DNA from: Hungatella sp.
GTDB taxonomy: Bacteria; Bacillota; Clostridia; Lachnospirales; Lachnospiraceae
DNA length: 45,522 bases
Assembly: GCA_022795805.1 (NCBI GenBank)
Contig: JAAWHK010000010.1
Location: 1 to 45,522 of the forward strand
Reading direction: 5' to 3'
Positions 1 to 45,522 of the stretch are shown here, one piece after another. Below the pieces are notes generated by a model that was not told the DNA's origin, ran no database searches, and saw only the letters and a list, made by a program, of their open reading frames with translations. Within the stretch, counting starts at the first letter, position 1. Each line of letters starts with the position of its first letter. The translations under genes were made by a program, and so were the position numbers.

Positions 1-386
1 GCAAATGCCGTAGGTTTAACCGAAGCCATGGGAATCTCCAGAATAACTACCTTCTTATCCTTCACGTCTACTTCAATAAACTGAATATTTAATCTGGGAT
101 TACTTAATCCTACAAGCCAGTTCTCCAATTCCTGATTACCCTTCTTCGCCGCCCTAGGGCAAAAATCCGTTCCTGAAACCTCATGCGTTGTATCATCAAT
201 CCCCCACAAGAGATATCCTTTCTCTCTTCGTTCCAGAGCGGCAGAATTACTTATGGCAGAAATATATTCTCCTATCATTTGGGGATCTGTATTATTGCTT
301 TTGTATTCCAACCATTCTGTCTCTGCTGGCAGCCTTCTCAATCGTTCTATCAGGCTGACATAATAATCCTGCTGTCCTGTAATCAT
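1..386 (-). CDS. AlbA_2 (Schlafen-type) domain protein, 3' part outside window
   Basis: The first 128 codons of a gene that runs off the left edge. Translation from the ATG at 386 begins MITGQQDYYVSLIERL and continues with TEWLEYKSN, a run of small residues and GYLLWGIDD. This is the AlbA_2/AAA_4 pattern: an E-x-K motif, an N-rich turn, then a hydrophobic strand ending G-[IV]-D/E. A strong ribosome binding site (AGGAGAGAG) lies about 6 bases before the ATG. It starts 40 bases after the helicase gene and is probably co-transcribed with it as a third gene of the Hachiman-like operon. AlbA_2 proteins are putative nucleic-acid binding regulators or effectors; the function here is unknown. The C-terminal half, which would show whether an HATPase_c_4 or winged-helix domain follows, is not visible. 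Confidence 0.75.
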   Translation of the reverse strand, partial: MITGQQDYYVSLIERLRRLPAETEWLEYKSNNTDPQMIGEYISAISNSAALERREKGYLLWGIDDTTHEVSGTDFCPRAAKKGNQELENWLVGLSNPRLNIQFIEVDVKDKKVVILEIPMASVKPTAF

Positions 387-426
387 ATATTTCACTCTCT
401 CCTACTACTTTTTTGATAGTCCTATA

Positions 427-3400
427 TTATCCAAAACTACTTCTGACCCTATCCTCAAAATAAGAAGGATATTCTTCTAAATAAACAAATATTTTATCTC
501 TAATATCCTTGTTTTTTTTAACTATGTTTTTAATCTCTTTTACATTCCCAGCTAGATACCGTTCCTGAATGATTGATGCAATCTCACCCGCTATTACACG
601 ATCATTAAATCCCATCTCATAAATTACAATACTACATAAATCAGTTAAACCATATCTCATCTGCTTTGATAAGGCTTTAAACTTATTTACTAAATCAACA
701 TCATCACATTTATAATCCACATTCTCAATTATTGCTGCCAAAATTAGCGTACAGTCATAACCAAAAAATCCATCACATAAATCTATTATCTGTTTTAAAG
801 ATATCCCTGTATATCTCCTTCTTTTTAGAATTCTAATATCTTTAGATATTGCTGTATGACAAATATCTATATACGACTCTCCATGTATCCATTTTATTCC
901 CAGTTCAATCAGCATATCCGGTTTATTGCAATTTTTTACTATTGTATTATTTGTTCGCAAAAGTATAGGAAAAATTGTTTTTAGCAATTCTTCCACTGTC
1001 CCGCAACCAATAATCTCCAGAATATGTTCATCAATCCATTGCTCTATTTCTATCTCCTTTCTTACCCCTAAAAGAGATTTGCTATATCGCTGCCTTTTAT
1101 CTGGCGAATCTATCGCTTTTACAATAAATTCTCCAATCAAATCTACAATATGCAGTAATCTCTTTCTTTCATTTTCATCAGCAAGATAAAAAGCTAATGT
1201 TCCCTCAATAATATTATGAATATTTTCTTTTGACTCTTCATACGTTTTCTCCATAAGATAAAATAACAGAAAACTTTCAATTGCCTCTATATTATAGTTC
1301 ATCCTATTAACGATTCTCTCAGCTTCTATATATGTTGTTTCTTGTTCCAATTTCAAACTTTCTAAAAACATTTGAATCTTTATAGGGAACTCTCCTGAAG
1401 GATAATATAGTTCAAATATCTCCATAATATTTTCCAAATAATTTTCCATTTCTTTATCAACACGCAACCAAGATAAAAGTTCACTTAAACAAGGTTCCGC
1501 CTGATTGCTACTCAATAGTTTTTTGTAATTTATCCACTTCCAATTTTTATATGGATCTCTTCTCACCCTATACACATTCGTTTCAGAAAGAATAATATTC
1601 CCTTCTGTATAAATACCAGCCCTTCCGGATCTTCCTATTAAATTCTGAAAGTCCCTCACTTTAATCTGTTCTTTTCCTTGATAGATTGTGGGGATAATCA
1701 AATACCTAATTGGCAGATTTACCCCCTGTGCAAGGGTTGATGTACATACCAGAAATACAATCAGCCTTTTTTGCATGGCATATTCCACAGCACACCTGAT
1801 TCCCATTGGTATTCCCCCATGGTGAACAAATGCACCTAATCCAGAAGCTAAATAATATTCATTATCCATTCCAAAATTTTTCTCAATAAGATTCCTGATT
1901 TTAGAGATTTCTTTTTTATCTGAATATTGGATTAAATTAGAAATATCATATCCTCTATTTTCTATATCCAAAATACGTTCTAAAACCTTATCCGCAGTAT
2001 CCTTTCTGCCGCAAAATATAACAGCACCACCATTTATGCAAAGATTGATTCCTAATGCTAAAGCCACATCATTCTTATGCTCATTTTTCCCATTATTAAT
2101 TTCTGGAAACAGTCTTTCTTTTCTCTCTTTTCCAAACTTCTTCAGCCCAGTCTGCGTAATAACTCTCGGTACAAAAAACTCTTCTTCCTCCATATTTTCA
2201 TAATTCAAAAAATATAAATATATGTATACTGCTTGATTATTCCTATTAAATTTGGTATCCGCAATACTTATAGCTTTATCAGAAGTTTGTATTGCATTAC
2301 CTGCAATAACCTCTCCACTCCCATCTGTGAGCCACTCATTAATCTCCCCAGCATTGGGAATTACAGCAGAAATCAATACTTTCTGTGTTTCATCTGTCAA
2401 ATAGTGTTTTATTGTTGAAATAAGCAGTTCATATGTAATACCACGATTAGGATCATCAAATAGATGCCCCTCATCAAATATCACCACCCCCACATTTAAC
2501 AAAAAATATATTCCCTGTCTAATGACATATAACAACTTTTCAGGGGTAACAATATACACTCTCTTTTCGTTTGAATTTCCTTGACTAAAAATATCTGCGA
2601 AATCCACTTGCAACACATCTGACAGTTCATTTATGTGGATACTTTCATCAAAAGAAAATACTTTTTCTAATTCCTCGGTTATTTCCCTGCATAACGAACG
2701 AAATGGGGCAACTACAATTGCAAAATTTGTCCTCTTGCTCAGAAAAGCTGATAAAATAATCAATGCAATTGATTTCGTTTTTCCTGAACTTGTTGGCATC
2801 TGTATTATAGCAGAATTTCCAGAATATACCCCCATCTCTCCCAGTTTTCTTTGACCCTGCCACAATTCTGTTATTAAAGTCCCTTTCCTTATAGCTTCTC
2901 TCCATAATTCAGGATCAATCTCTGTATAGTAAGGCATTAGCTCATAAGAAGAATGCTTTATCTTCAGATAAATCACTGCAATAAACGCATCCGCAAACAA
3001 CAGTTCCCTGTCACTTCCCTCTGCATATATCATTTTTCTAAAATCAACCAATTTATCAAACCTTTGAAATACCCCTGTCTTCGCAAAGCAATTATATTCT
3101 TCGCATATCTCTGATAATATTTTATAGTTTCCTAAATAATCTATATGACTACATCCCTTTAGGATTTGTGTCAGAACTGAATCTACTCCATTAATCCCTA
3201 AATCAATGTTATCCCCAACCTGCAAAGCTAACACTCTGGAACTCCCATTGCGGTCACACAGATAGTATACAATTGAACCCAACAAAACGTAGTAATCCTT
3301 ATCTCCTGAATATAATTGAGAATTTATAAATCCATCAAAAAACCTGGAAGCAAATTGTAAATTCTCCTGATAATTTGTGTGAGAAAAATCCACTCCTTTA

Positions 3401-3576
3401 AAGCTATCAATAATTCTATCCGAAAAATCTCCAATAATAGCAATCGCTGAAATAATCAATTGATTAACTTCTTTCTCTGTAGTTCCATGTAAACTTTCGG
3501 GAATATGATATTCATATAGCTTCGCTTTGGCGCGAACTTTTTTCAAATAGTACTTTGATGTATCCCCTATCAACAT
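427..3576 (-). CDS. hamB: SKI2-like superfamily 2 helicase, HamB of a Hachiman-like defence system
   Basis: A 1049-residue DExH helicase. Visible motifs are motif I PTSSGKT (about residues 261-267), motif II DEGH (368-371), motif III-like SAVIPN (403-408), motif V TSTLAQGVNLP (612-622) and motif VI LIGRSGRAG (646-654). These are typical of SKI2/Hel308/HamB-type helicases. Roughly 250 residues precede the helicase core and 390 follow it, as in large defence helicases. The gene overlaps the upstream nuclease gene by 7 bases, so the two are translationally coupled, and AGGAGAGCAGC precedes its ATG. In Hachiman the helicase senses DNA ends or single-stranded DNA and restrains the HamA nuclease until infection. 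That mechanism is family knowledge, applied here by inference. An AbpAB-type or other nuclease-helicase pair is the main alternative. Confidence 0.75.
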   Translation of the reverse strand: MLIGDTSKYYLKKVRAKAKLYEYHIPESLHGTTEKEVNQLIISAIAIIGDFSDRIIDSFKGVDFSHTNYQENLQFASRFFDGFINSQLYSGDKDYYVLLGSIVYYLCDRNGSSRVLALQVGDNIDLGINGVDSVLTQILKGCSHIDYLGNYKILSEICEEYNCFAKTGVFQRFDKLVDFRKMIYAEGSDRELLFADAFIAVIYLKIKHSSYELMPYYTEIDPELWREAIRKGTLITELWQGQRKLGEMGVYSGNSAIIQMPTSSGKTKSIALIILSAFLSKRTNFAIVVAPFRSLCREITEELEKVFSFDESIHINELSDVLQVDFADIFSQGNSNEKRVYIVTPEKLLYVIRQGIYFLLNVGVVIFDEGHLFDDPNRGITYELLISTIKHYLTDETQKVLISAVIPNAGEINEWLTDGSGEVIAGNAIQTSDKAISIADTKFNRNNQAVYIYLYFLNYENMEEEEFFVPRVITQTGLKKFGKERKERLFPEINNGKNEHKNDVALALGINLCINGGAVIFCGRKDTADKVLERILDIENRGYDISNLIQYSDKKEISKIRNLIEKNFGMDNEYYLASGLGAFVHHGGIPMGIRCAVEYAMQKRLIVFLVCTSTLAQGVNLPIRYLIIPTIYQGKEQIKVRDFQNLIGRSGRAGIYTEGNIILSETNVYRVRRDPYKNWKWINYKKLLSSNQAEPCLSELLSWLRVDKEMENYLENIMEIFELYYPSGEFPIKIQMFLESLKLEQETTYIEAERIVNRMNYNIEAIESFLLFYLMEKTYEESKENIHNIIEGTLAFYLADENERKRLLHIVDLIGEFIVKAIDSPDKRQRYSKSLLGVRKEIEIEQWIDEHILEIIGCGTVEELLKTIFPILLRTNNTIVKNCNKPDMLIELGIKWIHGESYIDICHTAISKDIRILKRRRYTGISLKQIIDLCDGFFGYDCTLILAAIIENVDYKCDDVDLVNKFKALSKQMRYGLTDLCSIVIYEMGFNDRVIAGEIASIIQERYLAGNVKEIKNIVKKNKDIRDKIFVYLEEYPSYFEDRVRSSFG

Positions 3577-4370
3577 TTTGCTGCTCTCCTATATAACTCA
3601 TCTATTAGTTTTTTCAGGTCTTGATTATGAATTACTATTAATTCAAGAGGCTTCTCTTTATGTTGTTCCGTTTTTGTATAAATCATTTCTTCGGCTATAA
3701 ATTTACTGTTTGTCAATACGGCAGAGGCGCCATATTTAACTACATATGGCCTATCAGCATAATTTTGAAATCGTTCAATCAAAGATATCTTATCCTTTTC
3801 TCCCGCATCCTTAAGCCTCCGTTTAATTGCATTTAAAGACTCTGAATATCTGGTTATATCCTTGTTTGAATCATCAATGGCTTTTTGTAGTCTCTCATAT
3901 CCTTTAATACGGCTTTTAGAATTTGCCAGCCCTTTAACTTCAATTACAAAGACTTCATCTTTTGGCGAAATATCCGGACCTGATTTAAACCCTATTACAT
4001 CGCTTCCAGGTGAAGACATGTTCCGGTTTATTTTCCTGCAATATCTTGTTCTTGGCACATAATAATCACATATAAATTCAATATAATCTGCAAGCAGAAG
4101 CTCACAAAAATCCCCAACTCTGGTGGATGGTCCTGGCTTTATTTTTTTGTCAGGAAATACATCATTTTCTAGAAATTCTTCCCTTGTCTTTCCTGTACCA
4201 TACCTGTCAAAATCTAAATCATCCATTGAACGGTAATTCTCCCTGAAATGCATCGCCCATTCATCCAGAATTTCGTCATTATCCTGTGAATCCAAACATA
4301 GAACTTTTATCTTATTTCCATCATTTGTATATAAATTCTCTTCTGTTTTATACCAATCCATATATTTCAT
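3570..4370 (-). CDS. hamA: HamA-like effector nuclease (DUF1837 / PD-(D/E)XK type)
   Basis: A 266-residue protein whose centre reads as a PD-(D/E)XK nuclease core: E90 in the helix GDFCELLLADYIE, D124 in GSDVIGF, and E144-V-K146 in FVIEVKG. HamA proteins (DUF1837) have the same order: a G-[DE]-x-x-E helix, a G-x-D-x-[IV] strand, then E-x-K. No other domain is apparent. An AAGGAAAT ribosome binding site lies about 8 bases before the ATG. It is the first gene of the operon, and the next gene's ATG lies inside its last codons. Assignment to HamA rests on these residues plus the helicase partner; similarity is by eye. A degradative effector triggered by the helicase is inferred. Confidence 0.68.
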   Translation of the reverse strand: MKYMDWYKTEENLYTNDGNKIKVLCLDSQDNDEILDEWAMHFRENYRSMDDLDFDRYGTGKTREEFLENDVFPDKKIKPGPSTRVGDFCELLLADYIEFICDYYVPRTRYCRKINRNMSSPGSDVIGFKSGPDISPKDEVFVIEVKGLANSKSRIKGYERLQKAIDDSNKDITRYSESLNAIKRRLKDAGEKDKISLIERFQNYADRPYVVKYGASAVLTNSKFIAEEMIYTKTEQHKEKPLELIVIHNQDLKKLIDELYRRAAKC

Positions 4371-4571
4371 ATTTGGATTTCCTTCCCCATATTATACAAA
4401 TACCAAATCTATGTAGCCCTCTCAACCAACAAATTTCTATAATTCTCTCTTTATCAACACATCCGTATACTATGCATATATCATATGGTATTAAAACTAT
4501 TATATTGACTTTTTATCACTTTGTATAGAACTTTTTGCACTCAAAATAGTTTTTATCTGCCTCTTTCTTTC
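4371..4571 (-). promoter_or_regulatory. AT-rich leader of the Hachiman-like operon
   Basis: About 200 bases without a credible gene on either strand. On the minus strand two TATAAT hexamers are present, one near 4500 and one about 20 bases before the ATG. Neither has a convincing TTGACA-type partner at 16-18 bases, so the start of transcription cannot be placed. The region begins immediately after the terminator of the displaced spoVAC end, so the operon needs its own promoter somewhere here. Confidence 0.4.
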
Positions 4572-4613
4572 AAAAAAACAGGTTAACGAACTATCATAAT
4601 CCGTTAGCCTGCT
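4572..4613 (-). terminator. Rho-independent terminator behind the displaced spoVAC end
   Basis: On the minus strand CAGGCTAACG (4602-4611) pairs with CGTTAACCTG (4579-4588) across a 13-base loop, with one non-Watson-Crick position. Seven T residues follow (4572-4578). It aligns with the terminator of the intact spoVAC at 11471-11511, so the displaced segment includes this terminator as well as the gene end. Confidence 0.8.
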
Positions 4614-4661
4614 TTCTAAGCCTAAATCTTATATTTATGATACTATTTTTATGTGTGATTT

Positions 4662-4792
4662 TTAAATAACCCCCATCACTCCTCCAATCCAATAAATCAC
4701 TCCCAACACCCAGCTGCTCAAAATCCCATAAAGTATCACCGGCCCCGCAATTGTGAATATTTTGCACCCAATTCCAAACACCTGTCCCTCCG
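4662..4792 (-). pseudogene. Displaced 3' end of spoVAC (left copy of direct repeat)
   Basis: Read on the minus strand in the SpoVAC frame, this segment encodes the last 42 residues (EGQVFGIG to GGVMGVI) and the stop of SpoVAC. It is identical in protein to the intact gene at 11550. The DNA differs from 11550-11680 at nine positions, all silent. Similarity stops abruptly at 4792; beyond it the sequence is unrelated AT-rich DNA. There is no start codon or ribosome binding site, so it is a gene fragment. The open 79-codon frame over this stretch is a different reading frame and is not a gene. Confidence 0.92.
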
Positions 4793-4970
4793 AGTGTGTC
4801 AATATAGGGCAAAAAAATTTGTCTAAAACTCAAGAATTATGCATTTTCTTCTGATTTCAAATCTATTTTTGCAGAATTTTGTCTTATATTTTAGTTGATT
4901 CATATATTTATTCACGTTTATTAAATCAATTTAAATAATTTTATGAATTTATAGTATATCAACACCCCCA
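4793..4970. other. Gene-free AT-rich left end of the inserted element
   Basis: 178 bases between the truncated spoVAC copy and the stop codon of the AlbA_2 gene. No coding frame is credible. It contains GTCTAAAAC at 4821-4829, the same nine bases that occur at 11383-11391 near the other end of the element in the same orientation. No terminator is evident for the AlbA_2 gene. Confidence 0.5.
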
Positions 4971-6455
4971 TTACATTTTTAACCGATATGTTCTATTTCT
5001 GTTGGTTCCAAGCGCTTCAACATCATCCATCTCAGAAAGTATAACTCTGGTTCTCGCTACACTCAAACCAAGCAATTCGGCAATATCTCTCGTTTTTGCC
5101 GCCTCTTGCTCGTGCAGATACCACCTGATTCTTTCCATATTTTTGTCTGTTTTATTCGCTTGCCTTTTATCGCTTGTTTTTATCGCTTGTTTTTTATCGC
5201 TTGTTTTTATCGCTTGTTTTTTAACAAATCTTAATATCAATGATGTTCTGTCTGGATCAAAGCGCTCCTCTATCACAGGTTCTACCCATCCCTCATCCTC
5301 CCATACATTAAAAATATTAGGCACTCCGCTTCCAGCATGTTCACCAATGTCTATCAAATTAAACATTTTCATCAGGCTTTTATTTCTCGGATCGGATTTT
5401 CCGCCTTTACGCATTTGTTCCTTTCCCAGCCTGATATATCCAGGATTTTCCAATGTAAGCTTATCGTCCTCTTTGACGATAGTAACACCAAATTTTCCGT
5501 AAAAGTCTGTATTGATAATACAATTTGCCAATGCTTCCCTCAATGCTCGATGAACTGGTGTATCATCAACCCGAAAACCACCTTCCATTTTAAATGGTAC
5601 CTTAATATCCTTAATGATTTTATTGTATACACGAAAATAAAACTCAAATAAATTCCCAGGCCATTCACCTGAGGAAGATTGGAGCCTGTCTGTCCATCTG
5701 ATAACCGTATCTGGATTTTCTCTGTAATCCAAAAAATATTCTGGGAAATATCTTACAATATCATACTCATTTCCAAACATAAGCATTCCAGCGGCAGTTG
5801 GATGAAGTCTTTTATCCTCTTTAGAAATGCCTGCTGCTCCGATTACTCTCAGATATTCATTGTCATCCAATCTTTCAAATGGATGTCCCGGCTTAAAAGA
5901 TTTGTGACTATTACGATAGCCACGGATAGAGTCTTTATTCAAATCTTCTATCTCAGCTTCATCCAGCACTTCCATATCCATGGTTTCCTCTGCCTGGTCT
6001 CTTAGCATTGTCTTAACCTGCAGTCTGGTACAGTGATAATCTCCTTCCCAATTTCTGCGAAAAGTTCCTCCGAATAAGTCATTATTAATATATACCGGCT
6101 TTTGCTCCCTCCTTGCGCTGGGCACCCAGATTACCATGATCACATCATCTGTGCCATCCATCGAATAAGTTTCAACATCATCATCTCTCAAAATATTTAT
6201 ACTTACCTTTTTACGATTATTAAGTGTATCCCAAAAGGTCTTTTTCAATTTGGAGGCATTTTTTAATCCGGTTGTATGCCAATTACCATCTTTGTCTTCT
6301 TTTACACCAAGAATAATAACTCCGCCATAACAGTTAGCAAAAGCCGAGTAAGTATCCCATAAACTATTAGGCAGTCCCCCTTCTGCTTTCTTTACTTCCC
6401 TACGGTTATCTTCCTTATAAGAATCAAATTTTGTTAAATCAAATAATTCTTCCAT
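4971..6455 (-). CDS. AlbA_2/AAA_4 family ATP-binding protein with C-terminal winged helix
   Basis: A 494-residue protein. An N-terminal AlbA_2 domain (about residues 8-130) contains the E-x-K-type stretch EVKKAEGG, the N-C-Y turn SAFANCYGG and the strand VIILGVKED. The central and C-terminal part (about 290-400) resembles HATPase_c_4, with HRALREALANCI and the glycine-rich IGEHAGSGVPNIF. A 9-residue tandem repeat (KQAIKTSDK twice, then a degenerate copy) follows at about 412-436. It leads into a winged-helix-like end (RDIAELLGLSVARTRVIL). AAGGAG lies 6 bases before the ATG. It is the last gene after the Gabija-like pair. Such proteins are usually labelled putative transcriptional regulators or helicase-related; a part in defence is suggested only by position. 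Confidence 0.82.
   Translation of the reverse strand: MEELFDLTKFDSYKEDNRREVKKAEGGLPNSLWDTYSAFANCYGGVIILGVKEDKDGNWHTTGLKNASKLKKTFWDTLNNRKKVSINILRDDDVETYSMDGTDDVIMVIWVPSARREQKPVYINNDLFGGTFRRNWEGDYHCTRLQVKTMLRDQAEETMDMEVLDEAEIEDLNKDSIRGYRNSHKSFKPGHPFERLDDNEYLRVIGAAGISKEDKRLHPTAAGMLMFGNEYDIVRYFPEYFLDYRENPDTVIRWTDRLQSSSGEWPGNLFEFYFRVYNKIIKDIKVPFKMEGGFRVDDTPVHRALREALANCIINTDFYGKFGVTIVKEDDKLTLENPGYIRLGKEQMRKGGKSDPRNKSLMKMFNLIDIGEHAGSGVPNIFNVWEDEGWVEPVIEERFDPDRTSLILRFVKKQAIKTSDKKQAIKTSDKRQANKTDKNMERIRWYLHEQEAAKTRDIAELLGLSVARTRVILSEMDDVEALGTNRNRTYRLKM
5165..5222 (-). repeat. Tandem 13/14-base repeat inside the AlbA_2 gene
   Basis: The octamer ATCGCTTG (plus strand) starts at 5169, 5182, 5196 and 5209, at spacings 13, 14 and 13, separated by T runs. 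Two units make 27 bases, or nine codons. The same DNA word is therefore read alternately as QAIK and TSDK. Gain or loss of one 27-base pair keeps the frame; loss of one 13- or 14-base unit would not. Confidence 0.9.
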
Positions 6456-6607
6456 GTTTACTCCTTGCTTTAATATTCGCTTATATCCAATAAAATCAAC
6501 TCATCCAAAGATATCTATTCACTCCAATACTTGTTAAGGCAATAGCACCGTTTTAGTGATATTTGATTTTTTTACTAATACAATTTATATTTCTTGTCCT
6601 TTCCCCT

Positions 6608-8515
6608 TTAGACATAACATATTTGGAGTTTCCCAGACCGTTCCAATTCCATTAATCCTTCCTCAAACATTTTAAATGTATCATTACTTATAGCAGTACA
6701 AAGCAAGTCCGTTGCGCGGCTCATACCAACATACCCTACTTTTAATGCTTTTTTCTCATCTGCTCCCAATTTCTTAATATTGCCGCCAAGCATAAACTTC
6801 AAAATCCTTTGCATATCAGTTTTTTTATTAAAATATGTTTCCACATATAGAGTTCCTGTGTGTGTCTCCCCCTTTACTCCGTGAACTGTATCAAATAGTA
6901 ACGATACACCATCCCTTGTATAACAATTATACAAAACATTCTTTTTAGAATTAGCCTGTTTTTCAAACAGTTTCAAAAACTTTTTTTCATTGCAATCCTC
7001 AAAAAAAGTCAATACTATATGTAAGGCTTCTGTTCCAATTAGCTTAAATGCTGTCTCATCGTAGTTCTTAATATTTATTGCCTCTCTTACAATAAGACTT
7101 CGTAAATTTTTCCATTCTATTGTCATATTGTTCTTTATATACTTTTCTAATAGAAAGTACGTAATTCGCTTTTCTTCAAACATAATATCATTCATATTCA
7201 AATATCGTACAATACACTCTATTACAGATTTATAAATCAATCCTACTGTTACATTGTGCTTTGCATTTTCTTCCAAGATAGATTGAAAACTGAGCCCTAC
7301 CTGTTTAATAGTAACATCCTTATTAGATATATACGCAGGATAATAACTTTTAATTGATAGCTGCTCATCTTTTTCCTTATAGCCAACCCATCCACAACAC
7401 TTAAATACTGATTTTCCCTTCTTAAGATTATGCTTCAGGATCAGATCTATAAATTTATCTTTTACATTATAGATTTTGTCATAATCGAAAACTAATATAT
7501 AAATGAATGCGTCTTCACTTCCATTTCCTTTTAAAGCTTTTTTATGTGGTTCAACCCGTAATTTTTCAATAATATCCGCAATATTTTGTGGAAATCTCAT
7601 ACTTTTTGAGATTTCATACCTAACCTCAAAAGCACTACTCTCCGTCCCCTCTTTTTCATCATAAATAGCCTGATCCATATCTCCAAATTTTTGAATAACC
7701 ATTCGCTCTGGCAAAAAAATTTTATCTAATATCTCATTCTGTACTGCCCTATTGTCTTGTACCTCATCCATAAAAACATATTGAAATCTAGAGCAAAAAT
7801 AGTTTGTCAATTCTGGATGTTCTTCTAGATACATCTGTGCTAATAAGTATGTATCATCATATCGTAATATCCCCTGACTAAATAAATTATCTACCAATAA
7901 AGAGTATAATGCCTTGTATGTTTCTGATGACTTATTTTTTAAATTTAAAGATTTGTTTCCTATACAGAAATCAAATTCTCCATCTTTTCTCCGCAATACA
8001 ATACTTTTTATATAGTTATCTGTTTTCGAGTAGTCTCCACCACATTTGCCATACGCATACTTTTTTAAAATAGTAATCTCTTTCTTTCTCTGAAACATTT
8101 TTTGGTAATAATACTCATCATTTATTGCGGTAATTCCCTTCCTATATGTCTGTTTCAAAAAAGGAATCGACAAAAATTTATCTGTAAATGCCTGTATTGT
8201 CCCTATAAAATTAGGATATTGAAATAGTATGTCTCCCTTACTTCCCAGCCTATTTTTAATTTCATTAATTGCTACATTTGTATGTGTAATAATACAAATC
8301 CCCTTTCCATCATAAAGCGGCAAATGATTGACAAGTGCTATAATCTTTCCCATAAGAGCAGTCGTCTTTCCACTTCCTGGACAAGCCATAACTGACGTAG
8401 ACGTATCCATTCTTTTGATAATAGGAAGTTTTTCATTTATATCAAAAGTTTTGCTTCCCAACAATATCTTTTCTGCGTAATGGACATCTTCATCTGTAAA
8501 TTTCACAATACTCAT
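6608..8515 (-). CDS. gajB: UvrD/Rep-type superfamily 1 helicase (GajB-like)
   Basis: A 635-residue protein from the ATG at 8515, chosen because GGAAAGGAG lies 10 bases upstream and the preceding gene ends only 4 bases earlier. An in-frame ATG at 8542 inside that gene lacks such a site. Motifs are Walker A ACPGSGKTT (about 44-52), motif Ia-like IITHTNVAINEI, DEVQD (250-254), motif V VHGVKGETH and motif VI YVGMSRATDLL. These are the marks of UvrD-like helicases. In Gabija, GajB is the helicase partner of the OLD-family nuclease GajA and relieves or senses nucleotide-dependent inhibition. The pairing with an OLD gene immediately upstream supports this. At 635 residues it is longer than the founding GajB, so a Gabija relative is also possible. 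Confidence 0.78.
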   Translation of the reverse strand: MSIVKFTDEDVHYAEKILLGSKTFDINEKLPIIKRMDTSTSVMACPGSGKTTALMGKIIALVNHLPLYDGKGICIITHTNVAINEIKNRLGSKGDILFQYPNFIGTIQAFTDKFLSIPFLKQTYRKGITAINDEYYYQKMFQRKKEITILKKYAYGKCGGDYSKTDNYIKSIVLRRKDGEFDFCIGNKSLNLKNKSSETYKALYSLLVDNLFSQGILRYDDTYLLAQMYLEEHPELTNYFCSRFQYVFMDEVQDNRAVQNEILDKIFLPERMVIQKFGDMDQAIYDEKEGTESSAFEVRYEISKSMRFPQNIADIIEKLRVEPHKKALKGNGSEDAFIYILVFDYDKIYNVKDKFIDLILKHNLKKGKSVFKCCGWVGYKEKDEQLSIKSYYPAYISNKDVTIKQVGLSFQSILEENAKHNVTVGLIYKSVIECIVRYLNMNDIMFEEKRITYFLLEKYIKNNMTIEWKNLRSLIVREAINIKNYDETAFKLIGTEALHIVLTFFEDCNEKKFLKLFEKQANSKKNVLYNCYTRDGVSLLFDTVHGVKGETHTGTLYVETYFNKKTDMQRILKFMLGGNIKKLGADEKKALKVGYVGMSRATDLLCTAISNDTFKMFEEGLMELERSGKLQICYV

Positions 8516-8519
8516 GTAA

Positions 8520-10577
8520 TTAATACTCCTTTCCACAAGCATACATAATAGCGTGTTTTAAATAAGAAAGACTTTCATCCTTTGCTAATATAGCATTAAC
8601 AGATATGGCATTCTGCTCAAGTATCTCTGAAAAATATTGGGCAGTCACTGCCTTTGATGCATTTTTTAACAGCAAATCTTCATAAATCTTATATGCTATT
8701 ATATCCTGAGTATCTCCTTCAGAGGACCATTCATCTATTATCCTTTTAGCTTCTAAAAGTTCTTCTGATAAATTAATTTCTATGGAATCTTCCTTTTTTA
8801 CTTTCTTTGCAACAATCACAGATGCATATAAATAATCTCGTAAGACACTAAGTGCAATATCATATTCTAATGTCCAATTATTGGTAAATAACCTCGCTTT
8901 ATCCGTACAATATTTTTCTATTTTTCTTTTTAGAACAAAATTTCTATACTGTTCTGTACTTACTTCTTCCTTAATACAACTTTCAATACTTTCCGTTACC
9001 TTTTTGCTTAGTTTTTTCAGTTTATTTTGCTCTTTTATTTTTTCATAAATGTCTTCTTTCTTAATAAAAATCTTTCCTTCAATATCTGAACATTTTAACT
9101 CACATAGCTTCTCTACTTCCTTTGAATCTTTAATATAGTAGACAATATTTTTATTCTTCTCTTTTTTTATTTCGTAATAATAATCCGGTCGAACATCCAA
9201 ATCTGTAACTATTGCTAATGGTATATCTATACAGTCACCGCTTTTTCTTCTAAATATATTTGCATATCTAAGAAAAGCTAAACTTCCAACATTAACAATT
9301 GAAACTCCATACTTTTCCAAAGGCATACCAATTATATTTGCAATAACTGGTATTAGAATATTTTCTGCATCACCTTCAACAAAAATGATGCCCTTAGCAA
9401 AAAATAAGTTAGCCTTTGTCGAATCTAAAAATCTTTCTAAATATTTATAATCTCCTCTATCTAAAGCAGTATGGGCAGAATCTAACAAATAAGCTTTATT
9501 ATTTTTACAATATATCAGATTAGACAATTTTATTTTCGATGCTAATGTAATACTATGCGTCGTAATAATACACTGTAACTTTTTGTTACTATTTTCATTA
9601 TCATTCTTATTTTGTAAATAAGCAATTAGTCTTAACTGAGCTTGAGGATGTAAATGAGCTTCTATTTCCTCGATCAAAGCAATATTAAAGCGATTTTCTA
9701 TGTCAAACAATAATAATTCTAATGCTATAAATAATTGATTTAAAGAGCCTAATCCAACTTGATTTTGAGCAATAATTAGGCTTAGCCTGCGCAAAATACT
9801 GGTCAATTCATTTCTGCTTGCAGAAATTATCGGCTCATAACCATGCAAATCATAATTATTACCCATAAATTCCCGCAAAGTTGTTTCTAATTTCTCTGTT
9901 ATTTCTTTAGCGCCTTTTTCTCCATCTTTAATCCCAAAAATTTCATCTTTCTCAAGCATATCCTTTTTAAAATATTCCTCAATTTTTTGATTGGCTACAC
10001 CAAAATATCTTTCTAAAACATGAAGATCTTTTTCTTTAACAAAAAGTGGATGATTTAGTAATACTTGTGCCAACCTCGAATGGTAACCATGTTTCAATTC
10101 ATTTTCTGCATCTCTTAGTGGCTTAAGATAAGTCACTCTCAATAATTCTATTGCATCGAATCGGGTATCTAATTCTGACATACCAGCAGTAACCGAATGT
10201 ATAATTCTGTTATCTCTATGCCTGGCTATCATCCGAACACAAAGTTCTGCCTTATCCCCATCAAATGTAAGCCATTCCAGAAAACTTCCTGCTTCATCAT
10301 CACTTAATTCTTGAAAAACACATTCTATTTTTAATAATTCACTTCGTATTCCTTTAAAATTTTCATAAAAATCAGATTCTTTTAATTGTAAAGTATCATG
10401 ACTTCTAGTCCCAAGAACAAATTTAATTGCATCAATAATTGCTGTCTTTCCTGTATCATTTTCTCCAATAAGAATATTTAATCCTTCTTTTAAAGAGACC
10501 TCTAAGGCCGGAGTCCCGTCTAAATCTGCATAACCATATTTTCTAAAATTCCAAATTTTCACACAAGATAAATACAT
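8520..10577 (-). CDS. gajA: OLD-family ATPase/TOPRIM endonuclease (GajA-like)
   Basis: A 685-residue protein from the ATG at 10577 (AAAGGAG 6 bases upstream); an upstream ATG at 10619 has no such site. The ABC-type ATPase part shows Walker A GENDTGKT (38-45), a degenerate signature around GLGSLNQLF, Walker B IALIEEIEAHLHP (298-310) and the H-loop ITTHS (337-341). The TOPRIM part shows E400 in IIFVEGDAEN and D458-x-D460 in IVTDLDVRPD. This is the class 2 OLD architecture (OLD next to UvrD). GajA is a DNA nicking endonuclease kept inactive by nucleotides until phage infection lowers their level; this is family knowledge. The C-terminal 220 residues are lysine- and glutamate-rich with no recognised domain. 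Confidence 0.8.
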   Translation of the reverse strand: MYLSCVKIWNFRKYGYADLDGTPALEVSLKEGLNILIGENDTGKTAIIDAIKFVLGTRSHDTLQLKESDFYENFKGIRSELLKIECVFQELSDDEAGSFLEWLTFDGDKAELCVRMIARHRDNRIIHSVTAGMSELDTRFDAIELLRVTYLKPLRDAENELKHGYHSRLAQVLLNHPLFVKEKDLHVLERYFGVANQKIEEYFKKDMLEKDEIFGIKDGEKGAKEITEKLETTLREFMGNNYDLHGYEPIISASRNELTSILRRLSLIIAQNQVGLGSLNQLFIALELLLFDIENRFNIALIEEIEAHLHPQAQLRLIAYLQNKNDNENSNKKLQCIITTHSITLASKIKLSNLIYCKNNKAYLLDSAHTALDRGDYKYLERFLDSTKANLFFAKGIIFVEGDAENILIPVIANIIGMPLEKYGVSIVNVGSLAFLRYANIFRRKSGDCIDIPLAIVTDLDVRPDYYYEIKKEKNKNIVYYIKDSKEVEKLCELKCSDIEGKIFIKKEDIYEKIKEQNKLKKLSKKVTESIESCIKEEVSTEQYRNFVLKRKIEKYCTDKARLFTNNWTLEYDIALSVLRDYLYASVIVAKKVKKEDSIEINLSEELLEAKRIIDEWSSEGDTQDIIAYKIYEDLLLKNASKAVTAQYFSEILEQNAISVNAILAKDESLSYLKHAIMYACGKEY

Positions 10578-10618
10578 TTTTTTCTCCTTTAAAACATATA
10601 TTGATGTCATCATCCACA

Positions 10619-10627
10619 ATTATATCA
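10619..10627 (-). promoter_or_regulatory. Extended -10 promoter candidate of the Gabija-like operon
   Basis: On the minus strand the sequence is TGATATAAT, a perfect TGnTATAAT extended -10 element, 41 bases before the chosen gajA start. No good -35 hexamer is visible, which extended -10 promoters tolerate. It lies in the 97-base gap between the recombinase stop and gajA. Confidence 0.5.
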
Positions 10628-10674
10628 AATATATGGTAAATTTCCTATAATTTTCTATATATCACTATGTACGA

Positions 10675-11334
10675 CTATATATTTAATATTACCTCTATAT
10701 TCCCCAAGCAATCCACTCTTACATACTTCAGGCGTCTTATAGCAATCTCCCTTGTTAGGCTCTTGCAGCACAAAATCTCTCTATCTCCAATCTCTTTCCT
10801 CATTTCCTCCAAAACTTTCTTGTTTAACTCTTCAACCGCTATTTTATGCGCCGAACATCCCTTTCCCTTTTTATTCTTCCCACACACATAATATAGATAT
10901 GTCCGTCCTCTAGTTGATACCGATTTCTCCACCAAAAAACTGCCACACTCCTTACATACTGCAATTCCAACCAAAGCACTTATTTCCATACGTTTTCCAA
11001 CTACTCTTGTATTTAGCGTCAACATTCTTCTTGCTATTTCTAATTCTTCCTTAGCTATAGCACTGTACCTTTCATTTCCATAAACTGGATCAGACAATAT
11101 CTTTCTTATTTCTGCCAAAGACCACCCTACAATCTTATCTTTCTTATATTTCGCTGGATATTCAATCCCTTGAGATTCTATAACATTCTTGATCTGTCCC
11201 AGACTCATTCCATCAATGCATAAGCTGAACATCAATTTCACTGATTCCATCTTTTCACTATCCATTACTACTACATCATATTTTTCATGTCTCATAAATC
11301 CATATGGGATTTTTTCTGTAAGTTTTCCACTCAT
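10675..11334 (-). CDS. Truncated large serine recombinase (recombinase domain plus zinc ribbon only)
   Basis: A 219-residue protein from the ATG at 11334 (GGAGAAAG about 7 bases upstream; the ATG at 11364 has no site). It begins directly in the Recombinase domain of large serine recombinases (KIPYGFMRHEKYDVVVMD, then a helical stretch and WSLAEIRKILSDPVYGNERY). A zinc ribbon follows (VCKECGSFL and YYVCGKNKKGKGC). The N-terminal resolvase domain with the catalytic serine, normally about 150 residues, is absent. The 215 bases upstream hold no coding remnant of it. It probably lost its 5' half when the right junction formed and cannot catalyse strand exchange alone. A residual role as a DNA-binding accessory factor is possible. 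Confidence 0.8.
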   Translation of the reverse strand: MSGKLTEKIPYGFMRHEKYDVVVMDSEKMESVKLMFSLCIDGMSLGQIKNVIESQGIEYPAKYKKDKIVGWSLAEIRKILSDPVYGNERYSAIAKEELEIARRMLTLNTRVVGKRMEISALVGIAVCKECGSFLVEKSVSTRGRTYLYYVCGKNKKGKGCSAHKIAVEELNKKVLEEMRKEIGDREILCCKSLTREIAIRRLKYVRVDCLGNIEVILNI

Positions 11335-11381
11335 ATAAACTTTCTCCATTCGTAAAATATTCATACTGGCAGTTTAAACAT

Positions 11382-11418
11382 CGTCTAAAACCGTCTAAAT
11401 TCATCTATCTATTAGACG
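11382..11418. repeat. Three CGTCTAA words in the recombinase leader
   Basis: CGTCTAA occurs at 11382-11388 and 11392-11398 as direct copies, and TTAGACG at 11412-11418 as the inverted copy, all within 37 bases upstream of the recombinase gene. The arrangement resembles a protein binding site: an operator, or a recombinase arm site near the element end. A related GTCTAAAAC lies at 4821-4829. No function is established. Confidence 0.45.
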
Positions 11419-11470
11419 AAATACAAAGCAAACGCTACATCAGCAATCCTTCTGTATCCTATAAAGCATC

Positions 11471-11511
11471 AAAAAAGCAGGCTAATGAATTATTCTATCC
11501 ATCATCCTGCT
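11471..11511 (-). terminator. Terminator of spoVAC
   Basis: Minus-strand stem AGCAGGATGATG (11500-11511) against CATTAGCCTGCT (11476-11487), 10 of 12 positions paired, followed by a run of six T (11471-11476). It lies about 40 bases after the spoVAC stop codon. It is homologous to the terminator at 4572-4613. Confidence 0.72.
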
Positions 11512-11549
11512 CATAAAGCTAACTATCAAATTACTTTTTATCTACCTCA

Positions 11550-11680
11550 TTAAATAACCCCCATCACTCCTCCAATCCAATAAATCACACCAAGCACCCA
11601 ACTGCTCAAAATCCCATACAAAATCACCGGCCCGGCAATTGTGAATATTTTGCACCCAATTCCAAACACCTGGCCCTCCG
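11550..11680 (-). repeat. Right copy of the 131-bp spoVAC direct repeat
   Basis: Matches 4662-4792 at 122 of 131 positions by direct comparison. It forms the functional 3' end of spoVAC. The homologous downstream terminators extend the similarity, with more divergence, beyond the stop codon. Confidence 0.9.
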
Positions 11681-12002
11681 CCCGATACTCAATCGCCGGC
11701 GAAACCACCGAATTAGCAAACCCGGTAATAGGCACCAGCGCCCCGGCGCCGCCCCATTTCACGATCTTCGGATAAAGATTAAATCCTGTCAGCACGATGC
11801 TCCCCAGAATCAGCACCAGAAGGTTCCAGGCTGCCGCTGTCTTCTCGTCCATCCCGTAAGACATCAGCCAGTTAAGCACCGCCTGCCCGATGGTGCAGAT
11901 AATTCCTCCGGTGACAAAAGCCCGGACAATATTCTTCCACACAGGGTTAACGGGAGTCACTTCCTTCACATAGGCGTTGTACGCGTCCTTATTAATCTCC
12001 AT
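11550..12002 (-). CDS. spoVAC: Stage V sporulation protein AC
   Basis: A 150-residue integral membrane protein, the same length as Bacillus subtilis SpoVAC. It has matching landmarks: an N-terminal NAYVKEVTPVNP segment, the first membrane span with GGIICTIGQ, then GAGALVPITGFANSVVSPAIEY and EGQVFGIG. SpoVAC forms a mechanosensitive channel in the forespore inner membrane and acts in uptake and release of calcium dipicolinate. AGGAGG sits 6 bases before the ATG. The last 43 codons, including the stop, are duplicated at 4662-4790, and the inserted defence element starts behind the gene. The usual downstream partners spoVAD and spoVAE are missing here and should lie beyond the insertion. Confidence 0.93.
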   Translation of the reverse strand: MEINKDAYNAYVKEVTPVNPVWKNIVRAFVTGGIICTIGQAVLNWLMSYGMDEKTAAAWNLLVLILGSIVLTGFNLYPKIVKWGGAGALVPITGFANSVVSPAIEYRAEGQVFGIGCKIFTIAGPVILYGILSSWVLGVIYWIGGVMGVI

Positions 12003-12034
12003 AAACGACCTCCTGCTTTTATGTTCTCCCTGTC

Positions 12035-12062
12035 ATTATCCCCCGATCCTCACGAAAAATAC
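12035..12062 (-). promoter_or_regulatory. Possible forespore (sigma-F/G) promoter for spoVAC
   Basis: Minus strand GTATT (12058-12062), a 14-base spacer, and GGGGATAAT (12035-12043). The latter fits the sigma-F -10 pattern GGnnAnAnT. It lies 32 bases upstream of spoVAC in the 111-base gap behind the transporter gene. The match is imperfect at -35, and spacing is one base short of the usual range. Confidence 0.35.
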
Positions 12063-12113
12063 GGCTGTCGGCTTTTTACCGCTTTCCTCTGCCTTTGTAT
12101 ACCGCCTTTCCTC

Positions 12114-13436
12114 CTAAAACACCACCTGATAAATATTGTAAAACCCGGTCAGCGTCACGATCCCCACCAGAACCGGCGTCAGATACCGGATGCACATCAC
12201 CCACATTCTCTTCACCTTAAAGGGAATCCCATCCCTCTCAATCTCATCCACCAGGTACTCAGGGTGCCATTTCCATCCCACATAGTAACACATGGTGAGG
12301 CCGCCCAATGGCAGAAGAATATTATCCGTGATCATTCCCACAAAATCAAACACGCTGTAGTTGAGAATCTGCACCTGGCCCAAAGTCCCGAAGGACAGAG
12401 CGCTTGGAATACCCAAAAGGAAAATAGCCGTACCGATCACAAGGGTTGCCTTTTTACGCTCCCACCTCAGAGTGTCTATGGCAAATGACACCGACACCTC
12501 CAAAAGGGCGATGGCACTGGTGACAGCCGCAAAAAACACAAGCGCAAAAAACACAAGCGCAAAAATCCCGCCGCCGGCAATGGCGGCAAACACCTTCGGC
12601 AGCGTCCCGAAGATAAGCCCCGGACCCTGTCCCGGCTCCAGGCCAAAAGCAAACACAGCCGGGAAAATGGCGATTCCGGCCAGAATCGCAATCAGCGTGT
12701 CCAGGCCTGCCACGGATATGCAGCTTCTGGGAATATTCTCCTTCTCGCTGAGATAACTTCCGTAAGTAATGGTGATCCCCATGCACAGGCTGAGAGAATA
12801 AAACACCTGCCCCAGAGCTCCGCTTACGGAACTAAGGCTGAACGCAGAAAAATTCGGAGCAAACATAAACTTGAATCCTTCACCCGCCCCAGGAAGCGTC
12901 ACGCTGCGGCCGATAATCACCAAAAGCAGTACAAACAGAAGGGGCATCATTACCTTACTGGCCTTCTCGATTCCGCTGACCCCAAAATAGCACACCCCGG
13001 TGGTAATTGCCATAAACAGGAAGTGCCAAAACACCGGCTCACGGCTGCCGATAAATCCGTCGAAATCTGCCACCGCCTCCATAGTGGTCCCATAGCTGAA
13101 AATATATTTCATAATCCATCCGCCGATTACACTGTAATAAGACAAAATAATAAACGCCGCCAGAACCCCGAAGATACCCACAATCCCCGCATGAGGGTCA
13201 ATATCTCTGTAGGCCTGCACCGGATCATGGCGCGTCTTCCGCCCCAGGGACATCTCCGTAATCATCACCGGAAGTCCCAGAATCACAATAAAAAACAGGT
13301 ACGCTACCAAAAACGGAAATCCGCCGTTTCTCCCCATAAGATAGGGAAATTTCCACAGGTTTCCGAGACCGATAGCCGCCCCTGCCGTTGCCATGATAAA
13401 TCCCAGTTTGCTTGCCCACTGCACATTCGTTTTCAT
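12114..13436 (-). CDS. Sodium-dependent transporter, neurotransmitter:sodium symporter (SNF) family
   Basis: A 440-residue polytopic membrane protein. The N-terminus reads WASKLGFIMATAGAAIGLGN followed by LWKFPYLMGRNGGFPFLVAY, the diagnostic first helix and loop of LeuT-fold NSS transporters. About 11-12 hydrophobic segments follow. Bacterial members carry amino acids or related compounds with sodium; the substrate cannot be read here. The gene lies between spoVAB and spoVAC, an unexpected guest in a spoVA cluster. It has its own vegetative-type promoter and an inverted repeat in its leader, so it is probably not expressed only in the forespore. Confidence 0.88.
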   Translation of the reverse strand: MKTNVQWASKLGFIMATAGAAIGLGNLWKFPYLMGRNGGFPFLVAYLFFIVILGLPVMITEMSLGRKTRHDPVQAYRDIDPHAGIVGIFGVLAAFIILSYYSVIGGWIMKYIFSYGTTMEAVADFDGFIGSREPVFWHFLFMAITTGVCYFGVSGIEKASKVMMPLLFVLLLVIIGRSVTLPGAGEGFKFMFAPNFSAFSLSSVSGALGQVFYSLSLCMGITITYGSYLSEKENIPRSCISVAGLDTLIAILAGIAIFPAVFAFGLEPGQGPGLIFGTLPKVFAAIAGGGIFALVFFALVFFAAVTSAIALLEVSVSFAIDTLRWERKKATLVIGTAIFLLGIPSALSFGTLGQVQILNYSVFDFVGMITDNILLPLGGLTMCYYVGWKWHPEYLVDEIERDGIPFKVKRMWVMCIRYLTPVLVGIVTLTGFYNIYQVVF

Positions 13437-13467
13437 CTTCCGTTTCCATTCCTTTTTTTCATATTTA

Positions 13468-13486
13468 ACATAACTTTGCGTTATGT
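13468..13486 (-). promoter_or_regulatory. Perfect inverted repeat in the transporter leader
   Basis: ACATAAC (13468-13474), a 5-base gap, then GTTATGT (13480-13486). It sits just downstream of the predicted transcription start of the transporter gene. That position suits an operator for a dimeric repressor or a 5' hairpin. No T-run follows, so it is not a terminator. Confidence 0.55.
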
Positions 13487-13492
13487 CTTTTT

Positions 13493-13521
13493 ATTATACC
13501 ACACATCAACCCCTTTTGCAA
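13493..13521 (-). promoter_or_regulatory. Sigma-A promoter of the sodium-dependent transporter
   Basis: Minus strand -35 TTGCAA (13516-13521), 17-base spacer, -10 TATAAT (13493-13498) with an extended TG one base upstream of it. It lies 57 bases before the ATG at 13436 and directs transcription of the transporter independently of the upstream sporulation genes. Confidence 0.75.
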
Positions 13522-13548
13522 AACTTTCTCACCACTCTCACACCGGCC

Positions 13549-13974
13549 TCACATCCCCATCCCCGCCGAAAAATACAGAACCGCCCCCACCATCTTCCCA
13601 AGCCCGATAGCCAGGATCACATACTGCAGTCCCACCGCCAGATGGATCCTCCGGTTCATCACCGGCAAAGTCTTCAATGTCTCCGCCAGAGACATTACCA
13701 GACATCCCACGAAGATTCCCACTGCCGTTCCGAATACCGCCAGTGTCCACCTTCCCCCAACCGGCAGAAAAAAGTCAAACAGATCCGCCCCGTTTCCCGC
13801 TATGCCTCCCAGTATGATAAAGATCTCATACAGCATAATATGGCGTTTCGTCCCGGTTTTCCCTATGAGCCGGGGAAACACGCCTATAATAGCCAAAAAC
13901 GCAAAAACGCCGGCAGCGATTATCCCCCCGGCGCAAAGCCCGAACACGGCCAGAAAAGCCAGCTTAATTGACAT
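13549..13974 (-). CDS. spoVAB: Stage V sporulation protein AB
   Basis: A 141-residue membrane protein from the ATG at 13974, the length of Bacillus subtilis SpoVAB. AAAGGAG precedes this ATG by 10 bases, and the gene overlaps spoVAA by 11 bases. In-frame upstream ATGs up to 14055 would lie deep inside spoVAA and add a hydrophilic tail unlike the family. Four or five hydrophobic spans are visible, beginning MSIKLAFLAVFGLCAGGI. It belongs to the SpoVA channel complex for dipicolinic acid movement across the inner forespore membrane. Its exact biochemical role is unknown. Confidence 0.88.
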   Translation of the reverse strand: MSIKLAFLAVFGLCAGGIIAAGVFAFLAIIGVFPRLIGKTGTKRHIMLYEIFIILGGIAGNGADLFDFFLPVGGRWTLAVFGTAVGIFVGCLVMSLAETLKTLPVMNRRIHLAVGLQYVILAIGLGKMVGAVLYFSAGMGM

Positions 13975-14590
13975 CAATACCAGACTCCTTTCTCCCGTCA
14001 TTCTGGATGACGGTTTTGGAAATATTGTCCTCATATAAGCGCATTTCCACCTCAAGAGGCGTAGGATCCGTGTTCACCTTCCAGGCGCAAAAATGGTTAA
14101 AAAACAGGATAACCCCCAGAGCCAGTCCCACAGAGTAGGACAGCTCCAGCACCGAAAAGCCCTGGCCCTCATGGCCCAGAACCATCCGGTAAATTTCCCG
14201 GAACACATCGGTGACGCTGGCATCATTGTTAAATGTCATGATGGCAAATGACGCACCGCTAAAGCAGATGACGCACACAAACATAGTCTTGATCCACTCC
14301 CACAAAAGTTTCGGGGATTTGGCTTTCTGGTAGTCAATGATAAAGTCCGTCTCCCCCATATTTTCCACCTGAATGGAGGAGTCCGTCTCCGCGATCAGCC
14401 GTATCACGTCCAGTACGCTTCCCACATACCGGTGATCCCTGTCCGAAGAAATCTTCTTAACTCTCAGTGCCAGACACTTATTCAGCACCGCCGAATCGTC
14501 GCTGTAGAGGGTGGCTATATCCTTCAGATACACATCCTTCTCATGGACTTCGGAGATCTGGTTCAGTTTCAGATACAGACTCTTTCCCAT
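13964..14590 (-). CDS. spoVAA: Stage V sporulation protein AA
   Basis: A 208-residue protein, close to the 206 residues of Bacillus subtilis SpoVAA. The N-terminal soluble part (LYLKLNQISEVHEKDVYLKDIATLYS) matches the SpoVAA N-terminal domain. Two hydrophobic segments follow (about 96-118 and 150-170), with a polar tail. The start codon lies one base after the stop of the preceding 52-codon gene, and the 3' end overlaps spoVAB. Together they form a tightly packed operon probably read from the sigma-G-type promoter at 14843-14872. SpoVAA is part of the dipicolinic-acid channel of the forespore membrane. Confidence 0.9.
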   Translation of the reverse strand: MGKSLYLKLNQISEVHEKDVYLKDIATLYSDDSAVLNKCLALRVKKISSDRDHRYVGSVLDVIRLIAETDSSIQVENMGETDFIIDYQKAKSPKLLWEWIKTMFVCVICFSGASFAIMTFNNDASVTDVFREIYRMVLGHEGQGFSVLELSYSVGLALGVILFFNHFCAWKVNTDPTPLEVEMRLYEDNISKTVIQNDGRKESGIDVN

Positions 14591-14591
14591 A

Positions 14592-14750
14592 TCACACGGC
14601 CCCTCTCATCATATCCGAAATCTGCACCAGCATTCCCCCTGTGTAGTCCCTCTGCGCACCGTAAAACATCAGATACCACACGACGCCCCCCACGATCAGG
14701 ATCAGAGCCGCCGCGAACAAAATTCCCCATAAATGTTTCAGAAATCCCAT
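14592..14750 (-). CDS. Small single-span membrane peptide upstream of spoVAA (52 aa)
   Basis: A 52-codon frame that begins MGFLKHLWGILFAAALILIV, continues with VGGVVWYLMFYGAQRD and ends SDMMRGAV. It has one clear transmembrane span (about residues 7-30) and a short polar tail. The stop TGA lies one base before the spoVAA ATG. It is the only gene-like object between sigF and spoVAA and lies just downstream of the sigma-G-type promoter. Its ribosome binding site is weak (GGATGTGAG). I do not recognise a family. Spacing and membrane topology suggest a conserved small component of the forespore membrane or of the SpoVA complex. This is inference. Confidence 0.6.
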   Translation of the reverse strand: MGFLKHLWGILFAAALILIVGGVVWYLMFYGAQRDYTGGMLVQISDMMRGAV

Positions 14751-14842
14751 ACTGTCTCACATCCATTCTTCTCTCCGGATCCTCTGCCGATCCGTTTCAT
14801 AATTGAATTTAAGTTTCATATCTAAGATCCAACGTTCAAAGA

Positions 14843-14872
14843 TAGTATGACATTTCTAATCCCGAAATATAC
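14843..14872 (-). promoter_or_regulatory. Sigma-G-type promoter for the spoVAA-spoVAB operon
   Basis: Minus strand -35 GTATA (14868-14872), 18-base spacer, -10 CATACTA (14843-14849). This fits the sigma-G consensus GHATR and CATNHTA exactly. It lies in the 151-base gap after sigF and about 90 bases before the 52-codon gene. SpoVA operons are sigma-G controlled in known spore formers, which supports the call. Confidence 0.7.
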
Positions 14873-14901
14873 ATTCATGAAATCCGCTCTCGCATTCGCT
14901 T

Positions 14902-15615
14902 CTAAAACCTGTCCCGCATCCGCTTCAGAATCCGCTTCTCCAGCCGCGACACCTGAACCTGGGAGATATTCAGAGCCTTTGCGATCTCCGTCTGAGTCTG
15001 GTTTTCAAAATACCGTCTTAAGATGATCTCCCTCTCCTTGTCCTCCAGATCCTCTATCAGTTCCTTTAAAACCATGTGATTCAGCAGTCTCTCATGGTCC
15101 TGATTCTGGTCCTCAATCTTGTCCATGAGGCACAGCCCGCCCTCGTCTTCCTTCTGTACAGACTTGTACAGCGACTCTACCTCAGCCCCCGCCTCCATGG
15201 AGGCCGCCACCTCCTCCTTGCTGGCTCCGATCTCCCTGGCGATCTCCTCCACCGTAGGCTCCCGCCCCAGGGAAAACGTCAGGCTCTCTCTGGCGGCTCT
15301 GGCCTTCATTCCCATCTCCTTCAGGGAACGGCTCACCCTGATCATTCCGTCATCCCGAAGAAATCGTTTTATCTCCCCAGTTATCATGGGCACGGCGTAG
15401 GTTGAGAAACGGACCTCGTAGGACAGATCGAACTTGTCTATGGCCTTCATCAGACCGATACTTCCGATCTGAAACAGATCCTCCATGTCATACCCGCGCC
15501 CTGCAAATCTTCGGACGATGCTCCAGATCAGTCCCATGTTATCCAGAACCAGCTGATCTCTGGCCCCTTTATCCCCCTGGTGTGCTCTGTCAATCAAGTT
15601 CATCGTCTCGTCCAT
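14902..15615 (-). CDS. sigF: RNA polymerase sporulation sigma factor F
   Basis: A 237-residue sigma-70 family protein. Region 2 is visible as DNMGLIWSIVRRFAGRGYDMEDLFQIGSIG split across the core-binding helix, followed by KFDLSYEVRFSTYAVPMI. Region 3 contains GREPTVEEIAREIGAS. Region 4 contains IILRRYFENQTQTEIAKAL and the helix-turn-helix ISQVQVSRLEKRIL. It is the first forespore-specific sigma factor, held inactive by SpoIIAB. AGGTAAG precedes the ATG, and the gene follows spoIIAB by 5 bases in the conserved spoIIA operon order. Confidence 0.96.
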   Translation of the reverse strand: MDETMNLIDRAHQGDKGARDQLVLDNMGLIWSIVRRFAGRGYDMEDLFQIGSIGLMKAIDKFDLSYEVRFSTYAVPMITGEIKRFLRDDGMIRVSRSLKEMGMKARAARESLTFSLGREPTVEEIAREIGASKEEVAASMEAGAEVESLYKSVQKEDEGGLCLMDKIEDQNQDHERLLNHMVLKELIEDLEDKEREIILRRYFENQTQTEIAKALNISQVQVSRLEKRILKRMRDRF

Positions 15616-15620
15616 ACTTC

Positions 15621-16070
15621 TTACCTGCCTATGCGTTTCTTCATGGTCACACAGGTGCCCTGCCCGGGTGCGGACAAAACCTGCACCTCATCCATAAACG
15701 CTTCCATGAAGGAAAAACCCATGCCGGACCGTTCCCCCGTGGTGTCCGTTGTGTACATGGGCTCCATAGCCTTGGTTACGTCCCGGATTCCCACACCCTT
15801 ATCCCGTATCTCCACCGTCAGTTCCTGCCCCTCCACGGCTGCCTGTATGTAAATGATCCCCTCCCTTCCCTGATAACCGTGAATCACCGCATTGGTCACA
15901 GCTTCGGACACGGCAGTCTTCACATCGTCCATCTCCTCCATAGTCGGGTCCAGACGGCTCATAAAAACAGCCACGGTCACCCTGGCAAACTCTTCGTTCT
16001 GCGACCTGCTCTCCACTTCCATGCGAAAAGTCTCTCTCTCCTCTTGCAAACCCATATTCTCTCCTGACAT
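15621..16070 (-). CDS. spoIIAB: Anti-sigma F factor / serine kinase SpoIIAB
   Basis: A GHKL-fold kinase of up to 149 residues. The N box reads SEAVTNAVIHGY, the G1 box RDKGVGIRD and the G2 region GMGFSFMEAFMD. It binds sigma F and phosphorylates SpoIIAA on serine. AAAGGAG lies 11 bases before the first ATG (16070). A second ATG at 16055 has its own AGGAGAG close by. By comparison with Bacillus subtilis SpoIIAB (146 residues) either start is acceptable. It lies between spoIIAA and sigF as in all spoIIA operons. Confidence 0.95.
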   Translation of the reverse strand: MSGENMGLQEERETFRMEVESRSQNEEFARVTVAVFMSRLDPTMEEMDDVKTAVSEAVTNAVIHGYQGREGIIYIQAAVEGQELTVEIRDKGVGIRDVTKAMEPMYTTDTTGERSGMGFSFMEAFMDEVQVLSAPGQGTCVTMKKRIGR

Positions 16071-16150
16071 CTCACTGTCCGCTCCTTTCTGTTTCTGTCC
16101 CGGGGCAGCGGGTTGTCCCGTACAGCCCGCTCACTCCCTCCGTTCTCCCG

Positions 16151-16492
16151 CTACCCCGCGATTGCCGCCTCCATGGAGTCATACCGCGGCACCAGCTTCC
16201 CCACGCCGCCGATGCTCAGCACCCTGAGAATCTGAGTCCCTGCCCCGCAGATAGCTACCTTCCCGCCGCTTCGCTCCATCTGCTTATACCGGTTCAGCAG
16301 CACCCCGATTCCGGAGGAGTCCATAAACCTTGTCTCGGAGAAATCGAATACAATCTTCGTCACATAATTCTCCGCCAGCAGAAGATCCGTCTCCACCTTA
16401 AGATCCCGGCAGTTGTGGTGATCCAGCTCCTTCGGCAGATGAATCACCAGCACCTGCCCCCTGGCCTCATACATAAATCCCTTTTCTTTCAT
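16151..16492 (-). CDS. spoIIAA: Anti-anti-sigma F factor SpoIIAA
   Basis: A STAS-domain protein of 113 residues from the ATG at 16492. The phosphorylated serine lies in FMDSSGIGVLLNRYKQ, and the N-terminal strand and helix VLVIHLPKELDHHNC match Bacillus subtilis SpoIIAA closely. The start was chosen because GAGAGG lies about 8 bases upstream and the length then agrees with the family (117). The frame is open further, to a TTG at 16516, which would add an unsupported tail. It releases sigma F by binding SpoIIAB. I could not recognise a sigma-H promoter upstream. Confidence 0.94.
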   Translation of the reverse strand: MKEKGFMYEARGQVLVIHLPKELDHHNCRDLKVETDLLLAENYVTKIVFDFSETRFMDSSGIGVLLNRYKQMERSGGKVAICGAGTQILRVLSIGGVGKLVPRYDSMEAAIAG

Positions 16493-16554
16493 CCCCATAA
16501 CCTCTCTTATTTCCAATGATAAAAAGTCTCACAGAACACATTTTCCCATGAAAT

Positions 16555-16597
16555 ACACAAAGAGACACCACAAAAATCTCCTCTTTTGTAGTGTCTC
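16555..16597 (-). terminator. Terminator-like hairpin between the TPR gene and spoIIAA
   Basis: GAGACACCACAAAA (16562-16575) pairs with TTTTGTAGTGTCTC (16584-16597), 13 of 14 positions, across an 8-base loop. The T-run on the minus side is short (TTTG), so efficiency is uncertain. It sits 17 bases after the TPR gene and would separate it from the spoIIA operon. Confidence 0.65.
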
Positions 16598-16613
16598 CTG
16601 TCTTCCCGCATCC

Positions 16614-17918
16614 CTAATATCCTCTGGCCTCCTTGGCCAGAGACGCCAGATCCGTATTGGGATAATTCATGATCACCTGGCCAAACAGTTCGTTAGCCTG
16701 ATCCCGCTCCTCCCTGGCCTGGTAAATCAGAGCCATGTCGTAGATCACCTGGGGATTGTCCCCCTTAACATTTAAACTCTTCTGGTAATAGTCCAGAGCA
16801 GCCTCCTGGTTCCCCCCGTCCCTGGCTTCATTGCCCAGGCTGGCCAGAACCTGATACCCCTCCGTCTCCATGTAGCTGCGAATCTCCGCCACTATTGCCG
16901 CGGTCTGCTCGTCCGTGATCAGGGACGCGTCCATGTCCGAATACACGGTTACTACCGTGTTCATGTCCTCCGCCTCCCGGGCTTTTAGAATCTGCACCAG
17001 ACGCTGATACTGAAGGAGTACCCCCTGCTCGTTCTCCTCCATGGACTGAAGGCTGGTCATGGCATCGTTGCGCTCCGCCTCCATGGCCGACATCTCCTCC
17101 TTAAGGCTGTCTATCTCCTGGTTCTTCTGGTTCACCTGCTCCAGAATCCCGGTCATCTCCGCGTTGTGCCGGTGGTTTAACTGCCTCTCCATGGCAGGCA
17201 TCACCAGAAACCAGATCACCGCCGCCCCCAGTGCCAGCCCCACCGTGATATTGATGATGGTCAGCCACCCGGTTGTCTCCTTGTAGGTCGGGGGCAGGAT
17301 GATATCATCGTCCTGCATCTGCCTGTGAGAAAATGCATTGTTCAGCTTTTTGCGCTCCACCTCCGCCCTGCCCGTGTGGGCCTTGGCGATGGACATATAC
17401 CACAGCGCCTTCGGATGGTTCTTGTCAATCTGCAGCACCTTGTACAGGGATTTTCCCGCCTTGGTGTAATCCCCCCGCCTCATGTACAAAAGGGCCAGCA
17501 CCAGATGGGCCTTCACGAAATGGGGGTTGAATTCCACCACCCGATTCAGCTGCAGAATGGCCAGGTCATCGTTGTCCGAATCCGCCAGGGCAAGGGCCTG
17601 GTTGTACTTCTTGATATTCTGGCTCTCAGCCTCCAGCCGTCCCAGCTTTCCCTGTATCTTGCGGATATATTCCCCCGCCCGGTTGTTCTCAGGCTGCAGG
17701 TTCAGGCTGATGATCCATTGCACCAGGCTTTCCGCCGTCTCACCCATCTCATAGTAGATCAGCCCCAGAAGATTCCTGGCATCGGTCTGATACTTATGAA
17801 AATGCAGGCTCTTTTTCAGACACTCCGCCGCTCCCGACAGATCACGTATCTTTGCCTTCTCAAGTCCCTGATTATAGTAACCGCCTGCTATGCGCCGGCA
17901 TCTGTTTTCATAATCCAT
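16614..17918 (-). CDS. Membrane-anchored TPR protein
   Basis: A 434-residue protein with an N-terminal cytoplasmic TPR array (about residues 15-200; e.g. NLLGLIYYEMGETAESLVQW and LVLALLYMRRGDYTKAGKSL). One transmembrane span follows (about 220-245, WLTIINITVGLALGAAVIWF). A predicted coiled coil (about 255-310, rich in E, Q, K) comes next, then two further TPR-like units near the C-terminus (EAALDYYQKSLNVKGDNPQV, ERDQANELFGQVIMNYP). It follows a 45-codon gene by 4 bases, downstream of folC. The partner is unknown. The topology suggests a scaffold that gathers proteins on both sides of the membrane. No closer functional assignment is justified. Confidence 0.85.
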   Translation of the reverse strand: MDYENRCRRIAGGYYNQGLEKAKIRDLSGAAECLKKSLHFHKYQTDARNLLGLIYYEMGETAESLVQWIISLNLQPENNRAGEYIRKIQGKLGRLEAESQNIKKYNQALALADSDNDDLAILQLNRVVEFNPHFVKAHLVLALLYMRRGDYTKAGKSLYKVLQIDKNHPKALWYMSIAKAHTGRAEVERKKLNNAFSHRQMQDDDIILPPTYKETTGWLTIINITVGLALGAAVIWFLVMPAMERQLNHRHNAEMTGILEQVNQKNQEIDSLKEEMSAMEAERNDAMTSLQSMEENEQGVLLQYQRLVQILKAREAEDMNTVVTVYSDMDASLITDEQTAAIVAEIRSYMETEGYQVLASLGNEARDGGNQEAALDYYQKSLNVKGDNPQVIYDMALIYQAREERDQANELFGQVIMNYPNTDLASLAKEARGY

Positions 17919-17922
17919 AAAA

Positions 17923-18060
17923 CTACTCTTTTCTCTCTTTAATCAGTTCCATCATAATATCCGTCATATCGGTCAGGTCGCTTTTTACAATGGCATCCTC
18001 AATGGCTTCTATCTCCAGACTCGGTTTATAGTAGCTTAACTCTTCCTCAAAATCAATCAT
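17923..18060 (-). CDS. Small acidic protein between folC and the TPR gene (45 aa)
   Basis: A 45-codon frame starting MIDFEEELSYYKPSLEIEAI and ending DIMMELIKERKE. Its ATG overlaps the folC stop as ATGA, and its TAG lies 4 bases before the TPR gene, so all three genes are tightly coupled. The product is acidic and probably helical, with no membrane span or known motif. Similar short acidic frames at this position in relatives would confirm it. I do not recognise a function. Confidence 0.7.
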   Translation of the reverse strand: MIDFEEELSYYKPSLEIEAIEDAIVKSDLTDMTDIMMELIKERKE

Positions 18061-19394
18061 GTCTCTTCACTTTCCTTTTCTTCCTGACAAATGCCCTGTC
18101 TCTCAATCTCCAAAAGCTCTTTCACCTCTCCCGCCAGGTAGAGGGAGCCTGCAATGAAAGCCGGTCCGTTCCCCTTTGTCTCCATCAGGCGGTTCCACGC
18201 CTCTCTCACCGTGGCGAAACCCTCCACGGGACAGGACAGTTTCCGCCTAAACTCGGCTTCAAGGGACGCCGCATCCGCGCTTCGGCCTGTGTGCATCCCG
18301 GTCGCGATCACCCGGCTTACATTCACCCGGCCGCAAAGGATCCCTATCATCCTGACATACTCCTTATCCCCTGCCGCGCCGAACATGAGAACCGCCGGTC
18401 TTTTATCTTCCCGCTGCATCCTGGCAATGGTGTCCGCCAGGGCCCTGACGCCTCCCTCATTGTGAGCGCCGTCCAGAAAGACTTCCGGCAGTATCTCCTC
18501 CATTCGTCCCGGCCAGAAGCTTGTCCTTATTCCCTCCTCCACGGCATTCCCGGAGATCGTCAGATGCCTGTCCTTCTCCATGACCTGCACCGCCCGGACC
18601 GCCAGCCCCGCGTTTATCATCTGGTAATCCGCATAGGACCCGATCTCCATCGTTCTGACTCCGTCCTCCCACTTAAGGGCCGCGCGGATCATTCCCTTCT
18701 CCCTGCCCAGAAGCTGCAGGTTCTCCCCGGACACCGGGTACATAGGACATCCCAGGATTTCTGCCGTCCTTCGGATCACCCGGCTGCTCTCCGGACAGGT
18801 GTCGTCCCAGACCACAGGGACACCGCCCTTTAAAATCCCGGCCTTCTGAGCCGCGATTTCCTCCAATGTGTTTCCCAGATACTGCATGTGATCCATGCTT
18901 ATGGATGTGACCACCGTCAGTATGGGGCCTTCGATCACATTGGTGGTGTCGAGAAGCCCTCCCATCCCTGTCTCCAGGATCACAAAGTCCGGCCTCCAGC
19001 CGTCCGCCATATCCATAAACATATAAAACAAAAATTCAAAATATGTGGGCCGGGCATACCCCTCTGCCTCCATAACCCGGGCCAGTTTTCTCACTTTGGC
19101 AAAGGCCCTGACAAAATCCCTCTCCTTTGCGGCCTCACTTCCGTGAAGAAACCGCTCCCTGACGCAAATGAGATGGGGAGAGACAAACGCTGCCGTGTCA
19201 TACCCCGCCTGGTTCAGGACGGAAGTCAGGTACGCGCACACGGAACCCTTTCCGTTGGTCCCCGCCACATGGATAATATTCATACGCCTGTCCGGGTTTC
19301 CCATTCTTCCCAGGAACTTTCGTATGTCTGAAAGGCTGTTCTTCTTTGAAGCCCACATGGGAATACGTTCCAAATACTTCTCTTCCTCTGTCAT
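18057..19394 (-). CDS. folC: Folylpolyglutamate synthase / dihydrofolate synthase
   Basis: A Mur-ligase family enzyme of 445 residues from the ATG at 19394, which is preceded by GAGGAG at short spacing. The longer frame to 19508 would cover the promoter. The P-loop HVAGTNGKGSVCAYL and the following TAAFVSPHL are the FolC signatures. Further on, ETGMGGLLDTTNVI and VTSISMDHMQYLGNTLEEIA form the second conserved block, and VFLDGAHNEGG the ligase C-terminal domain. It adds glutamate to folates, and in many bacteria also joins dihydropteroate with glutamate. It has its own sigma-A promoter and lies downstream of the valS terminator. Confidence 0.95.
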   Translation of the reverse strand: MTEEEKYLERIPMWASKKNSLSDIRKFLGRMGNPDRRMNIIHVAGTNGKGSVCAYLTSVLNQAGYDTAAFVSPHLICVRERFLHGSEAAKERDFVRAFAKVRKLARVMEAEGYARPTYFEFLFYMFMDMADGWRPDFVILETGMGGLLDTTNVIEGPILTVVTSISMDHMQYLGNTLEEIAAQKAGILKGGVPVVWDDTCPESSRVIRRTAEILGCPMYPVSGENLQLLGREKGMIRAALKWEDGVRTMEIGSYADYQMINAGLAVRAVQVMEKDRHLTISGNAVEEGIRTSFWPGRMEEILPEVFLDGAHNEGGVRALADTIARMQREDKRPAVLMFGAAGDKEYVRMIGILCGRVNVSRVIATGMHTGRSADAASLEAEFRRKLSCPVEGFATVREAWNRLMETKGNGPAFIAGSLYLAGEVKELLEIERQGICQEEKESEET

Positions 19395-19440
19395 GTCTCC
19401 TCGCTTTATGATCGTCTCTGGTTCATTACTTCCCTGTTTT

Positions 19441-19468
19441 ATTATAATATATGTAAACCAATATGCAA
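19441..19468 (-). promoter_or_regulatory. Sigma-A promoter of folC
   Basis: Minus strand -35 TTGCAT (19463-19468), 16-base spacer, -10 TATAAT (19441-19446), about 47 bases before the chosen folC start. This also argues against the longer upstream start of folC. Confidence 0.7.
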
Positions 19469-19521
19469 CTGTTTTTTTTCCAAGAAAACCCACATAAAGT
19501 GACAGCATAGAACAGTATACG

Positions 19522-19557
19522 CAAAAAGGCAGGGACTGCCAAGAGACAATCCCTGCC
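19522..19557 (-). terminator. Terminator of valS
   Basis: GGCAGGGA pairs perfectly with TCCCTGCC around a 14-base loop (19528-19557), followed on the minus strand by five T (19523-19527). It lies 40 bases after the valS stop codon. Confidence 0.88.
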
Positions 19558-19597
19558 CTTCCTCTTCCTCCTGTTCACGAATATACAGCTCTCAGAT

Positions 19598-22240
19598 TCA
19601 CTGTCCCAGCTGGGAAAGCCGCTCCCTCACCTGCTCCATCATCTGGCTGTATTTTACCTGCTTCTCCCTCTCCTGGGCGATCTTGGCCTCAGGCGCCCTG
19701 CTCACGAATTTCTCGTTGTTCAGCATGCCGTTGACTCTGGCCAGCTCCCCTGAAAGCCGCTGCTCCTCCTTCTTAAGCCGCTCGATCTCCTTCTCTATAT
19801 CCACCAGCTCCGCAAACGGCATATAGATACCTGCCTGATGGATCACCGCCGACACTGCGTCCTCGCCGATGCCCGCCTTGTCTGTCTGCAGCACCACCTC
19901 GCTGGCATAGCCCAGGGAGGCAAAGAACGCCCTGCCATGCTCGAATATATCCAGAACCTCCTGCTTTTCGGAAACCACATACACTTTCGCCTTCTTGCTG
20001 GGGGGAACGTTCATGGAGGATCGCACGTTGCGGATCGCTCTCACAGCCTCCTTCATGGTCTCCACCGCATGCTCCTCCTGCGGGAAATTCCAGTCGTCCC
20101 GATACCGGGGCCAGGCGGATATCATGATGGATTCCTCTTCCTCCTGCAGATTGCAGAAGATTTCCTCCGTCACGAAGGGGATGTAAGGGTGCAGAAGCTT
20201 CAGCGACTGGATAAGCACGGTCTTCAAAGTCCAGATAGCCGCCGCCTTGGCGGTATCCTCATCGCTCCACAGCCTGGGCTTCACCATCTCGATATACCAG
20301 TCACAGAACTCCTCCCACACAAAATCATACACCTTCTGCAGGGCGATTCCCAGCTCGTACCGCTCCAGATTTTCCGTCGCCTCCCTGGCCAGCGCATTGG
20401 CCTTGGACAGGATCCACCGGTCCTCCATGGTAAGGTCCTCAGGCCTGACCGCCGCACCGGGCGCCTTCTCCATGTTCATCATTATAAATCTGGATGCGTT
20501 CCAGATCTTGTTGGCAAAGTTACGGCTGTTCTCCACCCTCTCCCAGTAGAACCGCATGTCATTGCCCGGCGCATTGCCGGTGATCAGCGTCATGCGCAGG
20601 GCATCCGCCCCGTACTTGTCAATAACCTCCAAAGGATCAATGCCGTTGCCCAGGGATTTGCTCATCTTCCTCCCCTGGGAATCCCTCACGAGGCCGTGGA
20701 TGAGAACCGTGTGGAAGGGAACCTTCCCCGTCTGCTCGATGCCGGAAAATACCATCCGGATTACCCAGAAGAATATAATATCGTACCCTGTCACCAGCAC
20801 GTCCGTGGGGTAAAAATACTTGAGATCCTCCGTCTCCTTCGGCCATCCCAGAGTAGAGAACGGCCACAGCGCGGAGCTGAACCATGTGTCCAGGGTGTCC
20901 TCGTCCTGGGTCAGATGGGTGCAGCCGCATTTGGGACACCGGCCCGGCATCTCCCGATCAACCACAATCTCCCCGCACTCGTCACAGTAGTAGGCCGGAA
21001 TCCTGTGGCCCCACCACAGCTGTCTGGAAATACACCAGTCCCGGATTCCCTCCAGCCAGTGGAGGTAGGTCTTGCCGAAGCTTTCAGGAACAAACTTAAG
21101 CTCCCCTGTCCGCAGCGCCTCTATGGCAGGCCTTGCCATCTCGTCCATCCTGACAAACCACTGAGGCTTCACCATAGGCTCCACCGTGGTCCTGCACCGG
21201 TCATGGATTCCCACCGCGTGAGCGTGGGGAACCGTCTTCACCAGAAGCCCCGCTGCCTTTAAGTCCTTCACAATGGCCTTCCTGGCCTCATACCGGTCCA
21301 TGCCGTCGTATTTGCTTCCCGGAAAGCGGATGGTGGCATCGTCATTCATGATATTGATCTCAGGCAGGTCATGGCGCCTTCCCACCTCGAAGTCATTGGG
21401 ATCGTGGGCCGGGGTGATCTTCACGCAGCCGGTCCCGAACTCCCTGTCCACATAGGAATCCGCCACCACCGGGATCTCCCGGTCTGTCAGAGGCAGCTTC
21501 AGCATCTTGCCCACCAGATCCTGATACCTTTCGTCCTCAGGGTTCACCGCCACAGCCGTATCTCCCAGAAGCGTCTCCGGCCTGGTGGTGGCAATCTCAA
21601 CAAACCGCCCCTCCTCGCCGGAAATAGGGTAATTGATATGCCAGAAAAATCCGTCCTGATCCTCATGCAGCACCTCCGCGTCGGAGATGGAGGTTTGGCA
21701 CACCGGGCACCAGTTGATGATCCGGGAACCCTTGTAGATGTAGCCCTTTTTGTGAAGCTTGATAAACACTTCCTGAACCGCCTGAGAGCAGCCCTCGTCC
21801 ATGGTGAACCGCTCCCTGTCCCAGTCGGCGCCGGATCCCATCTTGTGCAGCTGGTTGATGATCTTTCCGCCGTACTCTTTTCTCCAATCCCAGCATTTCT
21901 CCAAAAATCCGTCCCTGCCCAGGTCCGCTTTCTCGATCCCCTGCTGCTTCAGGCTCTCGATTACTTTCACCTCCGTGGAGATGGCCGCGTGGTCCGTACC
22001 CGGCTGCCACAGCGCCTCATAGCCCTGCATCCTTTTGTACCTGGTGAGGATATCCTGCATGGTGTTGTCCAGGGCATGGCCCATGTGCAGTTTTCCCGTA
22101 ATATTGGGCGGCGGCATCATGACGGTAAATGGTTTCTTCTTTGGGTCGGGTTCCGCATGAAAATACTTTTTGTCCAGCCATTTCTGATACACCTTCCCTT
22201 CGATGGAAGAAGGGTTATACGTTTTTTCCAGTTCTTTCAT
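19598..22240 (-). CDS. valS: Valyl-tRNA synthetase
   Basis: A complete class I aminoacyl-tRNA synthetase of 880 residues. The HIGH-type motif is seen as PPPNITGKLHMGHAL, the valine-specific GTDHAA, the editing (CP1) domain with TTRPETLLGDTAVAV, and KMSKSLGNG. An anticodon-binding domain follows, and a C-terminal coiled-coil arm (KEIERLKKEEQRLSGELARV) is characteristic of ValRS. It charges tRNA-Val and hydrolyses mischarged threonine. It is read with the small DUF6472 gene from a T-box-controlled promoter and ends at the terminator at 19522. Confidence 0.98.
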   Translation of the reverse strand: MKELEKTYNPSSIEGKVYQKWLDKKYFHAEPDPKKKPFTVMMPPPNITGKLHMGHALDNTMQDILTRYKRMQGYEALWQPGTDHAAISTEVKVIESLKQQGIEKADLGRDGFLEKCWDWRKEYGGKIINQLHKMGSGADWDRERFTMDEGCSQAVQEVFIKLHKKGYIYKGSRIINWCPVCQTSISDAEVLHEDQDGFFWHINYPISGEEGRFVEIATTRPETLLGDTAVAVNPEDERYQDLVGKMLKLPLTDREIPVVADSYVDREFGTGCVKITPAHDPNDFEVGRRHDLPEINIMNDDATIRFPGSKYDGMDRYEARKAIVKDLKAAGLLVKTVPHAHAVGIHDRCRTTVEPMVKPQWFVRMDEMARPAIEALRTGELKFVPESFGKTYLHWLEGIRDWCISRQLWWGHRIPAYYCDECGEIVVDREMPGRCPKCGCTHLTQDEDTLDTWFSSALWPFSTLGWPKETEDLKYFYPTDVLVTGYDIIFFWVIRMVFSGIEQTGKVPFHTVLIHGLVRDSQGRKMSKSLGNGIDPLEVIDKYGADALRMTLITGNAPGNDMRFYWERVENSRNFANKIWNASRFIMMNMEKAPGAAVRPEDLTMEDRWILSKANALAREATENLERYELGIALQKVYDFVWEEFCDWYIEMVKPRLWSDEDTAKAAAIWTLKTVLIQSLKLLHPYIPFVTEEIFCNLQEEEESIMISAWPRYRDDWNFPQEEHAVETMKEAVRAIRNVRSSMNVPPSKKAKVYVVSEKQEVLDIFEHGRAFFASLGYASEVVLQTDKAGIGEDAVSAVIHQAGIYMPFAELVDIEKEIERLKKEEQRLSGELARVNGMLNNEKFVSRAPEAKIAQEREKQVKYSQMMEQVRERLSQLGQ

Positions 22241-22283
22241 TCCTGTTCACTCTCTTTCTTTACACAATTATTTCTTCCCCATG

Positions 22284-22472
22284 CTACATCTGATGGCGGA
22301 CCACCAGATACTCGTCCCCCGGACGGTAGTATGGACATTCAAACCTTCTGTCCTGCAGAAACCGTGCCATCTCATCCTCGTCCAGATCGGCCTCACACAC
22401 ATAGTACTCGTACTCCTCATCAAACACATAGTTTGCGCAGCTTTCACAGCTGCCCGACCCTTGTCGGCTCAC
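22284..22472 (-). CDS. DUF6472-like small cysteine-containing protein
   Basis: A small protein of about 62 residues. Its core has two cysteine pairs (CESC, then single C residues in YYVCEADLD and FECPYY) and the acidic stretch DLDEDEMARFLQD, a pattern I associate with DUF6472. The frame is open upstream to 22541, but that part is the T-box terminator and cannot be coding in the read-through sense. I chose the GTG at 22472, with AGGTG 6 bases upstream. GTG at 22481 is the alternative. It lies between the T-box terminator and valS, so valine starvation should raise its expression too. The four cysteines suggest metal binding. Confidence 0.75.
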   Translation of the reverse strand: MSRQGSGSCESCANYVFDEEYEYYVCEADLDEDEMARFLQDRRFECPYYRPGDEYLVVRHQM

Positions 22473-22510
22473 GATTTTCACCTGCCCTTCCGCCGGAGGT
22501 TTCGCCACGG

Positions 22511-22785
22511 CAAAAAGCCCTCTGCACGATCTCTCATGCAAAGGGCGAATATATCCGCGGTACCACCTTTTTTATGGGGTGCATCCAGGGATTTTGTCAT
22601 GCACCTCACATCTTTAAAGTCCTCTAACGCCGACCAAACGTGGGCAGTTACTGGTATATTTCGCCGCCCCGGCTCCGAAGCTACCTTCCGCCTTCACTTC
22701 CTGAGACTGTCTTCCAGCCGACGAACAGTCCTCTCTGACAGGGTTTTAAGCGTACTCCTCTTCCTCCCGGCCTTTTCCTGTAAGC
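22511..22785 (-). promoter_or_regulatory. T-box leader (valine specific) with terminator
   Basis: The T-box sequence AGGTGGTACCGCG is at 22556-22568 on the minus strand. The antiterminator can form by pairing AAAGG with CCTTT around it. The competing terminator pairs GCCCTTTGCA (22537-22546) with TGCAGAGGGC (22517-22526), one mismatch, followed by five T. In Stem I, GGAAGGTAGCTTCGGAGC has the usual layout around a specifier codon. GTA (22682-22684) would be that codon, specific for valine, in keeping with the downstream valS. Uncharged tRNA-Val would stabilise the antiterminator. The specifier assignment is by pattern only. Confidence 0.9.
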
Positions 22786-22787
22786 AC

Positions 22788-22816
22788 TTAAAATGCCTTG
22801 TATGTACTATAGTCAA
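22788..22816 (-). promoter_or_regulatory. Promoter candidate of the valS T-box transcript
   Basis: Minus strand -35 TTGACT (22811-22816), 17-base spacer, and a weak -10 TTTTAA (22788-22793). It lies directly upstream of the T-box leader. Confidence 0.55.
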
Positions 22817-22834
22817 TTTTTTCCCTTTTGTCAA

Positions 22835-22872
22835 TGAAAAATTTCGGCGGCGCGCCGGTATCCGCCCGCCAG
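22835..22872 (-). terminator. Probable terminator behind the MATE gene
   Basis: A GC-rich hairpin on the minus strand (GGCGGGCG against CGCGCCGCC, 22846-22870) followed by AAATTTTTC. It lies directly after the MATE stop codon and upstream of the T-box promoter. Pairing has an alternative register. Confidence 0.5.
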
Positions 22873-22877
22873 GCACA

Positions 22878-24245
22878 TTAACTGCCCATCGTCTTTTTCA
22901 CCTTTTTAAGCACAATCACATAGCACACCATGTGGGCTCCAAAGGTGATGATCCATGACACCGGATAAGAGACGTACAGAGTCTGCAGCGTCCGATTCAT
23001 GGCAAAAGCCGTGTAGATCCACACCACTCTCAGCGCGCAGGCGCCGGTCAGGGATACGATCATGGGCATCACCGAATACCCCATCCCCCGAAGGCCTCCC
23101 ACCATACAGTCCATGAGGCCGCAGGCGAAATATGTGGTTCCGATGATCTGAAGCCTGCGTATGCCGTACCCGATCACCTCGTGATCCGAGGAATAGATGC
23201 CCAGCAGCTGCCTGGCGAAAATCACCGTCCCGCCTCCCATGATCAGGCCCACCATGGTAGTCACCATGAGACAATACACCAGAATCTTCTTCATGCGCAC
23301 ATACTGTTTGGCCCCAAAATTCTGGCTGGTGAAACTCAGTGCCGTCTGATACACCGCGTTCATGGACGTGTACACGAACCCCTCTATGTTCTGGGCTGCC
23401 GTGTTGCCCGCCATGGCCACGGACCCGAAGGAATTGACCGACGACTGGATCAGCACATTGGACACGGAGAAAATGGCTCCCTGCAGCCCCGCCGGAAGGC
23501 CGATCTTAACGATGGAGCGGGCTTTGTTCCTGACCACGCGGAGCTTTTTTAAGTCCAGCCGGTATCCCGCATCCGTCTTCATAAGGCACCAGACGATGAG
23601 ACACGCGGAAATGCACTGGGAGACTACCGTCGCCAACGCCACCCCTGCCACTCCCATGGACAGGGCGATGACGAAAAACAGGTTCAGGATCACATTGACC
23701 ACACCCGCGATCAGCAGAAAATACAGGGGCCGCTTCGTGTCCCCCACTGCCCGCAGAATGGCGCTTCCGAAATTGTACACCAGGTTGGCCGGCATGCCCA
23801 CAAAGAAAATCTCCATGTACAGAACCGCCAGAGAGAGCACATCCTTTGGCGTTCCCATCAGTTTCAGCAGCGGTCCGGCCAGCACCATACCCACCGCGAT
23901 CAGGATCACCCCGCCTGCGGCTGCCATAACCATGGCCGTGTGCACCGTCTCCTCCAGATCCCGCTGCTGCCCTGCGCCGTAAAACCGGGCCACCATCACA
24001 TTGGCCCCCACAGACAGGCCGATAAACACATTCACCAAAAGATTGATCAGCGCCGACGTGGAGCCTACCGCCGCCAGGGACGCACTGCCCGCGAACCGTC
24101 CTACCACGATAATATCCGCCGCGTTAAACAAAAGCTGCAGAATACCGGACAGAATCAATGGGATGGCAAACACGATAATTTTAACGAAAATCGGGCCGCT
24201 GCACATGTCCATCTCATACGATTTTGTTTTTTTGCCTGCTGTCAT
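22878..24245 (-). CDS. MATE family efflux transporter
   Basis: A 455-residue membrane protein with about 12 hydrophobic spans from the ATG at 24245, which has AGGAGG 5 bases upstream. An earlier ATG at 24278 lacks this. Family landmarks are the N-terminal PLILSGILQLLFNAADIIVVGRFAG split by a polar loop, SLAAVGSTSALINLL, and the second half starting IGLPAGLQGAIFSVSNVLI. MATE proteins expel drugs or metabolites using a sodium or proton gradient; the substrate is unknown. The gene follows the DUF5717-DUF5716-TPR module by 75 bases and may be the last gene of that transcript. Confidence 0.93.
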   Translation of the reverse strand: MTAGKKTKSYEMDMCSGPIFVKIIVFAIPLILSGILQLLFNAADIIVVGRFAGSASLAAVGSTSALINLLVNVFIGLSVGANVMVARFYGAGQQRDLEETVHTAMVMAAAGGVILIAVGMVLAGPLLKLMGTPKDVLSLAVLYMEIFFVGMPANLVYNFGSAILRAVGDTKRPLYFLLIAGVVNVILNLFFVIALSMGVAGVALATVVSQCISACLIVWCLMKTDAGYRLDLKKLRVVRNKARSIVKIGLPAGLQGAIFSVSNVLIQSSVNSFGSVAMAGNTAAQNIEGFVYTSMNAVYQTALSFTSQNFGAKQYVRMKKILVYCLMVTTMVGLIMGGGTVIFARQLLGIYSSDHEVIGYGIRRLQIIGTTYFACGLMDCMVGGLRGMGYSVMPMIVSLTGACALRVVWIYTAFAMNRTLQTLYVSYPVSWIITFGAHMVCYVIVLKKVKKTMGS

Positions 24246-24319
24246 AACTTCCTCCTGCTTTCCCGCTCTCTTCATCATTTTTCTTTTCCGTATCCGGCCC
24301 GGTCCCTATTCAGGATGTC

Positions 24320-25129
24320 TCACGCCATGCCCCGGTACTCCTGCTTCCACTCCTCCACCAGCGCGGCCGCCCCGTCCAGCCTCCTGACGGAATCCTTCTC
24401 AAACAGTTCCCGGATGCGCTTCACTTCCTCAGACTCCTTTGCTGCCTCCTTTGCCTGCTCAAAGTCCTTCTCCCACCTGCTCATAAGCTCCCTCGACACC
24501 TCTGACCGGTATTCCTCCTTCAGCTGCACCTTCGGATTCAGAAGCGTCAGATGGTACATCCTCTCCAGGACAGCCATATCCTTCTTCTTCTCGTAGGACC
24601 TGCCAAAGGCCTCCATGGCTTCCTTGAACTGAAAGATCCTGGCCCGGCAGGCCCCCAGGTTATTCCACACCCGGCTGACGAACAGATCATCCCCGCGGCC
24701 GTCCCCTGCCTCCAGGATCTCCTCATACCCGGCGATGGCTCTCCCGTACTGCTTAAACTGCACCAGGTAATCCGCCTTCCGCTTTGCATACTCGAAGCCG
24801 GGCAGTTTTTTCAGCCCGGCCACCGTCTGACGCAGCCTGTTTAACTCCGCGGTGGTGTAATAGTCGCACTCCTGCATAAACAAAAACAGAACTTCCTCCG
24901 GTCTGTCGCCGCTCTTTATCCTCTGTTCCAGCCGGGCCGCCACAAACCCCATGCCGAATTCATCCCTGATATAATCCACCAGATTCTGATCCATAATACC
25001 GTCCATAAACAAAAGCGGATGGTGGTAAATCCCGTAACACAGCTCCTGGCAGGTGTAGATATTAACCCCCAGCCCCTCCAGAAAATACGGATGCTTTGCC
25101 CGCTTCTGTCTGCACACAATCACACTCAT
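24320..25129 (-). CDS. TPR-like helical protein, third gene of the DUF5717/DUF5716 module
   Basis: A 269-residue soluble protein. The central part reads as tetratricopeptide-like helices (YLVQFKQYGRAIAGYEEILE, WNNLGACRARIFQFKEAMEAF). It is followed by a long charged helix (residues about 205-250, rich in E, K and R). Its ATG overlaps the stop of the upstream DUF5716 gene as ATGA, so the two products are made together. No enzyme motif is visible. The tight coupling suggests a physical partner of the Hsp70/actin-like DUF5716 protein, as TPR proteins often are for Hsp70s. This is inference. Confidence 0.8.
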   Translation of the reverse strand: MSVIVCRQKRAKHPYFLEGLGVNIYTCQELCYGIYHHPLLFMDGIMDQNLVDYIRDEFGMGFVAARLEQRIKSGDRPEEVLFLFMQECDYYTTAELNRLRQTVAGLKKLPGFEYAKRKADYLVQFKQYGRAIAGYEEILEAGDGRGDDLFVSRVWNNLGACRARIFQFKEAMEAFGRSYEKKKDMAVLERMYHLTLLNPKVQLKEEYRSEVSRELMSRWEKDFEQAKEAAKESEEVKRIRELFEKDSVRRLDGAAALVEEWKQEYRGMA

Positions 25130-26352
25130 AGCCTAACCTCTTGCCTGATCACTGCCCCTGTGGACGGAAACAGCTCCCCGAACCCCTGATCCGTCACCGT
25201 CACCGTCATGGTCCTCTCGTCCAGAAACCCTGTCTGGAGAAGGACCCGCAGGGTCTTCCCATCCCTTTTGGGGAATCCCTCCAGCACCATCTTCACTGTC
25301 TTCTTCTTTCTCTGGTCCGGCGGTGTAATGATAAACTCCAGATAATCCTGTCCGTCCAGAATCAGCTCTACCTCCGTCCCCGCCTCGTACCAGCTGACTC
25401 CGGCGTTTGCCAGTATAAGCTGGTTATCCTGATCCTTGTGAAGCACCTTCATGGACACGCTGGAATCCAGACGCCCCTCGCAGATACACACATAAGGGTA
25501 CGCGCTTTTCTCCCGCAGCAGATCCTCCCCCCGATACACCGCTCCCCGGGCGAAAAGTTCGGCTTCCACGTACACCCTTCTGCGATTGCACACCAGTTTC
25601 ATAAATCCGTCTGCCCAGTCCCGGCTCTCAAATCCCTTTCCCGTGAGAAACACGGAGGAGAACAGCTTCCTCTGAAGCATCCTCCCCCCGCAGGAGCACA
25701 GGATCCTGTCCGCCATCCTTCCCCCGGCCGCCGTGTTCAGGATATCTAGGCTGAACCCCTCCTCCAGCTCCTCCCTCTCCGCCACCACCGTAGTCTGCCT
25801 CAGCCCGCGCTGCACCTTCATCTCGAAGTAGCTGAGCCCGTCATCGGATAAATCAAACATACCTACCTGGTTGTTCCACACCTCCCGCTTTTGACTCAGC
25901 ACATAGTACATAAAGCTCTCCGTATGACTGATGACACGGATATCCTTCCCCGCCACCCCCGCATACTCGCCGCAACCTGCCAGACACTTCAAAAGACGCG
26001 CCTCGATCCGGGGCACGGAAAACACCAGCCGGCTTATATTCGTTGTCCCGTACTCCTTTCGCGCCAGCGCCAGAACCTGGATTATAAACTGGACCATCAG
26101 CTGTTCGCCCCTGTAGCGGATACCTCCGATCGTGGCCGTGCCGTCTTTTATCACCTGCTTCACCAGCTTATCTACCATCACCCCGCTCCCTTCCAGGGCG
26201 CTGGCGTAAGCCGGTTCTCCCACCAGCCACAATTCCTCTTCCTTTTTTCTGCAGATAACCGTCGGCAGCGTCCAGGTCTTCTCTCCCTGTGCACAGACCA
26301 GCTGCGTATAGGCATCACACAGATCCAATCCCAGTACCAATCCCTCCATCAA
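25126..26352 (-). CDS. DUF5716-like protein with Hsp70/actin-fold ATPase motifs
   Basis: A 408-residue protein. In order it shows a phosphate-1-like loop GLVLGLDLCDAYTQL (D10), a connect-1-like HTESFMYYVLSQ (143-154), phosphate-2-like GMFDLSDDGLSYFEM (164-178), and an adenosine-type motif VFLTGKGFES (234-243) with ELFARGAVY (265-273). This is the layout of the Hsp70/actin ATPase superfamily. The last 130 residues are beta-rich (LILDGQDYLEFIITPPDQ), recalling a substrate-binding-like sandwich. AAGGGGAAG lies before the ATG, 23 bases after the DUF5717 gene. I recall the family as DUF5716. ATP binding is predicted, not shown, and several loops deviate from the consensus. Confidence 0.8.
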   Translation of the reverse strand: MMEGLVLGLDLCDAYTQLVCAQGEKTWTLPTVICRKKEEELWLVGEPAYASALEGSGVMVDKLVKQVIKDGTATIGGIRYRGEQLMVQFIIQVLALARKEYGTTNISRLVFSVPRIEARLLKCLAGCGEYAGVAGKDIRVISHTESFMYYVLSQKREVWNNQVGMFDLSDDGLSYFEMKVQRGLRQTTVVAEREELEEGFSLDILNTAAGGRMADRILCSCGGRMLQRKLFSSVFLTGKGFESRDWADGFMKLVCNRRRVYVEAELFARGAVYRGEDLLREKSAYPYVCICEGRLDSSVSMKVLHKDQDNQLILANAGVSWYEAGTEVELILDGQDYLEFIITPPDQRKKKTVKMVLEGFPKRDGKTLRVLLQTGFLDERTMTVTVTDQGFGELFPSTGAVIRQEVRL

Positions 26353-26375
26353 CTTCCCCTTTTACTTTCTATACC

Positions 26376-29300
26376 TCACAGCAGCTGAAACAGTTCCTCC
26401 ACCGCTGCATTTTTCTGAACATATTCCTCCATGGCTTCCCGAAGCCCCTGCTCCTCCTTCACATTGAGACACAGGGTCATCTGATTCAGCAAGCTGAACC
26501 GGCTCTTTTTATCCCCTGAGTCCGTCACATCGCAGGAGATGCTTCCCTCCTTCACCAGCACTCTCTCGCCGCCCCTCTGCTCGTAGATCTCGTACTCCAT
26601 GATCTCACCCTGGAACAGGATCTTCTGCCTCACAAAGACGCCCTGGTACACCCGCCTCATTTCATCCCTGTGGAATCTCTCCTCCTGGGGAAGGATCCGT
26701 ATCTGCAGCTCCACCTTGGAATCTTTCTGGCCGATATACTGAACGATTCCCTTGTCCAGTATATCCTCCGGGATCCGAATCGATCCTGTCAGCTGTTTAA
26801 AGTGTGCAAATACCATGTTGTCCTCCAGAAGCTGATCCACGATCATCTGGCACAGCTGCGTCTGCTCCTTGGTAAGGCTCGGCAGGCCGCTGTAGTACTT
26901 GCTCAGGGCCAGAAGGTAGATTGTGGAGATTCTCCCCTTTTCACCGCATGTGCGGATAAGTTCCTCCAGATAATGGAACACCTTGTCCGCCGCCGGTACA
27001 TCGTGGAGAAAATATTCCGAACTCTTTATGGTAAAGTATGCCCTGACAATGCTCTCCCCTCTCTGTTTTCTCGTGACATAGAGGGCAAAAACCTTGTCAA
27101 TGCGCTGTGATTCCCCCGTAAACATCATCTGTCCTAAAAGCCGCTCCTCCATATCATAGGTCTCCACCTGCGCCTTTACACTTTTTAGAAGCACACCGTA
27201 CATCTGACCGCAGGTCCCGTTAAAATGCTCGCACAGATAATCCAGAATCACGCTGTCCGCCTTCCCGGACTCATAAACCGTAAATCCCACCCATAAAAGA
27301 AACTCATCCTCGTCAAACATCTGCTCCAGGATCATCTGGCTGCACAGCTTCCGGAGGACCTCCTCACTGACCCTGGTGCCGAACCGGCTCATCATATGGC
27401 AGGCCTCTTTCATATACCCGTGGTTCACCAGAGCCTCGCACAGCCCATCTCTCTGGGCTTTTGACAGAACCCCTGCGTCCTCCGACAGCACGGACAGAAT
27501 CCTGTCCTCCTCTTTCCCGCTCTCCTCCTTTTTGTAGTACCGGATCAGCCGGTCGATCAGCAGCTTCCGATACAGGGGGTGGAGGGGCAGGCGGCTGAGG
27601 GCTCTTTGAGCAATCTTCCTTCCCTCCCCGTCCAGCTCCTCCGACGACGCCTCCTTGCAGGCAGCCAGAAGAAGCATGGGCTGGTCAGGCTCCATCTCAA
27701 AACACCGTTTTTCCAGTTCCGGCTTATCCAAAACCCTGGTCTTCACATAGCCCATTCCCGTATACCGGTTGCCGTATGCATCCTGAAATAAAATGCCCAC
27801 CTCCCTGGAGAATATAGGCACATAGGCCACCCCGTCCTCCAGAGGGTACACCGCCTCCTCCGTCAGCTCCGCGTAACACACCACCACATATTTCATGCGC
27901 CTGTTGGAGCAGCTGATGCGGTACGATCGCAGCAGGGCAGGCAGCGCCTTTGCCAGGGAGGAATCAATCATATCCGCGTAGATCATCTCATCATAGATAA
28001 CCGCCAGACGGCTGCTGATCCTGGATTCCAGTGCCTGCTCCACCGCAAATTCACTGATGGCCCGCTCGTACTCCTTGTACACGGTGCTGTCCTCACTGAC
28101 ATAACGGATGATATTCTCGTAGAGAGCCTCCCTGCTGCCTCTCTCCAGATCATGTTTGTAGGAGAAATACAAAAGCACCTGCTTCGGTATGGCCTGCTTA
28201 TAATCCTTTGGCAGGGAATACAGGAAATATTCGTACAGCCTGGTCAGGCTTAACTGCTCCCGCACTGCCCGGTCATACCACACAAAATCCTGCTCTCTCT
28301 GGTACCCGCCCCGGATCATCAGACTGCACACGGCCTCCAGAATCTCCGTGCGGGGAAAATTTTCATAAAGTTTTTTCAGCACCCTGCAGCACAGAGGCTG
28401 ATAATGTCTGTTGACCCCTGAAAGCTTTGCGGCCTTCACCGCCAGCTCTTCGCTCACCAGATTCCTGCGCGCCCCGAAGTTTAAGGCCTGAAGTTCCATG
28501 GCGCCGATCCCGTAGAGAAGCTGAGGCATCTGATTCCACAGGCTTAAAGCATGCTGGTACATAAAGGGACTGCGGCACCCTTCCCCGTAGAGAACCTTCA
28601 GCCGGCTCAGAACCTCCCCCGGATTCTCAAAGCTCCAGTTTTCGTCACACATGGTGCAGAGATAGAACAGGAGGTAATCCGCCTTTCCCTCCTCCACATA
28701 CTTTCCCAGAAGCCGTCTAAGGGACTCCCTCTTCTCATGGTCCGGATACACGGCCGTCGACACATACTCGTACAGGCAGTACCACTGAGGGTTCTCCATC
28801 CGATCCTGACAGATGGCGTCGCCGCATTCCTTCAGATAGGAGCCGGCTTCATCATACTGTTTCAGAAGCACTTTCAGCTCCGCCTGCATCAGAGAAAGCT
28901 GGGGGGATTTCCCCCGACTCATGCAAAGCTGCTCCAGCTCCTCCGTCATCAGCCTCTCCAGCTCCCCTTTCTCCCCTCTCCCGGCCTCATATTCCAGCCT
29001 CAGAGACAGATATCGGCCATACTTTCTCTGCCTTGGACGTCCTTCCTTCGCAGGCATCCCGTGGGCCTCCACGGACACGGTGACGGATTCATACATGGTT
29101 TCCACGGTGATGCTCCCGTAGTTCTTTCCCCCGTGAAGGGAAACGGGATTGATCTCATAGGGAAACCGGCAGACGCCGTCCTGGAAATCTTCGTCCTTTA
29201 TGGTTCTGTTAAGGCTCTGGATAAATCCCCCGTCCACCCTGACGGTTACCGGCAGATACCCCCAGCCCTCCTTCTTTATCTCCAGCACATCCGATATGAT

Positions 29301-29921
29301 CTGATCGGACGCATAGTACTCCCTTTTGAGCCCTTCCACCCGCAGCTTCACCGGTTCCTTGATCTTCAGCGCAATAAAAAACTGCTCCAGCTGCCCGAAG
29401 CGGTTGCCCTGGCCCCGAAGTCCGTCATAAACCGCCCGAATGGCCATATCCTGCATAAAAGGCGCTTCCATGAAATCCCGGAATTCGAAAAGCCGCAGAG
29501 CCAGATCATAGTCCCGCCGCGCCAAAGCCGCAAAATCCTTCGTCTCCTTCAGCTGCGACAGGATCTTTCCGGAATTGCCCGTCTCCAGGCGAAAAGAATA
29601 AGGAATCTCTTTCTCCCCTCCGTTGGTCACCAGGTAAAAAGATCCCTCTATCGCGTCCCCGTATTCCAGATATCTGCTGTTCACTTCATAACCGATGTGG
29701 CACCGCATCCCCCCAAAGGAAGAATTCAATACTTTTACTCTGTAATTGGAAGAATATACCAGCCCTTTGCCGTGGATCCCGTTATCGCTGACGATCACCA
29801 GATCCCCTCTTCTGCGCTCCCCGACTCTGATCTCTTCCTCTATCACCGAAGGCTGCACCGTCAAAGCCGGCACATCCATGTCTATGATGCCCTTTGCCAG
29901 GCGGTTAATCCGCTCTCTCAT
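26376..29921 (-). CDS. DUF5717-like giant scaffold protein
   Basis: A 1181-residue soluble protein. The N-terminal 280 residues are beta-rich, with two Ig-like repeats (RRGDLVIVSDNGIHGKGLVY, VKVLNSSFGGMRCHIGYEV). About 700 residues of irregular helical repeats follow, an alpha-solenoid. A beta-rich C-terminal domain ends the chain (FVRQKILFQGEIMEYEIYEQ). No membrane span, signal peptide or catalytic motif is seen. I recall such proteins as DUF5717, found next to DUF5716 in Lachnospiraceae. It is first in a three-gene module with DUF5716 and a TPR protein. GTGAGG precedes the ATG. A large scaffold working with an Hsp70/actin-like ATPase is the natural inference. Function is unknown. Confidence 0.82.
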   Translation of the reverse strand: MRERINRLAKGIIDMDVPALTVQPSVIEEEIRVGERRRGDLVIVSDNGIHGKGLVYSSNYRVKVLNSSFGGMRCHIGYEVNSRYLEYGDAIEGSFYLVTNGGEKEIPYSFRLETGNSGKILSQLKETKDFAALARRDYDLALRLFEFRDFMEAPFMQDMAIRAVYDGLRGQGNRFGQLEQFFIALKIKEPVKLRVEGLKREYYASDQIISDVLEIKKEGWGYLPVTVRVDGGFIQSLNRTIKDEDFQDGVCRFPYEINPVSLHGGKNYGSITVETMYESVTVSVEAHGMPAKEGRPRQRKYGRYLSLRLEYEAGRGEKGELERLMTEELEQLCMSRGKSPQLSLMQAELKVLLKQYDEAGSYLKECGDAICQDRMENPQWYCLYEYVSTAVYPDHEKRESLRRLLGKYVEEGKADYLLFYLCTMCDENWSFENPGEVLSRLKVLYGEGCRSPFMYQHALSLWNQMPQLLYGIGAMELQALNFGARRNLVSEELAVKAAKLSGVNRHYQPLCCRVLKKLYENFPRTEILEAVCSLMIRGGYQREQDFVWYDRAVREQLSLTRLYEYFLYSLPKDYKQAIPKQVLLYFSYKHDLERGSREALYENIIRYVSEDSTVYKEYERAISEFAVEQALESRISSRLAVIYDEMIYADMIDSSLAKALPALLRSYRISCSNRRMKYVVVCYAELTEEAVYPLEDGVAYVPIFSREVGILFQDAYGNRYTGMGYVKTRVLDKPELEKRCFEMEPDQPMLLLAACKEASSEELDGEGRKIAQRALSRLPLHPLYRKLLIDRLIRYYKKEESGKEEDRILSVLSEDAGVLSKAQRDGLCEALVNHGYMKEACHMMSRFGTRVSEEVLRKLCSQMILEQMFDEDEFLLWVGFTVYESGKADSVILDYLCEHFNGTCGQMYGVLLKSVKAQVETYDMEERLLGQMMFTGESQRIDKVFALYVTRKQRGESIVRAYFTIKSSEYFLHDVPAADKVFHYLEELIRTCGEKGRISTIYLLALSKYYSGLPSLTKEQTQLCQMIVDQLLEDNMVFAHFKQLTGSIRIPEDILDKGIVQYIGQKDSKVELQIRILPQEERFHRDEMRRVYQGVFVRQKILFQGEIMEYEIYEQRGGERVLVKEGSISCDVTDSGDKKSRFSLLNQMTLCLNVKEEQGLREAMEEYVQKNAAVEELFQLL

Positions 29922-30024
29922 GTTTCCTCACCTGTCTTTTGCCCATTTTCCTAATTCTAACATACTTTTTGCCGTTTTACTACATGAAAAAAACTAATCT
30001 GACAATTTTCGATAAAATCAGGTC

Positions 30025-30052
30025 TTGCTTTTTTTTCATAACGTGATAGAAT
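30025..30052 (+). promoter_or_regulatory. Promoter of the tRNA-Ala/tRNA-Val pair
   Basis: Plus strand -35 TTGCTT (30025-30030), 16-base spacer, -10 TAGAAT (30047-30052), 8 bases before the first tRNA base. Confidence 0.6.
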
Positions 30053-30060
30053 AGACGTAT

Positions 30061-30133
30061 GGGGCATTAGCGCAGTTGGGAGCGCGCAACATTCGCATTG
30101 TTGAGGCCGTGGGTTCGAATCCCATATGCTCCA
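30061..30133 (+). tRNA. tRNA-Ala (anticodon CGC)
   Basis: The acceptor stem GGGGCAT/ATGCTCC has one G-T pair. A D-arm with GCGC...GCGC, the anticodon stem CAACA/TGTTG with loop TTCGCAT, and the T-arm GTGGG-TTCGAAT-CCCAT complete the cloverleaf. Anticodon CGC reads the alanine codon GCG. CCA is not encoded. Confidence 0.95.
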
Positions 30134-30136
30134 TAT

Positions 30137-30210
30137 GGAAGCATAGCTCAGCTGGGATGAGCGTTCGCCTCACACGCGAGAGGTCATGGGTTCGAGCCCC
30201 ATTGCTTCCA
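30137..30210 (+). tRNA. tRNA-Val (anticodon CAC)
   Basis: A perfect acceptor stem GGAAGCA/TGCTTCC, the D-arm AGCTCAGCTGGGATGAGC, and the anticodon loop CTCACAC give anticodon CAC for the valine codon GTG. The T-arm has TTCGAGC. It starts 3 bases after tRNA-Ala and is surely co-transcribed. Confidence 0.95.
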
Positions 30211-30221
30211 TTTATCGTGCA

Positions 30222-30268
30222 GGGGGCTGTCACACCTGTGATTTTATCTGCGGTGTGACGGCCCTTTG
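30222..30268 (+). terminator. Terminator behind the tRNA pair
   Basis: GGGCTGTCACACC pairs with GGTGTGACGGCCC (12 of 13) around a loop of about 15 bases, followed by TTTGCTGT on the plus strand. The T-run is short. It separates the tRNAs from the DUF4364 gene. Confidence 0.7.
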
Positions 30269-30303
30269 CTGTATCTGTAAGCTTCCTGACAGGAGTGTTC
30301 GCG

Positions 30304-30825
30304 ATGTTATCCGACCCTATGACATTGTACAAGCTGATGAATCTCTACATGCTGAAACAGGTTAATTTTCCGCTGACCAATTCCCAGTTGACGGATTTTT
30401 TTCTTGCGCACGAATATGCCACCTATTTCACCCTTCAGCAGGCCTTAAACGAGCTGGCCGAGTCCAGCCTCATAAAGGTCCACTCCAGCCACAATACCAC
30501 CCGTTATGAGATCACCAGGGAGGGCGATGACACCCTGGACTTTTTCGGAAAGAACATTCCTCCGGCTATCGTGGACGACATGAACCACTATCTGAAGGAG
30601 AACCGCTTCCGGATGCGGGATGAGGCCGGGGTCATCACTGATTACTATAAGTCCACCAGCCAGGATTATGTGGTTCACTGTGAACTCAGAGAGGGCAAGG
30701 CGGTTCTTCTGGATCTGAGCCTGTCCGTTCCCGACAGGGACCAGGCGGAGACCATGTGCAGCCGGTGGAAGGAGAAGAATCCCGAGATCTATTCGTTTAT
30801 CGTGAAAACTCTGATGGGAGACTGA
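30304..30825 (+). CDS. DUF4364 family winged-helix protein
   Basis: A 173-residue protein starting MLSDPMTLYKLMNLYMLKQV, the usual opening of DUF4364 proteins. The N-terminal 75 residues form a winged-helix fold (TNSQLTDFFLAHEYATYFTL, then the wing RYEITREGDDTLDFF). The rest is an alpha/beta domain with VVHCELREGKAVLLDLSLSV. AGGAG is 8 bases before the ATG at 30304. A GTG at 30295 is in frame but is less well placed. It is presumed to be a DNA-binding regulator; its targets are unknown. It is followed by a small membrane-protein gene 17 bases downstream. Confidence 0.9.
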   Translation: MLSDPMTLYKLMNLYMLKQVNFPLTNSQLTDFFLAHEYATYFTLQQALNELAESSLIKVHSSHNTTRYEITREGDDTLDFFGKNIPPAIVDDMNHYLKENRFRMRDEAGVITDYYKSTSQDYVVHCELREGKAVLLDLSLSVPDRDQAETMCSRWKEKNPEIYSFIVKTLMGD

Positions 30826-30842
30826 CAGAAAGGAGCCTATCT

Positions 30843-31145
30843 ATGAAATTCCGGTCATATACAGAAAGACTGTGCCGCCGGCTGGCGAAAAAAAAGAAAT
30901 TGTTAAAGCGAAAAGCCCTTCTTTTCAAGGTTAAGATATTTTTCACCTGCGTGCTGCCGGTGGTGGTTGTCCTTCTGGCCGTGAAGGTCATGAAGACCCT
31001 CGTAAGGATCGAGATACGGAAGGCCGCGGGCGCAGGAAAGCACGGCCCGGCCGGCACCCGCAAGCCGGTGAGACAGCCGATTGAGCAGACCAGCGAAAAA
31101 CCTGCATTCATAACTCCCGAACCCGTGGACTCCTCCTGCATATGA
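30843..31145 (+). CDS. Small single-span membrane protein (100 aa)
   Basis: A 100-residue protein from the ATG at 30843, chosen for AAAGGAG 7 bases upstream. The frame is open further into the preceding gene but without a site. It begins with a highly basic segment (RLCRRLAKKKKLLKRKAL), then one transmembrane span (about 31-51, IFFTCVLPVVVVLLAVKVMK), and a polar proline- and glycine-rich tail. No family is recognised. The basic N-terminus predicts a cytoplasmic N-end and an external tail. Confidence 0.72.
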   Translation: MKFRSYTERLCRRLAKKKKLLKRKALLFKVKIFFTCVLPVVVVLLAVKVMKTLVRIEIRKAAGAGKHGPAGTRKPVRQPIEQTSEKPAFITPEPVDSSCI

Positions 31146-31174
31146 CTTTCTGAATCACATCTTTTTGGCCGGCA

Positions 31175-31942
31175 TCACAGGCGCTTCATATGGAATCCGC
31201 CGTCTACGTCTATATAATCGCCTGTGGTATACAGGAATTTGTCGCTGCACAGAGCGCTTACCACCCCGGCCACATCCTCAGGCCGTCCCCATCTGGCTAT
31301 GGGGAACACGCCGTCTGCGATCATCTTATCGTATTTATCCCCCACCCCGCTTGTCATATCCGTGGCGATGATGCCCGGCCGCACTTCATGGACCAGAATC
31401 CCTTCCCCGGCCAGACGGTCCGCATAGAGCTTGGTCAGCATGGATACCCCTGCCTTGGACACACAGTATTCCCCGCGGCTGACGGAAGACACCACGGCAC
31501 TGCAGCTGGACACGTTGATAATGACTCCCTTCCTTCCTCCTGACGCCTCCTGACGTATCATCTGCTTTGCCGCGGCCTGGGTCAGAAACATATTGCCCTT
31601 GGTATTAATATTCATCACCCTGTCAAAGCTCTCCTCCGTCATCTCCAAAAGATCGGTCCGCTGCCTGGGAGCCACGCCCGCGTTGTTCACCAGAACATCG
31701 ATTCGGCCGAATCTGTTTACTGCCGCGTCCACGATTCTCAGGCGGTCCTCATGACTGCCTATGTCTGCCTGAACATAGACGCAGCAGATCCCCAGATTCT
31801 CCAGCTCGTCTATGCTTTTCTGATTTTTCTCCCTGGAACCTGCCGCCGCCATAACGATGGCGTATCCCTCCCCTCCCAGCTGCCGCGCAATGGCAAAACC
31901 GATCCCCCGGCTGGAGCCTGTTACAATCGCAGTCTTATCCAT
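31175..31942 (-). CDS. Short-chain dehydrogenase/reductase (FabG-like)
   Basis: A 255-residue SDR. It has the nucleotide-binding TGSSRGIG, the NNAG motif (LVNNAGVAPRQ), and the catalytic serine and Y-x-x-x-K in NVSSCSAVVSSVSRGEYCVSKAG. The end DGGFHMKRL is typical. It reduces a carbonyl or oxidises an alcohol with NAD(P)(H); the substrate is unknown. It lies 30 bases after a flavin oxidoreductase gene, and the two may act in sequence on a common unsaturated or keto substrate. A general 3-oxoacyl-ACP reductase name would be an over-reading. Confidence 0.9.
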   Translation of the reverse strand: MDKTAIVTGSSRGIGFAIARQLGGEGYAIVMAAAGSREKNQKSIDELENLGICCVYVQADIGSHEDRLRIVDAAVNRFGRIDVLVNNAGVAPRQRTDLLEMTEESFDRVMNINTKGNMFLTQAAAKQMIRQEASGGRKGVIINVSSCSAVVSSVSRGEYCVSKAGVSMLTKLYADRLAGEGILVHEVRPGIIATDMTSGVGDKYDKMIADGVFPIARWGRPEDVAGVVSALCSDKFLYTTGDYIDVDGGFHMKRL

Positions 31943-31972
31943 CCTGTTCTCTCCTTATTCTATAAACCCTGA

Positions 31973-33331
31973 TCACCCTCGGAAAATCGAAGGCTGAGTC
32001 TTTTTTATCTCCAGAAACTCTCTGTAGAAAGGCATAAACGTTTCGGCGTCCCGGACCACACACCCCGTAGGCTTATGGGCCCGGATCAGATCGCCGCACA
32101 TTCCGCAGGTGAGACACACCTGTTCGGGGTTAATCCGCCCCTGCACTGCGATCTCGTTGGCAAAATCCGGGTTGGCAAAAGCCATCCGTCCGAAAAGCAT
32201 ACCGTCACAGTACCCCTCCTCAATGGCACCCGCGCTGTACAAATCGGCAAATTGTCTTAAATAAGTGGGCGCCGAACCATAGATCACCATCCCCGGCACC
32301 GCCCTTTTCACCTTCCCGATTCCGTCAATCATACGGGCCAGCCCCTCAAACGGATGCTCCTCAGGGAGATATTTCCCCCTGTCATACGGACGGGTTACAT
32401 GGGTGGTGGCATAGGGGTTGCCCATGGTCAGATTCACCATGTCCACGCCAAGCTCCTCATGAAGCTCCCTCACAAGGCGGATTGGCTCCGAATAATCCGG
32501 CTCCAGTCCGCCTGCCCCGCTGACCCCGAAGCCGTACGGATAGGCATAACCGTCGTAGATGCCCAGCCTGGCAGTCACCATGAATCGGGAATCCTCACAG
32601 GCTTTCGCCGCCCGGATACTGTTTTTCAGGAGGCGGAACCGGTTCTCATAGCTTCCCCCGTACTCTCCCTCCCTCAGATAGGCCGAAGACAGCTCCGCCA
32701 GAAGGTAACCGTGGCAGGACTTGATATCCACCGCGTCAAATCCGGCCTTCTTGGCCAGACAGGCGGCCGTCCCGAATTTCTCCTCCAGCCTCTTCAGATA
32801 GTCGTCACTTACAATACAGGAATCGTCAGCCGGCCGGAAAATCTCCAGCTCCGGGTGGCGATAGGCGATCAGAGGCGCCGGCTTATTGCCGGGATTGGAG
32901 TAACGGCCGCTGTGGTTGGCCTGCATAATCAGGTAGGGCGCAGATCCGTTGGCCTTTATGCCGGCCTCCTTCACGTTCTCCGTCAAAGCCTTATAGCTGT
33001 CCAGCGTGTCCTCCGTGAGCATCAGCTGCGTCTTTGAAGAGCGCCCCTCCTCCGCTATGGAGATGGCCTCAAACCAGATAACGCCGCTGCCTCCCGCGGC
33101 TTCATTGACATACCGGCGCACCGTATACCCCGATGGAGCGCCGTCAGGGAGGGCATCCGCTCCCTCCATGGGGGCGATGCCCATACGGTTTGAAAACGTT
33201 ACGTTTCCAACCGTGAGGGGCTTTGTCAGAGCCTTTGTATTCTTCGCAAAAGGCAGTTTTACCCCCAGCTCATCCGCCTTTTTTATCACTTCTTCCAGCG
33301 ATTTATATTGAAATCTTTCATGACCTGCCAT
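31973..33331 (-). CDS. NADH:flavin oxidoreductase, old yellow enzyme-like with Fe-S cysteine motif
   Basis: A 452-residue protein from the ATG at 33331, preceded by a GGAG site; the open frame upstream to 33412 overlaps the GH25 gene. It has the FMN-binding TIM barrel of the OYE family (FSNRMGIAPMEG, GGSGVIWFEAISI, QANHSGRYS, and DAVDIKSCHGYLLAELSS with the active-site HGY). Near the end a C-x2-C-x2-C-x11-C set (CLTCGMC ... GC) resembles the 4Fe-4S site of 2,4-dienoyl-CoA reductases. The FAD/NAD domain of those larger enzymes is absent. It probably reduces an activated C=C bond; the substrate is unknown. Confidence 0.88.
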   Translation of the reverse strand: MAGHERFQYKSLEEVIKKADELGVKLPFAKNTKALTKPLTVGNVTFSNRMGIAPMEGADALPDGAPSGYTVRRYVNEAAGGSGVIWFEAISIAEEGRSSKTQLMLTEDTLDSYKALTENVKEAGIKANGSAPYLIMQANHSGRYSNPGNKPAPLIAYRHPELEIFRPADDSCIVSDDYLKRLEEKFGTAACLAKKAGFDAVDIKSCHGYLLAELSSAYLREGEYGGSYENRFRLLKNSIRAAKACEDSRFMVTARLGIYDGYAYPYGFGVSGAGGLEPDYSEPIRLVRELHEELGVDMVNLTMGNPYATTHVTRPYDRGKYLPEEHPFEGLARMIDGIGKVKRAVPGMVIYGSAPTYLRQFADLYSAGAIEEGYCDGMLFGRMAFANPDFANEIAVQGRINPEQVCLTCGMCGDLIRAHKPTGCVVRDAETFMPFYREFLEIKKTQPSIFRG

Positions 33332-33404
33332 TTCTCCGCTCCTCCTCTTACTTTTCTGTGAAAAAGGAAAGAGGAACACCAAGGTCTCCCTTGATATTCC
33401 CCTT

Positions 33405-34283
33405 CTAATCATCTTCCTTCAGACTCCCGTCCTTGTCAAAGAAGTAAATATCGTTCCCGATCCTCATCCCTGCGTCCTTCACCATCTTGTAGTCCTTAAA
33501 ATAGTACCGTTTTCCGTTGATCTCTCTCCACCCGGCAGCCGGAAAGATCCGCTTGTAATTCACAAAGGAAAACTCCAGGCACACGCTTCCCTCCACACCG
33601 CTCACGGTTCCCCGGTCCGTACACCGCCACAGGGTTCGATTGTCAAAGCTGTGAGCCAGCCCATAGCGGCTGTACCAGATGTCGTAAGGCAGACGCCTGG
33701 TCTCCAGGTGCTGGACCAGCCATTCGTTATCCCCAAAGATCACCGCTTTGTACCCCGCCTCCTCTATCACGTCGCAGAACGCCATGGTCTGATCCGTGAT
33801 CTGGGCTCTGGTCAGTTTATGTTCGTCCGCATACTGGACATCCATCTCATAAGATATGGGATACGAAACCCGGTACTCTTTGGCTATATCCAGCACGTAC
33901 GCCGCCTCCCTGCGGGCCTCCTCCACGGTGGCTGCCTTGCTGAAAAAGCAGATTCCCGCATCCAGCCTGGCCTTTTCCGCAGCCAGCATGTTCGTCTCAA
34001 AGTAAGGGTCCGGATCATCGGAATATCCCAGACGCACCATGGCGAAAGACACATCATCCTCCTGCAGCTTCTCCCAGCTGATCGTTCCCGCCTTATTCTG
34101 ATATTTGCTAATGGTAACCCCCTTTTTTACAGCGCCATCCACGGTGGACTTGCCGTCTGCGGAAATCCAGTACCCGTTTACATTGGACCAGGGCTCAAAT
34201 GCCCATGTCCTGCAGGGACAAAGAATGGCAAGAAGCGTACCCATACCCAAAGCGGCTATTTTGTCTCTTCTCCTAATCTTCAT
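33405..34283 (-). CDS. Secreted GH25-like protein with altered catalytic residues
   Basis: A 292-residue protein with a signal peptide (basic start, hydrophobic 10-22). It has a GH25-like barrel (residues about 50-245: GVTISKYQ, ISWEKL, FAMVRLGYSD, GICFFSKA, DIWYSRYG). A C-terminal pair of cell-wall-binding-like repeats follows (GWREINGKRYYFKDYK, GNDIYFFDKDG). In active GH25 lysozymes the first strand has an Asp (G-x-D-V-S) and a D-x-E pair. Here the first is Thr57 and the pair reads E146-M-D148. The third acidic position also appears changed. Its start overlaps the stop of the upstream permease gene by one base. It may be a binding protein or a modified hydrolase. Confidence 0.82.
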   Translation of the reverse strand: MKIRRRDKIAALGMGTLLAILCPCRTWAFEPWSNVNGYWISADGKSTVDGAVKKGVTISKYQNKAGTISWEKLQEDDVSFAMVRLGYSDDPDPYFETNMLAAEKARLDAGICFFSKAATVEEARREAAYVLDIAKEYRVSYPISYEMDVQYADEHKLTRAQITDQTMAFCDVIEEAGYKAVIFGDNEWLVQHLETRRLPYDIWYSRYGLAHSFDNRTLWRCTDRGTVSGVEGSVCLEFSFVNYKRIFPAAGWREINGKRYYFKDYKMVKDAGMRIGNDIYFFDKDGSLKEDD

Positions 34284-35407
34284 CAGTCCTCTTTCCGAAA
34301 TTTATTAATCTCCTGTATTAAAAGTTTTACCTGCTCTATAAAAGAATCGAAAGCTCCGTACTCGAAAAGTTTTACCCCGACTAGTCCCACAGGAACTGCC
34401 AGAATCATGCCGGAAAGCCCGCGAACTTTAAAACCCACATATAAGAAGAACAACGTCATGAGAGGAGGAATCCCCATGGAATCCCCCACGATCTTTGGCT
34501 GAATGATCTGACGCACCACCTGAGTCAGCGCGTACAGAAGAATAAGCCCCGCCGCAAAAGCCGCCTCACCGGACAGAAGCTTTACCACTGCCCAGGGAAA
34601 CAGGGCTGTTCCCGTTCCGAACAGAGGCAGAAAATCCAGAATGGCAATCAGAATCGCCAGGAGAATACCGTACTTAACACCCAGTATCAGAAACCCCACC
34701 GCCAGTATCACCGCCACCACAAACATAATGCGGAACTGCGCCAGAAAGTATCCTCCGATAAGATTCCTCAGATCGTTCCGAAACAGGCTCATGTATGGAT
34801 TGACTGTCTCAGGAATCAGTCTTCTCACAAACCGCAGTATCTTATCCTGCTCCACGATAAAGAAGTAGGAAGAGAGAATCACCACAATGGAGTTCACCAG
34901 CAGCGCGGGAATCCTTCTGGCAACATTGCCCGCGACCGTTACCGTGGGGAACGCGATCCTCTGCATCAGCCCGCTGGCGATCCCTCCCAGGTTCTCATTG
35001 GTACGGTTGAACCACTCCTGAACGCCGGGAGGCATCCTGGTCATCAGCCGGTTTAAGGCTTCCAGCGCCTCCAGTATCTCCAGCCTTACCGCCTCATAGA
35101 TGGCGGGCATATCCGACACCAGAGATCTCAGTTCAATTATAACTCTTCCGACTAAAAAATACAACCCGCCGATAATCCCTCCCAGCACCACCACCACAAT
35201 AAGAACGGAGCTGTGCTTCCGGACAAGATTAACTTTTCGCTCCAAAAGCCTAACCAGAGGGTTTGCCACCAGCGCAATAAGCCATCCGATGACAAAAGGC
35301 ATAAAGAATCTAAGAAGCCAGAGGCCTCCCACGCACACCAGTATGATCTTGACAGCCGGAATCAGAATATTCAGCAGTATCCTCAGTATCCGTCTCCTGT
35401 CTTCCAT
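34283..35407 (-). CDS. AI-2E / YtvI family membrane protein
   Basis: A 374-residue protein with about eight membrane spans, matching the AI-2E transporter family. Landmarks are PFVIGWLIALVANPLVRLLE near the N-terminus, the soluble helical loop (about 85-150), and the C-terminal IPPLMTLFFLYVGFKVRGLSG followed by AVPVGLVGVKLFE. In spore formers this length and sequence type is often annotated YtvI, a sporulation membrane protein. The family is named for autoinducer-2 export in one member, but most are uncharacterised. It follows hisC by 17 bases. Confidence 0.88.
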   Translation of the reverse strand: MEDRRRILRILLNILIPAVKIILVCVGGLWLLRFFMPFVIGWLIALVANPLVRLLERKVNLVRKHSSVLIVVVVLGGIIGGLYFLVGRVIIELRSLVSDMPAIYEAVRLEILEALEALNRLMTRMPPGVQEWFNRTNENLGGIASGLMQRIAFPTVTVAGNVARRIPALLVNSIVVILSSYFFIVEQDKILRFVRRLIPETVNPYMSLFRNDLRNLIGGYFLAQFRIMFVVAVILAVGFLILGVKYGILLAILIAILDFLPLFGTGTALFPWAVVKLLSGEAAFAAGLILLYALTQVVRQIIQPKIVGDSMGIPPLMTLFFLYVGFKVRGLSGMILAVPVGLVGVKLFEYGAFDSFIEQVKLLIQEINKFRKED

Positions 35408-35424
35408 CCTATCACCAGCCTCGT

Positions 35425-36483
35425 CTATGAATCCAAATACGTCTCCAGAAATCCGAACATTTCTTCCATCTCATCATCCGTACCTACGGTTACTCTCAGG
35501 TACTGATCCAGCCTGGGAACCGGGAAATATCTGACATAAATCTGCCTTTCCCTCAGCGCCCGAAAAATCTCGGCCGCCGGCACCCTTTCATGGGACACGA
35601 ACAGGAAGTTGGTTCTGGAATCCGTACCGGAAAATCCCAGTCCGGCAAATTTTCCCTTTGCCCTCTCCCTGGTCTCTATGATCTTCCCTACGGTCTCCTT
35701 AAAATACTGATCGTCTCTCACGGCCGCCGCCCCCAGAACAATGGAGGCATAATTCATGGTATACGAATTATAGGAATACTTCACATCCTCCATGGCTTTA
35801 ATCAGCTTCCGGGAACCCATGGCATAGCCAATCCGCATACCGGCCATAGACCTGGACTTACTGAAAGTCTGCACCACCAGAAGGTTTTCATACCTGTGGA
35901 TCAGATTCCGCGCCGACTCCCCGCCGAAATCAATGTAAGCCTCGTCCACAATCACCACCACGTCCTGATTTTGTCTGACTATATCCTCAACCTGAGACAG
36001 AGGAAGGCATATGCCTGTAGGCGCGTTGGGATTTGGGAAAACGATGCCGCCGCACTCCCTTCTGTAGTCCTCAGGCAGTATCTCAAATGCTCCGGTAACC
36101 TTCACCGTCTCGTAGGGAATCCCGAAAAGGTCCGCCCACACCGGATAGAACGAGTAGGTCACGTCGGGAAACAGGATAGGTTTCCCCGAATTAAAAAAGG
36201 TCAAAAACGCCATACCAAGAACGTCGTCGGACCCCACCCCCACAAAGATATTATCCGTCCCCAGATGACAGTAACCCGCCAGAGTCTCTTTGAGCTGACA
36301 GGCCGACGGGTCCGGATATCTGCGCAGCAGCTCCGGATTCATCTCCCTCAGAGCCTTTATAACTCCCGGGGCAGGCGGATACGGATTCTCATTGGTATTC
36401 AGTTTGATAACGCGGTCCCCCTGGGGCTGTTCCCCAGGCACGTAGGGAACCACCTTCCGGATATGTTCTTCCCACAGACCCAT
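35425..36483 (-). CDS. hisC: Histidinol-phosphate aminotransferase
   Basis: A 352-residue class I/II aminotransferase. The substrate-binding NTNENPYPPAP, the PLP-contacting GSDDVL, PNPNAPTG, VDEAYIDFGG, and the lysine in TFSKSRSMAGMRIGY identify HisC. It converts histidinol phosphate and oxoglutarate in histidine biosynthesis, and such enzymes may also accept aromatic substrates. GGGAGG precedes the ATG. It stands alone, away from other his genes, between a Wzy-like gene and the YtvI gene. A broader aminotransferase role in this operon cannot be excluded. Confidence 0.93.
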   Translation of the reverse strand: MGLWEEHIRKVVPYVPGEQPQGDRVIKLNTNENPYPPAPGVIKALREMNPELLRRYPDPSACQLKETLAGYCHLGTDNIFVGVGSDDVLGMAFLTFFNSGKPILFPDVTYSFYPVWADLFGIPYETVKVTGAFEILPEDYRRECGGIVFPNPNAPTGICLPLSQVEDIVRQNQDVVVIVDEAYIDFGGESARNLIHRYENLLVVQTFSKSRSMAGMRIGYAMGSRKLIKAMEDVKYSYNSYTMNYASIVLGAAAVRDDQYFKETVGKIIETRERAKGKFAGLGFSGTDSRTNFLFVSHERVPAAEIFRALRERQIYVRYFPVPRLDQYLRVTVGTDDEMEEMFGFLETYLDS

Positions 36484-36511
36484 GACAATTCCTCCCTCGC
36501 AAATTTAGTCC

Positions 36512-37801
36512 TTACCGCCTTCGCCCTCCCATCCCGCAGTACCAGGCCATAACCGCCGTCACTGCCAGATAGAACCACGTAGTCGGGTTGCTGAACCATG
36601 TGGTAAAAAACGAAAGCATCATGTACACGGCAAACTGGCCGTAGAGCAAATATTTGACAGGATTCCCGCTTTTTGTGTCCCTGAGCGCATTGACAAGCCA
36701 AAAAGCAGCAGCCCCCAGAATACAGGAAAAAACCGTAACCCCCAATATCCCGAAATCGTAGTAGGCATCGTAGAACATGGTCACCGTAGTCAGCTCCGTC
36801 TTGGTCACATACAGAGGAAAACTGATAAGATAGGGAAAGACGAATTTAAGCCCTGTCAGCGCCCATACCGGAAAAAGCATTCGGATGCCCAGGGTATGGC
36901 GGGGCAGAGCCTCCACCAGACAGTCAAAGTTCTCGTAGTTATTGGCGATGTAAATATAGGGCTGGGAGATAAAAATAGGCATCCCGCTGTTCTTCATCTC
37001 GAAAATACCGTTGAGATAAGCCACGTCATGGCTCCTGGCTATGGTGAGAATCACATACAACGGAAGGATAGCCACAAACAGGGCGGGAATCACCCATGGG
37101 CTCATCCGTCTGCAGTAGGCTCCGAATGTAAAGCAGGCTGTCAGCACCGCAAAAACCAGCTGAAACCTGGATACGCACATAACGGGGATTGCCAGGGATA
37201 TGATCGTCATCAGCACAGCCATCACGTTTCTGTAAGACCGTCTGCTACCGCCCTCCAGAAAAAACAGAACTGCCAGGGAAGGCACCAACACACAGGACAC
37301 CGTAAAATAGTGGACTCCTGTCAGATGGAATTCCGAATAAGCATGGGGCACCCCCTTCACGAACAGAGGGATATATTTCAGCACCGCTGCCTCAAAAATA
37401 AATGCTGCCAGAGAAACAGCTGTCAGCACCTGCATACACCGAAAGACAGGCTGTACGCAGCTTTGCTTTTTCACCTGCCTTCTCCTGCCATAGTCCTCCC
37501 CGTACAGCCGGTCCGCGATCTCATAGGTCACCCAGAACCCGGCCAGCGCCAGATAAAAACACACCCAGGTCCAAAGACTCCAGTCACTCTGAAGACGGCT
37601 CAGCTTTAAGCAGGCCACAGCCTGCCCCCCTGTCCAGAAGGCGCAGAACAATCCCCGCAGATGAACCAGGCTGCCTGACTTATGATAATCGTAATAATAT
37701 AAATAACCGGCCGCCAGAATCAGGACCGCTCCGGACGGATAGTACCATCCCATGCGGGCCAACCCACAGCTGGCGGCGTAGCAGATACTGTAAGCTAACA
37801 T
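36512..37801 (-). CDS. Wzy-like oligosaccharide repeat-unit polymerase
   Basis: A 429-residue membrane protein with about 11 hydrophobic spans and a large extracytoplasmic loop (about residues 265-330, IARSHDVAYLNGIFEMKNSG to LGIRMLFPVWAL). This resembles the O-antigen polymerase / oligosaccharide repeat-unit polymerase family. The short SRFQLVF and arginine pairs in loops are also seen there. No glycosyltransferase or flippase genes neighbour it, so a polysaccharide role is not supported by context. It may polymerise or ligate an exported glycan. Function is tentative. Confidence 0.72.
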   Translation of the reverse strand: MLAYSICYAASCGLARMGWYYPSGAVLILAAGYLYYYDYHKSGSLVHLRGLFCAFWTGGQAVACLKLSRLQSDWSLWTWVCFYLALAGFWVTYEIADRLYGEDYGRRRQVKKQSCVQPVFRCMQVLTAVSLAAFIFEAAVLKYIPLFVKGVPHAYSEFHLTGVHYFTVSCVLVPSLAVLFFLEGGSRRSYRNVMAVLMTIISLAIPVMCVSRFQLVFAVLTACFTFGAYCRRMSPWVIPALFVAILPLYVILTIARSHDVAYLNGIFEMKNSGMPIFISQPYIYIANNYENFDCLVEALPRHTLGIRMLFPVWALTGLKFVFPYLISFPLYVTKTELTTVTMFYDAYYDFGILGVTVFSCILGAAAFWLVNALRDTKSGNPVKYLLYGQFAVYMMLSFFTTWFSNPTTWFYLAVTAVMAWYCGMGGRRR

Positions 37802-37829
37802 ACGTCTCTATCCTTTTGTGTCGTCAGCC

Positions 37830-37868
37830 GCGGCGCGTCTGCAGCCATACTGCCCGCAGACGCGCCGC
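37830..37868 (-). terminator. Perfect 13-bp hairpin without U-tract after ptsI
   Basis: GCGGCGCGTCTGC (37830-37842) pairs fully with GCAGACGCGCCGC (37856-37868) around a 13-base loop, beginning 9 bases after the ptsI stop codon. The minus-strand sequence that follows (GGCTGACGACACAAAAGG) lacks a T-run. It could be a weak or factor-assisted terminator, or an mRNA 3'-end stabiliser. Confidence 0.6.
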
Positions 37869-37876
37869 CGCCTTAT

Positions 37877-39589
37877 TTACTGATTGACAAACTCCTTCAT
37901 GTAAGCTTCCACTTCCTTGGCGGTGGCAAAGCTCATGGCCTTATCGGCCACTGCCTGAAGCTCCTCGCTGCTGTATCCCGTGATCATCTTCCTGGACTTC
38001 AGGATAGCGGAAGCGCTCATGCTGAACTCGTTTAATCCGAATGCCAGCAGAAGGGGGATCATCAGCGGATCGCTGGCCGCTTCCCCGCACATGCCTACCA
38101 TGATGCCTGCCTCCCGGCCGCACCGGATGATATTGCGGATGCTTCGCAGCACCGCCGGGTTAAAGGTGGAATAGAGGTAGGAGATCTTCTCGTTGCCCCT
38201 GTCCACGGACATGGTGTACTGAGTCAGATCGTTGGTTCCGATGCTGAAGAAATCAACCTCCTTTGCAAATACGTCCGCCATCAGGGACGCTGCCGCGGTC
38301 TCCACCATGATACCCACCTGAATATCCTTGTTGTAGGCGATATCCTTGCGGTCCAGCTCATTTTTAATCTCCTCGATCAGAGCCTTGGCCTCCCGGATCT
38401 CATCGATGCAGGTGATCATAGGAATCATGATCTTGATGCCGCCGAAGGCGCTGGCGCGAAGCAGGGCGCGAAGCTGCGGGCGATAGATATCCTCTTTTCT
38501 GTCCAGACACAGGCGGATGGCCCGATATCCCAAAAACGGGTTCTCGTCCTTCATCAGCCCCATGTAAGGAATCTCCTTGTCGCCTCCGATGTCCAGTGTG
38601 CGAATGATCACCGGCTTGCCTGCCAGTCCTTCCGCCACTTTCTTATACGCCTCAAACTGCTCTTCCTCCGTAGGCATGGAAGTCCGGTCCATAAATAAAA
38701 ACTCCGTGCGGAACAGGCCCACGCCCTCACCGTCATATTCCAGAACCTTGTCCAGATCCTCCGGCTTGCCGATATTGGCGACCAGCTCAATGTGAACTCC
38801 GTCTTTGGTCACGGTGGGAACGCCCTTAAACCGCTCCAGTTCCTTCTTCTCCTGAAGGAATTTATCCCTCTTGGCCGTGTAGGCGCTCATCTCCTCATCC
38901 GTAGGATTGACGATGACGATGCCCTCGCCGCCGTCCAGAACGACGCTGTCGCCTTCCGCGATCTTATCCATCACATTGCTCACCGCCACTACCGCCGGGA
39001 TCTCCAGGGCCCTGGCCAAAATGGCGCTGTGGGACGTCTTGCCGCCCAGTTCCGTCACGATGCCGGTTACGTTGGCCGGATTAATGCCGGCCGTCATGGA
39101 CGGAGTCAGGTCCTTTGCCACGATGACGCTGCCCTCAGGCAGAGATGCGATATCCACCGGCTTGATCCCCTGCAGAACCTGCTGCATTCTGGTCTTAATA
39201 TCCCTCATGTCCGTAGCTCTCTGCTGCATCAGCTCGTCGTCCATAGCCGCAAACACATCCGCGTAGGTGGAACAGGTTGTTTCGATGGCATACTCGCTGC
39301 ACACACTGTCCCGCTTGATGGCCTCCTCGATCTCACCGGTCAGCATGGGATCCGCCAGCAGCATCAGGTGTCCCTGCATAATCTCCGCTTCCTTCTCTCC
39401 CACCTTGGTCGCCAGGTCGTCTGCCAGCGCCTTTGTCTGAGCCACCGTATTGGCCAGCGCCCCCCTGAAACGCTGAACCTCCGTCTCCACACTTGCAACC
39501 TTGTCGGGACGGATTACCATCTCTACCTCTTTGATGATCGCTGCCTTGCCGATACCGATACCAGCCGATGCATTAGTTCCCTTAAACAT
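37877..39589 (-). CDS. ptsI: PTS enzyme I (PEP-protein phosphotransferase)
   Basis: A complete 570-residue enzyme I. The phosphorylated histidine lies in GGKTSHSAILARALEIPAVV. The PEP-binding barrel contains EGVGLFRTEFLFMDR, IIRTLDIGGDK, and VGIMVETAAASLMAD followed by FFSIGTNDLTQYTMSVDRGN; the catalytic cysteine is in VGMCGEAASDP. It transfers phosphate from PEP to HPr in the sugar phosphotransferase system. AAGGAGGGG precedes the ATG, 46 bases after ptsH. Confidence 0.98.
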   Translation of the reverse strand: MFKGTNASAGIGIGKAAIIKEVEMVIRPDKVASVETEVQRFRGALANTVAQTKALADDLATKVGEKEAEIMQGHLMLLADPMLTGEIEEAIKRDSVCSEYAIETTCSTYADVFAAMDDELMQQRATDMRDIKTRMQQVLQGIKPVDIASLPEGSVIVAKDLTPSMTAGINPANVTGIVTELGGKTSHSAILARALEIPAVVAVSNVMDKIAEGDSVVLDGGEGIVIVNPTDEEMSAYTAKRDKFLQEKKELERFKGVPTVTKDGVHIELVANIGKPEDLDKVLEYDGEGVGLFRTEFLFMDRTSMPTEEEQFEAYKKVAEGLAGKPVIIRTLDIGGDKEIPYMGLMKDENPFLGYRAIRLCLDRKEDIYRPQLRALLRASAFGGIKIMIPMITCIDEIREAKALIEEIKNELDRKDIAYNKDIQVGIMVETAAASLMADVFAKEVDFFSIGTNDLTQYTMSVDRGNEKISYLYSTFNPAVLRSIRNIIRCGREAGIMVGMCGEAASDPLMIPLLLAFGLNEFSMSASAILKSRKMITGYSSEELQAVADKAMSFATAKEVEAYMKEFVNQ

Positions 39590-39635
39590 AATGCTTCCCC
39601 TCCTTAAAGTTTAATGTAATTAATTGGTTGGTTGG

Positions 39636-39899
39636 TCATTCTCCCAGGCCTTCTTCCACGGCCCTGATCATGGAATCTAGAGCTTCCTGCTCATCCTCTC
39701 CCTCGCAGATGAATTCAATCTCGTCCCCGCTTTTTACACAGGCACCCAGCACGCTTAAAACGCTTTTGGCATTGGCTGTGGTGGTGTCTGTCCGAAACTG
39801 AATCCGCGACTTGTAAAGAATCGCTTTATTACAAAGAATCCCTGCCGGTCTCAGGTGCAGGCCGGTCAGATTCCTGATCACTACTTTTGCTGTTACCAT
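39636..39899 (-). CDS. ptsH: PTS phosphocarrier protein HPr
   Basis: An 87-residue protein. The active histidine lies in GLHLRPAGILC (usually GLHARPA), and the regulatory serine in ANAKSVLSVLGA, the site used by HPr kinase in Firmicutes. It accepts phosphate from enzyme I (the next gene) and passes it to sugar-specific enzymes IIA. The Ala-to-Leu change next to the histidine is a variant rather than a loss. TAGGAG precedes the ATG, 6 bases after ybbR. Confidence 0.96.
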   Translation of the reverse strand: MVTAKVVIRNLTGLHLRPAGILCNKAILYKSRIQFRTDTTTANAKSVLSVLGACVKSGDEIEFICEGEDEQEALDSMIRAVEEGLGE

Positions 39900-39905
39900 A
39901 AGCTC

Positions 39906-41213
39906 CTACTCTCCTTCTGCCATATCCTCTTGCTCCGTCTGATCCGTCTCGCTCTCATGAGGGCCGGCAGGTCCCTTGCGGGTAACGTGGATCTCCACCC
40001 TGTCAGAGCCTACCCATTCAAACCCTTCCGGAAGATCCGCCTCCACTGTCACGAAAGCCGGCCCTTCCTCCAGGCCTGACACATCCACCCGCCCTGACAC
40101 CGTACCCGGTCCCAGGCTGTCCAGATCCTCTGTAAGTCCCTGAATCTGAACGCTGACTTTGTCCGTCACAAAGTCGTAGTCAAAATCATCCGACGCGCCT
40201 GTAAGCTGCAGGCCGGCGGTATCAAACACCAGCTCCCTCTGCTCCAGAGCTTCCACCCGAAGCGTGACGGTCGCCGTCGCCGGGGCATCCTTTGTCATGT
40301 TTATATTATCCGGCAAAAGCGCCGCCAAGTCAACCTCTACCGTCACATCCTTCGTAGCCCCCTCTATGTTCAGCAGCTCCCCGGGAATCACCAGAGTGCT
40401 CACGGATGCCAGAACCGATTTCAGACCTTCCACGGGCACGGATTTAATATCGCTGTCCACCCCCGTAAACCTGTAACCTCTTGCAACCTGTCCCGCGATC
40501 TGGAAGTCCAGTCCCAGGGTCTTTACCCTGAGGACGCTGGCCTGATAGTCGGCTTCCGTCCGGCTTAAGGTCACCTCGTCCATCAGATCCGGCTGCTGGT
40601 TGCCGTTGGCGTCATAGAGAGCGATTTTGGCCGTTCCCGCCACATCGGCGTTCGCCCCTGACATATCGATCTCCACGCCCACGGAACTGATCTGACCCAC
40701 AACCGACACAGGGCCCGTCACATATATATACTTTGGCCTTATCGTAACGTCTCCCACGTCGTAGCCCTCCTCCGTCTCCCCGCTTATATGGGGGATCACG
40801 TCGAAGTTCTTTCTCTGCAGCTCCTCTGTCTGGATGCGGACGACTCCCGGCTTTGTGCCCACCGTTCCGTCGATCATTCCCCGAATCTCCCGGCTCACCT
40901 CCACGTTGACAGGGATAGAGCCTGTGACATCATACAGATCCGCCAGATCCGCATAGGCATAAAAATCCCCTGCGGTAATCCTGAATCTGTCCCGGCTCCT
41001 CACCGCGTACGTAACAGAAACCGTCTTTTTCCCCACTACCTCATAGGTTAAATTGGCCCTGGAAAGAATCTCCTCGTTTATTATCTCCACAGGCACCTCC
41101 AGCGAAGTCTCCACCAGCGGATTCACCACGTCCACCACCATAAACCATGCAAATATGGCGAGGGCCATGGACAGTGCCTTGAGTCCCAGATTATTTGTCA
41201 GTTTTTTTCTCAT
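39906..41213 (-). CDS. ybbR: YbbR-domain protein, CdaA regulator (CdaR)
   Basis: A 435-residue protein with an N-terminal membrane anchor (LGLKALSMALAIFAWFMVVD) and about four extracytoplasmic YbbR repeats (e.g. VPVEIINEEIL, IPVNVEVS, and VTVEADLPEGFEWVGSDRVEI in the last). Partner genes cdaA and ybbR overlap by 23 bases here, as in most Firmicutes, and CdaR binds and modulates the di-adenylate cyclase CdaA. The usual third gene, glmM, does not follow; ptsH does, 6 bases later. Confidence 0.93.
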   Translation of the reverse strand: MRKKLTNNLGLKALSMALAIFAWFMVVDVVNPLVETSLEVPVEIINEEILSRANLTYEVVGKKTVSVTYAVRSRDRFRITAGDFYAYADLADLYDVTGSIPVNVEVSREIRGMIDGTVGTKPGVVRIQTEELQRKNFDVIPHISGETEEGYDVGDVTIRPKYIYVTGPVSVVGQISSVGVEIDMSGANADVAGTAKIALYDANGNQQPDLMDEVTLSRTEADYQASVLRVKTLGLDFQIAGQVARGYRFTGVDSDIKSVPVEGLKSVLASVSTLVIPGELLNIEGATKDVTVEVDLAALLPDNINMTKDAPATATVTLRVEALEQRELVFDTAGLQLTGASDDFDYDFVTDKVSVQIQGLTEDLDSLGPGTVSGRVDVSGLEEGPAFVTVEADLPEGFEWVGSDRVEIHVTRKGPAGPHESETDQTEQEDMAEGE

Positions 41214-42063
41214 CTTTCTGCCTTCCCTTCCATAACTTGAACCGGCTGCCGGACTCCTCCTGAACTAAAAGTCCTCTGAGTTCCCGGTTCAGGGATTCTG
41301 CATCATCAATCCTCCTCAAATCTCCGTGTTCCGCCAGGGAAACTCTCCCTGTCTCCTCCGATACAATGATGGTAAGGCTGTCCGTCACCTCGCTGATCCC
41401 CACCGCCGCCCGGTGTCTCGTTCCCAGAGCCTTGTTGATGCTGCCGTTGTCGGAGAGGGGAAGATAACAGGTAGCCGCCGCCACCCGGTTGCCCCGGATT
41501 ACCACCGCGCCGTCGTGAAGAGGCGTGTTGTGCTCAAAAATGTTGATCAGAAGCTGGCTGGTTACCAGGCCGTCCACCTCGATGCCTGTCCTCTCGATAT
41601 CCTTCAGAGAACCGCTTCTCTCAATCACCATCAGAGCTCCCGTCTTCACCTTGGCCATCTCAAAGGAAGCGCGCACCAGCTCGCTGACCGTCTTCTCCGT
41701 GAAATTGCTGTTCTGCTTCGTATCATCAAAGGGAAAGATAAGACTTACCAGATTTTTGCTTCCCAGCTGCTCCAAAGCCCTGCGAAGTTCCGGCTGGAAA
41801 ATAATCACCAGCGCCGTGGTGGCAACCAGTGCTGTCTTTTCCAGAATCCACATGATGGTGTCCAATCTGAACAAATATGTCAATATGGCAAATACGAGAA
41901 TAAAGACAAGTCCCTTCAGGAGTGTCCACGCTCTGGTATTTTTGATCCACAGAAGGATCTCATAGATCAAAAACGCGATGATAGCGATCTCCACAATATT
42001 CATGTATGTAATCTTTGGTAAAAAAGACAGCCAGCTGTGGAACATCTGAAAAATCTCCGCCAT
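41191..42063 (-). CDS. cdaA: Di-adenylate cyclase CdaA
   Basis: A 290-residue protein from the ATG at 42063, which has GGGAGGTG 5 bases upstream; an earlier ATG at 42087 is less well placed. Three N-terminal membrane spans precede the DAC domain with the catalytic DGA (LHDGAVVIRGNRVAAA) and RHR (GTRHRAAVGISEVTD). It makes cyclic di-AMP, which controls potassium and osmolyte uptake and cell-wall homeostasis. It overlaps ybbR. The two genes upstream encode unknown membrane proteins. Confidence 0.97.
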   Translation of the reverse strand: MAEIFQMFHSWLSFLPKITYMNIVEIAIIAFLIYEILLWIKNTRAWTLLKGLVFILVFAILTYLFRLDTIMWILEKTALVATTALVIIFQPELRRALEQLGSKNLVSLIFPFDDTKQNSNFTEKTVSELVRASFEMAKVKTGALMVIERSGSLKDIERTGIEVDGLVTSQLLINIFEHNTPLHDGAVVIRGNRVAAATCYLPLSDNGSINKALGTRHRAAVGISEVTDSLTIIVSEETGRVSLAEHGDLRRIDDAESLNRELRGLLVQEESGSRFKLWKGRQKDEKKTDK

Positions 42064-42171
42064 ATTTTCACCTCCCTTTTCCGTCATCTGTTATAAGGTA
42101 TACCCTTGTTTCGCCGGTCTGCCCCCGGCACTCACGGCGTTACTGTTTACAGGTACCCTGTGAACGCAACC

Positions 42172-43119
42172 TCACAGCTCCCTGCGCCTGCTTCTGGTGC
42201 TGTTTATCTTCTGCACCTTCACATCCGGCGCCGACACCGTGATCTTCGGAACCGCCTTTACATAGTAGCAGTAATCATCGTCCTCAAACTGTATATATTC
42301 CGTCCTGCTGTAATCCACTGCAAATATGAAAAAGTTATAGACAGCCGCAACCAGCATGGCGATAATCACTCCTATGAGCAGTTCCACCATGGGCACCGAT
42401 ACGTCAAACAGGAAATCCCCCACAAAAATCACCACCAGCTGCACTAAAGCTCCCGCTACTATGGCCATGTGCCACGCATAATCCACGGACAGCGTCCGAA
42501 TCAGGTAGACGGTCAGTATCCCTATGATAAAAGCGGCGATCATCACCAGCATCAGATTATTGTTGATCATATTGTTTATGATCTGAACATACTTTTGGGT
42601 GATATCCAGCCCTGCGTCATTGGTCAGAACCCCTGCATTCTGCTTCACATACTGGATAATATAGTAAATAAACACGCCGAAGCTGGCCGGAACCACACTG
42701 GCCAGCCCGCCGGAAAGTCCTGCCAGCAGAGGAATCACGTAGGGAATCCTGAACTGAAAAAATAAAGGGGTCAAAAGAAGCAGGTAGCTGTCCCCTGGCT
42801 GAAATCCGTAGTACAGCACTGCCACCATCACCAGAAAGACGGTCAGTATCAGCGCCATCTCCAGGGAAACGCTGCTGATATGGCCAATCAGTATGGCCCC
42901 TGCCAAAAAAGATATGACGCCGTAGGGCAAAAAAGAACAAACTGCAGACAGCATAAGCCACACCGCAGGATTCTTAAGTTTTTCCATGTAACCCACATTG
43001 CTGTTGAGCATCCAGAAGGACGCCGCACTCACCACAAATTTTATAATCGGAACCAAAACCGCGTCATATTTTCCGTAAAATGATCTCAGTTTCTCTCTGA
43101 ATTCCAGGAGTGCCATCAT
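42172..43119 (-). CDS. Polytopic membrane protein upstream of cdaA, unknown function
   Basis: A 315-residue protein with about eight hydrophobic spans (for example WLMLSAVCSFLPYGVISFLA, LILTVFLVMVAVLYYGF, MLVMIAAFIIGILTVYLI) and a charged tail with YIQFEDDDYCYYVKAVPKI. The start overlaps the previous gene (ATGATG); the second ATG at 43116 is also possible. It resembles no transporter family I can name, though its spacing and the polar asparagine-rich helix NNMINNNL are notable. Position next to cdaA-ybbR suggests a link with c-di-AMP or envelope functions, by inference only. Confidence 0.75.
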   Translation of the reverse strand: MMALLEFREKLRSFYGKYDAVLVPIIKFVVSAASFWMLNSNVGYMEKLKNPAVWLMLSAVCSFLPYGVISFLAGAILIGHISSVSLEMALILTVFLVMVAVLYYGFQPGDSYLLLLTPLFFQFRIPYVIPLLAGLSGGLASVVPASFGVFIYYIIQYVKQNAGVLTNDAGLDITQKYVQIINNMINNNLMLVMIAAFIIGILTVYLIRTLSVDYAWHMAIVAGALVQLVVIFVGDFLFDVSVPMVELLIGVIIAMLVAAVYNFFIFAVDYSRTEYIQFEDDDYCYYVKAVPKITVSAPDVKVQKINSTRSRRREL

Positions 43120-43562
43120 GCCTTTCTACCTCCCTGTCCGTTTTTGCTCTGCATCTCATAGCGTTTCTCCAGTCTTTTCAGCTTCGCCACATAGACCTTC
43201 ATTCCTCTGCTGGCATACTCATAGCGTCTCCAGTACACCACATACGTAATCAGCAGATACGCTGCCAATCCCATGAGATAGGCCCCAAGATACATCCTGC
43301 CGCAGCCGGCAATATCGTTAAAATTCAGGGAAGACAGAAAATCCTCCGCTTTGTACAGCACCGCCAGGGCTGTCCCCAGAAGCCAGCAGAACGTATATCC
43401 CAGAAAAGATCTGAGCATATGTCTTCCGATATAGTCGCTTTTAAAAAACCGGTACACCGGAAAAATCTTCTGCCCCTCCCGCTTCTCAAACATTCCTATA
43501 CTGGTCATCAATTTAATCCTGTCCTCGTTCAGCATCCGTCTCACCGTCCGTTCCGCACTCAA
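43116..43562 (-). CDS. Small membrane protein upstream of the cdaA locus, unknown function
   Basis: A 148-residue protein with a polar N-terminal 50 residues. It has two or three hydrophobic spans (MLRSFLGYTFCWLLGTALAV, MYLGAYLMGLAAYLLITYVV) and a basic C-terminal tail. It is the first gene after the promoter at 43574-43602 and overlaps the following membrane-protein gene by 4 bases (ATGA type), so both are made together. I do not recognise a family. Confidence 0.72.
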   Translation of the reverse strand: MSAERTVRRMLNEDRIKLMTSIGMFEKREGQKIFPVYRFFKSDYIGRHMLRSFLGYTFCWLLGTALAVLYKAEDFLSSLNFNDIAGCGRMYLGAYLMGLAAYLLITYVVYWRRYEYASRGMKVYVAKLKRLEKRYEMQSKNGQGGRKA

Positions 43563-43573
43563 TATATCAACTT

Positions 43574-43602
43574 AGTATAGCACAAATTTTTCCCGCTGGC
43601 AA
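43574..43602 (-). promoter_or_regulatory. Sigma-A promoter of the membrane protein-cdaA-ybbR-pts operon
   Basis: Minus strand -35 TTGCCA (43597-43602), 17-base spacer, -10 TATACT (43574-43579); it is the best vegetative promoter match in this part of the window. It lies 12 bases before the start of the 148-codon gene, so the leader is very short. Confidence 0.78.
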
Positions 43603-43615
43603 TGCGCTACTGCCT

Positions 43616-43660
43616 AAAAAAACCAAGGCGTCCGCCGGGAACCCCCTGCACGGACGCCTT
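43616..43660 (-). terminator. Terminator of the MacB-like ABC transporter operon
   Basis: AAGGCGTCCG (43625-43634) pairs perfectly with CGGACGCCTT (43651-43660). On the minus strand it is followed after GG by seven T (43616-43622). It lies just after the stop codon of the permease gene. Confidence 0.9.
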
Positions 43661-43666
43661 AACGCT

Positions 43667-44878
43667 TTACTCATACCTGAGTGCATCAATCGGATCTGCC
43701 TTGGCCGCTTTGGACGCGGGATACAGTCCGAAGAAGATTCCCACCACCGCCGAGAAGGACACGGCCAGTATCACGACTCCCGGCTTAATCACCACGGCAA
43801 TGCCAAAGGCCATGCCGATAAGGGACACCAGCCCCACGCCGATGATAATCCCTATTATACCGCCGCAGGCCGACAAAATAGCCGACTCAGTCAGAAACTG
43901 TACCAGAATATCCCGTGTCTTGGCTCCCAGAGATTTTCTGATACCGATCTCCCTGGTCCTCTCCGTTACCGACACAAGCATGATATTCATGATTCCGATT
44001 CCTCCCACCAGAAGGGAGATGGCCGCGATCCCGCCCACAGCCGCCGACAGACCGCCCATCATCGTGTCCACGGAGTTCATCTCCTCCATGGCTGTCTGCA
44101 TGCGCATGTCCTCGGGCTCTCTTCCCTTGTAGTTGGCCACATAGGCGATCAGCTGGTTAAAGAACTCATCCAGGTTCACATCCTCCTTCGCGTACACATG
44201 AAGATAGTAAAAGTAATCGTTTGGCCATGTCAGAAGCGTGTAGGGCACAAATGCCGAACCTCTGTCCGACTGCCCGCCCATCATCAGCTTCTGAAACGCG
44301 CTCATTTCCTTCTTATAGACCCCGATCACCGTAAATTCATCCACATTTCCGAACAGGCTGGTGCGGAATGTCCTTCCCACGGCGTTTTCCTCACCGAACA
44401 GCAGCCTCGCACTGTCCACGTCCATGACCACATTTTTCTTCCGGGCCAGAATATCCCCTTCGTTCAGATAACGCCCGTAGACCATTTCCACCGGCTGCAC
44501 GTCAATATAGTTGTAATCAATGCCTGAGAAATCAAAATTCACGGTCACATTTTTGGTAATGGCCTCCGCGCTGGTGGCCATGTTGCTGTCAATATACGCA
44601 AGCTGATCCGCGAACACGTCTTTCACCCGCTCCAGCTCATCCAGGGTAAAGTAGTCGCTCTGCCTGACGTCGTCCACCCAGTACCCGATCCCCAGATAGG
44701 CCTGTGTCACTCCCACATCCTTGTACAGATCCGCGAAGAGACTTCTCATGGTATCGCCGATGGACACGATGGAGATGACGGAGCCGATGCCGATGATAAT
44801 ACCCAGCATCGTCAGAAACGACCGCATTTTGTTGACCCGAATGGCGGAGAACGCCATACTCATATTCTCAAGAAGCAT
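43667..44878 (-). CDS. MacB-type ABC transporter permease
   Basis: A 403-residue protein. An N-terminal membrane span (MRSFLTMLGIIIGIGSVISI) is followed by a long extracytoplasmic MacB periplasmic-core-like domain (about residues 45-275). Three C-terminal FtsX-type spans come last (AISLLVGGIGIMNIMLVSVT, the coupling motif ERTREIGIRKSLGAK, and FGLYPASKAAKADPIDALRYE). It works with the ATPase gene directly upstream; stop and start codons overlap by one base. Gram-positive MacB-like systems export peptides, antibiotics or lipoprotein-type substrates by mechanotransmission. The substrate is unknown. Confidence 0.93.
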   Translation of the reverse strand: MLLENMSMAFSAIRVNKMRSFLTMLGIIIGIGSVISIVSIGDTMRSLFADLYKDVGVTQAYLGIGYWVDDVRQSDYFTLDELERVKDVFADQLAYIDSNMATSAEAITKNVTVNFDFSGIDYNYIDVQPVEMVYGRYLNEGDILARKKNVVMDVDSARLLFGEENAVGRTFRTSLFGNVDEFTVIGVYKKEMSAFQKLMMGGQSDRGSAFVPYTLLTWPNDYFYYLHVYAKEDVNLDEFFNQLIAYVANYKGREPEDMRMQTAMEEMNSVDTMMGGLSAAVGGIAAISLLVGGIGIMNIMLVSVTERTREIGIRKSLGAKTRDILVQFLTESAILSACGGIIGIIIGVGLVSLIGMAFGIAVVIKPGVVILAVSFSAVVGIFFGLYPASKAAKADPIDALRYE

Positions 44879-45522
44879 TACGTAGCCTCCTCCCTTCTCC
44901 TGTCACTGATGATCTGTCCGTCCTTAAACCGGATGATCCGGTCCGTAAACTCCGCGATATTCTCCTCATGGGTAACCACTACAACCGTGGCCCCCTCCCT
45001 GTGGAGCTCCGAAAACAGCCTCATGATCTCCTCCGAAGCCGCCGTGTCCAGGTTTCCCGTGGGCTCGTCAGCCAGGATAAGCGGCGGCTCGTTGGCCAGG
45101 GCCCTGGCGATGGCCACCCTCTGCCTCTGGCCGCCCGACATCTCATTGGGCATGTGCTCCGCCCGGGCTAAAAGCCCCACCCGGTCTAAAAGTTTCATGG
45201 CTCTGTCCCGTCTGGCCTTCTTGCCTACCTTGGCATAGGTCATGGGCAGCTCCACATTTTTCAGGGCCGATGTTCTGGAAATCAGGTTGAAGGACTGGAA
45301 AACAAACCCGATCTTCTTATTCCGGATCTCCGACAGCTCATCGGATGTCATGGACGCCACGTCTATGCCGTCCAGATAGTAGTGGCCCATGGACGGCCGG
45401 TCCAGGCAGCCCAGGATATTCATAAGCGTGGACTTTCCTGATCCGGACTTACCCATAATCGCCACAAATTCCCCTCTGCATATGGTCATGTTAATTCTTT
45501 TCAGGCCCAGAACCTTGATGGC
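44878..45522 (-). CDS. MacB-type ABC transporter ATP-binding protein (5' end outside window)
   Basis: An ATPase open to the right edge. The reading frame continues past the apparent ATG at 45489 (AIKVLGLKRINMTICRGEF), so the start lies outside. Walker A is GKSGSGKST, the Q-loop VFQSFNLI, the signature MSGGQRQRVAIARAL, Walker B LILADEPTGNLD, and the H-loop VTHEE. It is the MacB/LolD-type partner of the downstream permease and overlaps it by one base. Confidence 0.95.
   Translation of the reverse strand, partial: AIKVLGLKRINMTICRGEFVAIMGKSGSGKSTLMNILGCLDRPSMGHYYLDGIDVASMTSDELSEIRNKKIGFVFQSFNLISRTSALKNVELPMTYAKVGKKARRDRAMKLLDRVGLLARAEHMPNEMSGGQRQRVAIARALANEPPLILADEPTGNLDTAASEEIMRLFSELHREGATVVVVTHEENIAEFTDRIIRFKDGQIISDRRREEAT

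Follow-up and report, generated by a model that had tools for sequence, protein, structure and literature searches.

SCC and SCCmec elements lie at the 3' end of a conserved gene, rlmH, use large serine recombinases of the Ccr type and form composite arrays. They are cited in the description of the Dehalococcoides ssrA islands (PMC3146451), which are arranged in tandem at the 3' end of a conserved gene, with displaced 3' repeats each carrying a conserved motif just upstream and a CcrB-like serine recombinase; 15 of these islands have no integration module and were suggested by the authors as possibly cis-mobilizable. According to a review (PMC5704250), cis-mobilizable elements carry no integration or transfer genes but retain att sites, and are able to travel along with an adjacent ICE. 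spoVA genes have been placed on predicted islands of gut Firmicutes (PMC6907783), and no description of spoVAC as an attachment site was found in the open-access literature, judged by titles, abstract starts or passages, with subscription papers outside this scope.

The spoVAC locus analyzed here resembles the Dehalococcoides islands in its tandem islands, displaced 3' ends, upstream motif and serine recombinase. It differs from them in that the target is a protein gene and not a tmRNA gene, the repeat is 131 bp and not 20 bp, the cargo consists of defence genes, a full recombinase element interrupts the gene, and a recombinase gene without catalytic domain lies beside the intact end. The layout is that of SCC, with an insertion in the 3' part of a conserved gene that is kept intact and the gene end repeated at the far boundary; in contrast to SCC/SCCmec, the spoVAC units have no ccr gene (the analyzed unit encodes a catalytic-domain-less protein only), carry a much longer gene end and occupy a sporulation gene. 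As in cis-mobilizable elements, the unit has no integrase or transfer genes by domain content and att-type sites at both ends by sequence, and an element in genome G016, with the same P arm as the units, is a candidate helper; compared with the elements described in PMC5704250, a serine recombinase would be involved here and the junction lies inside the coding region, leaving a mosaic protein gene. The Gabija and Hachiman systems themselves are GajA+GajB and HamA+HamB pairs by PADLOC, and their location alone stands out.

Organization of the spoVAC locus

The analyzed window comprises the entire contig G000:C29 (45,522 bp) of a metagenome-assembled genome that is 78% complete in 131 contigs. 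Its nearest named relatives are for the most part gut MAGs that bear the label Hungatella sp. or Clostridiaceae. On the minus strand, an intact spoVAC gene (11550-12002, 150 aa, PF03862, 2.8e-44) is followed in order by a recombinase-like gene of 229 aa (10675-11364), gajA (8520-10619, PADLOC 8.1e-214, start uncertain, the match beginning at residue 15), gajB (6608-8542, 3.3e-201), an AlbA_2/HATPase_c_4 gene (4971-6455) identified by domain and homology searches, a conserved arm (4793-4820), a displaced copy of the spoVAC 3' end (4662-4792), hamA (3570-4370, 9.9e-99), hamB (427-3576, PADLOC HamB, E 0, 1197.7 bits), and, running off the end of the contig, the first part of another AlbA_2 gene (3-395; 131 residues, 100% identical to the G016 copy). 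GC content was 0.31-0.36 across most of the cargo vs. 0.54 right of spoVAC. The gene at 12114-13436, which from reading the sequence we take to be sodium-symporter-like, directly precedes spoVAC in the close group, and clustered with no gene of the sister-group loci.

The end of the intact gene (B', 11550-11680, with the core CGGA at 11677-11680) and the displaced copy (core at 4789-4792) form a direct repeat of 131 nt with 93% identity, a spacing of 6888 and nine differences. All nine are silent: the same residues are translated from both copies from codon 111 onward, and the single difference before it, GGC/GGA at codon 110, is likewise silent. With a silent share of 0.235 (our own figure from site counts), such an outcome has a probability of about 2e-6. 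The duplicated gene end and its exclusively silent divergence had been described in an earlier note on this DNA, as had the Gabija-like pair and the AlbA_2 gene between the copies, all of which were recovered here. The homologous terminators that it placed behind both copies are supported only in part: stem-loop-like sequences are present at 11474-11493 and 4596-4615 (I2 arms), but the repeat itself stops at the stop codon.

A GajA ATPase-TOPRIM protein adjoining a GajB UvrD-like helicase constitutes a Gabija system inside the unit, and a HamA (DUF1837) protein adjoining a HamB helicase constitutes a Hachiman system just outside the repeat-bounded unit. Since this second pair (427-4370) lies left of the displaced copy, the island extends past the element outlined in the earlier note (4662-11680) to the end of the contig. 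The repeat-bounded unit has no full integrase and is a single member of an array of defence islands, which is located at a recombination site in spoVAC, at codons 108-109.

Displaced gene ends and a conserved arm

At least six displaced spoVAC 3' ends were present among the matches listed, in 5/26 genomes of the genus (G000, G003, G010 twice, G016 and G023). With a C-terminal query, five of the six started at codon 108, the one on G010:C61 being truncated. A conserved arm (CCTATATTGACWCACTCGGA), which we infer to be an attP half-site (P), directly precedes the displaced ends, and upstream of five of them it reads TTTTTTG..CCTATATTGACWCACTC, followed by CGGA (CAAA in G010). The pattern CCTATATTGACWCACTC, with up to 2 mismatches, occurred at 22 places in 15/26 genomes of the genus; five of these precede a spoVAC end, including all four perfect matches, while the other 17 look like chance, a backward control having given 14. 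A longer arm pattern with up to 3 mismatches was found at five places in 4/397 genomes of the family, two of them (G000 and G044) at spoVAC. Among 84 spoVAC loci (80 from the genome collection and four others), the arm with two mismatches followed spoVAC in L113 (the G010 contig), L128 and L061 (G044). G044 belongs to another genus, so that the arm recurs beyond the genus; L128 is strain 1XD21-29, for which no genus is given and which, with a SpoVAC 71% identical, probably represents another genus as well. By eye, an arm that is related to this one but distinct from it precedes a shortened spoVAC end in L170 and L151. One exact match of the arm in IMG/VR, within a phage-like ORF, was taken as chance.

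Two contigs, G004:C61 and G026:C98, end within spoVAC near codons 110 and 115, respectively, as if the assembly broke at the repeated gene end. Complete or partial copies of a PDDEXK_2-like gene recur near P-B' sites or in the insert (L056:12023-12991, L131:11144-12124, G023:C93 and G010:C83).

Cargo sharing and the 229-aa recombinase-like gene

Between G000 and L128, the later part of spoVAC, the 229-aa gene, gajA and gajB fall in a single 5.3-kb alignment with 87.9% identity, vs. 68.7% upstream of spoVAC, and dS values were 0.40, 0.42 and 0.54 for the 229-aa gene, gajA and gajB, respectively, vs. 0.84 for spoVAC. The Hachiman block is 99.5% identical between G000 and G016 over 4.8 kb, from the P arm to the end of the window, and that alignment has no further match beyond the arm on its other side. 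Judged from these alignments, cargo has recently been shared between lineages. The Gabija genes have no match in G003 and L126 beyond the 229-aa gene, and thus the ends are constant while the cargo varies. AlbA_2 homologues were present in 9/26 genomes of the genus, several of them away from spoVAC; the gene was rejected as a marker of the site, as the homologues inspected there had no adjoining spoVAC end.

The gene described in the earlier note as a recombinase remnant indeed encodes Recombinase and zinc-ribbon domains and no catalytic domain, in the window as well as in G003, but it is conserved rather than a mere remnant. Full-length copies, 83-89% identical, lie directly after spoVAC in G003 (also L115), L128 and L150, and broken or partial copies were found in L126, L146 and L129. 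For the four intact genes, each of the six pairwise comparisons gave a dN/dS of 0.13-0.20 (0.12-0.13 for gajA and gajB), and the 229-aa gene therefore looks like a working gene under purifying selection. The protein was detected in 2/395 relatives, in both adjoining spoVAC, and the remaining copies come from loci fetched by spoVAC, a set biased to that place. Its NCBIfam matches to XisF and CcrA were far below cut-off, an AlphaFold model reached a mean pLDDT of 39 (four sequences), and a PDB profile search gave no match.

A candidate recombinase element in G016

On contig C26 of G016, the spoVAC match ends within codon 109, and after GGGCGGA the gene runs into CGAATGAGTTATAATAGGGACAAG. This post-break sequence (in full, CGGACGAATGAGTTATAATAGGGACAAG) is present in 1/26 genomes of the genus, being the sole case of the arm here termed P', which had no match in IMG/VR. 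On contig C8, three large serine recombinases (Resolvase and Recombinase domains) are followed by a PDDEXK_2-like gene (match below the Pfam cut-off), the P arm, the remainder of spoVAC and the Hachiman genes. C26 also encodes ParA-like, TraG-like and SLT/C39 proteins, and C8 encodes PcfJ-like and RecD2-like proteins. The core CGGA is common to the junctions of the arms and spoVAC, and is mutated in G010. Dyad-related arms are expected of two halves of one attP, and P and P' showed such a relation at 16/26 positions (shuffle p 0.004 ungapped and 0.02 gapped, for one element only). We regard G016 as carrying a putative conjugative element that interrupts spoVAC, unlike the defence units, which leave the gene intact; as the assembly keeps C26 and C8 apart, a single element between the two junctions is presumed.

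Apart from G016, none of the 84 spoVAC loci and 13 contig stretches, with flanks mostly up to 10 kb, had full recombinases like those of G016 (E <= 1e-8). Similar recombinases are common in the family (168/397 genomes, E <= 1e-60; relatives in phage records below 60% identity), and hence their presence alone is uninformative on spoVAC. In NCBIfam they resemble XisF and CcrB, below cut-off.

Mosaic spoVAC genes

Phylogenetic conflict within spoVAC was evaluated in eight intact genes, five from the genus and three (L126, L128 and L150) from outside the close group. The trees from codons 1-109 and codons 111-150 reject each other (p-AU 2e-38 for the 5' data on the 3' tree; 0.0016, and 0.0007 in a rerun, for the 3' data on the 5' tree), and thus some of the intact genes are mosaics. 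This supports an exchange of spoVAC 3' ends between lineages, claimed for these eight genes only, and is in line with the proposal of the earlier note that the element brought its own spoVAC 3' end. When the 3' end of G003 was replaced by its own displaced fragment, delta logL fell from 31.9 to 13.8 and p-AU rose from 0.0007 to 0.018, as expected if the displaced fragment is the native end. The conflict was eased for G003 only: with the fragment of G010 added delta logL stood at 20.6, with that of G000 added it rose to 30.3, and the L128 swap alone gave 26.6.

At the level of pairs, G003 and G007 differ at 6/40 codons before and 21/40 after the codon 110/111 boundary (Fisher 0.0008, the best of four pairs, uncorrected), and the three other pairs at that junction gave p values of 0.07-0.17. 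The 5' and 3' dS intervals did not overlap in only 4/28 pairs: the 3' part was closer in G007-L128, G017-L128 and L128-L126, and farther in G003-G007. In G017-L128, for example, dS was 1.07 (0.68-2.35) in the 5' part vs. 0.20 (0.05-0.44) in the 3' part, while in other pairs, such as G000-L150, both parts were alike. The displaced copy of the window is itself a mosaic within B', as compared by eye: its first ~25 bp are like the intact copy (one base apart), and from ~50 bp onward it is like the G016 copy, which implies that homologous recombination or gene conversion has also acted on these repeats.

A family-wide exchange of 3' ends was suggested by raw 5'/3' nucleotide identity, and this difference between inserted and empty sites was removed by a same-codon comparison. 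Restricted to codons for the same amino acid, there was no excess 3' similarity in inserted sites (Mann-Whitney p 0.71; 34 inserted and 20 empty rows, one genome being entered twice among the 54, as L068 and L154), and for this reason exchange is claimed for the eight genes of the tree test only. The GC3 difference (3' part minus 5' part) averaged -0.020 in inserted sites (34), +0.039 in empty sites (20, p 0.018) and +0.101 in the sister group (14, p 0.0003 against inserted sites), a shift that is supportive of imported 3' ends, with phylogeny uncontrolled.

spoVAC as a wider site for defence genes

Among 80 spoVAC loci, spoVAD lay within 200 bp in 19, the empty sites that the earlier note had proposed to look for, and 2.6-8.0 kb downstream in six. 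In 31 others there was no spoVAD in at least 9 kb, in 19 the contig was too short, and in five spoVAD was elsewhere; no empty site was seen in the closest group. In the sister group of the genus, sites were separated with flanking genes common to its members, and in L158 a cation ATPase follows spoVAC. That spoVAC serves as an insertion site for defence cargo, as the earlier note had it, is borne out in many, not all, of the separated loci. Out of ten single proteins hand-chosen from ten such loci, six matched PADLOC at 1e-25, namely Cas3 (L129, L147), Wadjet JetC (L130, L154), Lamassu LmuB (L179) and NsnA (L148), and those of L126, L135, L164 and L178 had no match at that threshold. In addition, a second Gabija type follows spoVAC in G010, and Wadjet II follows it in L185 and is also present on the G003, G010 and G017 contigs.

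In a group test (PADLOC, 1e-30), 88 ORFs from separated sites matched 121 models, and 52 ORFs downstream of spoVAE in empty sites matched four. All 52 control candidates and 88/139 insert candidates were used, leaving out six sister-group loci, L144, L153, L157, L172, L186 and L187, two 229-aa genes, one AlbA_2 gene and twelve further ORFs, several of them on the minus strand; since the ORFs were not selected blindly and PADLOC contains redundant models, the test gives a direction and not an enrichment factor. A type III restriction-modification pair lies directly upstream of spoVAD in G000 (contig C71; L004:2010-6722), so that the island may span from spoVAC to spoVAD, the gap between them not being assembled.

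Several runs of genes were noted in individual loci. G017 has a Cas3 gene ~7.4 kb after spoVAC (L038:8747-11191) and Wadjet II ~39-47 kb after it. In G007, a five-gene run after spoVAC (L035:2975-11445) is a candidate unknown system: its first gene weakly matches SspF, PADLOC has nothing for the three genes that follow, and neither Pfam nor NCBIfam matches the two large ones. A three-gene run after spoVAC in L126 (11498-17026) is another candidate, with no Pfam match for the first and third genes and no PADLOC or NCBIfam match for the second.

Discussion

We consider it probable that the array was built by site-specific recombination in spoVAC, at the core CGGA, with cargo hitchhiking in cis with a serine-recombinase element, in parallel to what was proposed for the Dehalococcoides ssrA islands (PMC3146451). 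A conjugative element with large serine recombinases, such as that of G016, would integrate its attP (P, P') into the spoVAC site B-B', giving B-P'[element]P-B'. Cargo located between this P-B' and a farther P-B' could then be co-excised and transferred together with the element, and after integration into spoVAC of a new host the element alone would excise through the nearer P-B'. The product, B-B' (the cargo's own 3' end)-cargo-P-B' (the host's displaced 3' end), would have the order found in the window, and G016, with recombinases just before P-B'-Hachiman, looks like a middle step. This scheme is the simplest that gives the window order under ordinary serine-integrase rules. The P arm at the displaced copies, the break in G016 at the same codon on two contigs, the mosaic spoVAC genes and the recent sharing of cargo are observations; the acting recombinase, the excision, the transfer in cis and the order of events are those that the sequence comparisons would suggest. 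Against the scheme stand the distribution of the G016 element over two contigs, its P' arm being the sole case in 26 genomes, and the mosaic within B' of the window's displaced copy, which recombination at the core alone does not give. The negative same-codon comparison over 54 rows, the small number of pairs with separate 5' and 3' dS intervals, the three non-significant junction tests, the fragment swaps that helped for G003 only and the lack of an observed empty site in the closest group also weigh against it.

That same switch between two relatives inside B' is what would be expected from homologous recombination (Campbell-type or by gene conversion) between the host gene end and cargo that brings along a spoVAC 3' end plus a terminator region, the P arm being a relic of an old insertion. 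The stretch of gene end common to the copies, 129-131 bp and up to ~225 bp with flanking DNA in some pairs, and the lack of a full integrase in the units also fit such a process, but four P arms are perfect over 17 bp exactly at the junction, the G016 gene breaks at the same codon, and the 99.5% identical G000/G016 block starts at the arm with unrelated DNA before it, so that we regard this explanation as unlikely. We find it decidedly unlikely that the units are SCC-like elements with their own attP (P-B'), self-moving in the past, whose integrase has shrunk to the 229-aa gene: such a history would account for a recombinase-like gene at the spoVAC end of the unit in G000, G003, L128 and L150, yet four lineages share one shortened version of that gene, whose dN/dS of 0.13-0.20 shows that it is not simply decaying, and the Gabija unit of G010 does not have it. 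Least of all do we expect a local duplication of the spoVAC end with unrelated genes inserted later, which the earlier note had already doubted; the copies are indeed 93% identical and in direct orientation, but the silent nature of all their differences, the conserved arm before them and the same layout in other lineages make it highly improbable.

Within the preferred scheme of site-specific recombination with cargo moving in cis, the 229-aa protein might be the DNA-binding half of a recombinase, kept by selection next to the intact end of the gene, which would bind the spoVAC att site and either block further integration or steer excision of the helper element. We propose this role of attachment-site guard tentatively, and with more doubt than conviction. 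If the guard blocks integration, both sporulation and the resident defence unit would be protected, and cargo would control its own neighbourhood; we know of no cargo-encoded control of this kind in other islands.

Mobile DNA has turned this conserved sporulation gene into a mosaic, so a tree of spoVAC from these bacteria can combine two different histories. An imported 3' end would keep the gene working despite the insertion. Strain 1XD21-29 carries a close relative of the Gabija unit of the window, and spoVAC emerges as a chromosomal address where commensal Lachnospiraceae appear to trade phage defences, with a putative att site and a candidate helper element.
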